Shown: positions 1 to 64,000 of the stretch, one piece after another | Layout of the letters: each line of letters begins with the position of its first letter | How positions within the stretch are numbered: position 1 is the first letter of the stretch | Assembly (NCBI GenBank): GCA_020161265.1 | Contig: JAIUOC010000001.1 | Coordinates: forward strand, 744,001-808,000 | Length of the DNA: 64,000 nucleotides | Reading direction: 5' to 3' | DNA from: Chloroflexota bacterium | GTDB lineage: Bacteria; Chloroflexota; Chloroflexia; Chloroflexales; Herpetosiphonaceae | The notes under the pieces: model-generated | The model's input: only the letters and a program-made list of their open reading frames with translations | Told to the model about the DNA's origin: nothing | The model's database searches: none | Position numbers and translations under genes: made by a program

Positions 1-1035
1 AAAACGCGCCAACCCTGCAAGATTAGTTTTTATCCTCAAGCACGGGTAACCTTAGAAAGCCGCATTCGTGGTTATGTCCACCAACATCCTAAAATTGAGT
101 TTCGCAGCCAAACCAATGTTGAGCAATTGCTGTTTGATCCCAGCAAAAGCAGTGTAACAGGTGTGCTGTTGAAGCATGCTGATCAAACCAGCGAACTTGC
201 TGCCGATTTGGTAATCGATACGACTGGCCGTGGCTCACGCAATAACCAATGGCTTGAGGCGGCTGGCTACCCAGCCCCGCCCAAAGAAGTTATGCCGATC
301 GATTTGGTCTATGTCAGCCAAGTCTTCAAAAAAACTAATACACCGCGCGATTGGCAATGTTTGGCTTGCCATCCTTCGGCCAATTCGCCACGCGGCGCAA
401 TTATTGCCCCGATCGACGATGAACATTGGATCGTAACGTTGTTTGGCTATCTTGGGCAGCACCCAACCCCTAGCAGTGAAGGTGTATTGGAGTTTGTTAA
501 AACCTTGCCAGTGCCCGATATTTATACCACCTTAGCCGAGGCAATTCCTGCCGGCGAAGCCATGCGCTTCGGCTATCCACAGCAAGTATTTCAACGTTAT
601 GACAAATTAAAGCGTTTTCCTCAAGGTTTTTTGGTGCTTGGCGACGCTTTATGCAGCCTTGATCCGGTTTTTGGTCAAGGGATGACAATCGCCTGCAAAG
701 AGGCTCATGCGCTTGATCAAGTGCTGGCTTCGGCCCAAGGTCAACAAGCAGCAACCCTAGCCCAAGCCTTTTTCAAACAAGCCCAGAAAATTATTGATGT
801 ACCATGGCTGATTACCCAATCAGAAGCCTTACGCTTCAAAGGCATGCCAGGTTCACGCAGCCCTAAAATTCGCTTTTTGCAATGGTATACCGATCATGTT
901 TTTTGGCTAAGTACCCAATCGACCGAAATTTACCAAGCCTTTTTAGATGTGATGCATCTGCTGGCAGGGCCAGAAGCCTTGTTACGACCCAAAGTTGTGC
1001 GCGGCGTGATCGGGCGGATGTTTGGTCGCGCCTAA
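1..1035 (+). CDS. FAD-dependent oxidoreductase / hydroxylase, 3' part
   Basis: The reading frame is open from the first base of the window, so the start lies outside; 344 codons are visible before TAA. The visible part has VIDTTGRGSRNNQWLE, typical of the middle of FAD-binding monooxygenase-like proteins, and near visible residues 209-228 the segment LGDALCSLDPVFGQGM, the GD motif that contacts the ribityl and pyrophosphate of FAD in group A flavoprotein hydroxylases. The N-terminal GxGxxG dinucleotide fold must lie upstream. The family hydroxylates or epoxidises small hydrophobic molecules using NAD(P)H and O2; the substrate cannot be told here. It ends about 200 bp before fhs. Family assignment is good, exact reaction unknown. 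Confidence 0.8.
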   Translation, partial: KTRQPCKISFYPQARVTLESRIRGYVHQHPKIEFRSQTNVEQLLFDPSKSSVTGVLLKHADQTSELAADLVIDTTGRGSRNNQWLEAAGYPAPPKEVMPIDLVYVSQVFKKTNTPRDWQCLACHPSANSPRGAIIAPIDDEHWIVTLFGYLGQHPTPSSEGVLEFVKTLPVPDIYTTLAEAIPAGEAMRFGYPQQVFQRYDKLKRFPQGFLVLGDALCSLDPVFGQGMTIACKEAHALDQVLASAQGQQAATLAQAFFKQAQKIIDVPWLITQSEALRFKGMPGSRSPKIRFLQWYTDHVFWLSTQSTEIYQAFLDVMHLLAGPEALLRPKVVRGVIGRMFGRA

Positions 1036-1132
1036 ATCGTTGCGATTTGTAAACCTCTGTTGATAAAAATAACTATAATTTATCCAGCAAAACACCGCTA
1101 CAATACCCATGATTAGGGCAAAGCTACCAATC

Positions 1133-1206
1133 AGCGGGATAAGCGGTGGCTTTGCTTTAATCGCCCGCTATTGCATGCAGTAGCAACCGTACCAACGGCG
1201 GTACGG
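1133..1206 (+). promoter_or_regulatory. dyad-rich leader upstream of fhs
   Basis: The 197-bp gap before fhs holds three dyads: AGCGGG (1133-1138) with CCCGCT (1164-1169); a near-palindrome GCTATTGCA/TGCAGTAGC (1167-1184); and CCGTACC (1187-1193) with GGTACGG (1200-1206) around a 6-nt loop. The last ends 26 nt before the ATG. They could form an mRNA leader structure or bind a regulator. No match to the tetrahydrofolate riboswitch core was recognised. Confidence 0.35.
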
Positions 1207-1232
1207 ACAATTGATACAAGGACACAGCGTTC

Positions 1233-2945
1233 ATGAAGACTAGTTTACAAATCGCTGCCGAGGCTACGCCACGACCCATCGCCCAAATTGCCGAAGAATT
1301 AGCGATTGCTGAGCAATTTGTCGAACCGTATGGCCGCTATCGCGCCAAAATTAACCTTGATCTGCTTGATGCGAGCCATGATCGGCCTCGCGGCAAGCAG
1401 ATTTTAGTGACTGCCATGACCCCAACACCACTTGGCGAGGGCAAAACTGCCACGACGATCGGTCTTGGGATGGCCTTAAGTCGCTTGGGCAAACGCGCCA
1501 TCTGCACCCTACGCCAAAGCTCGCTTGGCCCAGTTTTTGGGATTAAAGGTGGTGGCTCAGGTGGCGGCTATTCGCAAGTTATCCCATTGGAAGATAGCTT
1601 GATGCATTTAACTGGCGATATTCACGCCGTGACCCAAGCCCACAACCAAATCGCCGCCATGACCGACAATAGTTGGTATCAAAAAAATCGGCTGGGCATC
1701 GACCCTGATCAGATTCAAATTCGGCGAGTGCTTGATGTCAATGATCGCTTTTTGCGCTCGATCACCATCGGTCAAGGCGGCTCGCAGCATGGCATTCCGC
1801 GCCAAACAGGCTTCGATATTACAGCTGCTAGCGAATTAATGGCTATTTTAGCCTTGGTCAGCGGTGAAAATCATGCCGATGTAATGCGCGATCTGCGCCA
1901 ACGAATCGGGCGTATGGTCGTGGCTTTCAATCGTCAAGGCCAGCCAATCACTGCTGATGATATTCAGGCAGCAGGCGCAGCCACGGTGATTATGCGCAAT
2001 GCCATTCATCCAACCTTGATGCAGACAATTGAAAATACCCCAGTATTGATGCATGGCGGACCATTTGCCAATATCGCTCACGGCAATGCCAGCGTCGTCG
2101 CCGATCAAGTTGGCCTGCGGATCGCCGATTATGTGGTGACCGAGGCTGGTTTTGCCATGGATATGGGCGGCGAGAAGTTTTTCGATATTAAGTGTCGCGC
2201 CTTTGATGCCAAACCAGCGGTCGTGGTGTTGGTTGCTACAATTCGTGCGCTCAAAGCTCATAGCGGGCGCTGGAACATCAAGCCAGGCCGTGATTTGCCC
2301 GCCGATTTGTTGCAAGAAAATCCCGATGCGGTCTATGCAGGCGGGGCAAATTTGCAAAAGCATATTCGCAATGCCCAATTATTCGGCCTGCCAGTTGTCG
2401 TTGCGCTTAATTCGTTCCCTGATGATCATCCCTCAGAAATCGAGGCGGTACGCGAAATCGCGATGAGCGCCGGAGCCTTTGATGTAGCGGTGAGCAAGGT
2501 ATTTAGCCAGGGCGGGGCTGGCGGCGAAGAATTGGCAGAAAAAGTGCTAGCCGCAATTGACCAAGCAGGCCAAGCCCAATTTCTATACGAACTTGATCAG
2601 CCGTTGAGCGCTAAAATTGCCACAATCGCCACCAAAATCTATGGTGCGGCTGAAGTTAGTTATAGCGACGCAGCTAGCGAACAATTAGCCAAACTTGAGG
2701 CCAATGGCTTTGGTAAATTGCCGATCTGTATGGCTAAAACTCACTTGAGCATCAGCCATGATCCGGCGCTCAAAGGTGCGCCAACGGGCTATAGCTTCCC
2801 AATTCGCGAGGTGCGGGCTAGCATCGGCGCGGGCTTTATCTACCCAATTGCTGGCGATATGATGACCATGCCAGGGCTTAGCGCTAACCCGGCTGCCCAA
2901 CAAATTGATATTGATGAACATGGCAATACAGTGGGCTTATTCTAG
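1233..2945 (+). CDS. fhs: formate--tetrahydrofolate ligase
   Basis: 570 aa, close to the usual 555-560 aa of the family. It makes 10-formyl-tetrahydrofolate from formate, THF and ATP in the cytoplasm, feeding purine and formyl-methionine synthesis and one-carbon metabolism. The P-loop TPLGEGKTATTIGL lies near residues 64-78, followed by the family-typical LRQSSLGPVFGIKGG and GGSGGGYSQVIP stretches and a C-terminal MPGLS. The ATG is preceded by AAGGACA. It stands alone: flavin oxidoreductase upstream, unrelated membrane protein operon downstream. A weak AT-rich terminator (2962-2994) follows. Confident assignment. Confidence 0.97.
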   Translation: MKTSLQIAAEATPRPIAQIAEELAIAEQFVEPYGRYRAKINLDLLDASHDRPRGKQILVTAMTPTPLGEGKTATTIGLGMALSRLGKRAICTLRQSSLGPVFGIKGGGSGGGYSQVIPLEDSLMHLTGDIHAVTQAHNQIAAMTDNSWYQKNRLGIDPDQIQIRRVLDVNDRFLRSITIGQGGSQHGIPRQTGFDITAASELMAILALVSGENHADVMRDLRQRIGRMVVAFNRQGQPITADDIQAAGAATVIMRNAIHPTLMQTIENTPVLMHGGPFANIAHGNASVVADQVGLRIADYVVTEAGFAMDMGGEKFFDIKCRAFDAKPAVVVLVATIRALKAHSGRWNIKPGRDLPADLLQENPDAVYAGGANLQKHIRNAQLFGLPVVVALNSFPDDHPSEIEAVREIAMSAGAFDVAVSKVFSQGGAGGEELAEKVLAAIDQAGQAQFLYELDQPLSAKIATIATKIYGAAEVSYSDAASEQLAKLEANGFGKLPICMAKTHLSISHDPALKGAPTGYSFPIREVRASIGAGFIYPIAGDMMTMPGLSANPAAQQIDIDEHGNTVGLF

Positions 2946-2961
2946 CTGCATGTCAATGTTT

Positions 2962-2995
2962 AATGTCTTTTTGTAAAGCAGACATTTCTTTTTGT
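2962..2995 (+). terminator. possible terminator of fhs, with a 14-bp direct repeat
   Basis: AATGTCT (2962-2968) pairs with AGACATT (2980-2986) and is followed by TTCTTTTTG. The same stretch carries the direct repeat CTTTTTGTAAAGCA at 2967-2980 and again at 2988-3001, 21 bp apart (two helical turns). It may therefore also be an upstream control site for the next operon. Confidence 0.35.
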
Positions 2996-3003
2996 AAAGC
3001 ATA

Positions 3004-3059
3004 CTTGACTTAATCATGAAACTGACGTATACTCAGGTCAGTCAAATAATTAAGTCAAG
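3004..3059 (+). promoter_or_regulatory. promoter with two nested operator dyads before the membrane protein/XRE operon
   Basis: A promoter TTGACT (3005-3010), 17-bp spacer, TATACT (3028-3033) is framed by an 11-bp perfect inverted repeat CTTGACTTAAT (3004-3014) / ATTAAGTCAAG (3049-3059). Inside it a second perfect repeat ACTGAC (3021-3026) / GTCAGT (3037-3042) flanks the -10 box. The outer right arm also contains the ribosome site AAGGAG. The layout suggests autoregulation by the XRE protein of the operon. Confidence 0.65.
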
Positions 3060-3068
3060 GAGCTTTCG

Positions 3069-3449
3069 ATGAACACCAAATCATCTGCATTACGTCAACT
3101 CATTATCGCCTTCGTATTGTTCCCAATCTTGCTAATGAGCGTAATGTTGGCGTTGCCAAACTTGCCCGAATCGCCATGGCGAGCGCTGTTGGCGATCGTG
3201 CCCTTGGTTCCAGTAGGTTTAGGAATTCAAGCAATGTATCGGGCAATCAGCGGCCTAGATGAATTTCAACGCCACATTCAGTTGTTAGCCCTAGCGTTTG
3301 CCGTAGGCGCGACTAGCTTTCTAACCTGTGGCTATGGCTTGCTCCAAGTGTTGGTCGATTTGCCACAACTTTCGTGGCTGTGGGTTTTGCCATTATTGAC
3401 AACCTGCTGGAGTTTTGGCTTAGCCTTCGCCAACCGGAGCTACCAATGA
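3069..3449 (+). CDS. small four-helix membrane protein, operon with XRE regulator
   Basis: 126 aa with four predicted membrane helices (about residues 10-29, 38-57, 72-97 and 102-121) and no catalytic motif that I recognise. AAGGAG sits 6 nt before the ATG. Its TGA overlaps the ATG of the downstream XRE regulator as ATGA, so the two are translationally coupled. Pairs of a small membrane protein and a short XRE regulator are common in Gram-positive bacteria and Chloroflexota; the membrane protein is usually of unknown function. The promoter carries nested dyads (3004-3059). Confidence 0.8.
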   Translation: MNTKSSALRQLIIAFVLFPILLMSVMLALPNLPESPWRALLAIVPLVPVGLGIQAMYRAISGLDEFQRHIQLLALAFAVGATSFLTCGYGLLQVLVDLPQLSWLWVLPLLTTCWSFGLAFANRSYQ

Positions 3450-3661
3450 AAAATCGTTTGCGGGTATTACGAGCCGAGCGCGAATGGTCACAAGCCGAGT
3501 TAGCTCAAGCGTTGGGAGTATCGCGCCAAACGATTAATGCGCTAGAAACTGGCAAATACGATCCAAGTTTGCCTCTAGCCTTCAAAATTGCCGATCTCTT
3601 TGAGTTAGCAATTGAGCAAATTTTCGAGCGACCAAGCGCTGATGAAGCAACTGAGGAATAA
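3446..3661 (+). CDS. XRE-family transcriptional regulator (short, YozG-like)
   Basis: 71 aa. Nearly the whole protein is one helix-turn-helix of the Cro/C1 type: LRAEREWSQAELAQALGVSR followed by QTINALETGKYDPSLPLA. Start chosen at the ATG inside the ATGA overlap with the preceding gene; a longer upstream reading in the same frame is covered by that gene. Expected to act as a dimer on a palindromic operator, and the nested inverted repeats at 3004-3059 are the obvious candidate. The HTH family is certain, the target is inferred. Confidence 0.9.
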   Translation: MKNRLRVLRAEREWSQAELAQALGVSRQTINALETGKYDPSLPLAFKIADLFELAIEQIFERPSADEATEE

Positions 3662-3943
3662 ATAATAAACAAGCATCCATGGCTGGACGATTGAATTGGC
3701 ATTCGCTAGATTGGGTGCTTGTTTTAGTTGGATTAATACCTCTCTTAAACAATTTCCCCTTCGGTTTTCCTGTTATTTCCCTATTGACTCCGGCCCAAAC
3801 TCCAGCTAGCCTTAGACTAATCAGCATCTTACCCAAGGATAATTATTGGTGCATTTGGTCTCATCAACCGTTAACAACCTAAATTCACCCATCTATTCAA
3901 AATCCTAAGTACAATCAATGTTTGTGTAGTTTGAGGATCATCA

Positions 3944-4402
3944 ATGAAGCTGTTTTCACGTTTGGTCATGATCGTGTTGCTTATTGGTACGATATTGGTT
4001 AAGGCTCCAACTCCAACCTATGCTGTAACATGTTCTGGGTCTGGATGCACGGGGCTAGATGCTCATGCCACAGGTTGTAATGAAGGATCAATCGCATTAC
4101 CTCAAACTTTATTTTTAAATGGGATTGTCAGGTTGCACTATTCACCCACATGCCAAACCTATTGGGCAAAAGTAGTTGCCCAACCCCAAGGTGAAAAATT
4201 CTTTCTCAAAGCCTATATCGAACATGCAGGGTTTGGCACATTTAGCCTGACTGCCCCAATGGAACTTCGCGGAAATCTCCGATCAACCATGTATTTCTAC
4301 CCAGTTGCTCCGGGCATAATGCAGGTGCTCCGAGCATGCGGATTTGTCTCCAAACAATTTAATAGTACAGTTGGTACTGGTGCTTGTAGCAACTATTATT
4401 AG
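3944..4402 (+). CDS. secreted DUF2690-like protein
   Basis: 152 aa. Residues 1-28 form a signal peptide (charged start, hydrophobic core, APTPTYA cleavage region). The mature part begins with CSGSGCTGLDAHATGC and continues with VRLHYSPTCQTYWAKV, the cysteine and YSPxCxxxWAxV pattern of the DUF2690 family known mainly from actinobacterial secreted proteins. Six or more cysteines suggest disulfides outside the cell. Function unknown. It stands alone and ends at a strong bidirectional terminator (4429-4459) shared with the converging TetR gene. Confidence 0.8.
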   Translation: MKLFSRLVMIVLLIGTILVKAPTPTYAVTCSGSGCTGLDAHATGCNEGSIALPQTLFLNGIVRLHYSPTCQTYWAKVVAQPQGEKFFLKAYIEHAGFGTFSLTAPMELRGNLRSTMYFYPVAPGIMQVLRACGFVSKQFNSTVGTGACSNYY

Positions 4403-4428
4403 GATCTGATCTCTACTATTCGCTTATT

Positions 4429-4459
4429 AAATGGTGGATATTCAGAATATCCACCATTT
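4429..4459. terminator. bidirectional terminator between DUF2690-like gene and tetR-type gene
   Basis: Perfect 15-bp inverted repeat AAATGGTGGATATTC (4429-4443) / GAATATCCACCATTT (4445-4459) between two converging genes. A/T-rich ends on both sides let it serve both strands. Confidence 0.75.
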
Positions 4460-4461
4460 CT

Positions 4462-5079
4462 CTATACCAACAATCCCCGTAGCCCTCGCAAAAACAGCTT
4501 AGCGGCTCGTTCTAGCTCAGCATAGGTTGCCCCATTTACGCTTTGAATCGATAAACCATTGGAAAAGGCCATAACACAGCGAGCCATATCGAAAGGATCA
4601 ATTGTATCGGCTAACTGCCCTGCTTGACGAGCCTGCTCCAATCGCTCACGAATCAATACTTCTTGAGCAACGCGTTGATTAACCACATCTTGATAAATCG
4701 ATCCAGTCGCCTCATTACAAACTGGCACACCACGAATCAATAAACAGCCAGCAGGTACGGTTGGGTTAGTAATCTGTTTAACATTGATATGGAGCAGTTG
4801 CTCAAATGCCGTATAAATATCTGGATGATCGAGCGCAGCTTTAATCGATGGCATGCTCAACTCATGATAGCGCTCTAAGACCTCACGAAATAGGCTCTCT
4901 TTATTGCCAAATGCAGCATATAAACTAGGCCGATTAATCCCCATCGCCTCAGTTAAATCGCTCAGCGAAGCGCCTTCATAGCCCAAACGCCAAAATACCA
5001 CCAATGCTTGAAATAAGGCCTCATCACGATCAAAGGCGCGGGGCCGCCCAACTTTTGGTTCATTCACTGCTTTCATCAT
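4462..5079 (-). CDS. TetR/AcrR-family transcriptional regulator
   Basis: 205 aa. Residues about 15-64 are a TetR HTH: RDEALFQALVVFWRLGYEGA, then SLSDLTEAMGINRPSLYAAF and GNKESLF. The C-terminal part (PAGCLLIRG, ARCVMAFSNGLSIQS) resembles the TetR_C group that often controls short-chain dehydrogenases or efflux genes. Two ATG codons are adjacent at the start and no strong ribosome site is visible. It points away from the repeat-rich gap at 5080-5582, and no target gene lies beside it. Family certain, ligand unknown. Confidence 0.92.
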   Translation of the reverse strand: MMKAVNEPKVGRPRAFDRDEALFQALVVFWRLGYEGASLSDLTEAMGINRPSLYAAFGNKESLFREVLERYHELSMPSIKAALDHPDIYTAFEQLLHINVKQITNPTVPAGCLLIRGVPVCNEATGSIYQDVVNQRVAQEVLIRERLEQARQAGQLADTIDPFDMARCVMAFSNGLSIQSVNGATYAELERAAKLFLRGLRGLLV

Positions 5080-5582
5080 CGCTAACCAATCTATCTGTAT
5101 TGACCATAATGATCATACGTCAAACAGGTGCTTAACACAAGCGATGCAGAGCATAGAACATAGAACATAGAACATAGAGCAGCAAAGCATGGGTTTGGGG
5201 TTTGGTCGTTGGAGTACAGGGATCGGTTTTTAACGGAGAGCCGCAGAGGGGGAAGTATGGCTATTGGCTATGGGCTTTTGGTATCGTGGTAATTCCACAC
5301 AACGTTCCGCTAGCCTAAAGCCTTTAGCCCGCTCTTCGTAACCTTCGTGCCCTTCGCGTTCTTCGTGGTTGCATATGGGGATTGGTCGTTGGGGTACGGG
5401 GATCGGTTTTTAAACGCAGAGGTGTAGCGCAATCAACGACTCATACCATCTTTAGGGTTGTAACGCGAGCGCCTAATGTTTGCTATTCTATGCAGACTGA
5501 CTAAGCTGCTCAGGATTTAATGAAGACTGCGACCGAAGCTTGGTCGTTATAGTGCACATGATGCACAAGGGGATCTGGAAGC
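5080..5582. repeat. intergenic cluster of 7-mer and 9-mer tandem repeats
   Basis: 503 bp without a gene. It holds four copies of the heptamer CATAGAA (5152-5179, last copy CATAGAG), then GGCTATT-GGCTATG-GGCTTTT (5259-5279), then four 9-mers CTTCGTAAC, CTTCGTGCC, CTTCGCGTT, CTTCGTGGT (5334-5369). A stretch beginning GGTCGTTGG and ending GGGATCGGTTTTTAA occurs twice, near 5204 and 5384, exactly 180 bp apart. The same unit types recur at six other places in the window. Confidence 0.7.
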
Positions 5583-6137
5583 ATGAACCAATCAATTTCC
5601 GAAGCCCAAGCAGACATGCGTGAGGGCTATTATAGTGGGGCTGCTGGAATTTTGGCTTCAGCACTGGCCTGGTCTATTGCGGCTGGTGTGACAATCATTG
5701 GCTCAGCCGAACGATCAATCTGGGCGCTGCTGCTAGGTGGTATGTTGATCTTCCCAGTATCGATTCTGATTAGCAAAGTGCTTGGTGCGCGAGGAACTCA
5801 CACTAAAGGCAACCCACTTGGACAACTTGCGGGTGCTAGCACCTTTTGGCTAGTCTTTTCTATGCCGCTTGCCTATGGTTTAGGCCTGCAAAAACCAAGC
5901 TGGTTCTTTATGGCAATGCTGTTGGTCATCGGGGGGCGCTATCTTGTATTTGCGACCCTTTATGGCATGCGGCTCTACTGGGTTTTAGGGCTTGCCCTTG
6001 CAGCAGTAGCAATCACGTTGGCATTTCTATCAGCAGCTCCTGCTATCGCAGCGAGTGCCGGAGCCGCAACCGAAATAATCTTTGCAATTATTTGTCTGGT
6101 ACAACACCGTCAGTCACTGCGCCAAGTTGTTCGCTAA
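5583..6137 (+). CDS. DUF7010-like integral membrane protein
   Basis: 184 aa with a short polar N-terminus (QADMREGYYSGAAGIL) and about five to six hydrophobic segments covering most of the rest. The N-terminal pattern, an acidic helix followed by YYxGAxGxLxSxLxW, matches my memory of the DUF7010 family of small integral membrane proteins. Function unknown. GGGGATCTGGAA precedes the ATG. It is monocistronic, with repeat clusters on both sides. Confidence 0.65.
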   Translation: MNQSISEAQADMREGYYSGAAGILASALAWSIAAGVTIIGSAERSIWALLLGGMLIFPVSILISKVLGARGTHTKGNPLGQLAGASTFWLVFSMPLAYGLGLQKPSWFFMAMLLVIGGRYLVFATLYGMRLYWVLGLALAAVAITLAFLSAAPAIAASAGAATEIIFAIICLVQHRQSLRQVVR

Positions 6138-6447
6138 AATCCTACCTGCATTGGTTTCCCTAACCCTTGATGTGCCAGTATACTCATTCGGCCAATGCCT
6201 AGCCAAAAAACACAACTTTCGTGATCTTCGCGTTCTGCGCGGTTTCGGCTTTCGTGGATCGGTATAATAATCCCCAAGTGAATGATCCACAAAGGACACG
6301 AAGGGGCACGAATGTTGGTTGCATGGTACGCAGGGATTGCTTGGCAATGCAGCTTCCTTCGCGTTCTTCGCGTTCTTCGTGGTTTCGGCCTTTCTGGATC
6401 GATATTAATAACCCTCAAACCCACAGCATGTAGAAGGGAGTACATCA
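6138..6447. repeat. intergenic repeat cluster with duplicated segment
   Basis: 310 bp without a gene. 9-mer units occur at 6217-6245, inverted at 6287-6312, and again at 6357-6384 (two CTTCGCGTT then CTTCGTGGTT). A segment starting TTTCGGC and running through TGGATCG to AATAA and CCAA or CTCAA appears at about 6243-6280 and 6383-6420, a direct repeat about 140 bp apart. Long antisense readings here (rich in RRTRR) are artefacts of the 9-mers. Confidence 0.7.
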
Positions 6448-9400
6448 ATGAATCTTGATCACCTATTGGCTGAGTTCGAGCAATTAAGCTATGCCCAACG
6501 AATCAAACGCATTGTACAACTTGGCCAACAAGCCAGCAACAATCCGCAAATTAGCCAATTAATTACCCAATTAGCCCAAAGCCCCAGCATTTACCAACGC
6601 CGATTAGCCTTATTTAGTTGTTATGGCAGCCATAATAGCAGCCTGATTCGCCAATTTATCGGCGATCCAGCGCAATCGTTGGTGCAGCTAGCGATCAAAT
6701 TAATTGTGGTGTATGGCAGCGATGCCGATGTTGAAGCCAGTTTGCAACAGCTCGCCCCAGCCTTATGGCGCAGCATACTCAAATTATTGAGCCAACAGCA
6801 ACGCTTCGGATTGATCGACGCATTTTTAGCGACACTTGAGCCAGAGCAACTGCCACGCTACCAGATTTTTGGCTCACAAGCCTATTACAACCAGCACCAA
6901 ACTGCAATTATCACGAACTTACAACCGCAAGCATGGAGCCATTTTGCCCGCCTCAAACCGCATGCCGCTACCGAAGCCCTAGCAATCGTCTTACAAAACG
7001 AGAACCACAGCATTTGGCATAAGCTGACGATTTTCAATCAAGCGCTGCCCGAAATCGCCAAGGATTATCCCGATCAAGCACTTGCACTGGTACAAATAGC
7101 ATTGAATCAACAAATATCCTTAAAATTCATGCCGTTGCAAGAGCTAGCCTATCGCCGACCACAAGCAATTGCCGATCTAAGCATCCAACACCAGCAAGCA
7201 GGCGCGATGACATGGGGCAATTTACTGAAAAAATTAAGCTTGGAGCAAGTGTTGCGGCTGGCTGAGCTGAATCTTTTGCCACGGCCAGCCTTATGGCTTG
7301 GCAAAACCCCGCTTGAATATCGCTCAGCTATCTATGCCGCTCAGCATCGCCAATGGTATCAAGATGATGAACAACAAGTGCGATTGCGCGAAGATGCACT
7401 CTGGCAGGCCTTACCACGCCAAGAGCGCCAATACGAGGCTCGACGAGTGCAGCAGATGCCAGCTTTAGATTTTGATCTGCGGTTGAATATTCGCCATGCT
7501 GCCTATTTGCCTTGGGACGAAGCCTGGGAAGCCTTGCAACCAGCGCTCAAACATAACGATGCCGACTATCGCGGCGAAGCACTTGCCGCATTAATCAATA
7601 TTGTGCGCTATCAGCCCGAACAAGCCCAAGCCGTCTTAGATCTCGTGCAAGCTCGGCGCAACGAACAAGACCCAGTACGAAAGCAGATGTTCACCGCCTT
7701 GAGTGAACTGCCAGCACGGCGTTGGCAAACCGAACATCTACCTAGCATCGAGCAGATTATTCGCGCAAGCCTTGATGCCCGCGATTGCTCGGATGCCAGC
7801 ATTCACTTATTGCAACGCTGGCTGAGCAAATTGCTGGCGGTACATCCACAGGCCAGTATCAGATTAATCGGCCAAATTAGCCGTGAACGAGGCCGAATTT
7901 TCGTGCAGAGCTATGGCCGCGAACTCAACGCCAACGAAGCCCAAGCCTTGTGCGCCGTGCTCTTGCCAATTATGCAGACCTGGGAGCGCCGCCAACAAAT
8001 CGAAGATATTCTGAGCATTGTCAATTTTATCGGCAAAGCGATTAAAGCTGTGCCCGAATTATTGACGTTGCTCGAACAAATTGCCAATGAACAACTCGAT
8101 TGGGCGGCTAGTCGGGCTTTGTATGCTCTTCACCATCATGCCCGTAAAACCTTTAATCAAATTGTGCCACGGCTGCTGGCCAACGACCCCAGCTGGATCA
8201 CCCAACCACTAGTACACAGCGTTGTCCTTACTCAACGCCAAGATTTACTCACGCCATTTTTGCCAGTTCAACGCTACAAAGGCAAATTTAGCACTGGCAA
8301 ATCTTCCTATCTTTTGCCAATTCAACGCGGTTTTGAACGATGGACGACCAAACAACAACAGATCTATGCTCAAGCGCTGATCAAACAAACCGAGCAAACC
8401 GATCATCAGCACCAACATTTGGTCGAGTACGCCCAACGCTTGGCCTACCTCAGCGAAGTCGCGCCAACCCGCTTGATTGAATTGGCCCAACTTGATGCGC
8501 CAATTGTGGTCTTGCGCGATAAAGCGATCGAGGCCTTGAGCCGCCGCGAAACCAGTGATGGCGTGGCAACCCTAATCGAAGCCTTGGACGATGCGCGGGC
8601 ACGCGTGGCAATTTATGCCTTGCGGCGGGTTTTGCTGCGCATGCCAACCGATCAAGCGCTCGCAATTTTGCGCAATGTACCAAACACCAAAATCACGGTT
8701 GCCAAAGAAACTCTACGGCTGATCGGCGATCTCAAAAACCAAGCAGCCTATCAAGAGTTATTACGCTGGAGCACCCTGGAGTTACATCACGATGTCTGGA
8801 TTGCCTTAGTCCATGCGCTCAATAATTATCTTAGCCAAAACGAAACTTGGGTGATTTTCGATCGCTTACTCAGGCATGACGAACCAACCGTCGTCGAAAG
8901 TCTCACGACGATTTCGCTGGCAGGCCAACCACCAAGCAGGCTTCCCCAACTACTGCGACTATTCAAAGCATTAATTGAGCATCCCAACCTTGAGGTGCGC
9001 AAAGCAGCAATCGGTCGCTGTTACTATTTTTATGGTATCGATACCCAGCGAGTTTTGGTTGAACCATTGACCAAGGCTCTGACTTCAGGGGTTGAGAAGC
9101 TCCGAGATTTTGCGGTTACAGCGCTTATTAATATCTATGCAATTAAGGACATAGCGGTTATTACTAAAATTGTGCACGCCAATTTGGCAAATCGGGCTGT
9201 TATCAACGCACTGATGAGCAGACTAAATAGCCAAGTACGCTATGGGCAAACGTCCCATGCAGCAGCAAACGCAGTTATTGCCGAACTGGCCCATGATCGA
9301 TTAACTACCCACCTGCAAATTCAGTTAGCGGGGCTTTATTACGATGAGCAAGCGTGGTTTAACTTCGTACAACAGCTGCGCCAACAAGATTTGTTGAATG

Positions 9401-9681
9401 TTGATACATTTCGGGTGGTGTTGGAAGTGATTGAAAACGTCACAAATACCATTTGGATTGGTCGGCCTGAGCAACTTGAAAGCTACTTCTACCAAGCCAG
9501 CGATCCCTATCTGCGGCGCATCGGTTTAGCGGCTTTTTGCTTCAAAATCAAACGGCGTGGTTGGCATCCTGACGATTATCAACGGCTAGCCGAATATCAG
9601 GCCGACCCTGATGAACTGGTAGCAGCTGCGGCCCAATTCATCTTTGCACCGCAACCTGACGCTGCAAAGCCAATCAAATAA
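6448..9681 (+). CDS. large HEAT-repeat protein
   Basis: 1077 aa, soluble, with no signal peptide or membrane segment. The whole length is made of paired helices with recurring hydrophobic patterns typical of HEAT repeats, clearest around residues 690-900 (LRDKAIEALSRRETSDGVAT, VRKAAIGRCYYFYG, LRDFAVTALINIYAIKD). Such proteins are curved scaffolds that bind other proteins; no enzymatic domain is seen. AAGGGAG lies 8 nt before the ATG. It is monocistronic. The binding partner and process cannot be inferred from context. Confidence 0.8.
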   Translation: MNLDHLLAEFEQLSYAQRIKRIVQLGQQASNNPQISQLITQLAQSPSIYQRRLALFSCYGSHNSSLIRQFIGDPAQSLVQLAIKLIVVYGSDADVEASLQQLAPALWRSILKLLSQQQRFGLIDAFLATLEPEQLPRYQIFGSQAYYNQHQTAIITNLQPQAWSHFARLKPHAATEALAIVLQNENHSIWHKLTIFNQALPEIAKDYPDQALALVQIALNQQISLKFMPLQELAYRRPQAIADLSIQHQQAGAMTWGNLLKKLSLEQVLRLAELNLLPRPALWLGKTPLEYRSAIYAAQHRQWYQDDEQQVRLREDALWQALPRQERQYEARRVQQMPALDFDLRLNIRHAAYLPWDEAWEALQPALKHNDADYRGEALAALINIVRYQPEQAQAVLDLVQARRNEQDPVRKQMFTALSELPARRWQTEHLPSIEQIIRASLDARDCSDASIHLLQRWLSKLLAVHPQASIRLIGQISRERGRIFVQSYGRELNANEAQALCAVLLPIMQTWERRQQIEDILSIVNFIGKAIKAVPELLTLLEQIANEQLDWAASRALYALHHHARKTFNQIVPRLLANDPSWITQPLVHSVVLTQRQDLLTPFLPVQRYKGKFSTGKSSYLLPIQRGFERWTTKQQQIYAQALIKQTEQTDHQHQHLVEYAQRLAYLSEVAPTRLIELAQLDAPIVVLRDKAIEALSRRETSDGVATLIEALDDARARVAIYALRRVLLRMPTDQALAILRNVPNTKITVAKETLRLIGDLKNQAAYQELLRWSTLELHHDVWIALVHALNNYLSQNETWVIFDRLLRHDEPTVVESLTTISLAGQPPSRLPQLLRLFKALIEHPNLEVRKAAIGRCYYFYGIDTQRVLVEPLTKALTSGVEKLRDFAVTALINIYAIKDIAVITKIVHANLANRAVINALMSRLNSQVRYGQTSHAAANAVIAELAHDRLTTHLQIQLAGLYYDEQAWFNFVQQLRQQDLLNVDTFRVVLEVIENVTNTIWIGRPEQLESYFYQASDPYLRRIGLAAFCFKIKRRGWHPDDYQRLAEYQADPDELVAAAAQFIFAPQPDAAKPIK

Positions 9682-9702
9682 TCGCGTAGGGATCGGGGAA
9701 TG

Positions 9703-9765
9703 GAACCACGAAGAACACGAAGCGCACGAAGGCTGCCATTTTAGCCACAGATTGACACAGATTGA
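9703..9765. repeat. 9-mer repeats and a 10-mer pair
   Basis: AACCACGAAG, AACACGAAG and CGCACGAAG (9703-9730) are the reverse complement of the CTTCGTGNN unit found elsewhere in the window. They are followed by two CACAGATTGA 10-mers (about 9746-9765). The region lies between converging genes. Confidence 0.6.
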
Positions 9766-9847
9766 TATGATGTGCTTCAAATACCTACATGGTTCCATTC
9801 CGCATCCTTCCCTACTTGGAAATCGGGGCTATCTGAATCAACCATGG

Positions 9848-10852
9848 TTAGATGAGATGACGATCAAAGAAGCTCAGCGCCAATGCACTCGCCTGCTGCT
9901 GAATCGCTTTCCGATCAACCCCTGACGCATCAAGACACAGTTCTGGCATGAGTTGACACCCTGCCTCAGTGCATTCAGCCAAGAATACATAATGCCCAAC
10001 CGACCCTTCGAGCAACGTTAATGCCGCATCCTTGATGTGCATAGCATATCGCTGGGCATTAACAGTGGGTGGGGTATTCGTATCCGCTGCTCCGGCGATA
10101 ATCATTACAGGAATATCCACCGCCGCCAGTCCATCGGGCGTAAATGCTTCGCCAAGCGCTGGTGCCAAAACAAAACCAGCGCGAACACGCTCATCGCGAT
10201 ACGATTGACGATGTTCAGCGTGTGCCGCAAACGCTTCAAGCTGCCGAGCCACCGCATCTGCATCAGGAAATTCGGGGGGAGCAATTGAAGTCAAAGGCCG
10301 ACCCGCATCGGCATAGGCAGCCACAAGCGTGGCTAAGTCGAGCCGAGCACCACCAAGCGCTAATATGGTGTAGCCACCAAGGGAAAACCCTGCTGCGCCA
10401 ATTCGTGATTGGTCAATAGCCGAACCAAAGTGTGGGTCATCGAGCAGCCGATCAAGGACTGCACTCAGGTCACGCGGACGTTCCCAAACTCGTGTAAAGC
10501 CTTCAACCACATACGGTTCAAGGCCTGTATTCCCGTGGTGATTGACACCAGCAACGATGTATCCATGAGCTGCTAGCACGCGAGCAAGCCAACCAAGTTG
10601 CATGGCAACCCCGCCCGTTCCGTGGGAGAGCAAGATAAGCGGAAATTGACCTTCTAGCATAGGAGCATCGGGTGCGGCATCACCAGCATTAAAGAGCGGA
10701 TTATCCGGTGGGCCGATCACCATGGGCATCTGCGGTACAGCAGGATCACACGGATACCAGACATGGGTCAACAGCGGACGATCACTACCCAAAAGCCAAT
10801 CCACGCGGGTAGCATCGCGATATGACAATGCCCGCCAGCCAACATTGTACAT
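9848..10852 (-). CDS. alpha/beta hydrolase, PAF-acetylhydrolase/dienelactone hydrolase type
   Basis: 334 aa. Oxyanion-loop motif SHGTGG (residues 76-81), nucleophile elbow GFSLGG with Ser157, candidate acid Asp257 in AGAADTNTPP and His287 in VGHYVF complete a catalytic triad. The layout fits predicted dienelactone hydrolases and bacterial relatives of platelet-activating-factor acetylhydrolase; it probably cleaves esters or lipids. No clear signal peptide. AGGAGG sits 5 nt before the ATG. It is the last gene of a leftward group with 10908 and 11662. Substrate unknown. Confidence 0.85.
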   Translation of the reverse strand: MYNVGWRALSYRDATRVDWLLGSDRPLLTHVWYPCDPAVPQMPMVIGPPDNPLFNAGDAAPDAPMLEGQFPLILLSHGTGGVAMQLGWLARVLAAHGYIVAGVNHHGNTGLEPYVVEGFTRVWERPRDLSAVLDRLLDDPHFGSAIDQSRIGAAGFSLGGYTILALGGARLDLATLVAAYADAGRPLTSIAPPEFPDADAVARQLEAFAAHAEHRQSYRDERVRAGFVLAPALGEAFTPDGLAAVDIPVMIIAGAADTNTPPTVNAQRYAMHIKDAALTLLEGSVGHYVFLAECTEAGCQLMPELCLDASGVDRKAIQQQASALALSFFDRHLI

Positions 10853-10907
10853 CTATCCTCCTAGGCGCTCTTCATTAGCGCATTGAATACGAGGAGCCAA
10901 CCTCAGG

Positions 10908-11612
10908 TCACGGATACAAATCAAACCATTCCAAGATGCGAGCCAGCAACCGACTTTCCTCATCACGCTGGCTGTTCGCAAACGCTGTAGTCATTCGCTC
11001 ACGGCGAGTAGGGTCAATCACCCAGTCAATCACCCCAGCTGTTGCCTGCTCACGATTCGCCCATCCATGGCCATGTAAGCGGTTTTGGCCAATAATCATG
11101 GCCATATGCAAATCAAGAAAGTCGGCATAGTGTTGTAATCCAGTCAGCGTCTGCAACTGCGCATCCCAGTACATGAGCAATGGTTGGAGATCAAGCCCAG
11201 TTTGGGCAATGGCACACAACAGCTCACCCACTGAATAATCCAAGGTATTAAACGATTCTTGCCAAAGTGTCCAAAGATAGGCTTGAATAAGCTGTTGTTC
11301 TGGCACTGGCCAAGTGTGCCAATCAGCGAACCGCAGTTTACCAAAGAGCATATCGCGGTCGAAGAAGCTTGAGCTATCAGCGCACAGTTCTAAAAATCGC
11401 GGTACGATCGCCCGAAATTGGTCTTCATCGCCCCAAGTATTCAGCGCCCTAAGCGTATAAGGCCAAAGATCATGCTTGGTTAATTGGCGAAGCGGTTTCG
11501 AACGTAGACGCTGGTAGTCATCGGCAGACACACAACATGGGCAGCCAGTCGGATGATCAGGGATCGGGTAGCCACTAAAACATTGATATAATTGCTCAAT
11601 AATGCTCGTCAT
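10908..11612 (-). CDS. conserved protein of unknown function with CPCC motif
   Basis: 234 aa from the ATG giving MTSIIEQLYQCFSGYPIPDH. The next part, PTGCPCCVSADDYQRLRSKP then LRQLTKHDLWPYTLRA, belongs to a family I have seen in many bacteria without a known function; its early Cys cluster may bind metal. Alternative starts are an ATG at 11630 (GGAA 8 nt upstream) and a TTG at 11648. No membrane segment. It follows the VOC gene by about 50 bp and precedes the hydrolase by 55 bp, so an operon is likely. Confidence 0.65.
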   Translation of the reverse strand: MTSIIEQLYQCFSGYPIPDHPTGCPCCVSADDYQRLRSKPLRQLTKHDLWPYTLRALNTWGDEDQFRAIVPRFLELCADSSSFFDRDMLFGKLRFADWHTWPVPEQQLIQAYLWTLWQESFNTLDYSVGELLCAIAQTGLDLQPLLMYWDAQLQTLTGLQHYADFLDLHMAMIIGQNRLHGHGWANREQATAGVIDWVIDPTRRERMTTAFANSQRDEESRLLARILEWFDLYP

Positions 11613-11661
11613 TGTCGCTGAGTGCAGCATACATTCATTTCCACACAACTAACCATACATC

Positions 11662-12102
11662 TCACGTAAGTTGCTGAGCAAGCCCAAGAATAATGCCTTC
11701 GGGGCCGCGAATAAAACAGAGCCGATAGAAGTTCTCATACTGGGCAATTTCACCAACAATTTCAGTACCATGTGGGCGCAAGCGAGCCAGAACGGCATCA
11801 AGATCATCAACGGCAAACATAATCCGTCGGATACCCAAGGCATTCGAAGGGGCATTGTTTGGGGTAACATTCACTGCCGCTGGAGTATGAAATTGGGTTA
11901 GCTCGACCCGCCCGTGACCATCTGGAGTGCGCAAGGTTGCAATTTCACATTGTACATTCTCAAGCCCAACGACCTGATCAACCCACGGCCCAGCCAATGG
12001 CATCTCGCCCTCAAGTTCCATGCCAAGTTCAATAAAGAACGCCTTTGCAGCCGCAAGATCGTTAACCACGATCAACACATTGTCCATCCGTTGAAGCGCC
12101 AT
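11662..12102 (-). CDS. VOC-family (glyoxalase/bleomycin-resistance) protein
   Basis: 146 aa, the usual size for a protein with two betaalphabetabetabeta modules. Starts MALQRMDNVLIVVNDLAAAK with FFIELGMELEG, and has a second module IRRIMFAVDDLDAVLARLRPHG ending GPEGIILGLAQ, the typical VOC layout. Likely metal ligand positions include Glu and His residues in RVELTQFHTP. AGGAAGG lies before the ATG. First gene of the leftward VOC/unknown/hydrolase group. Substrate unknown; resistance cannot be assumed. Confidence 0.88.
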   Translation of the reverse strand: MALQRMDNVLIVVNDLAAAKAFFIELGMELEGEMPLAGPWVDQVVGLENVQCEIATLRTPDGHGRVELTQFHTPAAVNVTPNNAPSNALGIRRIMFAVDDLDAVLARLRPHGTEIVGEIAQYENFYRLCFIRGPEGIILGLAQQLT

Positions 12103-12198
12103 CGTTGTTCCTTCCTCGGCTATTGCCTGCTCACGACCTACCCGAATAATATGCGAACCTAAGGCTCATCATAGCTATGGTGTCAATGTTGTTATGCC

Positions 12199-12293
12199 TA
12201 AAACCACAAACGACCCGCTGGGGGTCGCTTGTGGGAGAGAAGAGAGAGGAGAAGGTTTGACTTAATCATACCAGAGCATTCAGGGTATCGACA
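12199..12293 (-). ncRNA. candidate small RNA B (own promoter, pyrimidine tract, terminator)
   Basis: Read leftward: -35 TGTCGA (12293-12288), 17-bp spacer, -10 TATGAT (12270-12265), then a pyrimidine-only tract CCTTCTCCTCTCTCTTCTCT (from 12255), then a hairpin ending in TTTT (12234-12200). A transcript of about 60 nt is predicted. The order, spacing and the first 12 pyrimidines match the unit at 23102-23186. It lies after the 3' end of the lipoprotein gene. The promoter and terminator are read directly; the RNA itself is inferred. Confidence 0.45.
12200..12234 (-). terminator. intrinsic terminator downstream of lipoprotein gene / sRNA B
   Basis: On the minus strand CCACAAGCGACCC pairs with GGGTCGTTTGTGG (one mismatch, arms 12222-12234 and 12204-12216), followed by TTTTAGG. 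A strong GC stem and T-run. Confidence 0.8.
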
Positions 12294-12354
12294 TTAGAAT
12301 GCTATTAATCTTGTCGGTAACTTGGAAGAAATCGCTTAACCAACCCTCGCCAGC

Positions 12355-12999
12355 TTATTGCAACGCAAAATGGCGGGCATCTTCATTATCCGACTGGTCA
12401 CGATTGATCACTAGCAAGGGAGCAGGATCATCAACCCCAACCAAGATCGGAAAATAGACTTCAATCTGATCGTCTTTGGCAACCGGGATATCAAACCGAG
12501 GTTCGAAGCAGCATGGTAGGCCTTGCATAGTTTTCACTGGCTGATATTGATTGTTAGTCAAAACCAATAACGCAATCATCGAACCATCAAAAACAACTGG
12601 TTCTGGGCGAACATTTCCATGGCTTATCTCTGCTCGAACCAAACCAACCTCGTACCCATCTGGTGGGCCAGTATACGCTGGATCAATCGTGGCAATTGTT
12701 GCCAAAGCCTGCTCACCGCGCACAAAATCAATGACTTTGAACGAGAAAGAAACATCGGTGCTAGCCATAATCAGCCTTTCGCCTTTGACGATTGGTTCTT
12801 TGGCTGAGGCAAATTCAAACGAGGATTCATACTCATCATCAGCATCAAGGTAAATAACCGTTACCTCAACCATTGTTTCGGTCGGCGCTGGTCGATCAGT
12901 GGGCGCGGATGCATTGGTTGACAACGGGCTGGCTTGGTTGCCACAGGCCGCCAGCAAGCTCCCGACCAGCAAGCCAACAAATAGTTTTCGAAATTGCAT
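12355..12999 (-). CDS. lipoprotein of unknown function
   Basis: 214 aa. Signal peptide MQFRKLFVGLLVGSLLAACG with lipobox LAAC, Cys19 the lipidated residue. A Ser/Thr/Pro-rich linker to about residue 45 is followed by a beta-rich domain with no family that I recognise (VIYLDADDEYESSFEF, LPCCFEPRFDIPV). GGTGGAG lies just before the ATG. Expected on the outer face of the cytoplasmic membrane. It is monocistronic; the sRNA-like unit and a terminator follow. Confidence 0.8.
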   Translation of the reverse strand: MQFRKLFVGLLVGSLLAACGNQASPLSTNASAPTDRPAPTETMVEVTVIYLDADDEYESSFEFASAKEPIVKGERLIMASTDVSFSFKVIDFVRGEQALATIATIDPAYTGPPDGYEVGLVRAEISHGNVRPEPVVFDGSMIALLVLTNNQYQPVKTMQGLPCCFEPRFDIPVAKDDQIEVYFPILVGVDDPAPLLVINRDQSDNEDARHFALQ

Positions 13000-13145
13000 A
13001 ACTCCACCTTTCTATCACTATTGCTGGCGATACGCAGCCCCGTCATTCGAAGTTACGAGATCTACCATCATTTAATTAATAAAGAACAACCCCAACCAAT
13101 TAGGTTTGGATTGTTCTCTTAACTGATAAGTACAACAATTTAGGC

Positions 13146-13640
13146 TTACTCGGCCTGAGCAATCCAATCAGCGCCTGCAATGCCCTGCTGGCCCAGCACT
13201 AAACTCAATTGGGCGGCATGCTCTTGCACATGGCGCATACTGTAGAGCTGAAGTTCTAGAAAACTTGGCTGCATCCATTCAAAAACACAGCGCTCTTGGG
13301 CCTTTTCAGCGGTCAAGCCCATAATCGTTGCCTTGCAGCGCTGGCGACAATCCTGTAGATAGCTAAGCACTTGCGCTTTGGTATACGGCTGTGCTGGCAA
13401 ACTACCACGAACAAATGGCGCTGGCGGCTTAAACCCCTCACTCGAACCAGTCAAAAAGAGATCTAGCCAGAACAAGGTGTGATAGGCTACAAACCAGAAT
13501 TGCCCATAGCGCGGATCGTCAGGATCTTCCCACAAAACGCTCGTCCAGAGCTGGTCGGGGCAACGGACAATCGGATCTTCTAGCATGGCAATTGCCGCCC
13601 CGAACTGCTGCCAAACACTGGTTTTCCAGATACTCTCCAT
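13146..13640 (-). CDS. DinB-family protein
   Basis: 164 aa. Four-helix-bundle protein with the DinB/YfiT-like metal-binding histidines: one in FVAYHTLFWLDLF and one or two in MRHVQEHAAQLSLVLG. Members include thiol transferases that use bacillithiol or mycothiol and damage-induced proteins of unknown role. The start is the ATG at 13640 with AGGAGGTG 5 nt upstream; the TTG just before it is less likely. Monocistronic. Confidence 0.82.
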   Translation of the reverse strand: MESIWKTSVWQQFGAAIAMLEDPIVRCPDQLWTSVLWEDPDDPRYGQFWFVAYHTLFWLDLFLTGSSEGFKPPAPFVRGSLPAQPYTKAQVLSYLQDCRQRCKATIMGLTAEKAQERCVFEWMQPSFLELQLYSMRHVQEHAAQLSLVLGQQGIAGADWIAQAE

Positions 13641-13795
13641 CAATACACCTCCTGCAAAGAAAGAGTTATAGCTCAGTGTAGCAAGCAGGATTGTGGCTGT
13701 CTAGCTTGCTTAGCGGGCCAGCATAGCACGTAAATCGATGAGCTTAATTTCGATTTGGTCTCGCTGCTCAACATTGATCACATGATAATGATGGC

Positions 13796-13824
13796 TTGTC
13801 AGTGCTCCATGCTAGCCCTATACT
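13796..13824 (+). promoter_or_regulatory. sigma-70-type promoter of the ankyrin gene
   Basis: TTGTCA (13796-13801), 17-bp spacer, TATACT (13819-13824), 28 bp before the ATG of the ankyrin-repeat gene. Confidence 0.65.
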
Positions 13825-13852
13825 GGGGTTAATTGGTATCTAGGGGTGCAGC

Positions 13853-16300
13853 ATGAACCTCAATTCATTAAAAAAACTGCTCAAACACCAAGCCTACGAA
13901 CAAATACTTGAGCATTTGCAAACTGGCCCAGTTTGGAAGCAAAAAGCACTTGATCATGCCCTTTATCAGCTTGCCAGTCAACCAGCTGAAACCCTGATCG
14001 CCGCATTACTCAGCGCTGGTGCAAACCCCAACCAATCACTGCAAGACAACCGCTATATCAGCTTACATCGGGCAGCGATCTACAATCGTTATGCGATAGC
14101 TGAGCTTTTGCTGAGCCATGGAGCCAATTGCCATGCTCAAAGCTATAAACAACAAACGCCACTACATTTGGCTTGTCTCAACGGCCATTTCGAGTTGGCC
14201 CAATTGCTTTGGCATAACGACGCTGATCTACATGCTCAAGCTGATTCAAATTTCACGCCATGGTTGTATGCTGCCAGCAGTGGCAATCTCCAACTACTTA
14301 CATGGTTGTTAGGCCAAGCGGTTGATATTGATCAAACGACGGATAATGGTATTTCGGCCCTCACGTTGGCAGCGTGGAACGGGCATCAAGCCGCTGTCGA
14401 ATGGTTATTAGCCAATAGCGCAGCAATTGAAGGCCCGCCAACCAGAATTCGCACCCCGTTACATGCTGCATTAATTAAAGGTCATATGGCGATCGCCAAT
14501 CTTTTGCTTGATCACGGGGCATTGGCCAGCGCCATAACCAGCGAGGGCAATAGCTGCGTGTGTTTGGCTGCTTGGCACAATGCAGATGTTTTAGTTGATC
14601 GTTTATTACGGCTTGGCTCACCCATTAATTGTGCGATGGCGAAACCGCATGCAACCGCCTTACATGCTGCGGCCCAGCTCAACAACCCTGCGATGGCCCA
14701 ACAACTCTTGGCGAATGGAGCGAAGATTAATACACTCAATCCACAAGGCTTAATGCCATTTCACACAGCGATCAGCACTATTTGCGCGGCTAAAAGTGCT
14801 GATCTCACGTTGATCGAGGTTTTTCTGCGGATGGGAGCCGATCCCAACCAGCCAAGTTATACAATCAAGCAGATTGGCAACGAAACACAGGTGCGCGAAC
14901 ATTGGCGACCATTAGCCTATGTACTAGCCCACAAACGCCGCGATTTGGCCGAGTGTTTATTGGCTTATGGCGCTGAGCTTAATCTGCCAGGCTATGGCAA
15001 ATGGTCGATGGAGCAAACACCACTTGAAGTTGTGGCTAGCGCCGAGATTATTGATCAAGAGGCTGGCGAATTGTTTAGCTGGCTCCTCAGCCTCAAACCA
15101 CAAATTCCCCCAAAGCTGCTGCCAAGCATGCTTATAACGCAAAAATTCGGCTTTGCCCAACAATTAATCGAGGCTGGAGCCGATCTGCATGCTCCCGATG
15201 TTTTAGGCGCAGCGATTGCCGCTCAACATGAGCACTATGTTCACGATTTTTTGGTGCGAGGCGTAAATGTTGATAGCTCATATCGCAATTACACAACCGT
15301 GTTACAGCTAGCACTGAGTTCTTATCCCCAATTTGCGCTGCGATTAATTGAGGCTGGAGCCGATTTAACCCGCTTAGTTGGTGATAACCCAAGCCTCAAC
15401 TACCCAATGCTGATCCGTCAACAACGCTCAAATCGGCCAATAGTCAGCAATTTAATGCTGCTCGATTTGGTTGCTGAAACGATGCTAGCCCAGCTTGAGT
15501 CTACAACCCCAGCCTACCAAGCCTTGCTCGATCAAGAGTTTGCTGAGCGTGTTTGTACAGCAAACGAAACAACATGGCAGATTTGGCTGGCACGCGGAGC
15601 CAATATCCATGCACTAAATCATGCTGGATTGTTGGGGTTCAGCCAGCTTTTGGCTCACGGCGATTTAGCTGGTGCTCAAACACTCTATGCCAACGGCGCA
15701 AACATCAATCAAACTGACCATTTTGGCCGCACCGCCTTGCACTGGGCAGTTGAGCAGCAACAGCTGGCAAGCATACAACAATTGCTAGCTTGGGGCGCGG
15801 ATGTGCAAATTGCAACGCCCTATGGCTACACGGCATTACACTATGCCGCCTTAGCCAATCGGCTTGATCTGGTTGAATTGTTGTTGCAAGCCAAGGCTGA
15901 TCCGACTGCCCAACTCACAGAGGGGCGCTTACAAGGCTGGACGGCATTACACTGCGCCTATGCAGTCGATAATCAATCATTAATTGAATTGCTCCACCCA
16001 CGAACTCCCGCAATCACGCCGCCAGAGCCAGGTTCGCAGCATATTCAAGGAACCTACGATGTAACCATGGCGCATAACGGCTGGCACAAACCACGCCCAA
16101 TTAGCCAACAAACCCAACGTTGCCCCGCTTGCGCCGAGCACATGCTCTACAACACGGCCCACAGCTTCGATGGCTCCGGCCAACTAGCCGATCGGATTGA
16201 GATCTATCGCTGTGGAAATTGTCAGGCCGTATTTTGGGAGAATAGTATGACTGCGTGGCGCTCACATTTGCAGCCATGGTCAAGTTTTGTGCAGGATTAA
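13853..16300 (+). CDS. ankyrin-repeat protein with C-terminal zinc ribbon
   Basis: 815 aa. Two blocks of ankyrin repeats (about residues 60-310 and 420-715), recognisable by repeated TPLHLA, ALHAAA, LLxxGAxxN units such as TALHWAVEQQQLASIQQLLA. The C-terminus (about 735-815) has CPAC and CGNC, a likely zinc ribbon, ending in WRSHLQPW. No signal peptide or membrane segment, so a cytoplasmic protein-binding scaffold or a released effector. A promoter lies at 13796-13824. The stop is 2 bp before the next gene, suggesting coupling. The zinc ribbon fusion is unusual. Confidence 0.85.
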   Translation: MNLNSLKKLLKHQAYEQILEHLQTGPVWKQKALDHALYQLASQPAETLIAALLSAGANPNQSLQDNRYISLHRAAIYNRYAIAELLLSHGANCHAQSYKQQTPLHLACLNGHFELAQLLWHNDADLHAQADSNFTPWLYAASSGNLQLLTWLLGQAVDIDQTTDNGISALTLAAWNGHQAAVEWLLANSAAIEGPPTRIRTPLHAALIKGHMAIANLLLDHGALASAITSEGNSCVCLAAWHNADVLVDRLLRLGSPINCAMAKPHATALHAAAQLNNPAMAQQLLANGAKINTLNPQGLMPFHTAISTICAAKSADLTLIEVFLRMGADPNQPSYTIKQIGNETQVREHWRPLAYVLAHKRRDLAECLLAYGAELNLPGYGKWSMEQTPLEVVASAEIIDQEAGELFSWLLSLKPQIPPKLLPSMLITQKFGFAQQLIEAGADLHAPDVLGAAIAAQHEHYVHDFLVRGVNVDSSYRNYTTVLQLALSSYPQFALRLIEAGADLTRLVGDNPSLNYPMLIRQQRSNRPIVSNLMLLDLVAETMLAQLESTTPAYQALLDQEFAERVCTANETTWQIWLARGANIHALNHAGLLGFSQLLAHGDLAGAQTLYANGANINQTDHFGRTALHWAVEQQQLASIQQLLAWGADVQIATPYGYTALHYAALANRLDLVELLLQAKADPTAQLTEGRLQGWTALHCAYAVDNQSLIELLHPRTPAITPPEPGSQHIQGTYDVTMAHNGWHKPRPISQQTQRCPACAEHMLYNTAHSFDGSGQLADRIEIYRCGNCQAVFWENSMTAWRSHLQPWSSFVQD

Positions 16301-16302
16301 AT

Positions 16303-16725
16303 ATGTCAACCTATTTTGTGATTAGCGCCTACAACCCACAGGCCAGCATTGATGACTCAATTGATTCAAGCAGCCTTGCTGATCAGCTCCAGATTAATTG
16401 GGTTGATTATCGCAAGGCGCTGATCAACGCTTGGCCAACGATCAGCTTTAATCCTCAGCCTGATTGGGCCTTAGAATGGATGCTTGAGCCAGCCGGCATG
16501 CTCGGTCGCTTATGGCACGCAGGTCATAGCCTTGAACTTCAGGTTGCAGGTAGCCTGACTGCGCCATTTATTGCTTGGCATAGAAAGTATATTGATTTAC
16601 GCTACCCACTCTATCTCTTCCGTCCACCACAGCGAGTTTGTTTAGAACTTATTGGATCAACTAGCCTGACCACGATTCAAACATGGCTCGATCAATCGCT
16701 TGCCCACTATCGACGTGGAGCTTAA
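16303..16725 (+). CDS. small protein of unknown function coupled to the ankyrin gene
   Basis: 140 aa from the ATG giving MSTYFVISAYNPQASIDDSI; a longer in-frame reading overlaps the ankyrin gene and was not used. AGGATT precedes the ATG, which starts 2 bp after the ankyrin stop. Rich in Trp and aromatic residues, no membrane segment, no family recognised. The tight coupling suggests it works with the ankyrin/zinc-ribbon protein as a partner, inhibitor or immunity protein; that is inference. Confidence 0.65.
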   Translation: MSTYFVISAYNPQASIDDSIDSSSLADQLQINWVDYRKALINAWPTISFNPQPDWALEWMLEPAGMLGRLWHAGHSLELQVAGSLTAPFIAWHRKYIDLRYPLYLFRPPQRVCLELIGSTSLTTIQTWLDQSLAHYRRGA

Positions 16726-16816
16726 AGTCTTGCTAAAAATTAACAAACCTCAAAATTAATTAAATAATTTAATGTATAATAGCTGGGTATCCACTTCTAC
16801 CCCTAGGAGGTTTGGC

Positions 16817-18802
16817 ATGCCCGGAAAACGTTCATCGCTGGTGATCGTTGCAGCCTTGGTGGTCGCATTGTTGAGTAGCTTTGCCGCAGCCACGCTCGTC
16901 ACTCCTACCGCCGCTTCGTCCGATGGTTTTTGGCAAGATGTGAAGGAAAGTCGGATTGCCCAAAAAGGCGCTCGCCAAATTGTGCCAACGATCTATCGCA
17001 CTGTTGCGCTTGATGTCGCTGGATTGGGCCAATATTTGGCCAAAGCGCCGCTAGAGCAAGATCAGTCGGTGGCAAACTCGTTGTATACCCTGCAATTGCC
17101 CATGCCTAATGGCAAATTCGAGCAATTTCGGGTTGTCGAATCGCCGATTATGGAGCCAGAGCTAGCAGCAAAATTCCCCGAAATTCGCACCTACTTAATC
17201 CTTGGGGTGGATACTCCCAATCTGAGCGGGCGCTTGGATCTGACACCCGCAGGCTTTCATGGCTTAATTTTAGGCGATCAAGGCCGGATTTTCATCGATC
17301 CCTACAGCGCTGGCGATACTCAACATTACATCGTTTACGATAGCAAAAATTTTGTGCCCAGCAGCCAAAAATTGGCCGATCGCCAAGTCGAAGATTATGT
17401 AATCGACCTACCATTGACCGACGATGGTTTGGCAGCACCAAAAGCGGTTGGCGATAAATTGCGCACCTACCGTTTGGCCATGGCCGCCACTGGCGAATAC
17501 ACCGCTTATCATGGTGGAACCGTTGCCAAAGGCTTGGCGGCGATCACCACCAGCGTCAATCGGGTTAACGCAGTTTACGAACGCGAAGTTGCGGTACGCA
17601 TGGTATTGGTTGCCAACAACAGCAATATCATTTATACCAACGCCAGCACCGACCCCTACACCAACAACAATGGGGTTACGATGCTCAGCCAAAATCAGAC
17701 CAATGTTCGCAATGTGATTGGCAATGCCAATTATGATATTGGTCACGTGTTCAGCACTGGCGGCGGCGGCGTAGCCTCGTTAGGCTCAGTCTGTTCAACC
17801 AACTACAAAGCCCAAGGTGTCACAGGTTCATCGGCACCAGTTGGCGATCCATTCGATATTGATTATGTGGCCCACGAAATTGGTCATCAATTTGGCGGCA
17901 ACCATACCTTCAATGGTACAACTGGCAGTTGTGGTGGTGGCAATCGCGCTAGCAGCGCCGCCTACGAGCCTGGCAGCGGCTCGACAATTATGGCCTACGC
18001 TGGGATTTGTGGCGCTGAAAACTTACAATCCAATAGCGATCCGTATTTCCATTCCAAGAGCTTGAACGAAATTACGACCTTCATCACGACTGGCGGCGGC
18101 TCAAGCTGTGGCACAGCAACCAACACTGGCAACACCGCTCCGGTGGCTAATGCTGGAGCCGATTACACGATTCCACGCAGCACGCCATTCGAATTAACCG
18201 GCACTGGCAGCGATGCCAACGGTGATAGCCTGACCTACAACTGGGAGCAATATAACTTGGGCACGGCCTCACCACCCAACACCGACAACGGCTCACGCCC
18301 AATCTTCCGTAGCTTCAACCCAAGCACCAATCCTAAGCGCTCGTTCCCCAAATTGAGCGATATTTTGAATAATACCGCGACAATTGGTGAATCGTTGCCA
18401 ACCACCAGCCGCACCATGGTTTTCCGGCTGATTGTGCGCGATAATCGGGCAGGCGGCGGCAGCTATGCCATTGATAGCGCCAATGTGACAGTTAGCAGCG
18501 CGGCTGGGCCATTCGCCGTAACCTCGCCGAATACCGCCGTCACTTGGACTCGCAACAGCAGCCGTACCATCACTTGGAACGTTGCCAGCACCACCGCTGC
18601 CCCAGTTAGCTGCGCCAATGTTGAAATTTTATTCTCAAGCAATGGTGGCAGCAGCTTCAGCAGCTTGGTTAGCTCAACTCCCAACGATGGCAGCCAAGCC
18701 GTTACCATGCCCAACACTGCAACCACCCAAGCACGGATCAAAGTGCGTTGTGCCAACAATGTATTTTTTGATCTTTCAAATGTAAACTTTACGGTGAATT
18801 AG
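16817..18802 (+). CDS. secreted reprolysin-like zinc metallopeptidase with PKD/Ig-like C-terminus
   Basis: 661 aa. The start at 16817 has AGGAGG 8 nt upstream; an earlier ATG lacks one. Residues 1-33 are a signal peptide. A propeptide-like region precedes the catalytic domain, with zinc site HEIGHQFGGNH (His353, His357, His363) and a later IMAYAGICG Met-turn, typical of M12B/reprolysin-like bacterial enzymes. From about residue 440 there is a PKD-like domain (VANAGADYTIPR) and another beta-sandwich with a Thr/Ser-rich end. Probably degrades extracellular protein, fitting a predatory or saprophytic life. A -10 TATAAT lies at 16775-16780 and a terminator at 18834-18884. Confidence 0.9.
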   Translation: MPGKRSSLVIVAALVVALLSSFAAATLVTPTAASSDGFWQDVKESRIAQKGARQIVPTIYRTVALDVAGLGQYLAKAPLEQDQSVANSLYTLQLPMPNGKFEQFRVVESPIMEPELAAKFPEIRTYLILGVDTPNLSGRLDLTPAGFHGLILGDQGRIFIDPYSAGDTQHYIVYDSKNFVPSSQKLADRQVEDYVIDLPLTDDGLAAPKAVGDKLRTYRLAMAATGEYTAYHGGTVAKGLAAITTSVNRVNAVYEREVAVRMVLVANNSNIIYTNASTDPYTNNNGVTMLSQNQTNVRNVIGNANYDIGHVFSTGGGGVASLGSVCSTNYKAQGVTGSSAPVGDPFDIDYVAHEIGHQFGGNHTFNGTTGSCGGGNRASSAAYEPGSGSTIMAYAGICGAENLQSNSDPYFHSKSLNEITTFITTGGGSSCGTATNTGNTAPVANAGADYTIPRSTPFELTGTGSDANGDSLTYNWEQYNLGTASPPNTDNGSRPIFRSFNPSTNPKRSFPKLSDILNNTATIGESLPTTSRTMVFRLIVRDNRAGGGSYAIDSANVTVSSAAGPFAVTSPNTAVTWTRNSSRTITWNVASTTAAPVSCANVEILFSSNGGSSFSSLVSSTPNDGSQAVTMPNTATTQARIKVRCANNVFFDLSNVNFTVN

Positions 18803-18833
18803 CGCCATCGTTTCGTTTCAAGAGCTAAACATC

Positions 18834-18884
18834 TTCCCTCACCCGGTTCCTGCTTCGGTAGGCCAAGGCGTGAGGGAACTTTTT
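18834..18884 (+). terminator. terminator of the metallopeptidase gene
   Basis: TTCCCTCAC (18834-18842) pairs with GTGAGGGAA (18870-18878), followed by CTTTTT. The 27-nt loop contains a further short stem. Confidence 0.8.
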
Positions 18885-18909
18885 AATCTAAAATCTTTGA
18901 ATCTACATG

Positions 18910-18937
18910 TTGTAAAACAGCAAATATGTTCTATAAT
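18910..18937 (+). promoter_or_regulatory. promoter of VOC gene
   Basis: TTGTAA (18910-18915), 16-bp spacer, TATAAT (18932-18937), 27 bp before the VOC gene's ATG. Confidence 0.55.
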
Positions 18938-18964
18938 TTCAGCATTAGTTTTACGGAGGAGCGA

Positions 18965-19366
18965 ATGCAACAACCTACGGATTGGACAGACGGCGCAATC
19001 AGCGCGATCACGCTATTTGTGCCCGATAACCTGATGCAATCAACATGCCAGTTTTACCAACAAGTATTTGGCTTGCCAAGCGTGTTTAGCGATGAACAAT
19101 CGATGGTCTTTCAATTTGGCACAACATTAATCAATCTGCTCACCGAGAGCGCCGCCGTTGAATTACTAGCACCTATGGCTGTGCCCAACGTCGATTCACG
19201 GGCCTTATATACACTCACGGTTGCCAATACCGATCAAATTTATGCTGAGCTACGTAGCCGTGGCGTAGAATTTCTGAATGGGCCAATTGATCGATCTTGG
19301 GGAGTGCGCACTGCCAGCTTTGCCGACCCGGCTGGCCACCTCTGGGAAATTGCCCAACCGTTGTAA
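18965..19366 (+). CDS. VOC-family protein
   Basis: 133 aa from the ATG with GGAGGAG 4 nt upstream; a longer reading from 18926 starts within the promoter. Two VOC half-modules: ISAITLFVPDNLMQSTCQFY with QQVFGLP, and LYTLTVANTDQIYAELRSRG ending FADPAGHLWEIAQPL, whose final Glu and HLWE pattern are typical of metal-binding VOC enzymes. Related to glyoxalase and fosfomycin/bleomycin resistance proteins; substrate unknown. Monocistronic, with its own promoter and terminator. Confidence 0.87.
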   Translation: MQQPTDWTDGAISAITLFVPDNLMQSTCQFYQQVFGLPSVFSDEQSMVFQFGTTLINLLTESAAVELLAPMAVPNVDSRALYTLTVANTDQIYAELRSRGVEFLNGPIDRSWGVRTASFADPAGHLWEIAQPL

Positions 19367-19372
19367 ACGCCA

Positions 19373-19410
19373 AAAGCAACCAGTTACAGTATTAGCTGGT
19401 TGCTTTATTA
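19373..19410. terminator. bidirectional terminator between converging genes
   Basis: AAAGCAACCAG (19373-19383) / CTGGTTGCTTT (19396-19406), 11 bp, with TTTATTATT on the plus strand and TTTTGG on the minus strand. Serves the VOC gene and the leftward TPR lipoprotein. Confidence 0.75.
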
Positions 19411-19435
19411 TTAGCCGCATTTGAATTAAATTATG

Positions 19436-21016
19436 TTATGGGCATATTTTTACAACTGTATTTGGATCAATTGCATTTACAATTGCTAATTCATCTGGTA
19501 ATTTCTTTTGCAGCTCGATAACCTCTGGATCACTATTTTTGCTGTTGGCTAATAATTCAAAATATTTTAACGCTTGAGGTTTATCGTTGAGCATTGCATA
19601 AGCACGGCTTAAGTAAAAGTAATTTGCCTCGTATTTAGGATTCACCTTCAGCGACTGGTTCAAGGCATTAATCGCTGAGCATAGATCAATTGCTTGATCA
19701 AGCAAATGCATCCCGGTATTCTTCCAAGCAGACGCATCCTCAGGTTTTAGCTCATTTGATTTAATTGAGTGTTCAACTGCACAGTTAATAATATGATCAG
19801 GTTGATCCTTAAGATCATAGAGGTAGGTATAGGCTGCTGAAAGGTTATAGTGGCCTGCAAAATTGTTTGGATTAAGCGCTACAGAATGTTGTAAATCAAC
19901 AATTGATAAATTTAAATATTCTTCAGTTTTGGTCCCGTGATAGAGTTTAAGATACGAACGCCCACGCATCGCAAAAGCATCATCAAAACCGTTGGTATCG
20001 TCAATTGCTTGAGTAAAAAGGTTAATCGCAACTTCCCAATCTTTTGTACCCATCGCTGTAACACCTTGATTAAACAATGTCTGAGCATTTGCTGAAGCTG
20101 CTTGAGCACCACCAATAATCGTCATTGTCGAAGGAGTTGTACAACTCTCCAGATTAATTTGCATCAGCCAATTATTACATTCCTGTTTCTGCTCAGGCGT
20201 GACTTTAGGATGCCGAATGCATGCAGCAAAATCGACCCTAGCAGCCTCAAGCTGTAGGCGGCTAACTTCAACCACCCCACGATTAAAGTAGACATTTGGC
20301 TGATATGGAGGATTTAACTCAATCGCCTTGGTCAAATCAGCGTAGGCCGCATCAAGATCCTTAACGCAATCACGATAGGCCAAGCCGCGTTGATAATAAA
20401 TATCTGCCAATTCTTGCTTTAGATCAGCAGCTCGATCAAAATCGGCAATTGAATCAGCACATTTGAGCACCTTTGGATTCGCATAAAGCATACCCCGATT
20501 ATAATAGCCCTCGTATTTAGCTTGGTTAATCTTGATATACTCGGTGCAGGCTTGGATAGCCCCAGCATAATCGTCATTTATAGCCTTACCGTTGCAACTA
20601 GTCGATACATCAATGGTAGGAGTAGCAGCGATTGGCGTGTTTTCAGGGGTGGGGGTTGGCTGCGGAGCTTGAATTGGCTCAAGTTTGATTTGTTTTGGCA
20701 AACTTTCAACATTAATGTTAATTTGATTGGCATATGAAGCATAACCTGTTTTTTCGATACTGAGTCGCCCAAGCTGATTGATATATTCGTCTTTAATGGT
20801 AATTATGGCAAACCCATTATTGCCCGTATATTCTTCAAGAGGAGAATGATTAGGTAGAATAATCGTCACTTTGGCTTGGATGATTGGTTTGTTCGTTAGA
20901 CTATCAGTCACCTCAACTTGATAATTAGGTTTCTGTCCCTCACAAGCCGCCATGAGCATCATAAGCATACAAAAGCCGACGACAACTCCCAGCCATCTGA
21001 GATAGCGCTTGAGCAT
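19436..21016 (-). CDS. TPR lipoprotein with carboxypeptidase-regulatory-like domain
   Basis: 526 aa from the ATG at 21016 (AAAGGA upstream; an in-frame TTG 21 nt earlier is possible). Lipobox LMAAC with Cys25. Residues about 30-105 are a small beta domain (NYQVEVTDSLTNKPIIQAKV, GRLSIEKTGYASYA) of the carboxypeptidase-regulatory-like kind, also present in the divergent gene at 21294. After a Pro/Thr linker come two sets of TPR repeats (about 140-280 and 310-500; YYQRGLAYRD, GHYNLSAAYTYLY). Likely anchored outside the membrane, binding partner proteins. Function unknown. Confidence 0.82.
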   Translation of the reverse strand: MLKRYLRWLGVVVGFCMLMMLMAACEGQKPNYQVEVTDSLTNKPIIQAKVTIILPNHSPLEEYTGNNGFAIITIKDEYINQLGRLSIEKTGYASYANQININVESLPKQIKLEPIQAPQPTPTPENTPIAATPTIDVSTSCNGKAINDDYAGAIQACTEYIKINQAKYEGYYNRGMLYANPKVLKCADSIADFDRAADLKQELADIYYQRGLAYRDCVKDLDAAYADLTKAIELNPPYQPNVYFNRGVVEVSRLQLEAARVDFAACIRHPKVTPEQKQECNNWLMQINLESCTTPSTMTIIGGAQAASANAQTLFNQGVTAMGTKDWEVAINLFTQAIDDTNGFDDAFAMRGRSYLKLYHGTKTEEYLNLSIVDLQHSVALNPNNFAGHYNLSAAYTYLYDLKDQPDHIINCAVEHSIKSNELKPEDASAWKNTGMHLLDQAIDLCSAINALNQSLKVNPKYEANYFYLSRAYAMLNDKPQALKYFELLANSKNSDPEVIELQKKLPDELAIVNAIDPNTVVKICP

Positions 21017-21293
21017 AGCTGCTGATTCCTTTCTCAATCCAGGCTTAACCTACCAACGTAACCTGCACCGTCATAGGGAAAAGCCCAGCATGAACTGCTA
21101 ATAAACGTTAGGAAAAGGAACAAGCAGCAAGATTTTCTTACAATTACGACCACATATGTACAAAATCCCCCTTTCGCCAAGCTACCCAATAGTGTATGAT
21201 AGGGCAAATTCATCGCACAGCATAGCAGCGAAAGCTTTAGGTCACTTTTTATTACGTCAATCAAACTAGTAGTTACGGTTAGGGGATTGGTTT

Positions 21294-22295
21294 ATGACTA
21301 ATTACGAGTATCTTGATATTAACACGCTTGAACAGCTATTGGTACAAAACCAGAACATGTTACAAATTATAGAAGTCCAGTTGGCGGAACATGGTATATC
21401 CAAGCCAGTCTATTTAGTCAACCAACGCAATACAACCAATGATGTAATAGCGGCAATTCAGGTAGCAATTAATCAACACAAAAATCAAGCGACTCAGCAG
21501 CCAAGCCAACAACAAACAGGATCTTCGTCAAATATGAGTGAACGTGCAACCATGATACAGCCTAAAACTGAGTTATCCGAACCAAAAGCAATTATCAAAG
21601 GAGCATGGATCGGAGCGGCGGCAGTGATTATTGCTGCAATCATTGGCATCTTGAAGTTTATGCCAAATGATACATTTAATTATCAAGTAGAAGTGCTCGA
21701 CAATACAACCAATAAGCCAATGAGCCAAGCCAAAGTTAGCATAACCTTGCCAAACCTCGCGCCACTCGAAGCTTTTAGCGATAATAATGGTTTTGCACGT
21801 ATCTCAATCAGCGATGAGTATAACCAGCAAGCAGGGCGGCTGAGTATTGAAAAGGCTGGCTATGATTCAGCAATGTTTAATGTCGATATTCAAGCGGATC
21901 GCTTGCCAAAGCAAATCAAGCTTACCTCAAATCAATCAAATCTCCCTCAGGCTACCGCGACCACAGCGGCGGCAGCAGCGCCCACAGAACCACCAACAGT
22001 AGAAGGAGCTACAGCATCATTATTAATCGGCTGTTGGAACAACGACAAAAAACCACGCGATATCACAAATATCAATATTCGCGAGAGTAGTAGTGGCATT
22101 AAAATTGGGTTCAAAACCAATTGCGCCGATAGTGCAATTACTGATGAGCAAGATGCAGTTATTTCTGCTGAGAATGAAATAAGGCTGATCAAAGCTGATG
22201 AAACTTGGGTCTTTAGCCTCAGGCCAGAGGGAACTCTGCGGCTCGCAATCGAAGGCCAAACAGGCTTCGAGGAATTAACATTTTACAAGAAATAA
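21294..22295 (+). CDS. membrane-anchored protein with helical N-domain and carboxypeptidase-regulatory-like domain
   Basis: 333 aa. Residues 1-65 form two or three helices (LEQLLVQNQNMLQIIEVQLA, then HGISKPVYLVNQ) resembling the short helical modules at the start of many Chloroflexota and cyanobacterial effector-type proteins. A single membrane helix follows (about 104-124, WIGAAAVIIAAIIGILKFM). Then comes the beta domain NYQVEVLDNTTNKPMSQAKV...GRLSIEKAGYDS, nearly the same as in the divergent lipoprotein. A Thr/Ala/Pro linker leads to an unrecognised C-domain (LLIGCWNNDKKPRDITN). AGGGGATT precedes the ATG. Confidence 0.72.
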   Translation: MTNYEYLDINTLEQLLVQNQNMLQIIEVQLAEHGISKPVYLVNQRNTTNDVIAAIQVAINQHKNQATQQPSQQQTGSSSNMSERATMIQPKTELSEPKAIIKGAWIGAAAVIIAAIIGILKFMPNDTFNYQVEVLDNTTNKPMSQAKVSITLPNLAPLEAFSDNNGFARISISDEYNQQAGRLSIEKAGYDSAMFNVDIQADRLPKQIKLTSNQSNLPQATATTAAAAAPTEPPTVEGATASLLIGCWNNDKKPRDITNINIRESSSGIKIGFKTNCADSAITDEQDAVISAENEIRLIKADETWVFSLRPEGTLRLAIEGQTGFEELTFYKK

Positions 22296-22382
22296 CCGCT
22301 CAATTTGCTTCGGTAGCTAAAATCTAAAAGGACAATCTATGCTTTAATAGGAGGTGCATAATTAAACACAACGAGGAGTTTT

Positions 22383-23066
22383 ATGCCAATCGGATACCAT
22401 GCTGGACGCGCTATCGAGCTGACTCCATCAATTTTATCGGCTAATTTTGCCAAGCTTGGAGCCGATGTTCAAGCTGCCGATCAAGTAGGTTGTAGCTGGA
22501 TTCAGGTCGATGTGATGGATGGTCATTTTGTGCCCAACCTAACGTTTGGTCCACCCGTGATTCAGGCAATTCGGCCTTATTTCAAAGGCACATTGGATGT
22601 TCACTTGATGGTCAGCAATCCCGATACCCTGCTTGAAGCATATGCCAAAGCTGGAGCTAACCATATCACGGTGCATCAAGAGGCGAGTGTACATCTGCAT
22701 CGCACAATTCAGCGTATCCATGAGCTTGGTTGTACTGCTGGCGTGGCGCTTAATCCAGCAACACCTGTCAGCAGTCTCGAAGATATCATTCACGATCTGG
22801 ATTTAGTGCTGATTATGTCGGTCAACCCTGGGTTTGGCGGTCAGAGCTTTATCGAACGCAGCTTGGCCAAAATCGCCGCCGTGCGAAGTTTGCTTGATCA
22901 GCGTCACCATGAAGCGGTAATTCAGGTTGATGGGGGGGTTAAACCTAGCAATATCGCCAGCATCGTACAGGCAGGCGCGACTAACCTAATTGCAGGCTCG
23001 GCTTTTTACTCACCAACTATCACCCCCCACCAAGCGTGGGATGCCTTTGTCGCCGCTTTGGCATGA
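22383..23066 (+). CDS. rpe: ribulose-phosphate 3-epimerase
   Basis: 227 aa TIM barrel of normal length. It interconverts ribulose-5-phosphate and xylulose-5-phosphate in the pentose phosphate pathway. Motifs: LTPSILSANFAKLGADV, VDVMDGHFVPNLTFGP with Asp43, DVHLMVSNP with His74, SVNPGFGGQSF, and VDGGV with Asp183; the two Asp are the catalytic pair. The residue two before Asp43 is Gln41 where most family members have a metal-binding His. GAGGAG lies 5 nt before the ATG. Monocistronic, ending before the sRNA-like unit and terminator at 23102-23186. Confidence 0.95.
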   Translation: MPIGYHAGRAIELTPSILSANFAKLGADVQAADQVGCSWIQVDVMDGHFVPNLTFGPPVIQAIRPYFKGTLDVHLMVSNPDTLLEAYAKAGANHITVHQEASVHLHRTIQRIHELGCTAGVALNPATPVSSLEDIIHDLDLVLIMSVNPGFGGQSFIERSLAKIAAVRSLLDQRHHEAVIQVDGGVKPSNIASIVQAGATNLIAGSAFYSPTITPHQAWDAFVAALA

Positions 23067-23101
23067 CTTAAGTCACCCACGAAATCACCCATGATAGGGA
23101 A

Positions 23102-23186
23102 TGTCAATCTAGGAGTAATGGCCTATACTCGTTGGCATCTCCTTCTCCTCTCTTCTCTCGCTAGAGCCCCGCAACTGCGGGGTTTT
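23102..23186 (+). ncRNA. candidate small RNA A (own promoter, pyrimidine tract, terminator)
   Basis: TGTCAA (23102-23107), 16-bp spacer, TATACT (23124-23129), then a pyrimidine-only tract from 23138 to 23159 (starts TCTCCTTCTCCTCTCTTCTC), a small CTCT/AGAG stem and the terminator CCCCGC/GCGGGG with TTTT ending at 23186. The predicted transcript is about 50 nt. Same architecture and same CCTTCTCCTCTC core as the leftward unit at 12199-12293. The CU-rich single strand could pair with ribosome sites such as GGAGAAGG. The RNA is inferred, not proven. Confidence 0.45.
23167..23186 (+). terminator. terminator after rpe / sRNA A
   Basis: CCCCGC (23167-23172), loop AACT, GCGGGG (23177-23182), TTTT. 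Classic intrinsic terminator. Confidence 0.88.
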
Positions 23187-23216
23187 GGCGTTAATTGGGT
23201 TGTTTAAATGCGGTGC

Positions 23217-23254
23217 TGGCAGGTTGGTAAAGTCCCACGTTTACCAACCTGCCA
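23217..23254. repeat. 15-bp perfect inverted repeat
   Basis: TGGCAGGTTGGTAAA (23217-23231), 8-nt loop, TTTACCAACCTGCCA (23240-23254). No T-run follows, so it may be a recombination or protein-binding site or a processed hairpin rather than a terminator. It lies in the long gap (23067-23606) between rpe and the SDR gene. Confidence 0.6.
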
Positions 23255-23377
23255 ACTGCCCTGATGCTTCCAAACCACAGGAGCGCCGCAATGAGAGTGT
23301 GTAGGCTTAATATAGCAAGCAGCAGTTCCAAGAGTCGTTCCAAGCAGGTAGCATTCTGGTTCCAAGTTAACTATTGA

Positions 23378-23540
23378 TCAACAAAGAGCACGAAGATTAG
23401 GTTTTTAGCCACGAATTGCACGAATTGCCCGAATGATTTAATGTCATCTTATGTTCTATGCTCTATGCTCTATGTTCTGATCCCCAACCCCAATAACCGA
23501 TCCCCTGTTCTTATGTTCTATGTTCTATGTTCTTACTTCA
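23378..23540. repeat. intergenic 9-mer and heptamer repeat cluster
   Basis: CACGAATTG, CACGAATTG and CCCGAATGA (23410-23436) are followed by heptamers TATGTTC/TATGCTC x4 (23450-23477) and TATGTTC x3 (23512-23532). TATGTTC is the reverse complement, in shifted phase, of the CATAGAA heptamer at 5152-5179. Confidence 0.7.
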
Positions 23541-23606
23541 TCCCTTTGACTTTTGCCTGCTGATTTTTGATAATAGCACTACACCTAGCATGTCAAGGAG
23601 GACAGG

Positions 23607-24350
23607 ATGCTGCACGGGAAAGTTGCGATTGTTACCGGCGGGGCGATTGGAATTGGGGCGGCGACGGCTCATTTGTTAGCCAAACAAGGCGCAACGGTGA
23701 TCATCGGCGATATTAATGAGCAAGCTGGATTAGCAACGGTTGAACAGATTCACAGCAATGCAGGCCAAGCTTATTTTCGCCATTGTGATGTTAGCCATGA
23801 AACTGATATCCAAGCCTTGGTGCAATTTGCCCTCGACCATGGCGGCTTAGATATTATGATCAACAATGCTGGCATTGGCGGACAGCCTGCGCCTTTGCAC
23901 TTAACCGAGAATCACAATTGGCAACGTGTGTTAGAAATCGACTTAACGGGTGTATTTTGGGGTCAAAAATATGCTAGCCAAGCCATGCTGGCAGGTGGCA
24001 AAGGCGGCGCGATTGTCAATGTTGCCTCGATCGCTGGGGTGGCTGGCTCGCCCAACCTTGGGCCATATGGCGTGGCCAAAGCAGGCGTAATCCAAATGAG
24101 CAAAACTGGTGCCATTGAATTGGCTCCTGCTGGTATTCGGATCAATGCAGTTTGCCCAGGCTGGACGGAAACTGCCATTTTGGATGGCTTCGAGCCAAGT
24201 ATTCAAGAACGGCTGATTCGCTCGATTCCACTCAAGCGAATGGGCACGCCCCACGAAATCGCCGAATTAATCGTCTTTCTGGCCTCACCAGCGGCTAGCT
24301 TTATCACTGGAGCTGAGTATATTATTGATGGTGGGATTACCAGCATGTAG
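23607..24350 (+). CDS. SDR-family NAD(P)-dependent oxidoreductase
   Basis: 247 aa, the classical short-chain dehydrogenase length. Cofactor motif TGGAIGIG (residues 10-17), Asp35 near GDIN suggesting NAD preference, NNAG (86-89), catalytic Ser141, Tyr154 and Lys158 (PYGVAKAG), and PGWTET after the active site. Oxidises or reduces an alcohol/ketone pair; substrate not known. AAGGAGGA precedes the ATG. Followed closely by a hydrolase and an acetyltransferase on the same strand, a likely three-gene operon. Confidence 0.93.
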   Translation: MLHGKVAIVTGGAIGIGAATAHLLAKQGATVIIGDINEQAGLATVEQIHSNAGQAYFRHCDVSHETDIQALVQFALDHGGLDIMINNAGIGGQPAPLHLTENHNWQRVLEIDLTGVFWGQKYASQAMLAGGKGGAIVNVASIAGVAGSPNLGPYGVAKAGVIQMSKTGAIELAPAGIRINAVCPGWTETAILDGFEPSIQERLIRSIPLKRMGTPHEIAELIVFLASPAASFITGAEYIIDGGITSM

Positions 24351-24376
24351 CTCAATTTGTGGAGAAAGAGGCTTGT

Positions 24377-25249
24377 GTGATTGAATATACGATTGAACAT
24401 CAGCTGGATAATGGCATCGAACGGATTATCTATACTCCGCAAGAACAGCGTTTCCAAACTCCAATTTTAATGGGCCATGGTATGTGGCATGGGGCATGGT
24501 GTTGGCAACCATGGCAAGCATTGCTGGCCGAATGGGGTTGGCAAAGCATCGCCTTCAGCCAACCAGGTCATGGTCAGTCACCGGCTCAGCACGCCAATCG
24601 CTGGAATACATTGGGTTATTATTATCGCACGCTCAAAGCCGAAATCGAGCGTTTGCCCACCAAGCCAATCTACATGGGCCATAGTATGGGTGGCGCTTTG
24701 GGCCAGTGGCATCTTGCCAAAGGCGGCGATGATTTACCCGCAATGGTGTTGGTAGCCCCTTGGCTGAGCCATAGCATGCGCCCAGTTTTTGCCCACGCGC
24801 AGAAACTCGACCCTTGGGGCACGCTTTTGTGCTGGCTTTCGCTCTCAGCAACGCCCACGGTTCGCACACCCAAACGCGCAGCCTTTTGGTTTCTCAGCGA
24901 CGATTCCATCATCAAGCCCAAGCAATTGCATAGCCAGCTTGCGCCCGAATCAGCATTGGTGTTGTTGCAATATCGCTGGCCCTTGTGGCGACCAGCCAAA
25001 CAAATCAAAACACCGTTGTTATGGCTCGCCGCCGAGCAGGATCGTTGCATTCCCGAACAATACTCGCGGCCTTCAGCTGCTCATTACAATGCCGAATATT
25101 GGGTCATTCCCAAGGCCAACCATGATTTGATGTTCGAGGCATCGTATCGCGAAACCGCCGAATTGATTCATAATTGGTTACAATCTGTCGTCACAGGAAC
25201 CCAGCATGATCAGCATTCAACTCTACAATTTCAATCAAGCGCAAGCTAA
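24377..25249 (+). CDS. alpha/beta hydrolase
   Basis: 290 aa from the GTG at 24377, with AGAGG 5 nt upstream; a GTG 18 nt earlier is the alternative. Oxyanion region HGMWHGAWCW, nucleophile elbow GHSMGG with Ser103, acid Asp222 (AEQDRCIP) and His249 (ANHDLMFE) form the triad. Resembles small esterase or lysophospholipase-like hydrolases. It begins 26 bp after the SDR gene and its 3' end overlaps the GNAT gene by 44 bp, so the three are probably co-transcribed. Substrate unknown. Confidence 0.85.
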   Translation: MIEYTIEHQLDNGIERIIYTPQEQRFQTPILMGHGMWHGAWCWQPWQALLAEWGWQSIAFSQPGHGQSPAQHANRWNTLGYYYRTLKAEIERLPTKPIYMGHSMGGALGQWHLAKGGDDLPAMVLVAPWLSHSMRPVFAHAQKLDPWGTLLCWLSLSATPTVRTPKRAAFWFLSDDSIIKPKQLHSQLAPESALVLLQYRWPLWRPAKQIKTPLLWLAAEQDRCIPEQYSRPSAAHYNAEYWVIPKANHDLMFEASYRETAELIHNWLQSVVTGTQHDQHSTLQFQSSAS

Positions 25250-25727
25250 AATCGACCAATTAGGCCAATTATTAATTGATAGCGTTGCCCAAGGCGCGTC
25301 GATCGGCTTTCTGCCACCGCTGAGCCAAGCCGAAGCCAGCGCCTATTGGCAAGCGATTATCGGCGATCTGAAAACTGAACAACGAATATTATTGGTAGCC
25401 TTGCACGATGATCAGATCGTCGGTAGTGTCCAACTTGATTTGCCCAGCAAAGCCAACGCCAGCCATCGCGCCGAAGTGCAAAAATTATTGGTGCATTCAC
25501 AATTTCAACGCCGTGGCATTGCCCAACAATTAATGCACCAGCTTGAGCAGCAAGCCCAAGCCCAAGGCCGTTGGCTGTTAGTACTCGATACACGTCAAGG
25601 CGATAAAGCAGAACCGCTCTATCGCAAATTGGGCTATCAAGCAGCGGGGGCAATTCCCAATTTTTCCCAAAGCGCCGATGGCTCAACGCATGCCACAATC
25701 TTTTTCTATCGCGAGTTGGAACATTAA
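25206..25727 (+). CDS. GNAT-family N-acetyltransferase
   Basis: 173 aa. The acetyl-CoA pyrophosphate loop Q/RxxGxG/A is seen as HSQFQRRGIAQQLM near residues 96-110, preceded by the beta4 strand EVQKLLV and followed by the beta5 strand WLLVLDTRQGD and the AEPLYRKLGYQ helix. Acetylates an amine or small molecule. AGGAAC precedes the ATG, which lies inside the end of the hydrolase gene. No relative close enough to name a substrate; some GNATs of this shape confer resistance to antibiotics. Confidence 0.87.
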   Translation: MISIQLYNFNQAQAKIDQLGQLLIDSVAQGASIGFLPPLSQAEASAYWQAIIGDLKTEQRILLVALHDDQIVGSVQLDLPSKANASHRAEVQKLLVHSQFQRRGIAQQLMHQLEQQAQAQGRWLLVLDTRQGDKAEPLYRKLGYQAAGAIPNFSQSADGSTHATIFFYRELEH

Positions 25728-25870
25728 GGTTAAGTCTAGCCAGAGGGCTGTTTACCACAGAGTACAATCCGTTGCCTCGACCCAACCCCTCGCTCATGAT
25801 GGCGGGCGAGGGGCATTCCAGCCGTCATAAGGGTGGTGATTACAAATAAATACGCTTGAGCTATTTGGAT

Positions 25871-26230
25871 TTAGGCTGGTTTGCGCAAGCGAATCGCGCC
25901 ATCAACCAAACCAACTACAGCCCAAATCAACGCACTACCAAGCAATTGCAAACTCGAAAAACCTAAGCCAAAGCCAATGACCAGCAAACTCAGCACAATC
26001 GCCCCATGCAGATAGATTCCACGAGTTTGATACTCGCTTGGATTATTGGTCAAGCGGTTGGTCAGCCAAAGCATGCCAATTGCCACCACCAAGCCCAACA
26101 CCCCATATAGCTGATTAATGCGCAGGCTGGGGTAAAACAGCATCAGGCTCAACCCAAAGCTTAGCGCATTCAACACCCGTGCAATCAGCAAACTCCAGCG
26201 CTTGTGTGTACTATGATTAACCATGCTCAT
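25871..26230 (-). CDS. small membrane protein of unknown function
   Basis: 119 aa with four hydrophobic helices (about 15-33, 40-57, 74-91 and 93-112) separated by short polar loops (NRLTNNPSEYQTRG). A second ATG two codons in is an equal start choice. No domain recognised. It stands alone, facing away from the structured gap upstream of the LacI gene. Confidence 0.7.
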   Translation of the reverse strand: MSMVNHSTHKRWSLLIARVLNALSFGLSLMLFYPSLRINQLYGVLGLVVAIGMLWLTNRLTNNPSEYQTRGIYLHGAIVLSLLVIGFGLGFSSLQLLGSALIWAVVGLVDGAIRLRKPA

Positions 26231-26299
26231 CGTCTAGCTCCAATCAGATCAGTAACTATCATTATCTAGTATACAAGCTTAATCTACGCATAACCCAGC

Positions 26300-26480
26300 T
26301 TGTTGGATACAGCTAGGTAAGCTATGATGAATGATATACTTGCGCTTAAATCATCTTCGGATCTGACCAAAAACTCCAAAATATTGAGAGTTTTGCGATC
26401 AACTATCGCATAGTCGATTGGCTACGCCTGTGTTGGCCAATCCAAAACTACCCGATCTAAGCACATGTTGGTAGCCCAAC
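26300..26480 (+). other. hairpin-rich intergenic segment with its own promoter
   Basis: In the 379-bp gap before the LacI gene a promoter TTGTTG (26300-26305), 17-bp spacer, TATGAT (26323-26328) is followed by consecutive hairpins: AAAACTC/GAGTTTT (26370-26394), TGCGAT/ATCGCA (26394-26410), GATTGGC/GCCAATC (26416-26442) and GTTGG/CCAAC (about 26468-26480). This could be a structured leader or ncRNA; no known riboswitch was recognised. Confidence 0.35.
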
Positions 26481-26525
26481 CAGAGCACAAAACCCTAGAC
26501 CCGTCGGGCATACATGGCCAATTAA

Positions 26526-26580
26526 TTGACATTTAAGACCAACCTGTTATCATGATATCGTTTCCGGTATCGTTTCCAGA
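26526..26580 (+). promoter_or_regulatory. LacI gene promoter and likely operator
   Basis: TTGACA (26526-26531), 16-bp spacer, TATCAT (26548-26553), directly followed by TATCGTTTCC twice, 11 bp apart (about 26556-26577), with a CCGG centre giving CGTTTCCGGTATCG. This resembles LacI-family operators and sits where binding would block initiation, so autorepression is likely. Confidence 0.6.
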
Positions 26581-26609
26581 GATTTTCATCTAAATATTGA
26601 GGTATTGCT

Positions 26610-27629
26610 GTGCGTTCAAAACAATCGACAGTCACCATCCACGATGTAGCCAAGGCAGCGGGCGTTTCGGTAAGCACAGCCTCGCGAGTGCTTAATAATA
26701 AAGATGATGTATCACCTGAAACCTATAAAAAAGTTCGCCAGGTGATCGACGACTTGAATTACACTGCCAGTCTGGCCGCCAAAAGTATGCGCAGCCGTAC
26801 CACCAACGTGATTGGCTTGTTGGTTCCAGAGTTGATCGAAGTATATTATCATGAAGTGATCAAAGGCGTGGGCGCAGCAATTGAAAATTCGGGCTACGAT
26901 TTATTGATTTATACCAGTGGCAGCCCGACCCGCAACAAACGAGCCTCGTGGGAGCGCGAACATGTGGCGTTATTGAGCAGCGGCTTAACCGATGGCTGTA
27001 TTATCGTCTCGCCCTCAGCCCCAACCTTCCAAGAAAACGCCAAAATCGTGGTGATCGACCCGCATGGAGCAGGAGCCGAAGTGCCTTCCGTCGTGGCAAC
27101 CAATCATGAAGGGGCAATTCAGGCTGTCGATTATTTGGTAAGTCTTGGCCATCGCCGAATTGGCTTCGTGCAAGGCCATCCTTCAGCATGGAGCGCACTC
27201 CAACGCTTCGAAGGCTATAAGGATGGATTGACAAAAGCCGGGATTGAATTTGAAGCCGCCTTGGTGTGTGAGGGTGATTTCACCTCAGCTTGTGGCAAAA
27301 ACGCCACCTATCGCCTGATGAACCAGCCCAATCCACCAACCGCAATTTTTGCCGCCAACGATCGCACAGCCATTGGCGTGCTTGAGGCAGCCAAAGAACT
27401 CAGCCTCAATGTGCCCCAAGATCTCTCGGTGATTGGCTTCGATAATATTCCCGAAACGATGCAAACCACGCCCCGCCTAACTACAATCGATCAATCGATT
27501 CGTGAAATGGGGTCGTTGGGCGTTCAACTATTAATTGATATGTTGCAAAATCGTGAATCGACTCAATTATTGCACACCGTGCCAACCCGCCTCGTTATTC
27601 GCGATTCCTGCTGGATGCTCAAACAATAA
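26610..27629 (+). CDS. LacI-family transcriptional regulator
   Basis: 339 aa, the usual length. N-terminal [23 protein letters not shown] (about residues 9-28) with hinge helix LAAKSMRSR, then a periplasmic-binding-protein-like ligand domain ([42 protein letters not shown]). The GTG start has GAGG 7 nt upstream. It senses a small ligand, usually a sugar, and its likely operator lies in its own promoter. No sugar genes are adjacent, so the regulated pathway is elsewhere or unknown. Confidence 0.93.
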
Positions 27630-27673
27630 TCACAAGCTGTGGCCTCGCTTGCTCAACAATATTGGAGTGTCGC

Positions 27674-27940
27674 ATGGAAGAAGTTTCAGTCCAATCAAGT
27701 GCCGCTGATTTAATTGATGAACTTTTTCATGTGCTCCGTGATGTTGCCACTGCATCACAGGGCATTCATTATGCCCTCTATAGTTCATTGCCCAACGATC
27801 TATTATCACCAGATCAAGAGATGTTATTCAGCTTACTCAACTCGTATGACCGGAAATTAGCAGCCTATGCCGCTTTTGTGGATCAGTGGCGAAGAGCGCA
27901 AACCTCTGCTAATTCTGAGCTTGATCAATCACCCTCGTAG
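27674..27940 (+). CDS. small helical protein of unknown function
   Basis: 88 aa from the ATG with GGAG 6 nt upstream; an in-frame TTG at 27662 is less likely. Mostly alpha-helical and acidic (SAADLIDELFHVLRDVATAS, LLSPDQEMLFSLLNSYDRKL), no membrane segment, no family recognised. It begins 44 bp after the LacI gene and is followed by a strong hairpin, so it may be the second gene of that operon. Confidence 0.6.
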   Translation: MEEVSVQSSAADLIDELFHVLRDVATASQGIHYALYSSLPNDLLSPDQEMLFSLLNSYDRKLAAYAAFVDQWRRAQTSANSELDQSPS

Positions 27941-27980
27941 CGGTGCAATGGTTGGCAGGGTTAACTTTGGCAACCATTTA

Positions 27981-28017
27981 AAGCAGATGGGCGACCGTAT
28001 TGGTCGCCCATCTGCTT
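27981..28017 (+). terminator. strong hairpin terminator after the LacI pair
   Basis: Perfect 16-bp stem AAGCAGATGGGCGACC (27981-27996) / GGTCGCCCATCTGCTT (28002-28017) with a 5-nt loop. The downstream T-run is poor (ATCTAGCTTG), so termination may be incomplete or aided. Confidence 0.7.
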
Positions 28018-28156
28018 ATCTAGCTTGAGTATACCACGGCTGTCTAGGTGATAAAACGGCCAAACGGCGATTTTTTCTGCTCCGCCAATTCGCTACAATC
28101 TCCCCATTCATGCCATCACAAAACAGCTATTTTATTGGCATCAAAGGGGGCAAGCG

Positions 28157-30772
28157 ATGGATTCCCACGTAATTACGTTTCAGGCGATCGATTCAAGCAC
28201 ACCCATGTTGGTTGGCGCAAAGGCCGCAAACTTAGCTGCGCTTACTCGCATCGCAGGCATTGATGTTCCTGATGGTTTTTGTATTTCGACTGAAGCCTTC
28301 AACAACTTAATTCGAACAACCCCAACCTTGAGTGAATTGCTTGATCAAGCAAACTTGCTCACGCTCAACGATCACCATCAAATTCGAGAGCTAAGCACAA
28401 CCATTCGCCAGTTCATCGCATCAATCACGATTCCACCAGAGCTGCATACAGCGATCAGCCACATGCTAAGTAAATTTGGCCCAACCACGGCTTTTGCAAT
28501 CCGCTCAAGCGCAACCGCCGAGGATTCCCCAACCGCATCGTTTGCGGGCCAGCACGATACCTACCTCAATATTATTGGCGAGGCAGCGATCATCAAGCAT
28601 ATCAAGCTCTGTTGGGCATCGCTCTTTACTGAACGCGCGATGATTTACCGAATCCAGCAGGGGCTTGATCAGCGCAACCCATCCTTGGCCGTCATTATTC
28701 AAACCATGATCTTGGCTCAGGTTGCGGGAATTATGTTTACCGCTGATCCAATCACAGCCAATCGGACGATTGTATCAATCGAAGCGAGTTTTGGGTTGGG
28801 CGAGGCTTTGGTTAGCGGGCGGGTAAATGCTGATAGCTATCGCATCCAAAATGGCAAACAGCTTGCAACAACCATTGCCACCAAGCAACTGGCAAGCTAT
28901 CCAGTAGCGACTGGCGGCACACGAGAACAGCCTATTGAGACCGAACAACAACATCAACCAGCGCTGAACGATGCTCAAATCGCACAGCTTGAGCAAATTG
29001 GCAGAACCATCGAGCGACATTTTGGCCAACCGCAAGATATCGAATGGTGTCTCGTTGATAATGCATTTTATATTGTTCAGAGCCGTCCAATCACCACCCT
29101 CTATCCGATTCCTGAGGCTCACGATCAAAACAAGCATGTGTATATCTCGGTTGGGCATCAACAGATGATGACCGATACGATGAAACCTTTAGGATTATCG
29201 CTATGGCAGTTAACAGCGGTTCGACCGATGGTTCATGCTGGCGGACGCTTATTTGTGGATATCTTTGCAGATTTAGCCTCGCCAGCCCGAAGAATCAACA
29301 TGATCAATGCCTTGGGTACGGCAGATCCGCTGCTTAAAGATGCGCTGATCAAGCTCATTGATCGCGGCGATTTTATCCCTGTCTTGCCTGATGATTCGCA
29401 TAGCCCAACCCCCAGCAACCCAAACTCTGGTGAGGCTTCGCTGGAGTTTCAGTCCCAAATTGAAAACGATCCGACAATTGTTGCCAATTTGATCAAACAG
29501 AGTGAGCTAGCGCTCGCTATGTTAAAACAGAACATCGTAACGCAATCGGCAGCAACGCTCTGTGAATTCATGTTGCAAGACATCCAACAGCTTAAGCAGT
29601 ATCTTATCAATCCCCAAAGCTTTGGGGTGATTATGACCGCAATGAATGCGGCAACATGGATTAACCAGCGAATGCAGCAATGGCTGGACGAAGTTAATGT
29701 TGCTGATACACTCTCGCAATCAGTTCCCAACAATATCACTTCAGCAATGGGGCTGGCGCTACTGGACGTTGCTGATGTAATTCGACCCTATCCAGCCATA
29801 ATTACCTACCTAACAGCTACCAATAATCAGGCCTTTTTGGATGAGTTGCCTCAATTTGAAGGCGGCGAAGCAGTTCGCAAAGCAATTATGAACTATCTCA
29901 AAACCTATGGCATGCGCTGCACCGGAGAAATTGATATTACCCGACCACGTTGGAGCGAGAAGCCAGCAACCTTGATTCCGATGTTGCTCAATAACCTCAA
30001 AAGCTTTGAGTATGGCGCGAGCCAACAAAAATTTGAGCACGGACGACAGACAGCCTTGGATAAAGAGCAGGAGTTATTAGAACGTTTGCAGCAATTACCC
30101 GATGGCGCTCAAAAAGCTGCGGCAACCAAACGGGTAATCGATCTGCTGCGCAATTTGATTGGCTATCGTGAATACCCCAAATACCATATTATCAGTCGCT
30201 ATTTTGTCTACAAACAAGCCTTACAAAAAGTAGCTGATCAGCTAGTTCAGACCAACGTGCTGCATGAGCCAACAGATTTGGATTATCTAACCTTTGACGA
30301 ACTTTGCACCGCCATCAACAGCAAGCGCCTTGATTATGACCTTATCAATCAACGAAAGTCTGAGTATCGCCACTATCAACAACTAACACCACCACGAGTA
30401 ATGACCTCTGATGGTGAGATTATAACTGGCAGCTATCAACGTGATCAGCTTCCAACGGGGGCACTGGTGGGCTTGCCAGTCTCAGCAGGAGTCATTGAAG
30501 GTCGTGCCCGCGTTATCTTAACCATTGAAGCAGCCGAGCTTGAAGCCGGAGATATTCTGGTCACTACGTTTACCGACCCAAGTTGGACACCATTATTCGT
30601 CGCGATCAAAGGCCTAGTCACGGAAGTTGGTGGATTAATGACCCATGGGTCGGTCATTGCCCGTGAATATGGGCTAGCAGCCGTGGTTGGGGTAGAGCAT
30701 GCAACCAAGCTCATCCAAGATGGGCAACGGATTCGGGTCGATGGCACGGCTGGCTCTATCGAAATGCTTTAG
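28157..30772 (+). CDS. rph: rifampin phosphotransferase (rifamycin-inactivating)
   Basis: 871 aa, matching the length and, as far as I can recall, much of the sequence of Listeria RPH. It phosphorylates rifamycins on the ansa chain using ATP through a swivelling His domain. The ATP-grasp N-domain has VGAKAANLAALTRI and AFAIRSSATAEDSP; the family signature FAGQHDTYLNIIG follows. The middle rifamycin-binding domain has VYISVGHQQMMTDTMKPLGL. The C-terminal domain carries the phosphoryl-transfer His830 in GGLMTHGSVIAREYG. AAAGGGGG precedes the ATG. No rifampin-associated element palindrome was seen upstream. It could also serve another PEP-synthase-like role, but the match to RPH is strong. Confidence 0.93.
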   Translation: MDSHVITFQAIDSSTPMLVGAKAANLAALTRIAGIDVPDGFCISTEAFNNLIRTTPTLSELLDQANLLTLNDHHQIRELSTTIRQFIASITIPPELHTAISHMLSKFGPTTAFAIRSSATAEDSPTASFAGQHDTYLNIIGEAAIIKHIKLCWASLFTERAMIYRIQQGLDQRNPSLAVIIQTMILAQVAGIMFTADPITANRTIVSIEASFGLGEALVSGRVNADSYRIQNGKQLATTIATKQLASYPVATGGTREQPIETEQQHQPALNDAQIAQLEQIGRTIERHFGQPQDIEWCLVDNAFYIVQSRPITTLYPIPEAHDQNKHVYISVGHQQMMTDTMKPLGLSLWQLTAVRPMVHAGGRLFVDIFADLASPARRINMINALGTADPLLKDALIKLIDRGDFIPVLPDDSHSPTPSNPNSGEASLEFQSQIENDPTIVANLIKQSELALAMLKQNIVTQSAATLCEFMLQDIQQLKQYLINPQSFGVIMTAMNAATWINQRMQQWLDEVNVADTLSQSVPNNITSAMGLALLDVADVIRPYPAIITYLTATNNQAFLDELPQFEGGEAVRKAIMNYLKTYGMRCTGEIDITRPRWSEKPATLIPMLLNNLKSFEYGASQQKFEHGRQTALDKEQELLERLQQLPDGAQKAAATKRVIDLLRNLIGYREYPKYHIISRYFVYKQALQKVADQLVQTNVLHEPTDLDYLTFDELCTAINSKRLDYDLINQRKSEYRHYQQLTPPRVMTSDGEIITGSYQRDQLPTGALVGLPVSAGVIEGRARVILTIEAAELEAGDILVTTFTDPSWTPLFVAIKGLVTEVGGLMTHGSVIAREYGLAAVVGVEHATKLIQDGQRIRVDGTAGSIEML

Positions 30773-30779
30773 GAAGATC

Positions 30780-30820
30780 ATGACGATGTTGCGAATCTCG
30801 CGCAACATCGTCATATTTCA
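30780..30820 (+). terminator. terminator of rph
   Basis: ATGACGATGTTGCG (30780-30793), 7-nt loop, CGCAACATCGTCAT (30801-30814), then ATTTC. A 14-bp perfect stem 8 bp after the rph stop. Confidence 0.75.
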
Positions 30821-30918
30821 ACCAAATTCAGCCCAGCGACCGAATGGCAAATGACACAGCCATGCTAGCATCAACTCAGTGCAGGATTGGCCTGTGCCAC
30901 AGAATTCTAGGAGGTGCA

Positions 30919-31401
30919 ATGAATCTCGTTATTCGGCAATATGCCGACCAAGACCGTGCCGCAGTCGTCGATCTTTCGATTCGCGCTTGGACACCAGTAT
31001 TTGCCTCGATGGAAGCTGCCATGGATGCTGCGGTGTTCAAGCATTTCTACCCCGATTGGCCGACCAACCAGCAGCAAGCCGTCGAAACGGTTTGTGCCGC
31101 TGAAACCAACCAAACGTGGGTTGCCTTGGTTGAGGCACAAATTGTCGGCTTTGTGGCGACAACCTTGCATCAAACCAGTAGCATGGGCGAAATCGTCATG
31201 CTGGCAGTTGATCCCGATACTCAGCAACAAGGGATTGGCGCGACGCTAACCCAGTTTGCGATCGAGCATTTTCGCAATGTTGGTATGCAGGTAGCCATGG
31301 TCGAAACTGGCGGCGATCCAGGTCATGAGCCAGCTCGTCAAACCTATGCCAAACAAGGCTTTCGTTTGATGCCAATCGCCCGCTACTTTCAAGCCTTGTA
31401 A
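30919..31401 (+). CDS. GNAT-family N-acetyltransferase
   Basis: 160 aa from the ATG with AGGAGGTG just upstream; a longer reading from 30844 lacks a ribosome site. GNAT fold: EIVMLAVDPDTQQQGIGATL is the beta4 strand and acetyl-CoA loop (QQGIGA), followed by VAMVETGGDPGHEPARQTYA and KQGFR. Substrate unknown. It lies after the rph terminator and is probably transcribed separately. The stop is followed 12 bp later by a tiny reading frame with a good ribosome site (31417). Confidence 0.88.
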   Translation: MNLVIRQYADQDRAAVVDLSIRAWTPVFASMEAAMDAAVFKHFYPDWPTNQQQAVETVCAAETNQTWVALVEAQIVGFVATTLHQTSSMGEIVMLAVDPDTQQQGIGATLTQFAIEHFRNVGMQVAMVETGGDPGHEPARQTYAKQGFRLMPIARYFQAL

Positions 31402-31454
31402 TTAAAGGAGTACCTAATGCATTTTTGTTTTCATGGCGCATTACAACGCTGGCG

Positions 31455-31955
31455 CTAAGCATCTTCGGCTGATACCTGATCGTGATAGCCTGTAGGAAAG
31501 CGATCAGCCACCAGATTGAGAGCAATCCCATGCTCAAGCCATGCTTTAAGCCCAGCCAGAACCAAACAAAAACCTTCAGTTGAATCAACTATGTGTTTAC
31601 TGATCGACTCCAGCGTCCCAGTAAACCCGCTTTCGCTTACCTCAAGATAAGTTGCCTCAGCAGGCTGCACTTGCAGCGACCATGCAACCTCGGTTTGACC
31701 ATTGTAACTAGGCCATTTAATCACTAACTTGGTTGGTGGCTGCACCACAATTGGCGTTACCTCAGCCTCAACATCATACATTGCCCAGTGCCATATCACC
31801 GACTTGCCTTGCTCCAGCCGACCACTACCCGTGGTAAACCAAAATTTGCTGGTGATGTTCGGATCAATCAGTGCCTCAAATACCTGCTCAATTGGTCGGC
31901 GAATCAGCATCCCTGTTTTAGAATGCGGGTTTTGTTGGACATTCAACTCAAGCAT
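31455..31955 (-). CDS. SRPBCC/AHSA1-family protein
   Basis: 166 aa with a single START-like fold. The N-terminal IRRPIEQVFEALIDPNITSK with FW, the middle GKSVIWHWAMYDVEAEVTPI and the C-terminal helix FCLVLAGLKAWLEHG match the activator-of-Hsp90-like SRPBCC group, which binds hydrophobic ligands in a deep cavity. AGGAGTG precedes the ATG. The start is at 31955 and the gene is transcribed alone. No regulator lies beside it, unlike the SRPBCC gene at 41368. Confidence 0.85.
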   Translation of the reverse strand: MLELNVQQNPHSKTGMLIRRPIEQVFEALIDPNITSKFWFTTGSGRLEQGKSVIWHWAMYDVEAEVTPIVVQPPTKLVIKWPSYNGQTEVAWSLQVQPAEATYLEVSESGFTGTLESISKHIVDSTEGFCLVLAGLKAWLEHGIALNLVADRFPTGYHDQVSAEDA

Positions 31956-32069
31956 GACACACTCCTAATCTATTCAACAGTCGCAATCTTAGTTAAATTA
32001 TAGATCATTTGTTCGTAAAATACGACGAAGCTAAAGTAGCGTTAAGCGTAATTATTCGCGTTAAATACA

Positions 32070-32101
32070 CAAAAGCGGCAGTCTTTACAAAGACTGCCGC
32101 T
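32070..32101 (-). terminator. terminator of membrane protein gene 32124
   Basis: On the minus strand AGCGGCAGTCTTT pairs with AAAGACTGCCGCT (13 bp, arms 32089-32101 and 32074-32086), followed by TTTTG. Confidence 0.85.
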
Positions 32102-32123
32102 CCAAGTACCCGATAATGCAGGG

Positions 32124-32684
32124 TTATTCGGTTACTGGTTGGAGGCCAAAGCGTTTGGCAACTTCGGGAGTGATCAAGCCTAGCAAGGCATAACCAAGCC
32201 CAGTAATGATGATCCCTAGAACCAAGAAGCCAAGTCCAAGGGCCATTGCGCCGTATGAAGCACCAAAGGCCATTGCTGAAAGGCTCAATGAAGTGACAAG
32301 CCCAGCAGCCGTCAATTGGGTGTTGCGAGCCGAGTTGGCAACTGGTTTGCCATTGGCATCTTTCAAGGCTTCATCAGCATTGTTCGTGCCGACTGGTGCG
32401 CCATCGGGAAGAGCAAAGCGACCCATTTGAGCATACGATAGGCCTTGGCCACTTTCAGCAGCATGGTGTTGAATGATGTCGGCCATACTCAAAGCAGTTG
32501 CAATATCGGTCACTGGCGTATTCGGAATCGATGCATCTTCGGGTGTGGTAATTTGTTGAGCAGCAAGTTTGTCGCCAACAAAATCATTAATATAGATCCC
32601 AGCGCCGATTGTGCCAGCACCGCCTAACGCAAAGATGATACCGACGGCAACGACCAGTTTAGGAAATACACGTAAGGCTTTCAT
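32124..32684 (-). CDS. two-helix membrane protein with extracytoplasmic domain
   Basis: 186 aa. A membrane helix near residues 8-30 (FPKLVVAVGIIFALGGAGTI) and one or two more at about 128-170 (LSAMAFGASYGAMALGLGFL) enclose a polar domain with ADIIQHHAAESGQGLSYAQM. Similar proteins, common in actinobacteria and Chloroflexota, are often misnamed aromatic ring-opening dioxygenase LigA; no catalytic evidence supports that. GGGGG lies before the ATG. The promoter region holds three TATCGAT motifs. Confidence 0.75.
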   Translation of the reverse strand: MKALRVFPKLVVAVGIIFALGGAGTIGAGIYINDFVGDKLAAQQITTPEDASIPNTPVTDIATALSMADIIQHHAAESGQGLSYAQMGRFALPDGAPVGTNNADEALKDANGKPVANSARNTQLTAAGLVTSLSLSAMAFGASYGAMALGLGFLVLGIIITGLGYALLGLITPEVAKRFGLQPVTE

Positions 32685-32714
32685 AACATCCCCCTGTTTT
32701 TGAATGTTGTTGAA

Positions 32715-32782
32715 TATCGATCCGCTGCGTGAATGGTGTGTATCTGTATCGATTCGCTGTTCGAACGTTGTTTGTTATCGAT
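32715..32782. promoter_or_regulatory. triple TATCGAT motif upstream of 32684 gene
   Basis: TATCGATCCGCTG (32715-32727), TATCGATTCGCTG (32747-32759) and TATCGAT (32776-32782), spaced 32 and 29 bp, about three helical turns each. They lie between the divergent genes at 32684 (leftward) and 32949 (rightward). Candidate binding sites for a regulator. Confidence 0.4.
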
Positions 32783-32948
32783 GTATGCAGTATATGCCCA
32801 GCAGCACCACAATTAAGTTAAGAGACGACTACCACAGGAGAACACGTCACAATCCTTTAACCGATTGGTGCTTAATCATACATAGCTAGCTTGATCTCTT
32901 ATAATCAGGCCATAAAATCGCCAATTTTAGCCCAAACAGGAGTTTCGA

Positions 32949-33179
32949 ATGGATTGGCAAGCATGTTCAGAACGTGAATTGATCGCTGAGATTGATCACG
33001 AGTTACACCATCGTGCCCACGCCGCACTCAAGCTCTGGCAACTCATTGCTCCGCAGATTGAGCCTGCGCAACAAGCCTATGGCGATTTGCTGCAACGCTA
33101 TTTAGAGCAAAATATAGTATTGGCCGAGGCAATCCATCAGTGGCTTTTGGTACAGATGGCTAAGCAAATTGCTGATTAA
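32949..33179 (+). CDS. small helical protein of unknown function
   Basis: 76 aa, all helical (ERELIAEIDHELHHRAHAAL, YLEQNIVLAEAIHQWLLVQM), with three clustered His residues. AGGAG is 7 nt before the ATG and a TATAAT lies at 32900-32905. No family recognised. Its 3' end overlaps the end of the converging WYL regulator by 4 bp. Confidence 0.6.
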   Translation: MDWQACSERELIAEIDHELHHRAHAALKLWQLIAPQIEPAQQAYGDLLQRYLEQNIVLAEAIHQWLLVQMAKQIAD

Positions 33180-34144
33180 TCGGTTAGTGCAGCAGGATCA
33201 TTAATCATGCCCAAAGCTTTGGTTGCGATCGCTTGAAGCAGCTCACGTAATGCAGCAGGTTGTAGCACCACCACTGGAATATCAAGCTCCAGCAATGTAA
33301 AGGCGACCCATTCCAAATGCACAGCGGCGCGGCGCAACAGAACTCCCTGCGGCGTTGCTTCAAGCCGACCCATGGCTGGCGGAATAATTTGGCGGGCATG
33401 TTCGATAGTTGTTTTGAGCAGCACCTCAACCTCGTCAGGCTGATTGGCGGCGTTCAGGGCTGACTCTACAATCGCGACAATATCAATTGAGGCTGGCCGC
33501 TCGAAGCTTGAATCCAACAATCGCATCGCCTGAATGCGATCCAAGCGAAACACCCGCATAGCCCTGCGTAAATCGCAATAGCCCACCAGATACCAAGCGC
33601 CTTCGTTAAAAACAATTCCATATGGCGCGATCATGCGTTCAGTCATATTCTGTTGGGCAGACAAATATTCAAGTTGGATTGATTGACAGCGTTGCACCGC
33701 CAAACTCAATTGCATCAACCAAGCTGGCTCAATTCGCTGCGAACGGATATCAAGTTGAATACTGATGGCTGCTTGCAGGGCACGGGCATGCTGCACCAAA
33801 CCAGCAGGCAATACCCGTTCGATCTTGGCCAAGGTGGTTTCAGCGATTGCTCGCTCAACCGGAAACTGCAATTCGCGAATTGTTAATAAACCTAAACTCA
33901 AGGCAAGGGTTTCTTGTTCGGTGAATAATAGTGGTGGAACTCGCTGGCCTGGCTTTAAACGATAAGCGCCGTAGATACCTCGTTCAGCCTCGACCGGAAT
34001 CCCCATATCTTGCAGTTGTTGAATATAACGGCGAACCGTGCGCGGGTGAATTTCGAGCCGCTGAGCTAGCTCACTTCCACTCATTTGCTGGCGCGATTGC
34101 AAGAGTTCAAGCACACCTAACAGTCGGCTGGTTGGCGAATACAT
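33176..34144 (-). CDS. WYL-domain transcriptional regulator (YafY/DeoR-like)
   Basis: 322 aa from the ATG at 34144 with GGAG 7 nt upstream; a TTG eight codons earlier is the alternative. N-terminal winged HTH LLGVLELLQSRQQMSGSELA then LEIHPRTVRRYIQQLQDMG, then a WYL domain (about residues 125-205) with APYGIVFNEGAWYLVGYCDL and RVFRLDRI, and a C-terminal WCX region. WYL domains sense ligands. It is divergent from the PhnB-like gene at 34228, and an 8-bp dyad lies between them, so control of that gene and itself is likely. Confidence 0.9.
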   Translation of the reverse strand: MYSPTSRLLGVLELLQSRQQMSGSELAQRLEIHPRTVRRYIQQLQDMGIPVEAERGIYGAYRLKPGQRVPPLLFTEQETLALSLGLLTIRELQFPVERAIAETTLAKIERVLPAGLVQHARALQAAISIQLDIRSQRIEPAWLMQLSLAVQRCQSIQLEYLSAQQNMTERMIAPYGIVFNEGAWYLVGYCDLRRAMRVFRLDRIQAMRLLDSSFERPASIDIVAIVESALNAANQPDEVEVLLKTTIEHARQIIPPAMGRLEATPQGVLLRRAAVHLEWVAFTLLELDIPVVVLQPAALRELLQAIATKALGMINDPAALTD

Positions 34145-34155
34145 ACGATTGCTCC

Positions 34156-34182
34156 AAATTAGGGCCAATAATGTCCTAATTT
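34156..34182. promoter_or_regulatory. operator-like dyad between WYL regulator and PhnB-like gene
   Basis: AAATTAGG (34156-34163), 11-bp spacer, CCTAATTT (34175-34182). A perfect 8-bp inverted repeat centred between two divergent genes. Confidence 0.55.
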
Positions 34183-34227
34183 TAAATTATGCTCAATCTA
34201 TCAGCAACTGATTCAAGGAGCAAGCTC

Positions 34228-34728
34228 ATGGGATATGTACCAGTCGGTTATTGCACGGTTAACCCATTTATTATCAGCAACCAAGCCACCCAGCTTAGTG
34301 CATTTTTACAAGCAGTGTTTGGAGCACAGCCAGTTGAGGCAGCGCACACCATCGATACTGATGGTTTGGTGTTGCATTCAGAGCTTAAACTTGGCGATTC
34401 GACGTTGATGGTGGTTGATCGCAAGCCCGATTGGCCTTGGACACCCAGTTTTTTACAAGTCTATGTTGTCGATCTGGCCCAAACCTTGCAAACTGCTATA
34501 GCTCATGGTGCAACGATTGTGACCGAGCCAACCCCGATGTATGGCGAACTTTTCTCGCGTTTCGTCGATCCATGGCACAATCTTTGGTGGGTGTATCAAT
34601 ATATTGGAATGGATTCGTGGGAAGCAACTACTGATGAGGGTGAAACATGGGATACCCAATCGCTAGAGTTGAATTATATCCATCGTACCCTTATGCAAAC
34701 CATGGCAGGGCTAGGCCAACCAAAGTAA
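34228..34728 (+). CDS. PhnB-like VOC-family protein
   Basis: 166 aa from the ATG with AAGGAG 8 nt upstream. VOC fold of the PhnB/YciI-like subgroup: VNPFIISNQATQLSAFLQAV with FGA at the start, then VVDLAQTLQTAIAHGATIVT and FVDPWHNLWWVYQYIG. The binding pocket pattern is typical of uncharacterised glyoxalase-like proteins. It is divergent from the WYL regulator at 34144, a common arrangement in which the regulator controls the VOC gene. Ligand unknown. Confidence 0.85.
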   Translation: MGYVPVGYCTVNPFIISNQATQLSAFLQAVFGAQPVEAAHTIDTDGLVLHSELKLGDSTLMVVDRKPDWPWTPSFLQVYVVDLAQTLQTAIAHGATIVTEPTPMYGELFSRFVDPWHNLWWVYQYIGMDSWEATTDEGETWDTQSLELNYIHRTLMQTMAGLGQPK

Positions 34729-34752
34729 GTATTGCGCTAAACTTGGTTAAAT

Positions 34753-34791
34753 AAAAAAGACTGGCAGCTAGTTGCATTACTAGCTGCCAGT
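34753..34791 (-). terminator. terminator of secreted protein gene 34808
   Basis: Perfect 13-bp stem ACTGGCAGCTAGT (34760-34772) / ACTAGCTGCCAGT (34779-34791) with CTTTTTT on the minus strand. It also lies after the rightward PhnB-like gene and may serve both. Confidence 0.82.
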
Positions 34792-34807
34792 TAGGCTATT
34801 TAATCGC

Positions 34808-35659
34808 CTATTGAGGAATTGGCTCAGGGGTTGGGGTTGGGGTTGGATCAGGATTGATAATCGTTGGCTCAGGATCTTTGCCATAGGGATCGATAATCAA
34901 CATGCCCAATTTGCCATTCAAATATTCACTCGTATCTGGGTTGTAGCCAATCAACAAGGTAGTAGCAGTAGTTCGGAATTTGATCATCGTTTGGCTTGAA
35001 TTGGCATAGGTTGTATCGCCGTGAATCGTCGCATAGCCAGCATAAGGTGCTGATTGAGTAACTGGACAATTTTGAACCGAGCCAGAACATTGACCAACCG
35101 CCAAGCGAGTATCGCTGGTCAAGCGAAAGCGGCGAATTGTGTTGGTTTCAAACAAATCGGTAGTATGGCGATATTGCCATTGCAAATTGCCATATAAGCC
35201 ATTGACGCTAACATTCATCCGCGCATCAGGATGGTATAAGAGCGGATGATTCCCGTTCGTGCTAAATTGCACCTGGGCGTAACTCCAAAAATCAGGGTAG
35301 CTCTGCAACAAATCGTTTGGCAGATCAAGTTCGCACGAAAGGTAGCCAGCGCCTTGAAAACGGGCGTAATCGGCTGGGCTGAAATCCACATTGCCAATCA
35401 CGCTACATTCAATCGTGCTCATCAACAAAATTGGTGGATCTTGGCTCGGAATATCGGGTGTACCAAGCCGAACCAAACAACCATCAGCCGTCTCAAAATC
35501 CCAGACTGCCATCCAGGTATTTGGGGTTGAAAGGTCAACTCCGGCCAAACCGCAACCTGGCGGTGGGGCTGGCGTATCAGCCTTAGCTTGGTTAGGTTGA
35601 TTGAACCAGAATGAACCTAACCCACAAACCAGCACTGTTACTATCAATACAAGCCGCAT
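34808..35659 (-). CDS. secreted protein of unknown function
   Basis: 283 aa. Signal peptide MRLVLIVTVLVCGLGSFWF with a cleavage region near NQAKADTPA. The mature part has six Cys and many aromatic residues (WMAVWDFETADGCLVRLGTP, YANSSQTMIKFRTTATTLLI) and looks all-beta. The C-terminus is a Thr/Pro repeat (PDPTPTPTPEPIPQ), a typical cell-surface linker or wall-spanning tail. No family recognised. AGGGAGG precedes the ATG. Monocistronic. Confidence 0.75.
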   Translation of the reverse strand: MRLVLIVTVLVCGLGSFWFNQPNQAKADTPAPPPGCGLAGVDLSTPNTWMAVWDFETADGCLVRLGTPDIPSQDPPILLMSTIECSVIGNVDFSPADYARFQGAGYLSCELDLPNDLLQSYPDFWSYAQVQFSTNGNHPLLYHPDARMNVSVNGLYGNLQWQYRHTTDLFETNTIRRFRLTSDTRLAVGQCSGSVQNCPVTQSAPYAGYATIHGDTTYANSSQTMIKFRTTATTLLIGYNPDTSEYLNGKLGMLIIDPYGKDPEPTIINPDPTPTPTPEPIPQ

Positions 35660-35806
35660 CTATAGCCTCCCTAATCGCATTTGAATCACTAGGGTTTCAG
35701 TATAGCGGGCTTGTGGCTCAAAAAAGTCTCAGATTGCACCCAAAAAGTCTCACGTAGGGTAAAACGAGCCAACCAGCGGCTGCTTTAGGTTATCGAGGAG
35801 TGTAGA

Positions 35807-38452
35807 ATGGCGCATGTACTTAACCCAATCTTACGCACAGTACTCAATCAATTTGATCAGCCAGCCCAACTTGGCAGCATTCAACCCTTGGCAACACCAG
35901 CCTTACTTGGGCAATGGTACGATTTATTTGGGGCACATCCAAGCGAACGTCAACGCGGCCAGATTATTCAGCTGGTGGTGGTTTATGCCTTGTTGGGTGA
36001 TACCCACATTCGCCCCGAAGACCCGCACGATTTAGCTGAACTATTACAACAACTTCGCGCGGGCAATCGCGATCAACGCTTGATTTACTGGCGCTTTTTG
36101 CATGAACATAAACTCCCAGTCCATGTGCTAATTGACCAACTGGGTTTAGCCAAGGCTACCTTTCATCGCGATATGAAAGATCGTTTGCCATTAATTTTGG
36201 ATCAAGCTGCTGATTGTTTATTAAGCATTTTACAACCTGCGCTGCAACTAGAACGCCCACCAGTACCAAACCACTTGTATGGTCGCAGCCAATGGTTGGC
36301 CGAAGCGCAAGCGTTGCTCAACCATCAACGCCATCTTTGTATTATTGGGGCACCTGGCGCGGGCAAAAGTGCTAGCGCCGCAACCCTCGCTGCTGCTTGG
36401 CAAGGCCCAGTCTTTTGGCTCACCTTACTCCCCGATTTGAATGATCAGATCGAAAGTTGTTTGCCCTTGATTGGGGCATTTCTCCAACATCATGGAGCCT
36501 ACAACTTGGCCCAACATTTGGCAATCGAAGGTGGTAAGTTAAATAGCAACGTGGCGTTAGGCCTGATTCGGCGCGATTGTGCCAGTTTACCAGCAGCCCC
36601 CTTATTTTGCCTTGACCAAGGCGAGGTTATGTTAAGTCAACCTCAGCATAGCGCCTTACACTCATTTTGGCGGGCCTTAGCGGCAATTCCCAATTTGCAT
36701 CTGCTAATTATTGGTAACCAGGTTTTCAGCAATGATCTGCCAACGCTTACGTTGGAGCCATTGGATAGCGCAGGCTTGCAGGCATGGTTCAATGCGAGCA
36801 CCGCCATTCAGCCCGATTACCCATGGGAGCAATTTCTTGCGCTAATTGCAGGCAATGCTCATCTCATGCGGATCGTGATGGTCTTAATTCAGCAAGAACC
36901 GAGCTTGGCAGCGATTTGCGCGATGCTGGCGGCCCATCCAAGCGTTGGCTATTTAATTGAGCGAATTATCACCATGCTCAGCCCCAACGCCCAGCAACTA
37001 TTAACGGTGTTGGCCAGCTTTCAGCAACCAGTGCCACGCAGTTTATGGCCAACCAAAGATCTACAACAGCTTGAGCATTTTGAATTGCTACAAACTGGCT
37101 ATCACGATACACTTGAGCTTTGGCCATTGCTGCGCAAACACTTTTGGCAACAATTGAGCAATGAGCAACGCCAGCCATTGCATGAACACGCCGCCCAAGT
37201 GCATGCAATGCTCGGCCAATGGACGCTGGCCGCCGAACATGCGATTGCCGCTGGGGCATATAGCCAAGCCATTATTTGGTGGTTTCCCCAACGGCATAAT
37301 GAAATTCGCGCTGGCTACTTTGGCCGTATGCTGCATATGCTGCAATTAATTCCACTTGATCAAGTACCAGCCCGCGAGGCCCAAACTTTAGCGATTGGCC
37401 AAGCCGAGTTAGCCCGATTTACTGGAAACTACGATCAGGCGCGGGCTGGTTTAACGGCGGTATCCTACACGGGCAGCGATTCAATTCGTGCCTATATTCG
37501 CCAATTAGAAGGCGATTTATGGGAGGCTCAAGGCTACATCGAGCAAGCAATGAGCAGTTACGAGCGGGCGATCACGATTTTAGATACTAACCAGCAACAT
37601 CAAGAAGCAATTTTACATGTTAAACGCGGCTTGATGCACCTGAACCATGAGCGTGATTTTGCAGCTGCGCACTTAGCCGCTACCAAAACCCACTTTATTG
37701 CGGCGTTACTCAGTGCTGAAATTGCCGATGAAGAGGGCAATTATGACTTAGCATTGCAAGGCTACCAAACGGCGCTCGATCATGCTTGCACCCTCAACGA
37801 TCAGGCCTTACAAGCACGGGCGCATGCGAGTTTAGCAATTGTCCATGCTCGTCATGAACATTCTGAGGCAATTGAACATTTCAATGTTGCGATTCGCTAC
37901 TACCGTTCGATTGGCAACGATGTGCGAGTTGCCCGCAATCAAAGCAACTTGGCCTACTTTTTGGTGGCAATCAACCAACCGAATGAGGCGATTACGCTCG
38001 CCGAGCAAGCCTATAGTTTTTTCAAACAGATTAATTCACGTTTTTGGGTTTCGTTAAACGCCATGACTCTAGCCGATGCTCACTTAAGCCTTGATCAATA
38101 CCCAACTGCCGAGCAATATGCCCAAGAAGTGCTTCACTACGAAGAAACCGGCCATGTTCCTTTTGGCGTGTATATCTTAGGTCGAGTTGCAACCCTCAAA
38201 CACGAATTTGAGCTAGCCGAACGCTATCTACAACAAGCGATCCAACTAAGCCAAGCCATCCAAGATCGGTTTATCGAAGCGCGGGTTTGGCGCGATCTTA
38301 CCAAGCTCTTGCATCAAACTCAACGTCATGGCGAAGCGAAACTGGCCATCAAACAAGCCTGCGATGTATACCAACAATTGGGCTTGAGCAAAGAGCTGGA
38401 TCGAACGCTACAATTGGCCCAAGGCTACAATTTGCAATTAATTGCAGGCTAG
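35807..38452 (+). CDS. STAND-type NTPase with TPR repeats
   Basis: 881 aa. The N-terminal 160 residues are helical and contain an HTH-like stretch VLIDQLGLAKATFHRDMKDR. The NTPase core starts with YGRSQWLAEAQALL, P-loop GAPGAGKSA (about residues 181-189) and Walker B-like LFCLDQGEV (about 266). A winged-helix part and then about ten TPR-like repeats follow from residue 470 to the end (AYIRQLEGDLWEAQGYIEQA, DLALQGYQTALDHACTLNDQ). Similar to MalT/AfsR-type STAND ATPases but with no C-terminal LuxR HTH. GAGGAG precedes the ATG. It may be a signalling switch or, by its position before the CRISPR array, a defence protein; the latter is only a guess. Confidence 0.82.
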   Translation: MAHVLNPILRTVLNQFDQPAQLGSIQPLATPALLGQWYDLFGAHPSERQRGQIIQLVVVYALLGDTHIRPEDPHDLAELLQQLRAGNRDQRLIYWRFLHEHKLPVHVLIDQLGLAKATFHRDMKDRLPLILDQAADCLLSILQPALQLERPPVPNHLYGRSQWLAEAQALLNHQRHLCIIGAPGAGKSASAATLAAAWQGPVFWLTLLPDLNDQIESCLPLIGAFLQHHGAYNLAQHLAIEGGKLNSNVALGLIRRDCASLPAAPLFCLDQGEVMLSQPQHSALHSFWRALAAIPNLHLLIIGNQVFSNDLPTLTLEPLDSAGLQAWFNASTAIQPDYPWEQFLALIAGNAHLMRIVMVLIQQEPSLAAICAMLAAHPSVGYLIERIITMLSPNAQQLLTVLASFQQPVPRSLWPTKDLQQLEHFELLQTGYHDTLELWPLLRKHFWQQLSNEQRQPLHEHAAQVHAMLGQWTLAAEHAIAAGAYSQAIIWWFPQRHNEIRAGYFGRMLHMLQLIPLDQVPAREAQTLAIGQAELARFTGNYDQARAGLTAVSYTGSDSIRAYIRQLEGDLWEAQGYIEQAMSSYERAITILDTNQQHQEAILHVKRGLMHLNHERDFAAAHLAATKTHFIAALLSAEIADEEGNYDLALQGYQTALDHACTLNDQALQARAHASLAIVHARHEHSEAIEHFNVAIRYYRSIGNDVRVARNQSNLAYFLVAINQPNEAITLAEQAYSFFKQINSRFWVSLNAMTLADAHLSLDQYPTAEQYAQEVLHYEETGHVPFGVYILGRVATLKHEFELAERYLQQAIQLSQAIQDRFIEARVWRDLTKLLHQTQRHGEAKLAIKQACDVYQQLGLSKELDRTLQLAQGYNLQLIAG

Positions 38453-38469
38453 GCTTGATTAACTATCGA

Positions 38470-38500
38470 AAGCAGGTGGGTTTGTATTATCCACCTGCTT
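38470..38500 (+). terminator. terminator of STAND gene
   Basis: AAGCAGGTGG (38470-38479) / CCACCTGCTT (38491-38500), 10-bp stem, 11-nt loop, 17 bp after the stop. No long T-run. Confidence 0.6.
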
Positions 38501-38550
38501 CTGTCAAATTAATTCAAAGCAATCTAACTACTACCACAGGCGGTTCCAAT

Positions 38551-38579
38551 TTGACATGCCTACTAGATCGTGCTATAAT
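38551..38579 (+). promoter_or_regulatory. consensus promoter of tRNA-His
   Basis: TTGACA (38551-38556), 17-bp spacer, TATAAT (38574-38579), a perfect consensus promoter, with a GC-rich discriminator (CCTAGCGCC) typical of stringently controlled stable RNA genes. Confidence 0.88.
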
Positions 38580-38614
38580 CCTAGCGCCTTAGTAAACAAG
38601 GCAAAAATAAATGT

Positions 38615-38690
38615 GGTGGCTGTAGCTCAATGGCAGAGCGCCTCACTGTGGCTGAGGATGTTGAGGGTTCGAGCCCCTTCAGCCACCCCA
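38615..38690 (+). tRNA. tRNA-His (GTG anticodon)
   Basis: Acceptor GTGGCTG (38616-38622) pairs with CAGCCAC (38680-38686); the anticodon stem CCTCA/TGAGG encloses CTGTGGC, anticodon GTG; the T-loop is TTCGAGC. The extra G at position -1 (38615) faces discriminator C (38687), the identity element of tRNA-His. The CCA end is encoded (38688-38690). This is the only tRNA found in the window. Confidence 0.96.
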
Positions 38691-38693
38691 TTC

Positions 38694-38749
38694 ACACAAT
38701 ACCCTGATTGTTACGATCTTAAGTGGTCAAAACAATCAGGGTATTGTGT
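38694..38749 (+). terminator. long hairpin after tRNA-His
   Basis: Perfect 19-bp inverted repeat: ACACAATACCCTGATTGTT (38694-38712) and its complement at 38731-38749, with an 18-nt loop. It begins 4 bp after CCA and likely ends the tRNA transcript and insulates the CRISPR leader. No strong T-run. Confidence 0.7.
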
Positions 38750-39132
38750 TATATGCGAATTTTATTGAAAATAATCGTAGCGAAACATTACTCAATATGT
38801 ATTATGATTGTAGTAACCGTCACCGCAATCCATTTCAATCAATACTTGGGAAACCAGAGGCGGTAAATGGGACAACAGACATGCTTAGTCTTTCGATCAG
38901 CAGAAGAATTCAATCTCAGCCTAATAGCACAGAATCAAACTTGCAACGCTAGCCATATTTCGGTGATAGCTAGTCAAAAAATGGCACATGCCGCGCGATC
39001 CCTTTCCAAAGGGATAAACTACGTTTTTTCACCGATGTTTGTAAGGCAGAATGGCCGTTAATGGGGCAGATTCAAGGGGACCGCGCAAACCGTTCATTTT
39101 AGCGCCTTGCAAAGCCCTAAAAAATAAGGTAT
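38750..39132 (+). promoter_or_regulatory. CRISPR leader region
   Basis: 383 bp between the tRNA hairpin and the first repeat, with no convincing gene. Near 38998-39015 lies ATCCCTTT/AAAGGGAT, and a T6 run follows. A possible promoter TTGCAA (39107-39112), 17-bp spacer, TATATT (39130-39135) overlaps the first repeat edge. Assigned as leader because the degenerate repeats are at the other end of the array. Confidence 0.55.
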
Positions 39133-41060
39133 ATTCGAAAGACCTCAATCCTCTTTGGGGGATTAAAACAGCCTGCGCGGTCGTTGCCACAACAGGCAAA
39201 CCCCAAAATTCGAAAGACCTCAATCCTCTTTGGGGGATTAAAACTCGTTTGCCTTCGAGGGCTTCAAACTCGGCGCGGGATTCGAAAGACCTCAATCCTC
39301 TTTGGGGGATTAAAACGCGTTCTATGCCTCTGAGGGATTCAAGTACTCGCACTTCATTCGAAAGACCTCAATCCTCTTTGGGGGATTAAAACCGGAAGCA
39401 TGCCCGCCATCCCGCCAAGTCCACCTGACCCATTCGAAAGACCTCAATCCTCTTTGGGGGATTAAAACCCATTCCCATCTAAGAAAATACTGACCATAGC
39501 GCTTGAGATTCGAAAGACCTCAATCCTCTTTGGGGGATTAAAACCGCCGAAAACCTCATAATCATCAGGATAGGCGGAATTCGAAAGACCTCAATCCTCT
39601 TTGGGGGATTAAAACCTGTTTCAGCGGGTTTGGGTCAAACCCATCTGCAACAACGATTCGAAAGACCTCAATCCTCTTTGGGGGATTAAAACTATGCCGG
39701 ACAACCCGAATTGGCTGTCCCCTGCGCGGCAAATTCGAAAGACCTCAATCCTCTTTGGGGGATTAAAACGGCAACTCCATCAAATCGCCACGAAGCTAAC
39801 TTTGTTGCATTCGAAAGACCTCAATCCTCTTTGGGGGATTAAAACAAAACGAAATCGCCTTGCAGGCAGGCAGTGTTTTTCCAAATTCGAAAGACCTCAA
39901 TCCTCTTTGGGGGATTAAAACTCTCTTACCGGAGCTCAATCAATATTGACTACGTTGTTGCATTCGAAAGACCTCAATCCTCTTTGGGGGATTAAAACCC
40001 TGGATAGGCTTCGCATCGGCAATGGCCAGTGGCTATTCGAAAGACCTCAATCCTCTTTGGGGGATTAAAACAATGTATTACCCATGAATGCTTCAGCTTT
40101 CTTTATAGATTCGAAAGACCTCAATCCTCTTTGGGGGATTAAAACGGCCAAGAAGATAGCATCTTGAAACTGTGGCTGTTGGATAATTCGAAAGACCTCA
40201 ATCCTCTTTGGGGGATTAAAACGCCACAAAGACCGCCCAAACATCTTCATTGCCTCTGAGGATTCGAAAGACCTCAATCCTCTTTGGGGGATTAAAACAC
40301 TTCACTAACCCGTTCCCATTGTGCGAGCTTCCAAACCATTCGAAAGACCTCAATCCTCTTTGGGGGATTAAAACTCATCAAAACCATAACACCCGCCGAT
40401 GGTATAGTTTATTCGAAAGACCTCAATCCTCTTTGGGGGATTAAAACGATCATTATCGTTAGATTTGCGAAATAAATTAGATTCTATATTCGAAAGACCT
40501 CAATCCTCTTTGGGGGATTAAAACGGCTTTGTAAAACCTACGGTCTCAATTAGCACAACTCGGATTCGAAAGACCTCAATCCTCTTTGGGGGATTAAAAC
40601 GTCGATGCGCTCCACTCGCACGATCTCATGGTCTTGGCCATTCGAAAGACCTCAATCCTCTTTGGGGGATTAAAACCATTACGACATAGCGATCGGTTTT
40701 CAATGATGTATTAAGCCATTCGAAAGACCTCAATCCTCTTTGGGGGATTAAAACAATCCAGTGCGGCGCACCGACCGACTGCCGAAACAGCGCATTCGAA
40801 AGACCTCAATCCTCTTTGGGGGATTAAAACGCTCATTGCCGCCATTCTACCGTGGCCTGCATCTGAATTCGAAAGACCTCAATCCTCTTTGGGGGATTAA
40901 AACTGAAAAACCAAAATTCGACCCACGCTGGAACTAGCGACGATTCGAAAGACCTCAATCCTCTTTGGGGGATTAACACCCCAATAGCTGTCAGGAACGT
41001 CACCATGGTAATTGGCGCGTAAGATTCGAAAGACCTCAATCCTCTTTGGGGGATTAACAC
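39133..41060 (+). CRISPR. CRISPR array, 26 repeats / 25 spacers, no adjacent cas genes
   Basis: Repeat of 37 nt beginning ATTCGAAAGACC and ending GGGGGATTAAAAC; 24 copies are identical. Repeat starts run from 39133, 39208, 39280 to 40943 and 41024; spacers are 34-44 nt, mostly 36-40. Within the repeat AATCCTC can pair with GGGGATT (one G-U) around a TTTG loop, and the 3' ATTAAAAC would be the 8-nt crRNA handle, as in type I/III systems. The last two repeats (40943, 41024) end ATTAACAC, marking the old end, so the leader is on the left and transcription is rightward. No cas1, cas2 or effector gene occurs in the window. Confidence 0.98.
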
Positions 41061-41140
41061 TAAGTGCTATGGGTAAAATTAGCTTGCCATAGCCCAAAAT
41101 AGAATATAACCGTAGTGTAACCATCCTAAAATTAACATCG

Positions 41141-41185
41141 ATCACCCCGACAAGCGTCATTTAGAGCGCAGTTGGGGTGATTTTT
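41141..41185 (+). terminator. terminator of the CRISPR transcript
   Basis: ATCACCCCGAC (41141-41151) pairs with GTTGGGGTGAT (41171-41181), one G-U, followed by TTTTATTG. It lies 80 bp after the last repeat and supports rightward transcription. Confidence 0.8.
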
Positions 41186-41282
41186 ATTGTATCCTGCTCC
41201 TCACTCGATCTGATGCAGTAACCATGTTCGTCCAAAAACGCTCCTCGCCCAAATAATCCAAATCCCGCGCAGATTAGGGCGT

Positions 41283-41358
41283 TTGCAGGCCTGCAATCTC
41301 AGCTTGACATCCTCGTGCCAGTTGCTATCATGTGCAACTAAATGGTTGCACATGATAG
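41283..41358 (+). promoter_or_regulatory. SRPBCC-ArsR operon promoter with 14-bp operator dyad
   Basis: A 14-bp palindrome TTGCAGGCCTGCAA (41283-41296) is followed by TTGACA (41304-41309), a 16-bp spacer and TATCAT (41326-41331). A perfect 14-bp inverted repeat CTATCATGTGCAAC (41325-41338) / GTTGCACATGATAG (41345-41358) covers the -10 box and reaches the ribosome site, an ideal place for repression by the ArsR protein encoded in the operon. Confidence 0.72.
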
Positions 41359-41367
41359 GAGTAGTGA

Positions 41368-42270
41368 ATGAATCATCCAATCAATAGCCGCACCCGCTGG
41401 CTCAACGCCCCTCGCGCGGTCGTTTGGAATGCCCTCACCGAGCCTGCCACGATCGGCTCATGGCTGTTACCACCAGCTCTTGGTGCACAACTGATCTTGC
41501 TTGACGATCAGCGGATTGGCAGTGCGCTTGGGGGAATGACGATCCCGTTTCTTCAGCTCGACGTGATTGAACCCAATCGGCAGCTTATATGGCTGGGTCT
41601 CCCTGATCGCCTCTACCCAATCCATTTTAGCCTAGCTGACCATGCCGATGGAACCGAAGTCGTTGTGACCATGCAACCTTCCACCGCCCAAATCAATCAT
41701 CCGCAGGCTGATGCGTGGGAGCAGGGGTTAAGCAATCTGCAAGCGGCAATTGCAGGCGAATCACTCCCTTTCCCTGATGGCTTTATCGCCAAATTACTGG
41801 GCTTTCGCCATGAAGCCGTGACCTTTACCCTTGAGCGGAGCATTTGGATTGCCGCTACACAGCAGAAGGTCTGGAATGCCGTTACCGACCCACAAGCCTA
41901 TGCAATCTGGTTTTCGCCAAATTCTACTTGGGAGTTGACGAGCCTCGAAGAAGGGGGCAAGCTTTTTGTCCGTGATCCGGAAACGGGCGGGGAACTCTAT
42001 ACACAAATTATCGAGGTGCTTGATCCCATCCAGCGCTTCGTTTTACGCACCGATGCCGCCACCCTGGGCGCAGCAGAACGCACCGATTATCGCTTACACA
42101 CCGAAGAAAATGGCACGCGCTTGACGATTATCAATACCGGCTATACCGTACTTGGTGAGACCGAACGCGCTACGAGCATGGAACAAAATTCGATTGGCTT
42201 TGGTATGATGCTTGAGAATATCCAAGCCTATCTCGAAGAACAGCCACTTCCCTACCCATGGGGTTTCTAG
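41368..42270 (+). CDS. protein with two tandem SRPBCC/AHSA1 domains
   Basis: 300 aa, twice the usual length, because the fold is duplicated. Domain 1 (about 1-135) begins RTRWLNAPRAVVWNALTEPA; domain 2 (about 155-300) begins LERSIWIAATQQKVWNAVTD and ends with NIQAYLEEQPLPYPWGF. The two copies are clearly alike (VWNAxTxPxxxxxW). SRPBCC cavities bind hydrophobic ligands. It lies in an operon with the ArsR regulator 62 bp downstream, a common pairing in which SRPBCC expression is controlled by the ArsR protein. Confidence 0.88.
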   Translation: MNHPINSRTRWLNAPRAVVWNALTEPATIGSWLLPPALGAQLILLDDQRIGSALGGMTIPFLQLDVIEPNRQLIWLGLPDRLYPIHFSLADHADGTEVVVTMQPSTAQINHPQADAWEQGLSNLQAAIAGESLPFPDGFIAKLLGFRHEAVTFTLERSIWIAATQQKVWNAVTDPQAYAIWFSPNSTWELTSLEEGGKLFVRDPETGGELYTQIIEVLDPIQRFVLRTDAATLGAAERTDYRLHTEENGTRLTIINTGYTVLGETERATSMEQNSIGFGMMLENIQAYLEEQPLPYPWGF

Positions 42271-42332
42271 ACCGCACCGCAGGAATCGCCGCAACGAGCC
42301 TGCATCCATAACAACCGAAACTGGAGGCAGGC

Positions 42333-42662
42333 ATGCTGAGCAATTCAACCACCCGTGAAGTCCACGCCATTTTTGCCGCATTAGGTGATCCCATTCGGCG
42401 CATGGTGATTGAATATATCGCAGCACATGGGCCACAAACCGCCACCCAGCTGGCAACCCAGTTTCCCATCAGCCGCCAAGGCGTGCTCAAGCACTTAATT
42501 ATCTTGAGCAACGCCGGGCTGGTGGTCGTTGAACAGGCTGGCAAGGAAAAGCGCTATCGTCTCGTTCCGGCAGCATTTGGCTCAATTGAACAGTGGGTTG
42601 CGACGTTGAGCATCGTGTGGGATGAACGGCTCAGTCGCCTCAAACAGATGCTCGAAGAGTAG
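42333..42662 (+). CDS. ArsR-family transcriptional regulator
   Basis: 109 aa winged HTH: HAIFAALGDPIRRMVIEYIA, TATQLATQFPISRQGVLKHL, IILSNAGLVVVEQAGKEKRY. No metal-binding cysteine motif, so this is the SRPBCC-linked kind of ArsR repressor rather than a metal sensor. GGAGG lies before the ATG. Probably binds the dyad at 41325-41358 and represses its own operon. A hairpin at 42675-42711 follows. Confidence 0.92.
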   Translation: MLSNSTTREVHAIFAALGDPIRRMVIEYIAAHGPQTATQLATQFPISRQGVLKHLIILSNAGLVVVEQAGKEKRYRLVPAAFGSIEQWVATLSIVWDERLSRLKQMLEE

Positions 42663-42671
42663 GTTAAAACC

Positions 42672-42711
42672 CAGCAACAGCGGGTAGGATTATCACTCCC
42701 GCCCGCTGCTG
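42672..42711 (+). terminator. hairpin after arsR-type gene
   Basis: CAACAGCGGG (42675-42684) pairs with CCCGCTGCTG (42702-42711), one mismatch, 17-nt loop. No T-run; terminator or stabilising hairpin. Confidence 0.45.
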
Positions 42712-42752
42712 ATCGAAAGTGCTGCCTCACCAAATAACGTGAAATGAAATCC

Positions 42753-42770
42753 CTTCGCGTTCTTCGCAAA
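42753..42770. repeat. two 9-mer repeat units
   Basis: CTTCGCGTT and CTTCGCAAA, the same 9-mer type as the larger clusters, lie between the ArsR gene and the unknown gene at 42803. Confidence 0.5.
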
Positions 42771-42802
42771 TCAAACATTCACCCAGATGAAGCATGGGGT
42801 GC

Positions 42803-43237
42803 TTAGTTTGAGTGCCTCGCCCTCGCCTCACACGCATCAGCAAACGCCTGCAAGCGTGCATCAAGCCGATAGTCAAGCCGATAACCACGCCGAATTGAGC
42901 CATTAATAATTCGCATTGCAAATTCTTCAGGATCGAACGGGATAACCAAATAGTGGATATAAAATACTGAAGGATCAATGTAAGAATCAAACACTGCTTC
43001 TTTTTTCCAGCCCCGCTCTAGCAGCATATAGATATTCAAACCTTGATGTTGGTCAGCTGGAAGTTTTAGTGGAGTATCGCCCATATACCAAATAAGCACT
43101 TGCACAGATTTAGGCTCAGAATCAGCAGGAATCGCATCGAGCAGCACTAACTCGCCACCTAAGATCGGGCACACGCTTTGCACAGCTTCGATTAATTGAG
43201 GGTCATAAGCGCCATACAAGCCAATGTGCAAACTCAT
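42803..43237 (-). CDS. protein of unknown function
   Basis: 144 aa from the ATG at 43237 with GGGAG 7 nt upstream; a start 30 nt earlier is possible but lacks a ribosome site. The N-terminus MSLHIGLYGAYDPQLIEAVQ and the region VQVLIWYMGDTPLKLPADQH look like an alpha/beta (Rossmann-like) fold. The C-terminus has a short repeat YRLDYRLDARL. No family recognised and no conserved neighbours. It faces the repeat cluster at 43341-43423. Confidence 0.6.
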   Translation of the reverse strand: MSLHIGLYGAYDPQLIEAVQSVCPILGGELVLLDAIPADSEPKSVQVLIWYMGDTPLKLPADQHQGLNIYMLLERGWKKEAVFDSYIDPSVFYIHYLVIPFDPEEFAMRIINGSIRRGYRLDYRLDARLQAFADACEARARHSN

Positions 43238-43340
43238 CGACAACTCCCAAACTCGATAAAATATCAATTAATGCAGCAGTGGAATAGCTATAGGCTGATG
43301 GCGCTAGCTCTCGAAACATTTTTAGGATCTCAAGAATTCC

Positions 43341-43423
43341 GATAGCCCATAGCCTATAGCCTTATTTCGTGTTCTTCGTGGCCTTCGCGGTTTCGCCCTT
43401 CGTGCGCTTCGTGCCCTTCGTGG
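43341..43423. repeat. heptamer and 9-mer repeat cluster
   Basis: GATAGCC, CATAGCC and TATAGCC (43341-43361) are the reverse complement of the GGCTATN heptamers at 5259. They are followed by a run of TTCGTGNNC 9-mers (43366-43423). An imperfect inverted partner of the heptamers lies near 43295. Confidence 0.65.
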
Positions 43424-43431
43424 ATCAAATA

Positions 43432-44487
43432 TTACTGTGGTGCATCGGCGAGCACAAAAATATCTAAATCGCGATCGCTATTGATCAATTTGGTTAGCAA
43501 CGAGCCGCCCCGCAGCTCGTCCCAACGTGAGCGCACAGGCCGTCCAATAAAGATACCAGTTGCATGCTGCTCATGGGCCACTTGCAACATCGCTGCCGCT
43601 ACATCTTTTTCCTCGATAATCACCACTTCATGGCACAACTCTTCGGCATAATCGAGATGTTCACGCGCTGCCAAACGATAGCCACTTGAGCCACCACCAG
43701 GCGGGCGAATATGTACCCCAATCAGCAATGCACCCATCCCATAGGCCAGGTCGGCGGCGCGTTGCAGTAAATACATCGCACTGGGATTAAAGCCAATGCC
43801 CACCAGCCAACGCGGGCGTTCGGCGCTATCGCTCAAAGGGCGGCGAATTTCCAGCAAGGCATGAGTTGCAGCACGGAGTTGATTGAGCACATCAAGCCGC
43901 AGCGCAGTCTGACGGGCCTGCTCAGCATCGGGTGGCGCAAGCAAAATGCCCTCATCCAACTGACGAATAATGTCGGTTGGCTCAGGGTCAATCAACACTA
44001 GCTCGCTGGCCTGCTCCAAGGCACTTTCAGGGATAACCGGACTAGGCGTGACGTTGGTTAGGCGGGTAAAAATTGGCGCAATTGTGGTCAGGTTATAGGC
44101 ATAAATCGTTGACCACACCGCAATTCCAGCCATACGCAATTGCTCAACCAACTGCAATGGCTCAATCGGCTGATTGGGCAGGCCATGTTGATGGGCTAAA
44201 TTACCTAGCACAATAATTTGGGGCGGGTCGTTGAGGATTGTTGCTAGATCAAGCGCCTCAATTCGTTGATTGTTCTGGCGCTCATAAATTAACGGTAAAG
44301 GCCGCAAACCACGGGCAAAATCGCATAAATAGTCGCTCGAAGCATTAAAGGCAATCCCAACATCATAGCCTTGTGCCGCTAACAACTGGGCATCGGCCAT
44401 CAAGCGTCGGGTGCAGCCAATGCCTGGCGCTAAGCTCAAATAAATGCGATGTTCGCCATAACGGTATGAAGCGGAATCAGATCGCAT
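43432..44487 (-). CDS. KdpD-like sensor domain fused to a universal stress domain, no kinase
   Basis: 351 aa. Residues about 13-200 match the N-terminal sensor domain of KdpD: APGIGCTRRLM where KdpD has APGVGKT, GNLAH where KdpD has DELAH, then VEQLRMAGIAVWSTIYAYNL and VIPESALEQASELVLIDPEP. Residues 225-351 are a UspA domain (RWLVGIGFNPSAMYLLQRAA, ATGIFIGRPVRSRWDEL). The Walker A Lys is replaced by Cys25 and the Walker B acids are gone, so ATP binding by the first domain is doubtful. No membrane segment and no histidine kinase part. It is the last gene of the YYY operon. Confidence 0.82.
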   Translation of the reverse strand: MRSDSASYRYGEHRIYLSLAPGIGCTRRLMADAQLLAAQGYDVGIAFNASSDYLCDFARGLRPLPLIYERQNNQRIEALDLATILNDPPQIIVLGNLAHQHGLPNQPIEPLQLVEQLRMAGIAVWSTIYAYNLTTIAPIFTRLTNVTPSPVIPESALEQASELVLIDPEPTDIIRQLDEGILLAPPDAEQARQTALRLDVLNQLRAATHALLEIRRPLSDSAERPRWLVGIGFNPSAMYLLQRAADLAYGMGALLIGVHIRPPGGGSSGYRLAAREHLDYAEELCHEVVIIEEKDVAAAMLQVAHEQHATGIFIGRPVRSRWDELRGGSLLTKLINSDRDLDIFVLADAPQ

Positions 44488-44531
44488 GGAGACCTCATTG
44501 GCATGAATTGAGCTTTATTATACTCGCTGCG

Positions 44532-45044
44532 TCAATCGCGTGCCAAGAGCATTTCAGGCAAAACTCGTACCACTATCGGGCGGCCTCGCAAATCGCGTTG
44601 GCCATAGAATAAGGCCCGACCAGCCTCTAACTGTTCAACCTGCTTGGCCAAGGTCGGGTTAGCTAAGCCAAAGCCCAGCAAAAATGCCCCAAAAAAGATC
44701 GTAAATGCGCCACCAAAGCTATAGCCACTGGCAAAAGCCAGCACTGCCCAAATCACCCAGACCCAAATTGGCAAGGGCTTCATATCAGGCAAGGGCTGAA
44801 AATCGCGGGCGGTTTCAGCCTTCAGCAAACGTTCGCGCAGTTTACGCCAATTAATTTTGGTTTGGTAAAAATAAATCCCAACGGGAATGACCACGCTAAT
44901 TGCCAGCATACCCAGCAAATCATTCAGCTTAAAGCCAAATTGGCTAATTTCTGAGCCAAGAAACAGCAAGCCAAGTGCGATCAAAACACCACCAGCAATA
45001 CTCAGCCAACGCCCAACTTGGCGTAATTGTTCAGTCAAGCGCAT
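44532..45044 (-). CDS. four-helix membrane protein of unknown function
   Basis: 170 aa. Two membrane helices near residues 13-33 and 40-60 (LLGMLAISVVIPVGIYFYQT), a basic cytoplasmic stretch (KINWRKLRERLLKAETARDF), two more helices about 92-130 (WVWVIWAVLAFASGYSFGGA) and a soluble tail with EQLEAGRALFYGQRDLRG. GGAGAC precedes the ATG, which lies 8 bp after the stop of the YYY gene, so they are co-transcribed. Function unknown. Confidence 0.75.
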   Translation of the reverse strand: MRLTEQLRQVGRWLSIAGGVLIALGLLFLGSEISQFGFKLNDLLGMLAISVVIPVGIYFYQTKINWRKLRERLLKAETARDFQPLPDMKPLPIWVWVIWAVLAFASGYSFGGAFTIFFGAFLLGFGLANPTLAKQVEQLEAGRALFYGQRDLRGRPIVVRVLPEMLLARD

Positions 45045-45052
45045 CGTGTCTC

Positions 45053-47467
45053 CTATGGTTGTACTTGGTAGATGATCCAGCCATCGGCTTCATAAACTTT
45101 GCTGGCAACCTGTTCAAGCAAGCCAATATTGGCCTGTGGATAGGCTTTTTGCTCGTTTGGCCCCCACACCACATAATCGACCCGCTGGCGAGCCAAAACT
45201 TCGCGCAGTTGATTGATATCGGTGGCATTGTAAATGGCACTAATATCGCCTTGACGCTGACTAACTTGCTGGTTTGCATCGGGCTGTTTGCTGCGCCATA
45301 AACCTTCATGCGAGCCTGGCCAAGCTAATAAGGTTGGCCGACCACTCAAGGTTGCTAACTCACCACCATCTTGATAACTGTTGCCTGGAGCAGTTGCCAA
45401 AACGCTATCGATCGAAGTATTGGTTTGGAGCCAAAGCGCTGCCTTGCGAATCGCCTCGGAGAAATACGCTGAACTTTCCACTGCATCAAGTTTCGCACCA
45501 CTCGCATCCCACGAGGGCGAGGTTGTAGGGTTAAGCACTGAAATTGGGTAGACCAACGCCCCAGCAAACAGCAAACCAAACAGCGGCAACCACAGCGCAT
45601 TCGTCCAGCGTCGCCATTGGGCATTGCTCAACAAACCCCAAATACTGCTAGCAGCCGCGATTCCCAACAGCACCCAAGCTTGATAATAGACCTTGAAAAT
45701 CGTGTTCATGCGATTATCAAAAATGTCGCGCAGATAGATAAAATCGACGACGACAATAATTAATGCCGCCAAACCAACCAATACCAAGCTAAAGCTTTCG
45801 GCATCGCGCTGATTGCGTTGCCACGCCGTTTGCCAACAGATCACGGCAATCGGCAAAAAGACAATTGCGGGAATTCCAACAATCAAACCCAGCAGTAGCA
45901 CTGCACCAGTCACGGCCCATAATTGCCAAACTTTGATTGTGCGGCTGAGCCAAGCAATAATTGGCACTAAGAACAAGCCAAAAATCGCCACTAAATCAGT
46001 CCAGCCAGAATGATCACGGGCGGGAGCCATAATTTTGCCCAAGCTCCCAATAATTGGAATACTGGCAAATGGTTCGGGCACGTTATCACGGCCCGCAAAC
46101 GAGCTAAATGTCAACAGGAATGGCATATACAACAAGGCTGCCGCCAAGACCACTAAACCAACTTGGCCTGCAAGCTGTAGCCAATCGCGGCGGGTTGGTT
46201 GCGGCGTATGACTCCGCCACAAGCCAAGCAAACCCAAGGCATACAACACACCAAAGGTCGGAGCATCCCACGAATTAGCTGCATATAAACCGCCAATCAC
46301 CAAGCCAGCCATGGCCAATTCCAGCCAATCCTGCTTGGGGAAACGCACCATCGCTGGCCGGACAAAAATCGCCAAGGCCAAAGCAATCGCTAGCAGGGTC
46401 AGCGGAATCGACAAAACGTGCGGGTGCATATCGGCAAGGTAAAAGCTGAAGAAGGGAAATTCGGTAATAATCTCGCGCTGATGCATGCCAAGCCGTTGCT
46501 GATTATCGATAATGATCATGGTTTCTTGATTATCATCGAAGATTGCGCGTGATGGCGGCCAAGCCTCAAATTTCTCGCCCATTGATGGCAGGGTCGAGCT
46601 TTTGGAGATGCCAGTATTTTCAGATTTTAGCGTATTCGAATCGACGGTTGCAGGCTGAATGCCTTGTAGTGCCTGCCACAAGACTGAAACTCGTTGGCTA
46701 TCGGTTAGCTTATTGACTTCTGGAGAATTGACGATCTTCTGTAAAGCGCCAATTTGGTTGCCCGCAAACAGCACCAACACACAGGCAAACAAGCCTAATG
46801 CACCAATCGCCACTAAGCGCAACCGTGATAGTAGATACTCACGCCACCACAAACCCGCCATGGTCGCAACCAAACCAGCAATCCCAAGGCTGGCTAAGCC
46901 AATAATGGTGGCCAAACCAAGATTAAACGTTTCGCCAATGGTTGCCCCGCTGAGCACGCTCAACACACTGATCAGCACATAGCCAAAATAATAATAATTA
47001 ACGCTAAATCCGGCTAGCCATAAATCGCTTGGCGGATAGCTAGGGCTATTCAGCACAGCGCTAAACAGCATCGCTTCCATCGGTTTTTCGGTGCCATGAA
47101 TCCCTGAGCCATACATTCCATGCAAACGCAACTGAATGCCCAGCCAAAAAACCAAAGCAAACAGCAACTCATAGGCCAGCCATTGCGGCCAATATTGGCG
47201 AATTGCTGCCAGCAAACGGGCTTTATCGAACGGTTGTTGCACAAACCAACCGAGCGTGCCCAGGCCAATTAAGCCCAAGCCAACCGTCACCCCATCGAAG
47301 CCCGAAAGATTGAGCATAGCGCCCATCCAAGCGATCCATGCAACAACCAACAAGCCCAGCGCTTTGCTCCATGCCAAGCCCCGCCCTGGCAAATGCCCAA
47401 ATAGGCGCATACTCAACGGTAGCGCCAGAGTTCCAATTAAAACGATGCTTATCCACCAAGCAATCAT
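45053..47467 (-). CDS. DUF2298 / Chlor_Arch_YYY membrane protein
   Basis: 804 aa with many membrane helices. It carries the family landmarks: GTEKPMEAML, then VNYYYFGYV near residue 156 (the YYY motif), EFPFFSFYLADMHPHVLSIP with DxHPH, MNTIFKVYYQAWVL, and a C-terminal soluble part ending RVDYVVWGPNEQ. The family is described from Chloroflexi and Archaea and resembles membrane glycosyltransferases of the GT39 type that use lipid-linked sugars; activity is unproven. The same unit occurs twice more inside the next gene upstream, 9 bp away. Likely role: surface glycan or lipid glycosylation. Confidence 0.88.
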   Translation of the reverse strand: MIAWWISIVLIGTLALPLSMRLFGHLPGRGLAWSKALGLLVVAWIAWMGAMLNLSGFDGVTVGLGLIGLGTLGWFVQQPFDKARLLAAIRQYWPQWLAYELLFALVFWLGIQLRLHGMYGSGIHGTEKPMEAMLFSAVLNSPSYPPSDLWLAGFSVNYYYFGYVLISVLSVLSGATIGETFNLGLATIIGLASLGIAGLVATMAGLWWREYLLSRLRLVAIGALGLFACVLVLFAGNQIGALQKIVNSPEVNKLTDSQRVSVLWQALQGIQPATVDSNTLKSENTGISKSSTLPSMGEKFEAWPPSRAIFDDNQETMIIIDNQQRLGMHQREIITEFPFFSFYLADMHPHVLSIPLTLLAIALALAIFVRPAMVRFPKQDWLELAMAGLVIGGLYAANSWDAPTFGVLYALGLLGLWRSHTPQPTRRDWLQLAGQVGLVVLAAALLYMPFLLTFSSFAGRDNVPEPFASIPIIGSLGKIMAPARDHSGWTDLVAIFGLFLVPIIAWLSRTIKVWQLWAVTGAVLLLGLIVGIPAIVFLPIAVICWQTAWQRNQRDAESFSLVLVGLAALIIVVVDFIYLRDIFDNRMNTIFKVYYQAWVLLGIAAASSIWGLLSNAQWRRWTNALWLPLFGLLFAGALVYPISVLNPTTSPSWDASGAKLDAVESSAYFSEAIRKAALWLQTNTSIDSVLATAPGNSYQDGGELATLSGRPTLLAWPGSHEGLWRSKQPDANQQVSQRQGDISAIYNATDINQLREVLARQRVDYVVWGPNEQKAYPQANIGLLEQVASKVYEADGWIIYQVQP

Positions 47468-47476
47468 AACAACTCA

Positions 47477-50400
47477 CTATGGCAGATTCTTCAAGCGCTC
47501 CTGCGCCGAACCTACCCACAAGCCCTCGGGCGGGGCAATACTCAAATAGGTTTCGTATTCGCGGCGAGCTTCGGCGTTATTGCCTTGCAAACGATAGACT
47601 TCGGCCAGATGGTAGTGCGGGTCGGCAAATTGGCTATCGGCAATAATCGCTGCACTAAATTGTGCCGCCGCTGCATCAAGTTTGGTACGGTCAAGCTCGG
47701 CCCAAGCAAAATAGCCTTGACCAAGTTTGGTTTGGTTTTGCGGGGTTGGCCCAGCATTATAGGCTTGTTCATAGGCCAATACCACTTGATCGTAGCGTTT
47801 CAACGAGAGCAATACATCGCCCAAAAGATGGTGCAAGCCAATGTCGTTGGGGTGCACATCGGCAGCGCGACCCAAAATCGCCGCCGCGCGATCAGCCTGC
47901 CCCGCTTGCCACAATTGCTTGCCCGCCTCGAAAGCATAGCCAGCATTATTGGGGTCGCTCTCATACAAGGCTACCGCTGCTTCAACTTGGTTGCCCGCCT
48001 GATCAATCGGCGTATTTGGCACAACTGGCGCTGGCACAACTCCATCACGCCATTGCATCGCCAATTCGCGTAGTTGCGGTGTAGTTTTATAAATCGTAAC
48101 ACTATTATTTTGATAAACTTGCTGCACCCCAGCCATCGTTACAAATTTATCAACGCCCATCGGGTCGCGCAGGCGCTCAATTTGGCCAACATACACATAA
48201 TCTACGCCATATTTATTGAGCAACCATTGAGTGCGCAACACATCAAGGCTACTGTAAATCTCCATCACATCGCGGATGCGTTGATCAACCAATGGGCCAG
48301 GCCGTTGCTCACCAGCGTGCAGAGCGCTGATCACGGTTGGCAAGCCAGTATTGGCGGTGATTCGTACCCCAAAGGCGCGATAAAATTCTTGCTCCGATTG
48401 CAGCAAAATTTCGGTGCCAGTGATATTTTCGGTGATCCAGCGAATCGCAGTTAAATCATCGGCCAAATTGACTACACCATTGTTAACGCTATATTCGGCA
48501 GTTTGCATATAGGCCAAACCATCGAGCGTCAAGCCTTGCAAGGGCTTGTCGAAGCGCATGCCAACGCGGCTGAGTGTGCCAAAAATTGGGAAGAACAGCG
48601 CCAGCACTACCCCTGCACTAACCGCCGTTTGCCAGCTATATTTGGCAACCCGCGAGGTACGTAAAGCTGAGGCAATATGCGGCAAGAGTAAGGCCGCACT
48701 CAACGCCCACAAGACCCAAACTTGATAGCCAAACTTGAAGACTGTGTTCATGCGCTCGGAATCGCCCGGGCCACCTTCCCACGAGCCTGGCGCAAGGTGA
48801 TCGCGGATGAAAATCAGCTCAACACCCAAGGCTACTAAGCCGCCAACCAAGCCCAATACAATCGCCCAACGCGCTGAGGGCGAGGCCACGCGATTGATAA
48901 AGCGCCGAATTAAGCCCGCCAACACTAGGCCAATCACCAAACGCACCGGAATACCAGCACTGAAAATTGGCTTGTAAATCGTCGCCAGATCAGGCAATGC
49001 TGAAGGTTCAGTAATCGCGCTCTTGGCGGCATCGCTGCGGGTCAAGAAATAGACGATCACGGCGGCGGCGGCCAAACCATAGCCAATCAGCCAACGCCCG
49101 CGTGTCGCCTTAACCCAATTCCAGAATGGAGTTGGCTCAGCCCGTTTGAGTGGTAACAACAACCAGGTTGTGATGACCAGCAAAAACAGCCCATAAATCG
49201 CCAACCATGGCACTAACGCCGTGCCCACTCGAATTGGCCAAACCCCACCAACCGGAGCTTTGTAGCTGCCCAAGAATGGCGCATACAGCAGCAACCCAAG
49301 CGCAACCGTCGCCACGCCCAGCAAACTATAGCCCAGCGTCGCCCACCAACGGCGTTGCGGTGCTTGCCAACCACGCGCCATCAAGCCAACAATCAGCACC
49401 AAGCCATAGGTTGGCACATCCCAGGCATTGGCTGCCGCCAGCGAACCAACTGCCAAGGCCGCCAAACCAAAGGCTGGCAATTGTCGGCGCAAACGTCGTC
49501 GTCGGCTCACTTCCCACGCCAAGGCCACCACCAGCAAGGTAATTGGCAAAGCAATCAGGTGCGGGTGCAAATCGGCAAAAATGACGCTCCACAGCGGAAA
49601 TTCATTAATCGTATTCAGGCCATCGCTAACCGTGACCCGACTTGGCCCCCAGAACCATGGCACGCCGCCAGCTAAGCGTCGCGTGAAGTTTTCGCTTGTG
49701 CCATTGGACAACGCATCGCTGATCATCATAGCTAAGTTGCTGTCACCATCGAGCGGAGCACAGGCGATTTCGCGACCTTCGCCGCCCAACTCGCAGGCCT
49801 GCCAAGCTCGCACTACCCCGCCAATTCCGGTTGAGGTGCCAATTGGCAATACGCCGGCTAAATTGCCGAGCAAGGCCACCGCAACCAAGGCCATCGCCGC
49901 GACTTTGAGCCGCCGCGTAACCACCAAGCCCACTACCCAAGCGCCAAGCCCGATCAATGCGCCAACCGTGGCAACCGCCAAGTTGAAGCCAATCGCCGAG
50001 TTGAGGCCAAAGAGTTTCATGGGCAAGGCCATCAGATACAGGCCATAGTAGTAGTAGTTGATCGTGCCTTGCGAATAGAAGGGATCAAGCGGTGGCATGT
50101 TGGGCGAACGCAGCACCGCATTCAAGAAGCCAAATTCAAAGGGCTTTTCGCCGCCCCAGTAGGGATGCCACAAATCAGGGTTGGCAGCCCGAACCAAGGT
50201 CCAAACCGCAAACAAGCTGATAAATAGCACTTCGCTGATGATAATTGCTCGCCGTTGTTGTCGCCATGTGGTGCGAATCCGTTGGGCTGCGCCAAAATAC
50301 CAAGCCGCCAGCGCCAAGGCCGCCAACATTGCCAAACCAACAATCACGCTGAGCCGCGTCCATTGCCAAAAGCCCAAGCTGGTTGGCAACCAAATCAGCC

Positions 50401-53400
50401 AACCAAGTAGCAAAATACCTGCAATTTTGCTGGCACTCCAAGCCGCCGCTAACGATGAACGCAAGGCTTGCGCCACAATCGGGAAGGCCAACAAGCCAAC
50501 AACTTCAAAAAACAGCAACCACAAAATCACTGCCGCCGCTTGATTTTGATTGATCCAAGCCCAATCGGCGAAGCCATCGACTCGTGGAGTTTCGACTTTA
50601 TTGTCAACGGTTGCTTGGGGCAAGGGCTTTTCGGCCATGCTAATCGCGGCAACTGGATTATCGGGCGGAATACCAGGCAATTCGACTGGTGGCAAGGCAG
50701 TTGGCGCAGCAACTTTCGCATCAGTGCGCAGGTAGATTTGGGTTGTGCCGCTATCATAACCAACGCGCCAGCGCCCCGAAGCTTTAAGTTGCTCGAAAAC
50801 TGGCAACAAATCGCCATACACTGCGCGTTCCAAACCGCCAAGGTAAATCACGCTCACGCCATAGCGATCAAGGTAATTTTGGGCAGTATTAGCATCAAAC
50901 GCGGTATAAATTTGCTGAATGATATTTTTGCGGTTGGCGATAATGCCTGCTGCTTCGGCGGGCGCACGTTGCTGGTTCTGATGCCCATCCCAACCAATCA
51001 AGGTTGGCAGGCCAGTCCAGGTCGCAATTCGGCTGTTCCAGCGATAGGCTGAGGTGCTAGCTTCGAGCACGGTTGGAGTGCCCTCAATGTTCGCTCGCAT
51101 CCAACGAATTGCCGCCGCATCATCTTTAATCGCAATTTCGCGATTTTCGACCCACGTCGCGCCTTCCATCCAAGCCATGCCATCAAGCCCACGCGGCGCG
51201 TCGGCCACATAGCGATCGGCCACTTTGGCTTGGGTGGCGGTGATTGGATAGACCAAAGCACCCAGCACCAACAAACTAGTAACAGTTGCCCACGAAATGC
51301 GCAACGGAGCTGCCAAGGTCGAACGCACAACGCTACGAAAGCCGCTCAAGGTCAATGGCACAACGCTGGCAGCCGCCAAAGCCAACAGTGCCCACGCCTC
51401 GTAGCCAAATTTAAAGACCACATTCATGCGGCCAGCACCAGGCAGCACAATCGTTTCGGTCAAGAGCAAGAGCAAAATGCCAGCACTGGTCAAGGCCAAT
51501 GGTACAACTTCGCGCCGTCGGGTGCGGCCAGCCAAGGCGCTCCACAACAGCGCAATACTAAAGATCGCTAACGGTAACAAAATGAAAATCGAAGCCGCAT
51601 GTTGATTAATTGGCTCCATAATCAAATTATTAAATAACGTTGGCGGATTCCCAAGTTCAATTCCATCAGCCATGACGCGACGAAATCCGCGCCGAGAAAT
51701 AAACCAAACTGTAGCGCCAACAAGCCATGTGGCAGCAACGATTAAACGCACAAGAATTTGCCGATACGACCAAACTCGTCGCGACAGCAGCAACATCCAT
51801 GGAATCAAAATCCAGAACCACAGACCATAGAGCACCGTAAATTCGCGAATGCTCATGCGTTGATCGTTAGTCAGCAATTGGGGTTTGCCATAATCGCCGG
51901 TTGCCAAATAGCGGTTGAATGGCGACCAAACCAGGGTCATCACCACAAACAGGGCGATTGGCGGGAGCACAATCCACAGCCAACGCTTGGGCCAAGCCAC
52001 AGTGCGGCTTTGCTGCCAGCCGACCACCAGCAAGGCAACGGCAGATAGTGCGAGGCTCAGCGGGTAATCCCAAACATTGGTCGCTTTGAGTGCGCCAACC
52101 AAAATGCCTAGCGCCACGCTCCAACCAGCCAAGGCTCGACCTGAAATCGTTGGTGCTTTGTACAAGCCAACTAAGCCGAGCAATAGCAAAACGAGCAGCG
52201 AAAGCCCAATAATGTGGGCATGCAGATCGCCATATAAAAACGAGAAGAAGGGAAATTCGCTGATTGTGCTGGGCGGAATCACGCGTGTGGCGTTCCAATA
52301 CGGCCATTCTGGGCGCAAATTGAACGATTCGCCATCGAGCCGTTTGGCAAAGCCTGCGGCGGCATCAGCCACGGGCGAACCACCCTCAAGCCAAATGCCT
52401 TGGCTCGATTGTTCAGGATTCGACCAACTCAATTCGCTGTTGCCCAAAACCCGCGCACTGTTGAAATAGAAAACTGGCTGAACCAAATTGCCCAAAAGCA
52501 TCAAGGCTACCGCAGCGCCAACCGCCGTGAAACAAGCGCGACGTTCGATTTTCTTGGCCGCCCGCCCAAGAGTTGAGAGCAGGTTATAGCCAAAACTACC
52601 ACTTAATTGGGCGGTGATCGCAAATAAGCTAATTAATGCCAGATTGAAGCCAATCTCAGGCCGAATCGCCAACAATTTCATTGGCGTGCCCATCAGCACA
52701 TAGCCCCAATAATAGTAATTCATATAGCCGCCCGCAAACCATGGGTCATACGGCGGGAATTGCACCGATTTGAGCGTGGCCGTCAGATAGGCCAAATTCA
52801 TGGGCTTTTCGCCACCCATGCCTGGATGCCACAAATCGGGGTTGAGATAGCGAATTGTTAGCAGAATTGCAAAACCAGCCACATAAATCGCTTGCGAGGT
52901 GAGAATTGCCGCGCGGCGCGTTTGCCACCACAAGCGTAATTCATGGCGCGAACGCAGCAAACTGAGGCTGCCCAACGCCACCAAAACCAGATATACTCCG
53001 GCAATCCAGAAGCGATTGAACGACCACCAATGCCAAGCCGCTGGTAGCCATGCAATCAAAGCGAGGGCAAATAAGCCGACCAGTCGTGCCATGCCCAAAC
53101 CGCGATCAGGCAACGGCAATTTCAAACGCCACAGCAAACCAAACGCTGCCAAGCCCAATAGTTCAAGCGCCAGCACCCAAAAGATCAACGGGGCACTATT
53201 AGCAACCCCTTCAAAAACCCAAGCCCACGAACCAGAAGTCAACTGTTCGCGCCATTCGGCCACAGTTTGCTGAAGCATGGTTGGCATGGGCGTGGCAACT
53301 TTGGGCCGCAGTTTATAAATTTCATCAACATTCACATCGGCCAAAATTTGCTGCCGTGCTGCGTCAATATTCCAGCGTTCAGTGCGCTTCCAAATTGTCA

Positions 53401-55279
53401 CCCGTGGATGATCGTAGACGCTCCAATCTTCGGTGGCGTGATCATCGGCGATCCGAATGCCCAAAAATGAGGGATAAGAAGTAAAATCGGCAACTTTTTC
53501 ATAGCCCAGCGTGCCATCAAAAATGCCTTTGAAGAAATTGAGCGTGGCCGGAAAACGCATTGGCAATTGATCAAGCGAATCGTAGGCGCGATTTGAGGTA
53601 AAAGCTAAATAGTTGGCTTGGTTGGCAACTTGCAATATTTGCTCAATCGAGCCAGCATCATTTTCATTGACAATTGGCAACTGAAGATCAGTCCAGATCC
53701 AATTTTCCATACCTGGAATGCCAATATCCCACGAATCTGAGGTGTGAGTGCTGCCTGGGGGAATGTTGGCGTGGGCCCAAGCCGAAGCTTGGGTGCGAGT
53801 ATGTGGGCGATCATAAATGCGGCTAAAACCCCAGCCCCAAAGCAGGGTTACAATCGCCACCATGCTGGTTAGGCCAACTGCTAAGCCATGCAACGGCACT
53901 TTACGGAAGAGCAAGGGTGTGCCTTCGCGCCGCGCCCAATCGACCAAGCTAATCAAGCCCCATGCCGCAAACAAAATTAATGGGCCATAAATCGGCAGCA
54001 AATAGCGCATTGGCTTGATCATCAAGCCGCCCTGCCAGAAGAAGTAAATCCCTGTCCAGAGCCAAATTGGCAAAAGCCCTAGCAAGCGTTGTCGCGAACT
54101 TGAACGCGCCAAGCCAATTCCAAAGGCTAGCCAGCCAAGCCACGCCGCAATACCCAAGGGTACACCCATGCCCCAACGAATCATGTTGGTTAATTCGTAG
54201 GTGTAGTTGCTGCGACCCGCCCATTGATGTGATGATGGGGCATCAACCTCGCCCGACGAAGTTGCGCTGGCATTGGCAATTGCATCAACAAAGCGTTCTT
54301 CAAACCAAAAACCATTGAAGGCATCGGGCATGCTAAATCGCAGGGTAAACCACATTACTAAAAAGGCGAGGACAGCAAACGGCAAGGCATAAATCCCACT
54401 CCACAACAACCGTTGGAATAGGGCAAATGGCGAATGGTCACCACGTAAATAGGCTGGATTGTGCCAATAGGCTACCATCGCAGCAATTGCAATAATCCCG
54501 CCAAGTGGAGCGAGCGTGATTTTGCAGGAGACCGCCAAGGCCAACGCTGCGCCAGCAAAAATCGTGTTGAGCACCGCACTTAATACACGCCGCGATTGAG
54601 CTAAGCGGGTGCTAGCATATAAGGTCAACAGGCCATACATGGCCGCTTGACCATCGACCACAAAAAAGTGAGCATGTTGAATTAGCGCTGGTGACCAAGC
54701 AAAACAAAAACCTGCCAACAAGCCAATGCGGCGGCTATTGAGCGTGCGGCCCAGCAAAAACAAGATGACAATTGAAATCAAATCGGCAATTGAGGAAACG
54801 CTACGGCCAACTACCGCAATTGTGCGACTGGTCAGTTGGTCGGGTTCAATTTCAGGGTAGAATTTTTCGGTTAAGTAGCGCACCGTTGCCACAGGCAATG
54901 AGCCATAGACATAGCCACGATCAACAGTACGCGGGTTGAGTGAGTTACAGCCGCTGGTTGCGCTAGGGCGTTGTTTGCTAACATCAGGTTCTTCGGGGTT
55001 GCGAGCATTTTTGAGTTGAGCGACACCCTGATCGTTGAGCACAATTTCACATTCAGTATTGAGATAACTCCAAAACGAATCGGGCACGCGCAAGTTGGGC
55101 GTGATCGCATCCTTTAAATAATACTCATCGGGGTGGATCAACGGGGCATAGCCATCCCAATCGGCTCGATGAATCGAGCGAACGCCCCAAGCCATCCAGA
55201 GAATACCCAACAAGCAGAGCAAACTGATCAAATCGGGGAAGCGTCGCCCCAAGGCACGCAGCGCAGCGAAACGTGGCAT
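47477..55279 (-). CDS. giant three-module GT39/YYY membrane protein with C-terminal TPR
   Basis: 2600 aa from the ATG at 55279 (AGGGTGA upstream; a longer reading to 55375 lacks a ribosome site). Module 1 (about 1-730) is PMT/ArnT-like with an Asp and HPDEYYLKDA near residue 49. Module 2 (about 740-1550) is a YYY unit with GGEKPMNLAYL, MNYYYWGYV near 853 and YGDLHAHIIG. Module 3 (about 1600-2400) is another YYY unit with GGEKPFEFGFL, INYYYYGLY near 1740 and ADLHPHLIALP. Modules 2 and 3 end with RYGVSVIYLGGLER and KYGVDYVYVGQIER. Residues 2435-2600 are TPR repeats (GLHHLLGDVLLSLKRYDQVV). Dozens of membrane helices. First gene of the four-gene operon; probably a glycan-building membrane machine. 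Confidence 0.88.
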   Translation of the reverse strand: MPRFAALRALGRRFPDLISLLCLLGILWMAWGVRSIHRADWDGYAPLIHPDEYYLKDAITPNLRVPDSFWSYLNTECEIVLNDQGVAQLKNARNPEEPDVSKQRPSATSGCNSLNPRTVDRGYVYGSLPVATVRYLTEKFYPEIEPDQLTSRTIAVVGRSVSSIADLISIVILFLLGRTLNSRRIGLLAGFCFAWSPALIQHAHFFVVDGQAAMYGLLTLYASTRLAQSRRVLSAVLNTIFAGAALALAVSCKITLAPLGGIIAIAAMVAYWHNPAYLRGDHSPFALFQRLLWSGIYALPFAVLAFLVMWFTLRFSMPDAFNGFWFEERFVDAIANASATSSGEVDAPSSHQWAGRSNYTYELTNMIRWGMGVPLGIAAWLGWLAFGIGLARSSSRQRLLGLLPIWLWTGIYFFWQGGLMIKPMRYLLPIYGPLILFAAWGLISLVDWARREGTPLLFRKVPLHGLAVGLTSMVAIVTLLWGWGFSRIYDRPHTRTQASAWAHANIPPGSTHTSDSWDIGIPGMENWIWTDLQLPIVNENDAGSIEQILQVANQANYLAFTSNRAYDSLDQLPMRFPATLNFFKGIFDGTLGYEKVADFTSYPSFLGIRIADDHATEDWSVYDHPRVTIWKRTERWNIDAARQQILADVNVDEIYKLRPKVATPMPTMLQQTVAEWREQLTSGSWAWVFEGVANSAPLIFWVLALELLGLAAFGLLWRLKLPLPDRGLGMARLVGLFALALIAWLPAAWHWWSFNRFWIAGVYLVLVALGSLSLLRSRHELRLWWQTRRAAILTSQAIYVAGFAILLTIRYLNPDLWHPGMGGEKPMNLAYLTATLKSVQFPPYDPWFAGGYMNYYYWGYVLMGTPMKLLAIRPEIGFNLALISLFAITAQLSGSFGYNLLSTLGRAAKKIERRACFTAVGAAVALMLLGNLVQPVFYFNSARVLGNSELSWSNPEQSSQGIWLEGGSPVADAAAGFAKRLDGESFNLRPEWPYWNATRVIPPSTISEFPFFSFLYGDLHAHIIGLSLLVLLLLGLVGLYKAPTISGRALAGWSVALGILVGALKATNVWDYPLSLALSAVALLVVGWQQSRTVAWPKRWLWIVLPPIALFVVMTLVWSPFNRYLATGDYGKPQLLTNDQRMSIREFTVLYGLWFWILIPWMLLLSRRVWSYRQILVRLIVAATWLVGATVWFISRRGFRRVMADGIELGNPPTLFNNLIMEPINQHAASIFILLPLAIFSIALLWSALAGRTRRREVVPLALTSAGILLLLLTETIVLPGAGRMNVVFKFGYEAWALLALAAASVVPLTLSGFRSVVRSTLAAPLRISWATVTSLLVLGALVYPITATQAKVADRYVADAPRGLDGMAWMEGATWVENREIAIKDDAAAIRWMRANIEGTPTVLEASTSAYRWNSRIATWTGLPTLIGWDGHQNQQRAPAEAAGIIANRKNIIQQIYTAFDANTAQNYLDRYGVSVIYLGGLERAVYGDLLPVFEQLKASGRWRVGYDSGTTQIYLRTDAKVAAPTALPPVELPGIPPDNPVAAISMAEKPLPQATVDNKVETPRVDGFADWAWINQNQAAAVILWLLFFEVVGLLAFPIVAQALRSSLAAAWSASKIAGILLLGWLIWLPTSLGFWQWTRLSVIVGLAMLAALALAAWYFGAAQRIRTTWRQQRRAIIISEVLFISLFAVWTLVRAANPDLWHPYWGGEKPFEFGFLNAVLRSPNMPPLDPFYSQGTINYYYYGLYLMALPMKLFGLNSAIGFNLAVATVGALIGLGAWVVGLVVTRRLKVAAMALVAVALLGNLAGVLPIGTSTGIGGVVRAWQACELGGEGREIACAPLDGDSNLAMMISDALSNGTSENFTRRLAGGVPWFWGPSRVTVSDGLNTINEFPLWSVIFADLHPHLIALPITLLVVALAWEVSRRRRLRRQLPAFGLAALAVGSLAAANAWDVPTYGLVLIVGLMARGWQAPQRRWWATLGYSLLGVATVALGLLLYAPFLGSYKAPVGGVWPIRVGTALVPWLAIYGLFLLVITTWLLLPLKRAEPTPFWNWVKATRGRWLIGYGLAAAAVIVYFLTRSDAAKSAITEPSALPDLATIYKPIFSAGIPVRLVIGLVLAGLIRRFINRVASPSARWAIVLGLVGGLVALGVELIFIRDHLAPGSWEGGPGDSERMNTVFKFGYQVWVLWALSAALLLPHIASALRTSRVAKYSWQTAVSAGVVLALFFPIFGTLSRVGMRFDKPLQGLTLDGLAYMQTAEYSVNNGVVNLADDLTAIRWITENITGTEILLQSEQEFYRAFGVRITANTGLPTVISALHAGEQRPGPLVDQRIRDVMEIYSSLDVLRTQWLLNKYGVDYVYVGQIERLRDPMGVDKFVTMAGVQQVYQNNSVTIYKTTPQLRELAMQWRDGVVPAPVVPNTPIDQAGNQVEAAVALYESDPNNAGYAFEAGKQLWQAGQADRAAAILGRAADVHPNDIGLHHLLGDVLLSLKRYDQVVLAYEQAYNAGPTPQNQTKLGQGYFAWAELDRTKLDAAAAQFSAAIIADSQFADPHYHLAEVYRLQGNNAEARREYETYLSIAPPEGLWVGSAQERLKNLP

Positions 55280-55530
55280 AGTTATCACCCTGAACTCAAC
55301 AACGGGCGAATTATAGCGCAAAATCGGCTTGCATGGGGAAACGGGTAAAGGCAAAAGGCAAAAGGCAAAAATCAAAAGAGTAAGCGTTTAACGCAGAGGC
55401 GCAGAGCAGAGGATGGCTTTGGGCTATCGGGGATTGGCTGGAAATACCAATGATTGTTCCAATAGCCTAGCGCCTTTAGTCTACTCCCTTCGTATCCTTC
55501 GTGTCCTTCGTGGTTTTGTTCGATACTTTA
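55280..55530. repeat. heptamer and 9-mer repeat cluster upstream of the YYY operon
   Basis: 251 bp between divergent-facing ends. GGCAAAA x3 (55350-55370), a GGCTTTGGGCTATCGGGG stretch (55415-55432), and 9-mers CTTCGTATC, CTTCGTGTC, CTTCGTGGT (55488-55514). A piece around CCTTTAG also resembles 5320-5333. The YYY operon promoter must lie near or within this cluster. Confidence 0.65.
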
Positions 55531-56106
55531 TTAGCTCATAATTAAATAAGCAAACAGCGCAACCCCAGCAGTCAATACCCACAGGTAAAGGCGTTGATAA
55601 TAGGCAAAATAGCGATGACTCAGGGCAAAATCAGGGATCACCTGCCAATCCTGAGCGGTAGTTTTTAGTCCAGCACATAACGCAGCTGCCACCGATTCAG
55701 GATCATCCCAACCTTCCAAGGTCAGCGTGCGCTGTTGTTCTTCAGGGATCAATTCAGGAATATTCACGTGCGGCAGGCCACGGATGGGCGCACGCAACAC
55801 AATATACGGCAGATAGCGCCGCGTATACCTGCTGATGCCAACCGATTCAATTTGATCCCATGGAATTTCAAAATACTGCCAACCACGCCGCATCACCAAG
55901 CCGCTTGGGGTAAAATCAAGCGACGAAATCAGATCAATCGCCATGCGGCTGGCGAGCAGCAACCACATCAGCATCCCCCACCAACGCAGCATACCCAATT
56001 CTGGATCATTCATACGCAACACTGACCATGCCGCAGCAACAATTGCCGCGATCAAGGTAATCCATTTTAGCCAATATTCGCGAACGCGGAAGTGGGCAGT
56101 TTGCAT
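55531..56106 (-). CDS. membrane protein with bacterial PH-like domain
   Basis: 191 aa. Two membrane helices near residues 13-31 and 37-56, a PH-like domain about 60-150 (LDFTPSGLVMRRGWQYFEIP, DQIESVGISRYTRRYLPYIV, LTLEGWDDPESVAAAL), and a final helix about 170-189. Similar YdbT/PH-type membrane proteins are common; their role is mostly unknown. It is transcribed leftward toward the repeat cluster and back to back with the histidine kinase at 56284, from which it is 177 bp apart. Confidence 0.75.
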   Translation of the reverse strand: MQTAHFRVREYWLKWITLIAAIVAAAWSVLRMNDPELGMLRWWGMLMWLLLASRMAIDLISSLDFTPSGLVMRRGWQYFEIPWDQIESVGISRYTRRYLPYIVLRAPIRGLPHVNIPELIPEEQQRTLTLEGWDDPESVAAALCAGLKTTAQDWQVIPDFALSHRYFAYYQRLYLWVLTAGVALFAYLIMS

Positions 56107-56283
56107 TATCGTTCTCTCGTTCTAGAGCAAAATCATCACAAATACGCTAGGCCAGCCAGAAGGTTGCTCTTTAACGACGCTAGCTAAATAAATGGTCTGC
56201 GTATGTTTGATCAAGGAATGGGTGTATGATGCAGCGAATAGGGATTTAGCCGATAATCGACTGCACCATATCGAGGGATTACA

Positions 56284-58962
56284 ATGATCCAATGGTTGCG
56301 ACAATCACTTCTCCGTCAAGTATTCAGTGGCTATTTATTATTTGGGAGTGTGATTATTGGAGTTGGTTTAGTGATGAATGGCATTGTGCGCCAGCAACTG
56401 ATGCGCGAGTTTCAGGCCAGCGATCAAGCCTTAGGCCAAGCCATTGCCGTGCAAACCGATAGTCGGCTGCAAAATGCCCGCGATTCATTAGTCGCGCTGG
56501 CCGCCTTAGATCCCGCAATCTTTACTGCAAGCGCCTTTCCCGCTATGGAGAATGCATTTAAGGCCTTCAAGGCAGCCCGCCCCGATATCGATCGGGTGTA
56601 TTGGATCGATCGACGTGGCCATATGCAAGTTTCAGTTCCCTACGATATTCGCACGCTTGGCACTGATTTTAGTGAGGAACGAATTTTTCTGCGGGCGAGC
56701 CAAGCCGATACACCTTTTATCAATGGTGGCTCGGTTGATCTAACCACCTTTAATGCCGTGGCGATTATTGCGATTCCCATTCGCGATCAGCAAAATCAGT
56801 TTGTCGGAATTTTGGCAACCAATGTGCTTTTGGCCGATTTTAGCCAACCCTTGAATCTAATTGTGAATCAACCAAGCCAGCAAGCCCAAGGCCTACGCCT
56901 GAGTATGCTTGATGATCGTGGGATGTTAATCGCCAGCCAAGAGCGTGAGCGCTTACTCCAGCCAATTGGCAGCGAAATACCAGGCGTTGAGGCGGCACTG
57001 CTAGGCCAGCCAACCAGTCAACTTGGGCTTGATCTGCAACAACAGCAGTGGTTATATAGCTCGGTTCCAGTTCCCAGCGTTGGTTGGGTAGTGATTGTGC
57101 AACGCCCTGCAAGTGCGGTTTTTCAAGTTGTCAATCGCTTTAGTACTTGGCTGTTGGTGGTGGCTTTGCTGTTTGCTGGTGGTGGTTGGTTATTCTGGCT
57201 TTTTTTGGTGCGCCATATGATTCATCCTTTGCATCATTTGGCTACGAGTTATCAGCTGGTCGAGCCTACGGTCAATCGCCCGAAAACTAGCCAGCTCAGC
57301 ATTCGCCACGATGAAGTTGGGACGCTTGCCCGCTCATTGCAACGGCTTGATCAGGATATTAGCAAACGCCTGAGTGAACTTCAAATTTTATTGGAAACCT
57401 CGAATGCAGTGGTCGGCACGCTTGATCCGCAAACCGTGATTGATACGATTACCCATGAAGTGCAACGTTTAGTCGATAGTCAAGCGGTTGTCGTTTTAGT
57501 TCCCGATGATCATGGAGCCTTGCGCGTTTTAGCCAGCACAGGCCGCAGTAAAGCCTATGATCACACTGTTTCAGTTCAACCAAATGACCCCTTATCGCCT
57601 TCGGCTACCGCCTTGCGCCAAGGCCAACCAGTCCAAATGTTGGCCGATAGCGGCGAGTATTTCCCAGCTTCGATTGCCAAACAAGGCTTTCGGGCCTTAC
57701 TAGCGATTCCGATTATTAGCCATCATGTTGGCAATGTAGTGGTGATGGTCTATCGCACCAACGCCCAAGCCTTCGATGCCAATGATCTAAAATTGCTCTT
57801 GATGTTTGCCAATTATGCGACCCTTGCCTGGGAACATGCAGTATTGTATGAACGCAGTGATGTGCGCTTACAGGCGGTTGCCCACGAAAATGAGCAACTT
57901 TATTTAGCGGCCACCCATGAAAAACAAACTTTGGCGGCAATTATTGATAGTATGCGCGATGGGCTGATTTTGGCAGGTGTTGATGATCGTTTGCTGGTGG
58001 CCAATCCTCGCGCACGAACACTGCTAGCACTTGGCGATGGCGCAATTGACCAACTAAGTTTAACTGAAATCTATCAACGCCTACGGCAGCAGGCGGTCGA
58101 TCAAACGCAGTATGATCGCGGTTTTGCCCAAGCCCAAAGCCGCCAGCCACAGGTTTGGCTGCTCGAAACGGTCAACGATACCAATACCACTGTCTTTGAA
58201 ATTCACTATTTTCATGTTGGCGATCAGCAACAGTTGATTGGCTATGGCTTGGTCTTGCGCGATATTACCCATGAACATGAAGTTGAGCAATTTAAAACAA
58301 CCCTGCTAGCAGCCGTTGGCCATGAGTTACGCACCCCGTTAGCCGCAATTAAAGGCAATGCCTCGACCTTGTTGCAAGATGATATTGTTTGGCCGCTAGC
58401 TGAGCAGCGCCACTTTTTAAGCACCATTAGCAGCGAAGCCGATCGCTTGGCCAGCATGGTGACCAATTTGCTGGATATCTCACGCTTTGAAGCTGGATTA
58501 TTGCCGCTGCAACGCGAATGGTATGCACTCGATCAGCTGATCGCTGCGGGAATTCAGCGCGTGGCCCGCCCAATTCCACGCCTGGAGCTTGATTTACCTA
58601 CCCCAGCTTCAGCGATTTATGTCGATGCCGCTCGCTTTGAGGTCGTGATTCGCAATTTGGTCGCCAATGGTTTAGCCTATGGCGAAGGTTTTATTCAGAT
58701 TCAAGCTCGTTGTGAGCAACAACACTTAATTGTTCAGGTGCGTGATGATGGCCCAGGCATCGCCAACCATGATCTGCCCTATGTTTTCCAGCGCTTTTAT
58801 CGCGCACACCATGGCATTCAACGTCGTTCTGGTGGCACTGGCCTAGGCCTCGCGATCTGCAAGGCATTTATTGAGGCTCATGGCGGTAAAATCTGGGGTG
58901 AAAACGATCAGACCGGAACAACGATAGTCTTTCAAATTCCAATCGCGGGCAACGCCAAATAA
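56284..58962 (+). CDS. membrane sensor histidine kinase (Cache-HAMP-GAF-PAS-HisKA-HATPase)
   Basis: 892 aa. Membrane helix about 12-34, extracellular double-Cache domain to about 285 (FKAARPDIDRVYWIDRRGHM), second helix about 288-310, HAMP about 312-365, GAF about 375-530 (VQRLVDSQAVVVLVPDDHGA), PAS about 550-660, then HisKA with the phosphoacceptor His680 in GHELRTPLAAIKG. The ATPase domain has N-box RNLVANGLAY, G1 VRDDGPGI, F-box PYVFQRFYRA and G2 GGTGLGLAICKAF. Detects an outside ligand and phosphorylates the response regulator 38 bp downstream. GAGGG precedes the ATG. Signal unknown. Confidence 0.93.
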   Translation: MIQWLRQSLLRQVFSGYLLFGSVIIGVGLVMNGIVRQQLMREFQASDQALGQAIAVQTDSRLQNARDSLVALAALDPAIFTASAFPAMENAFKAFKAARPDIDRVYWIDRRGHMQVSVPYDIRTLGTDFSEERIFLRASQADTPFINGGSVDLTTFNAVAIIAIPIRDQQNQFVGILATNVLLADFSQPLNLIVNQPSQQAQGLRLSMLDDRGMLIASQERERLLQPIGSEIPGVEAALLGQPTSQLGLDLQQQQWLYSSVPVPSVGWVVIVQRPASAVFQVVNRFSTWLLVVALLFAGGGWLFWLFLVRHMIHPLHHLATSYQLVEPTVNRPKTSQLSIRHDEVGTLARSLQRLDQDISKRLSELQILLETSNAVVGTLDPQTVIDTITHEVQRLVDSQAVVVLVPDDHGALRVLASTGRSKAYDHTVSVQPNDPLSPSATALRQGQPVQMLADSGEYFPASIAKQGFRALLAIPIISHHVGNVVVMVYRTNAQAFDANDLKLLLMFANYATLAWEHAVLYERSDVRLQAVAHENEQLYLAATHEKQTLAAIIDSMRDGLILAGVDDRLLVANPRARTLLALGDGAIDQLSLTEIYQRLRQQAVDQTQYDRGFAQAQSRQPQVWLLETVNDTNTTVFEIHYFHVGDQQQLIGYGLVLRDITHEHEVEQFKTTLLAAVGHELRTPLAAIKGNASTLLQDDIVWPLAEQRHFLSTISSEADRLASMVTNLLDISRFEAGLLPLQREWYALDQLIAAGIQRVARPIPRLELDLPTPASAIYVDAARFEVVIRNLVANGLAYGEGFIQIQARCEQQHLIVQVRDDGPGIANHDLPYVFQRFYRAHHGIQRRSGGTGLGLAICKAFIEAHGGKIWGENDQTGTTIVFQIPIAGNAK

Positions 58963-59000
58963 TGCTAATTCGATGATCGCTTGATGAAGGAGCACTCTGC

Positions 59001-59696
59001 ATGGCAACGCAGCCAGTTCGGGTATTACTTGCCGAGGACGAAGATGTTTTGCGGGATTTTATTCGGCGGAATCTCCAGGTGCGTGGGTTTGAGGTGTTGG
59101 AAGCAACCAATGGGCTTGAGGCCTTGGCACTTTGGCATACAGAACAACCACAATTAATTATTTTGGATCTAATGATGCCGCGTTTAACTGGCTTTGAGGT
59201 CTGTCAGCGCATTCGCGAACAATCAATTGTGCCAATTATTGTGCTAACCGCCTTAGATGCCGAGCGCGATAAAGTTATGGCGTTTGATTTAGGTGCTGAC
59301 GATTATTTATGTAAACCTTTTGGAGTCGATGAGTTGCTGGCGCGAATTAGGGCAGTCTTGCGCCGTAGCCAATGGAGTGTTCAGCCCCAAGCTTCAGGCA
59401 CCAAACGCTATGGCGAGTTGGAGATTGATCTTGAAGCACATAGCGTTCGGCGGGCAGGCCTCGATGTACGATTAACTCCAACCGAATTTGCTCTTTTGGC
59501 CTATCTGATCACCCATCCCAATAAAGTGCTGACCCATCGCATGCTCTTGCAGCAGGTGTGGGGCGATCAATATCGCGATGAAGCTGAATATTTACGGGTC
59601 TATATTGGGCGCTTACGCCGCAAACTTGAAGCTGATCCTAGTAATCCACGCCATTTGCTGACCGAGGCGGGCATTGGCTATCGCTTCGTTGGTTAG
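59001..59696 (+). CDS. OmpR/PhoB-family response regulator
   Basis: 231 aa. Receiver domain with acidic pocket AEDED, phospho-acceptor Asp56 (LIILDLMMP), Thr83 and Lys105 (YLCKPFG); DNA-binding winged helix about 135-231 (VRLTPTEFALLAYLITHPNK, YLRVYIGRLRRKLEADP). AAGGAGC lies 9 nt before the ATG. Forms an operon with the kinase upstream. Its stop overlaps the stop of the converging CoA-transferase by 4 bp. Target genes unknown; the divergent PH-like gene is a possible one. Confidence 0.95.
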   Translation: MATQPVRVLLAEDEDVLRDFIRRNLQVRGFEVLEATNGLEALALWHTEQPQLIILDLMMPRLTGFEVCQRIREQSIVPIIVLTALDAERDKVMAFDLGADDYLCKPFGVDELLARIRAVLRRSQWSVQPQASGTKRYGELEIDLEAHSVRRAGLDVRLTPTEFALLAYLITHPNKVLTHRMLLQQVWGDQYRDEAEYLRVYIGRLRRKLEADPSNPRHLLTEAGIGYRFVG

Positions 59697-60868
59697 ATCA
59701 CGGCTTGGGCTTTGAAGCCATCAATCTCGGCTTGGGTGTAGCCAAGCTCATGCAAAATGGCCTGAGTGGCAGCACCCAAAGCTGGAATACCCTGCATTGC
59801 TGGGGTAACGTTTGACCAATTGACTGGTGGCAACAGCGCCTGAATTGGCCCAACCTCGCTCATCACGCTGCGCCAACGCCCTCGCGCCGCCAATTGCGGA
59901 TGCTGCCAAAAATCCAAAACGCTATTCAAGCGGGCGTTGGCAATCCCCAAAGCATCAAGCTGAGCCAGCGTTTGATCAAGCTTCAACTCGCGGGTATGTT
60001 GATTGATTAGGTTCTCTAAGGCTTGACGATTCGCCACCCGCTGACTGACCGTCGCAAATTCTGGTTGCTCGATCAGCGTTGGTTGGCGCAAAAAACCACT
60101 ACAAAATTGCTGCCACTCACGCTGGTTCTGCACCGCCAAAAAGACCTGCCCATCAGCACAATCGAATGCACCATAAGGGGCAATCGCCGCATGTTGCACG
60201 CCAGTGCGTGGTAAATTCTGGCCGCTATAGCCACTGTAATAAGCAGGAAAGCCCATCCATTCGGCTAAGGCCTCAAATAGGGCAACCTCGATCTGGCAGC
60301 CTTCGCCAGTTGCTTGACGCTGATACAAAGCGGTCAAAATGCCAGTGTAGGCATACATTCCGCCAGCAATATCGGCAATTGGAATACCAACTTTGGCTGG
60401 TTGATCGGCATTGCCAGTAATCGCAACCGCACCAGCCTCGCATTGAATCAACAGATCGTAGGCTTTTTTATGTTGATACGGGCCGCTACTCCCATAGCCC
60501 GAAATATCGCAGACAATCAATTTGGGATTTGCGCGACGCAGCGTTTCTGCGCCAAAACCTAAGCGTTGGCTCGCTTGCGGCGCTAAATTTTGAATGAAAA
60601 CATCAGCCGTTGCCAGTAATTGGTGCATGATGGTTTGCGCTTGCGGCTGCTTCAAATCCAGCGTAAGGCTTTCTTTACCGCGATTAAGCCAGACAAAATG
60701 CGACGATAAACCATTGACAGCCTGATCGTAGTGACGCGCAAAATCGCCAGCTTCAGGCCGTTCGATTTTAATCACCCGCGCCCCCAAATCGGCCAATTGA
60801 CGGGTAGCGAACGGCGCAGCAACGGCTTGTTCAAGGGCAACAACCGTAATTCCAGTTAATGGCAACAT
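59693..60868 (-). CDS. family III CoA-transferase (CaiB/BaiF)
   Basis: 391 aa, normal length. N-terminal LPLTGITVVALEQAVAAPFA and LADLGARVIKIERPEAGDFA with the LNRGKESLTLDL motif, catalytic Asp138 in KKAYDLLIQCEAG, and GMYAYTGILTALYQR, all typical of class III CoA-transferases that move CoA between carboxylic acids through a mixed anhydride. The substrate pair cannot be decided; formyl-CoA, carnitine, mesaconyl and other transferases share these motifs. GAGGT is 5 nt before the ATG. Transcribed alone. Confidence 0.9.
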   Translation of the reverse strand: MLPLTGITVVALEQAVAAPFATRQLADLGARVIKIERPEAGDFARHYDQAVNGLSSHFVWLNRGKESLTLDLKQPQAQTIMHQLLATADVFIQNLAPQASQRLGFGAETLRRANPKLIVCDISGYGSSGPYQHKKAYDLLIQCEAGAVAITGNADQPAKVGIPIADIAGGMYAYTGILTALYQRQATGEGCQIEVALFEALAEWMGFPAYYSGYSGQNLPRTGVQHAAIAPYGAFDCADGQVFLAVQNQREWQQFCSGFLRQPTLIEQPEFATVSQRVANRQALENLINQHTRELKLDQTLAQLDALGIANARLNSVLDFWQHPQLAARGRWRSVMSEVGPIQALLPPVNWSNVTPAMQGIPALGAATQAILHELGYTQAEIDGFKAQAVI

Positions 60869-61064
60869 AGATACCTCATAGGTGCTAACCCAATTTCAAT
60901 CCTAGATATACCTGAAATTTGGCTCAATTTTGCAAATATTTATATTTTGTTTACGCCGAGCCAATTAATTTTTACGTCGTTTTTACATTGATCAACTAAG
61001 CTACTACTCAATCCAGCGACGCACTGAACAACCCTCCTCTCAAACAAGCGACGGAGTAAACCCA

Positions 61065-62207
61065 ATGAAAAGCCATTTCACGCGCATTGTGGCGCACGTG
61101 TTCACTGTCGGACTCATGGCCTCGTTGATCAGTTGTGGGAGCACGCAAGTAACGCCGACCGCCAGCCAAAGTGCCCAATCAGTTCCAGCCTCAAATACCG
61201 ATCCCGCTTTAGTTGAAGCCTCAAAAAAAGAAGCCGATGGTATTTTGATTTATTCGATTATGAGTGAAAAAAATTGGCAGCCAGTGATTCAAGGCTTTAA
61301 CGCCAAATATCCTTGGATCAAAGTAACAACTGCTGATTTAGGAGCTTACGAGGTATTCGAGCGCTACTACACTGAGGCCGCTGGAAATGCTCGCACTGCC
61401 GATTTTATCTCCACCACCGCCCCTGATGGCTGGATCAACTTTATCGATAAAGGCGAAGTTCAGCCATATGTTTCCAGCGAAGATGCTCAAATTCCTGAGC
61501 TTGGCAAAATTGCTCAAGGGGTCTATGCCGCCTCGACCGATCCAATGGTCTTTATTTGGAACAAGCAATTGGTCGCCGATCCGCCGCAAACTATGGCTGA
61601 ACTCGTTGGCATGATCGAAAAAGACCCCAGCGCCATGCAAGGCAAATTGGTGAGCTACGATGCCGATGGCGAAGGCTTTGGCTATGGCCTCAACTGGTTT
61701 TATACCAAAGCCAAAGGTGCTGATGGCTGGAAAACTTTAGAAGCAATTGGTTCAAGCCAGCCCAAAATTTTGACCTCTGGCGGCAAAATGATCGATTCAG
61801 TGCTTTCGGGCGAATCCAGCATCGGCTACTTTGTCTCGAATATCACGGTTCAGCCACGTTTGGAAGCTGCTCAACAATTGCTTGGCTATAGTTTTGTGCC
61901 CGATGCTCAAGTTGTTGCGGTGCGGGGCATGGCAGTCACCAAACATGCCGCTAGCCCTAATTCGGCCAAATTGCTACTCGATTATATTCTCTCAGCCGAA
62001 GGGCAAATGGCCTTCTCACAAGGTGGCTTAACCGCCTATCGCCCCGACATTGCCGCCTCTGCGCCACTGCATCTTTCGCAAGTGAGCCAAGCCGTTGGGG
62101 GCGAGCAAAATATCATCTTCTCGCGGCCCGATAAAGCCCTTGCTGACCCTCAACAACGCAGCCAGTTCCTCAATCAATGGAAACAAGCCCTCGGTCGCAA
62201 CCAATAA
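61065..62207 (+). CDS. ABC transporter substrate-binding lipoprotein, iron(III)-type
   Basis: 380 aa. Signal peptide ending LISC with Cys24 as the lipidated residue, a Ser/Thr/Pro linker, then a two-lobe type II binding protein (EADGILIYSIMSEKNWQPVI, FNAKYPWIKV, GNARTADFISTTAPDGW, AVTKHAASPNSAKLLLDYIL). This matches extracellular solute-binding family 1, the FbpA/FutA-like group used for ferric iron, though other ligands such as phosphonates or thiamine are possible. GGAG precedes the ATG. A strong intercistronic hairpin (62224-62285) separates it from the permease. Confidence 0.88.
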   Translation: MKSHFTRIVAHVFTVGLMASLISCGSTQVTPTASQSAQSVPASNTDPALVEASKKEADGILIYSIMSEKNWQPVIQGFNAKYPWIKVTTADLGAYEVFERYYTEAAGNARTADFISTTAPDGWINFIDKGEVQPYVSSEDAQIPELGKIAQGVYAASTDPMVFIWNKQLVADPPQTMAELVGMIEKDPSAMQGKLVSYDADGEGFGYGLNWFYTKAKGADGWKTLEAIGSSQPKILTSGGKMIDSVLSGESSIGYFVSNITVQPRLEAAQQLLGYSFVPDAQVVAVRGMAVTKHAASPNSAKLLLDYILSAEGQMAFSQGGLTAYRPDIAASAPLHLSQVSQAVGGEQNIIFSRPDKALADPQQRSQFLNQWKQALGRNQ

Positions 62208-62223
62208 GCCCCACTTAACTTAA

Positions 62224-62285
62224 ATGGTGCTGGGTAGAGCGCTGTAGGCCAGTGAGCCGGCTTACAACGCTCTACCCAGCACCAT
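62224..62285 (+). promoter_or_regulatory. long intercistronic hairpin between binding protein and permease
   Basis: ATGGTGCTGGGTAGAGCG (62224-62241) pairs perfectly with its complement at 62268-62285 (18 bp), continued inward by TGTA/TACA and GCC/GGC with mismatches, around an 8-nt loop. No T-run. The permease ribosome site AAGGAG starts 3 bp later. Typical of hairpins that stabilise the binding-protein message and lower permease expression. Confidence 0.7.
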
Positions 62286-62300
62286 CCAAGGAGTTTGCAG

Positions 62301-64000
62301 ATGGCAGCAACAGCTCAGACTCGCCCAATTAAGGCGATTGCAAAAGCACCCAAATGGCGGCTCGATCGGGTTATTCAATGGTTGATTGCGCTGGCAGTCG
62401 TTGGTTTAGTCTTATTTCCAACTTGGCCAATTCTCTATCAAAGCCTCTTAGAAAAACCCTTGTACGAAGCCAGTAACACCCTGAGTTTGCAAAATTTCCC
62501 ACGGGTTTTGGGCAATCCCAAAATTTGGCAGGTGATCGGCAATACAGCAGTTTTTATGCTTGGCAGTACGATCGTTGGAACCTTGATTGGAATTGGCTTT
62601 GCGGTGCTCCTGATTCGCACCGATCTGCCTGGGGCGCAATGGCTGCAAAAATTGATCACAATTCCCTACTATGTTTCAGCGCTAATTTTGGCCTTTGGCT
62701 GGGCGGTGATGTATGGCCCCCAAGGTTTTATGACGGTGATGGTGCGCGAATGGGGCTTACCAACCTGGAACTTGTATACGATGCCAGGCTTGATTGTGGT
62801 CAGTGCGCTCTATTTTATGCCGTTGACCTTTATGTATTGTAGTTCATCGCTGAGCATGGCCGACCCCCAACTAGAATCAGCCGCGCGGATTGCTGGCGCA
62901 AAACCATTGCGCATTTTGCTACGAATTACCATCCCCTTGATTCGGCCTGCAATGCTGTATGCGCTTGTATTGACCATGGTTTCCAGTATCGAATTGCTGT
63001 CAATTCCCTTGGTGCTCGGCGAAAGCGCCCAAATTGATGTGCTTTCAACCTTTCTCTATCGCACAGCGCTGGTGAGCGGGACGACCGATTATGGCACCTT
63101 GGCAGTGGTGGCAATTATGGTGGTACTGTTTATTTCAGTCTTGGTTATGCTGCAAAACCACCTGATGAAGCAAGAACGCCGCTTTGTGTCGGTCAGTGGC
63201 AAAATCTCGCGAGCGCGGGTCTTGCATTTGGGCTGGTTGCGTTGGCCCTTGGGCTTCGTCGTCTATCTGTTTGCCGGCTTGACGATTTTGGTGCCGCTTG
63301 GCGGGATTATTCTGCAAGCCTTCACGCCATTTCTCAGCGCCCTGATCAATCCATTTTCAATTTTGACTATGGATAATTTCAAACAAGCCTTTGAATTTGA
63401 AACCTATCGGGTTGCGATTATCAATAGTTTGTTGATTGCAGGCGTTGGTGGAGTCGTAGCAACCCTATTTATGGCAGCAGTCGCCTTATTGACCTATCGC
63501 TCGAAATTCCCCATGCGCGGCGCAGTCAAATATATCGCCCAATATCCACGGGCTTTTCCGGGCACAATTATCGGCTTAGGGTTTTTATGGGCCTTGCTCT
63601 CGTTTCCGGCCTTGGGTGGCCTGCGCAATACAATTTGGATTTTGATCATTGCCTACACCATGCGCTATTTACCATTAGGATTTAGTGCGATGAGTCCCTC
63701 GATTTTACAAATCTCCGATGAGCTTGATCGAGCGGCGCGAGTCAGTGGCACAACGTGGTTAGGTGTAATGCGCCATATTATGCTGCCATTGTTACGGCCA
63801 GCCTTGCTCACAACCTTCACCCTTTTATTTATCACCTTTTTAAAAGAATACTCGGTAGCGCTGTTTTTGTTCACCCGTGGCTCGCAAGTGATTGGTACAA
63901 CCATGCTCGAAGTTTGGGCGCAAGGTGGGCCTGGCCCAGCCGCCGCCTTGGCCGTAATTCAATTATTAATTATTGGGGTTGTGCGCTGGCTAAGTAGCTT
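62301..64000 (+). CDS. ABC transporter permease, double-domain FbpB type, 5' part
   Basis: 566 codons are visible without a stop; the gene runs off the right end. The start ATG has AAGGAG 8 nt upstream. Two tandem permease domains, each with about six membrane helices and an EAA loop: SAARIAGAKPLRILLRITIP in the first half and RAARVSGTTWLGVMRHIMLP in the second. The doubled permease is typical of FbpB/AfuB iron(III) importers. It works with the lipoprotein upstream; the ATPase gene would be expected beyond the window. Confidence 0.93.
   Translation, partial: MAATAQTRPIKAIAKAPKWRLDRVIQWLIALAVVGLVLFPTWPILYQSLLEKPLYEASNTLSLQNFPRVLGNPKIWQVIGNTAVFMLGSTIVGTLIGIGFAVLLIRTDLPGAQWLQKLITIPYYVSALILAFGWAVMYGPQGFMTVMVREWGLPTWNLYTMPGLIVVSALYFMPLTFMYCSSSLSMADPQLESAARIAGAKPLRILLRITIPLIRPAMLYALVLTMVSSIELLSIPLVLGESAQIDVLSTFLYRTALVSGTTDYGTLAVVAIMVVLFISVLVMLQNHLMKQERRFVSVSGKISRARVLHLGWLRWPLGFVVYLFAGLTILVPLGGIILQAFTPFLSALINPFSILTMDNFKQAFEFETYRVAIINSLLIAGVGGVVATLFMAAVALLTYRSKFPMRGAVKYIAQYPRAFPGTIIGLGFLWALLSFPALGGLRNTIWILIIAYTMRYLPLGFSAMSPSILQISDELDRAARVSGTTWLGVMRHIMLPLLRPALLTTFTLLFITFLKEYSVALFLFTRGSQVIGTTMLEVWAQGGPGPAAALAVIQLLIIGVVRWLSS

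What the first reader, a model, noticed from the sequence alone, without database searches (positions are those of the whole stretch)
12199..12293. Second copy of the CU-rich small RNA unit downstream of a lipoprotein gene (copy B)
Leftward unit with its own -35/-10 placed after the lipoprotein stop codon. If it were only that gene's terminator, an internal promoter just upstream of the CU tract would not be expected. Both copies follow an ordinary protein gene, so they may have been carried there as 3' cassettes.
Basis: partly seen in the sequence, partly recalled or inferred. Interest (0 to 1): 0.55.

Follow-up and report, generated by a model that had tools for sequence, protein, structure and literature searches.

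The report
Multicopy CU-rich small RNA genes
The spot is one of about twelve copies in this bacterium of a tiny gene for a small RNA, with its own promoter, an almost unchanging pyrimidine-rich front end and a terminator hairpin; relatives, usually single, occur across the bacterial order, and they probably silence other genes by covering ribosome-binding sites.

Summary
Window 12198-12260 (minus) is a 63-nt unit: CU tract, 13-bp hairpin, UUUUAG, with an extended -10 (TGGTATGAT) four bases upstream. Class III occurs across the order, usually single-copy; a model of all classes matches 47 of 82 genomes. The hairpin covaries. A -10 plus tract pattern matches 38 of 82 genomes, reversed control 0. 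In one family a CRP-like site is centred at -41.5 in 20 of 23 contexts. In 4 of 12 copies no same-strand gene lies upstream, and loci are syntenic within the genus, so neither 'just a terminator' nor 'moved 3' cassette' fits. Best explanation: sibling trans-acting sRNAs whose tract (CUCCU in 88 of 91 units) masks Shine-Dalgarno sites without Hfq (0 of 9 genomes). sRNA-gene status is well supported by comparison; SD masking is inferred, and my target test was not sequence-specific. No transcript data. Not in Rfam; no description found in the papers searched.

The parts
12198..12260 (-). copy B, class I sRNA unit (predicted transcript about 12258 to 12200)
   Evidence: CM match 86.5 bits, E 5.2e-16 in own genome (copy B is one of the six rows of that model); letters
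12235..12254 (-). CU tract CTTCTCCTCTCTCTTCTCTC, predicted unpaired seed, contains anti-SD CUCCU
12204..12234 (-). 13-bp terminator hairpin, followed by TTTTAG (12198-12203)
   Evidence: fold; covariation
12265..12273 (-). extended -10 promoter element TGG TATGAT
   Evidence: class I hexamers at this offset
12292..12308 (-). TTAATA-N5-CTAATG direct repeat, 11-bp period, overlapping the -35 position: candidate activator site (inferred)
   Evidence: shared with paralogues; a 26-base pattern around it matches 4 places in 6 genus genomes, all in front of class I units, reversed control 0
23136..23195 (+). copy A, class III sRNA unit
   Evidence: E 0.0027 with R1, 3.5e-11 with R2 (copy A is among the rows R2 was built from)
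23124..23129 (+). -10 of copy A (TATACT)
12355..12999 (-). lipoprotein-like gene upstream of copy B (neighbour, not part of the unit)
11662..12102 (-). gene downstream of copy B, glyoxalase/VOC-like by eye (neighbour)

Best explanation
Copy B is a gene for a roughly 60-nt small RNA, one of about twelve siblings in this genome. Each sibling has its own sigma-70-type promoter, a single-stranded CU-rich 5' end and one strong hairpin that ends transcription and protects the 3' end. The CU tract, carrying CUCCU, most likely pairs with purine-rich Shine-Dalgarno sequences of several mRNAs and blocks their translation, without Hfq. Different upstream elements in front of the classes (plain TTGACA, the TTAATA/CTAATA repeat of copy B's group, the CGTTAGG/CGTAAGC repeat of class II, a CRP-like site in relatives of the f4 family) would let different signals feed one common seed. 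Shown by comparison: gene family, promoter, hairpin, synteny. Inferred: transcription, SD masking, activators. I put the sRNA-gene part near 0.92 and SD masking, given that, near 0.6 to 0.65.
For: 12 full units in the own genome plus hairpin-only copies. 22-nt class III tract in 37 of 82 order genomes at up to 2 mismatches, 31 of 39 sites exact, reversed control 0 in all. TATAMT-N4-7-ATCTCCTTCTC in 38 of 82 genomes, 39 sites, control 0. Class I: 21 dissimilar upstream regions, 17 with a 5/6 or better -10 at exactly 4-5 nt, at most 2 at any other offset; 8 with perfect TTGACA. Hairpin: 47 distinct rows, 99.7% of cells paired against 71.7% shuffled, 12 of 13 pairs with both-side changes. CRP-like site in 22 of 23 contexts of the f4 group, centred -41.5 in 20. 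Tract kept while hairpin and flanks fall to 0.27-0.35 identity (its first 16 positions are fixed by selection). Own start regions use AGGAG in 70 of 299 genes against 0 of 299 coding controls; CUCCU in 88 of 91 tract-bearing units. Hfq 0 of 9 family genomes.
Against: No transcript was seen. Pairing with start regions is no stronger for the real tract than for shuffled tracts: genes at or below -14 kcal/mol are 14 against a mean of 12.2 (III), 16 against 19.5 (I), 58 against 42.8 (II), so composition explains it and no target is named. No long complement of the tract exists in the genome above control (6 sites, one of them copy A itself, against 8). 22-nt conservation is more than SD masking needs. 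Copy B's own -35 is weak. The U-run after the hairpin is short (UUUU) at several loci.
Confidence: 0.6

Rival explanations
1. The unit is only the transcription terminator of the gene upstream, with a CU-rich run before the hairpin.
For: 8 of 12 own units follow a same-strand gene; hairpin-only copies L018 and L021 lie 44 and 32 nt after stop codons and look like plain terminators; in other Chloroflexota the model finds CU run plus hairpin just after apparent stop codons (L234, L235).
Against: 4 of 12 units have no same-strand gene upstream; -10 at fixed distance in unrelated flanks; tract conserved across families with different neighbours.
Confidence: 0.07
2. The tract is a ligand for a protein or for the ribosome (for example a mimic of the 16S rRNA 3' tail, or a decoy for a pyrimidine-binding protein), not a seed for mRNAs.
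For: 31 of 39 class III tracts are identical over 22 nt, more than composition-driven SD pairing requires; no long complementary mRNA.
Against: No partner identified; class II has a different tract interior; CUCCU is retained.
Confidence: 0.22
3. The unit is a leader or attenuator of the downstream gene.
For: Copy B lies 96 nt before a same-strand gene.
Against: In the own genome 6 of 12 units face a downstream gene on the other strand.
Confidence: 0.04
4. The units are mobile repeats or recently moved 3' cassettes.
For: Sequence similarity stops near the transcript ends; hairpin-only copies exist.
Against: Own loci match syntenic units in sister genomes on one or both flanks; no terminal repeats noticed by eye.
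Confidence: 0.04

Closest known systems
LhrC1-5 sRNAs of Listeria (PMC4132741, abstract and passages seen)
   Same: Multicopy, CU-rich target sites, SD blocking, does not need Hfq for its target, regulator acting on promoters
   Different: LhrC has several stem-loops and three CU motifs, five copies; here one naked 5' tract and one hairpin, 12 copies; no sequence relation tested beyond the absence of an Rfam match
csRNAs of streptococci (PMC4507080, PMC3091779, PMC8186281: search listing only)
   Same: Several highly similar sRNAs controlled by a response regulator
   Different: Other phylum and regulator; no sequence comparison made
alpha-r14 / cuckoo RNAs, NfeR1 (PMC10746234, passages seen)
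   Same: Ultraconserved anti-SD motif with variable stems, pairs at the translation start
   Different: Motif CCUCCUCCC sits in unpaired regions of three hairpins; here a longer 5' tract outside the single hairpin
NmsR sibling sRNAs of Neisseria (PMC5362039, passages seen)
   Same: Sibling sRNAs with anti-SD action
   Different: Two tandem copies, Hfq present in the host

Membership tests
Independent trans-encoded sRNA gene | own promoter at fixed distance | tested here: met
Independent trans-encoded sRNA gene | conserved RNA structure with compensatory changes | tested here: met
   (alignment A6 was fitted to R1, which favours the structure; slid controls fall to 39-51% paired)
Independent trans-encoded sRNA gene | transcript of the predicted size detected | not testable with these tools
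   no transcriptome available
Sibling anti-SD sRNAs (LhrC, csRNA, cuckoo kind) | several homologous copies in one genome | tested here: met
Sibling anti-SD sRNAs (LhrC, csRNA, cuckoo kind) | unpaired anti-SD motif | tested here: met
   CUCCU in 88 of 91 units; tract unpaired in folds
Sibling anti-SD sRNAs (LhrC, csRNA, cuckoo kind) | sequence-specific pairing with identified mRNA start sites | tested here: inconclusive
   real tract not better than shuffled tracts
Any Rfam 15 family | match at the gathering score | tested here: not met
   no hit at the units in the window; in L001-L007 at E up to 5 only RsmY, 18.1 bits against 57, at the copy A hairpin
Hfq-dependent sRNA | host has Hfq | tested here: not met
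   PF17209 0 of 9 family genomes, control positive in 5 of 14 named genomes

The most novel reading that the evidence does not exclude
The 22-nt class III tract, kept letter for letter across families while its hairpin and flanks are free to change, is read by a dedicated partner (an unknown RNA-binding protein, or the ribosome, whose 16S 3' tail it resembles from recall). The Herpetosiphon expansion would then be a dosage-tuned, multi-signal control of translation by decoy RNAs in bacteria without Hfq.
Probability: 0.2. Interest if true: 0.8.

Novelty: new member of a known kind. Interest (0 to 1): 0.55.

Why it matters
It appears to be an undescribed sRNA family shared across an order of Chloroflexota for which I found no sRNA literature in the searches named. 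It offers a simple system, one exposed seed and one hairpin in a dozen copies with different promoters and no Hfq found, to ask how sibling sRNAs divide signals and why a seed is frozen over 22 nt.

Tried and rejected
Specific target search: the G:U-tolerant complement of the tract in the own genome gave 6 sites (one is copy A itself) against 8 in the reversed control. Duplex energies on 299 genes from 464 kb separated start regions from coding controls but not real from shuffled tracts; the control means printed there are inflated by no-duplex values, so only the counts are used. Regulon search with the class II upstream motif: 5 sites at up to 2 mismatches, all class II units; 5 more at 3 mismatches, total 10 against 5 in control. 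Phylum scan: 25 of 301 genomes, 15 of them in the order; 10 weak ones outside, of which I read 5 (L229, L234-L237): CU-rich run plus hairpin at four, none with a promoter like these. One search cut L234 and L235 at the wrong place; one search corrects it. First alignments A1 and A4 were poor (A1 mixed strands) and were not used for counts. A5 held antisense hairpin matches; A6 (stricter cut-off, 54 rows) replaced it, dropping the weaker class III rows. Four off-phylum 19-mer matches (L165, L182, L187, L196) lack the hairpin and are taken as chance. Checkpoint note 4 gives 21 of 22 for the CRP-like site; the recount is 22 of 23 contexts, L179 (labelled Gracilibacteria) included by my inference, 21 of 22 without it.

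Full report
What is there. Copy B is a compact unit on the minus strand at 12198-12260, between a lipoprotein-like gene (12355-12999) and a VOC-like gene (11662-12102), both on the same strand, 95 and 96 nt away. It consists of TCAAAC, a 20-nt CU tract, a 13-bp hairpin with a 5-nt loop, and TTTTAG. The hairpin is far more stable than shuffles. Rfam has no match at its gathering scores.

It is one of a family. The exact 20-mer occurs five times in the genome. A covariance model R1 from six units found in the own genome 12 full units and one hairpin-only copy at E 0.0027 or better, with weaker remnants. Reading them gives three classes. Class I (five units, copy B among them): TCAAAC-CTTCTCCTCTCTCTTCTCTC-hairpin. 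Class II (six units): CAAA-TCCTTCCTCCTCACACACACTCTTCTCTC-hairpin, or near variants. Class III (copy A, 23136-23195 plus): ATCTCCTTCTCCTCTCTTCTCT-hairpin.

Distribution. With R2, built from 54 rows of all classes, 47 of 82 genomes of the order have a match at E 0.01 or better; the six genus genomes have 11-18 matches and three further family members 2-6. Some of these genomes supplied rows to R2, so those matches are by construction. A plain 22-nt pattern matched in 37 of 82. Of 34 named loci with the 19-mer, 30 show hairpin and promoter; 29 of these bear Chloroflexota or unspecific bacterial labels; one is labelled Gracilibacteria but carries the promoter, CRP-like site and hairpin, so it is probably misbinned; four are taken as chance.

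Promoter. Upstream regions differ between class I loci, yet 17 of 21 dissimilar ones have a good -10 ending 4 or 5 nt before the unit, and 8 have a perfect TTGACA. The pattern TATAMT-N4-7-ATCTCCTTCTC hits 39 sites in 38 of 82 genomes, none in the reversed control. In the f4 family 22 of 23 contexts carry a TGTRA-N6-like palindrome centred at -41.5 (20), -42.5 (1) or -43.5 (1); L230 lacks it. Best scores of 5 to 8 occur at scattered positions in the other contexts, so the fixed position and shared letters are the argument. By recall this is the class II CRP geometry. Copy B's group shares a TTAATA-N5-CTAATA repeat, found only before class I units (4 sites in 6 genomes). Class II has its own repeat, whose 5 sites at up to 2 mismatches are all class II units.

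Structure and conservation. On 47 distinct rows 99.7% of pair cells are standard pairs; 12 of 13 pairs show changes on both sides; sliding the partner drops pairing to 39-51%. Between 48 class III contexts the hairpin and most flanks are about 0.27-0.35 identical, the -10 hexamer window 0.67, positions 17-22 of the tract 0.71; positions 1-16 are fixed by how the contexts were chosen.

Context. In the own genome 8 of 12 units follow a same-strand gene, 4 do not; 6 of 12 precede a same-strand gene (gene calls are simple ORF calls). Flanks show that loci are shared between sister species. For copy B the upstream flank matches in 5 of 5 sister genomes, but in three of them only weakly (about 71%), with another promoter type, and in two the downstream flank matches a different copy. 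These facts speak against a mere terminator, a leader element or a moved cassette.

Mechanism. The organism uses SD sequences (AGGAG in 70 of 299 start regions, 0 of 299 controls). The tract carries CUCCU and is unpaired in folds, and no Hfq gene was found. SD masking is therefore my first choice. It is not proven: shuffled tracts pair as well and no long complement exists. The frozen tract leaves room for a dedicated protein or ribosomal partner.

Known relatives. In kind it resembles LhrC, csRNAs, cuckoo RNAs and NmsRs, without tested sequence kinship. I found no paper describing it in searches; the library holds open-licence papers only.

Noticed in passing
window 39132-40903 (-): CRISPR array: 24 repeats reach the gathering score of Rfam CRISPR-DR30.
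   Followed up: no
L018 and L021 (G000:C6:403010 and 401550): Hairpin-only copies of the unit 44 and 32 nt after stop codons, near a full unit (L010): the hairpin seems reused as an ordinary gene terminator.
   Followed up: partly
L016, L017 (G000:C1:124025-125710): Two class II units flank a gene with long Asn-Thr repeats, next to an ORF that reads like a Cas10-type protein by eye (not searched).
   Followed up: no
class II upstream regions, e.g. G000:C1:186401-186421: CGTTAGG-CGTAAGC repeat whose only close matches in the genome precede class II units: a dedicated regulator is possible.
   Followed up: partly
L003:2802-3000: Sub-threshold Rfam hit to Ysr141 (46.5 bits, gathering 196, E 7.7e-10) in a region near recG-like coding sequence; unexplained.
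   Followed up: no
L161 / L193 (G046:C4): Two class III units in tandem, 149 nt apart, in one relative.
   Followed up: no
L234, L235: CU-rich run plus strong hairpin directly after apparent stop codons in more distant Chloroflexota, without a promoter like those here: possibly a terminator style from which such sRNAs could arise.
   Followed up: partly

Follow-up and report, generated by a model that had tools for sequence, protein, structure and literature searches.

CU-rich small RNAs with a single terminator hairpin: a predicted family in Herpetosiphon and related Chloroflexota

Introduction

In a 64,000-nucleotide stretch of Herpetosiphon DNA (the window, G000:C1:744001-808000), two short units, copies A and B, each combine a predicted promoter, a CU-rich tract and a hairpin followed by a run of T. 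The question they raise is whether they encode a functional RNA and, if so, what it might do. An earlier note had taken them for paralogous members of a new small RNA (sRNA) family that might block ribosome sites. The two units almost certainly do belong to a previously undescribed family of ~60-nucleotide bacterial RNAs, although this is inferred from sequence alone and their transcription is itself an inference. The existence of the family, its structure, its promoter geometry and its distribution are established computationally. Transcription, Shine-Dalgarno (SD) masking, CRP control, signals and targets are inferences of another order, drawn only from the DNA.

The two units and their family

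The layouts described in the earlier note held for both units: TGTCAA-16-TATACT, a pyrimidine tract and a terminator in copy A, and TGTCGA-17-TATGAT, a core, a hairpin and TTTT in copy B (Table 1). The claim that the units are paralogous held only in part: A and B have the transcribed part in common, but paralogy does not extend to their promoters, whose upstream regions show no relation beyond the -10 box. Folded against shuffled sequences, the hairpins give z-scores of -4.3 (A) and -6.5 (B). Copy B scores 93.8 bits against a covariance model built from the main type, and copy A scores 29 bits.

The claim of a new family held. This 6.04 Mb genome has 12 members, five of the main type, one copy A and six of type C, with further copies in relatives and ~12 copies per Herpetosiphon genome. 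The main and C types differ in the interior of the tract, which is UCU in the former and a ACACACACA linker in the latter. With zero mismatches, the 12-mer CCTTCTCCTCTC occurs twice in the window and six times in the genome (reversed control, none), each of five congeners has 6-11 occurrences of it, and every 21-nt pyrimidine run in the genome falls within the six main-type and A units. The predicted genes are free-standing, each with its own predicted promoter and terminator and no open reading frame.

A search of Rfam 15 found no family that matches these RNAs, and a relaxed threshold gave chance matches only. The sole echo was a 24-nt terminator match to RsmY at 18.1 bits, well below the cut-off of 57. 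The literature searched held no sRNA paper on Herpetosiphon or Chloroflexus, and neither it nor Rfam yielded a trans-acting sRNA family described for the phylum Chloroflexota.

Table 1. Positions of the predicted sRNA units, the family types and other loci mentioned in the text
Feature	Position	Strand	Remarks
Copy A, -35-like hexamer TGTCAA	23102..23107	+	Read from sequence; promoter region conserved in 6 orthologues; 16-nt spacer to TATACT
Copy A, -10 hexamer TATACT	23124..23129	+	Same spacing kept in 28 genomes of the class
Copy A, predicted sRNA	23137..23186	+	5' CU tract AUCUCCUUCUCCUCUCUUCUCUC, intrinsic terminator hairpin with U4; covariance-model match
Copy A, pyrimidine tract	23138-23159	+	22 nt
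Copy A, stem CCCCGC/GCGGGG	23167-23182	+
Copy A, TTTT	23183-23186	+
Copy B, direct-repeat box TTAATAGCATTCTAATGT	12291..12308	-	Upstream of/overlapping the -35
Copy B, -35-like hexamer TGTCGA	12288..12293	-
Copy B, -10 hexamer TATGAT	12265..12270	-	17 nt from TGTCGA
Copy B, predicted sRNA, main type	12199..12259	-	UCAAACCUUCUCCUCUCUCUUCUCUCC tract, 13-bp terminator hairpin with U4
Copy B, CCTTCTCCTCTC core	12255	-	Hairpin and TTTT downstream
CRISPR array	window:39132-40903	-	At least 24 repeats (Rfam CRISPR-DR30)
Open reading frame	window:47477-55375	-	2632 aa
Main type	5 copies in this genome, including copy B		TCAAACCTTCTCCTCTCTCTTCTCTCC, then 13-bp hairpin and TTTT
Copy A type	1 per genome		Divergent member; ATCTCCTTCTCCTCTCTTCTCTC with a different hairpin
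Type C	6 copies in this genome		CAAAUCCUUCCUCCUCACACACAC...; CAAATCCTTCCTCCTCACACACAC...CTCTTCTCTCC and hairpin
Phage main-type sRNA genes	L136:24-87; L137:8125-8191		Near integrase genes
Type C/CRISPR loci	L071:8003-12648; L075:9621-12229		Own genome, C1:124-127 kb and C5:323-326 kb
Cassettes bordered by hairpin copies	L077:7550-11235 (C6:401.5-405.2 kb)		Present/absent between species
Diverged sRNA copy and 3'-half copy	L087:8635-9666 (G005 C110)		1 kb apart

Evidence at the RNA level

Over 18 distinct bodies, 99.1% of the stem cells are paired, and double (compensatory) changes occur in nine of the 13 pairs, a result equalled by none of 500 shuffles. Sliding the stem partner lowers the pairing to 36-50%. 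The single-stranded CU tract is nearly invariant and the hairpin varies by compensation. Part of this invariance is by construction, because many of the 18 bodies were retrieved through an exact match to the tract. However, copies found by the covariance model, in a sister genus (G073) and elsewhere, show it independently, with small changes. The combination of a conserved, accessible seed with a structure maintained by compensation, as expected of a trans-acting base-pairing sRNA, is present, and the earlier argument that a kept tract with differing hairpins points to such an RNA held by virtue of the stem covariation.

Homology among the Herpetosiphonaceae copies extends from about +1 to the terminator, and in four orthologue groups across six genomes the body is invariant at 63/63 positions, as against 9-56% in the downstream flank. 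Upstream, 21 promoters that are less than 60% alike all have a -10-like hexamer at one fixed distance from UCAAA, the conserved RNA start.

Distribution and synteny

The earlier note had proposed a covariance model as a check and had named the lack of further copies and of tract conservation as grounds for refutation. The model, built on the main type, found relatives across the Herpetosiphonaceae, and those grounds were tested and not met: 6/6 Herpetosiphon genomes and sister genera have copies, and copy-A relatives are present in two more families of the order. Main-type relatives were found in all nine genomes of the window's family, and main and C types in six Herpetosiphon genomes (E 1e-22 to 1e-6). 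All 36 contig stretches that hold the 21-mer CCTTCTCCTCTCTCTTCTCTC in a collection of 85k species are from Herpetosiphon or Herpetosiphonaceae MAGs. A 301-genome sample of the phylum and 73 other genomes of the order gave only weak hits to the model. One weak hit, in genome G198, is a copy-A relative; those beyond the order (E about 0.002-0.008) look on inspection like chance.

Within the genus Herpetosiphon, the sRNA loci are syntenic. Copy A lies downstream of rpe in all six genomes and in one sister genus, and other copies adjoin recG/EF-G, a Cys/Met-metabolism PLP enzyme, a glycerol-phosphate-oxidase-like gene and an ABC transporter, among others. The next gene runs in the same direction for seven of the 12 copies and is convergent for five, at varying distances and with unrelated flanking genes.

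Copy A as the older member

Copy A is likely to be an old, order-wide, single-copy member of the family. The pattern TATACT-N-ATCTCCTTCTCC, searched for as TATACT-N(3-9)-TCTCCTTCTCC with ~0.004 matches expected per genome by our own estimate, is present in 28 of the 158 genomes of the class, with a single match in every one of the 28, and has no match in the reversed control. Seven of these genomes are from the window's family, 20 (out of 41) from a second family (f2) and one from a third; none of the genomes outside the order has it. The eight genomes of one genus, probably Chloroflexus, also lack a strict match. The A before the pattern and the TCTC after it are invariant, even though they were not part of the query. 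The hairpins of these relatives differ and fold at -24 to -38 kcal/mol, with double changes in 11/17 and 5/16 stem pairs in two groups.

A common small gene, which is not rpe, lies downstream of 14 of the 20 f2 copies. What supports homology between the f2 and Herpetosiphon copies is consequently the tract together with the -10 spacing and the layout, and not synteny. Many f2 copies also have GATTC instead of a T run after the hairpin, which makes termination there less clear.

Promoters and predicted control

The f2 upstream regions carry TGTRATCTAGNNCACA, a site that resembles TGTGA-N6-TCACA; its centre lies at -41.5 in 16 of 20 copies and at -42.5 and -43.5 in two more. Most copies match the CRP-type site at 12 of 16 positions or better (P 0.003 for the shuffled upstream region). 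Position -41.5 is the textbook location of a class II CRP-type activator. The f2 relatives thus fit the pattern of a CRP-dependent class II promoter, a prediction from which CRP control is only inferred. No CRP-type site was found for copy A of the window (L282), where the best match is 9/16, at -67.5.

Type C promoters have a pattern of their own, TTARK-N6-GTAARY-N10-ATACTV, which occurs 32 times in six genomes at positions that pair with type-C sRNA hits; the pairing was verified individually in this genome and in H. aurantiacus. Copy B and another copy, m6, have in common TTAAYR-N4-TCTAATNT, whose nine strict matches in six genomes each lie upstream of a main-type sRNA. Since both patterns were derived from sRNA promoters, all that they show is the absence of a strict match at any other gene.

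Phage copies and genomic neighbours

Two temperate-phage contigs of ~50 kb from metagenomes in IMG/VR (L136 and L137) carry complete main-type genes with promoters, together with integrase, terminase small subunit, endolysin or recombination genes. In H. geysericola, sRNA copies lie near tail tape-measure genes. Phage and plasmid record collections gave no match. A viral scan with the copy-A pattern gave 52 chance-like hits, and the only one that passed a loose tract filter (L312) lacked a strong hairpin. The idea that the sRNA copies serve in general as integrase sites was rejected, because the phage copies are whole genes with promoters.

Some further observations concern the surroundings of the copies. 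At one locus (L077), gene cassettes that are present or absent between species, one with an AraC regulator and an aldo-keto reductase and one with a glycosyltransferase-like gene, have borders that fall precisely within copies of the sRNA terminator hairpin, as though it served as a site of recombination. At another (L087), a diverged, GC-rich copy of the sRNA lies near transposase- and integrase-like genes, as does a copy of the 3' half. Two of the six type-C sRNAs are divergent from type III CRISPR operons (Cas10/Cmr2, Csm1), and a SAVED-domain gene sits between two type-C sRNAs. Across six genomes, ~9 of 20 Cas10 genes above the cut-off are within ~2 kb of a type-C sRNA, representing two independent loci. 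The window has a CRISPR array of its own, whose spacers matched none of the phage contigs examined at up to 7 mismatches, and a very long open reading frame (Table 1).

Proposed function

On the current reading, the units most likely encode Hfq-independent sRNAs that act in trans by masking SD sites. This is the favoured function, held with moderate confidence: it is inferred from sequence alone, there are no transcript data and the mechanism is untested. Each unit would comprise a promoter, a single-stranded CU-rich seed that starts at +1 and a strong 3' hairpin, which in Herpetosiphon would be the intrinsic terminator, giving RNAs of ~50-68 nt. The seed would pair with purine-rich SD regions (AAGGAGAU-like) and block translation initiation without Hfq. 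Copy A would be the order-wide single-copy member, with a putative CRP/FNR-type activator site at -41.5 in the sister family, and in the Herpetosiphonaceae one RNA body in many copies under differing promoters would allow several signals to feed one repressor RNA.

The seed resembles the anti-SD tail of 16S rRNA (AUCUCCUUCU vs ACCUCCUUUCU). The SD motif AGGA precedes 43% of the starts in this genome; inside genes the figure is 2%. For the tracts, the binding energies are -7.3 to -8.5 kcal/mol at initiation regions and -3.8 to -4.6 in gene interiors. Hfq was not found in this genome by a search that detected its positive controls. It is on the SD-motif frequency, the tract binding and the failure to find Hfq that SD masking is favoured, with protein titration as its chief rival.

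The type C tract beats 98% of its shuffles at initiation regions; for the main tract, 42% of the shuffles are as good. Near-perfect complementary sites for the main tract are not enriched (96, against 115 in the reversed control), and no near-perfect conserved target was found, nor a convincing one at a start codon. The earlier suggestion that the RNA blocks ribosome sites is therefore plausible and not shown, as binding is better at initiation regions and the letter order of the main tract is no better than shuffles.

Alternative explanations

The chief rival, which remains possible, is a decoy: the repeated CU tract would titrate an RNA-binding protein, such as a cold-shock, KH-domain or other pyrimidine-binding protein, as CsrB and RsmY titrate CsrA. 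In its favour are the one invariant single-stranded motif that some dozen copies in each genome carry, the lack of order-specific complementarity of the main tract to initiation regions and the fact that Hfq was not found; an invariant 5' tract is equally suited to protein binding and base pairing. Against it, a sequence-specific protein would have to tolerate the difference between the main and C tracts, and the tract resembles the anti-SD tail.

A general translation brake, in which the RNA acts on the ribosome or on factors that bind the 16S tail and not on single mRNAs, is unlikely. The similarity of the 5' end to the 16S tail and the broad SD binding without order specificity speak for it, but many differently regulated copies and the CRP-type promoter point to specific regulation.

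Copying as DNA, as a mobile repeat or terminator element without a functional RNA, is very unlikely. The copies do have a common body with unrelated flanks, partial hairpin copies border gene insertions and losses, and there are copies on phage contigs. However, the stem changes are compensatory, the -10 boxes of 21 unrelated promoters all stand at one fixed spacing and beyond the limits of the repeat, the loci are syntenic across six genomes and an order-wide single-copy type exists. Equally improbable is a cis-acting leader or attenuator, for which the co-directional genes can be cited and against which stand the convergent ones, the varied distances and flanks and a hairpin predicted to stop transcription ahead of the gene; the mixed orientation of the neighbours speaks against a leader element.

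Implications

SD masking by trans-acting sRNAs remains the preferred reading. A bolder version is that a regulatory RNA of ancient origin, present across the order and under CRP control in one family, was duplicated in the Herpetosiphonaceae as a bare transcript and came to stand behind many unrelated promoters, of which some have boxes with no other occurrence in the genome. As complete copies of this RNA are also present in temperate phages, a single translational switch may be contested between host and phage. Taken as a whole, this version is less likely than not.

If the preferred reading is true, the Chloroflexota would have a trans-acting sRNA family whose conservation spans an order and which works in a bacterium in which no Hfq was found, with a predicted CRP-type tie in one family and an expansion to ~12 copies in predatory filamentous bacteria. 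It would also provide a clear example of a single RNA body placed under many promoters, and of an sRNA common to hosts and phages.

Comparison with known systems

In the RsmY/CsrB decoys, too, a short motif recurs several times in small RNAs, but their motifs are GGA and not CU. CyaR of the enterobacteria is a CRP-activated sRNA whose anti-SD-like sequence blocks start sites. The f2 relatives of copy A recall it through their CRP-like site at -41.5, with CRP control predicted only. CyaR needs Hfq, has another structure and has no homology to the window family.

LhrC1-5 of Listeria monocytogenes is also a multicopy CU-rich sRNA family. Binding of its redundant C/U motifs close to the start site hinders translation, and Hfq is not needed for its stability or for lapB binding (PMC4132741). 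LhrC differs in having UCCC motifs in the loops and linker of a multi-hairpin RNA, and all its copies are LisRK-dependent (PMC4132741), whereas the window family has one 5' tract, one hairpin and differing promoters, without an Rfam sequence match. The alpha-r14 or "cuckoo" sRNAs of the Rhizobiales (SmelA075, NfeR1) combine an invariant anti-SD motif with freely varying stems and are multicopy (PMC3927594, PMC10746234). However, they are from unrelated bacteria and present their motif CCUCCUCCC, which is absent from the window family RNAs, in several hairpin loops, in contrast to the linear 5' tract CCUUCUCCUCUC and single hairpin described here. By analogy, the LhrC and cuckoo RNAs may be regarded as functional analogues of the window family rather than as its relatives.
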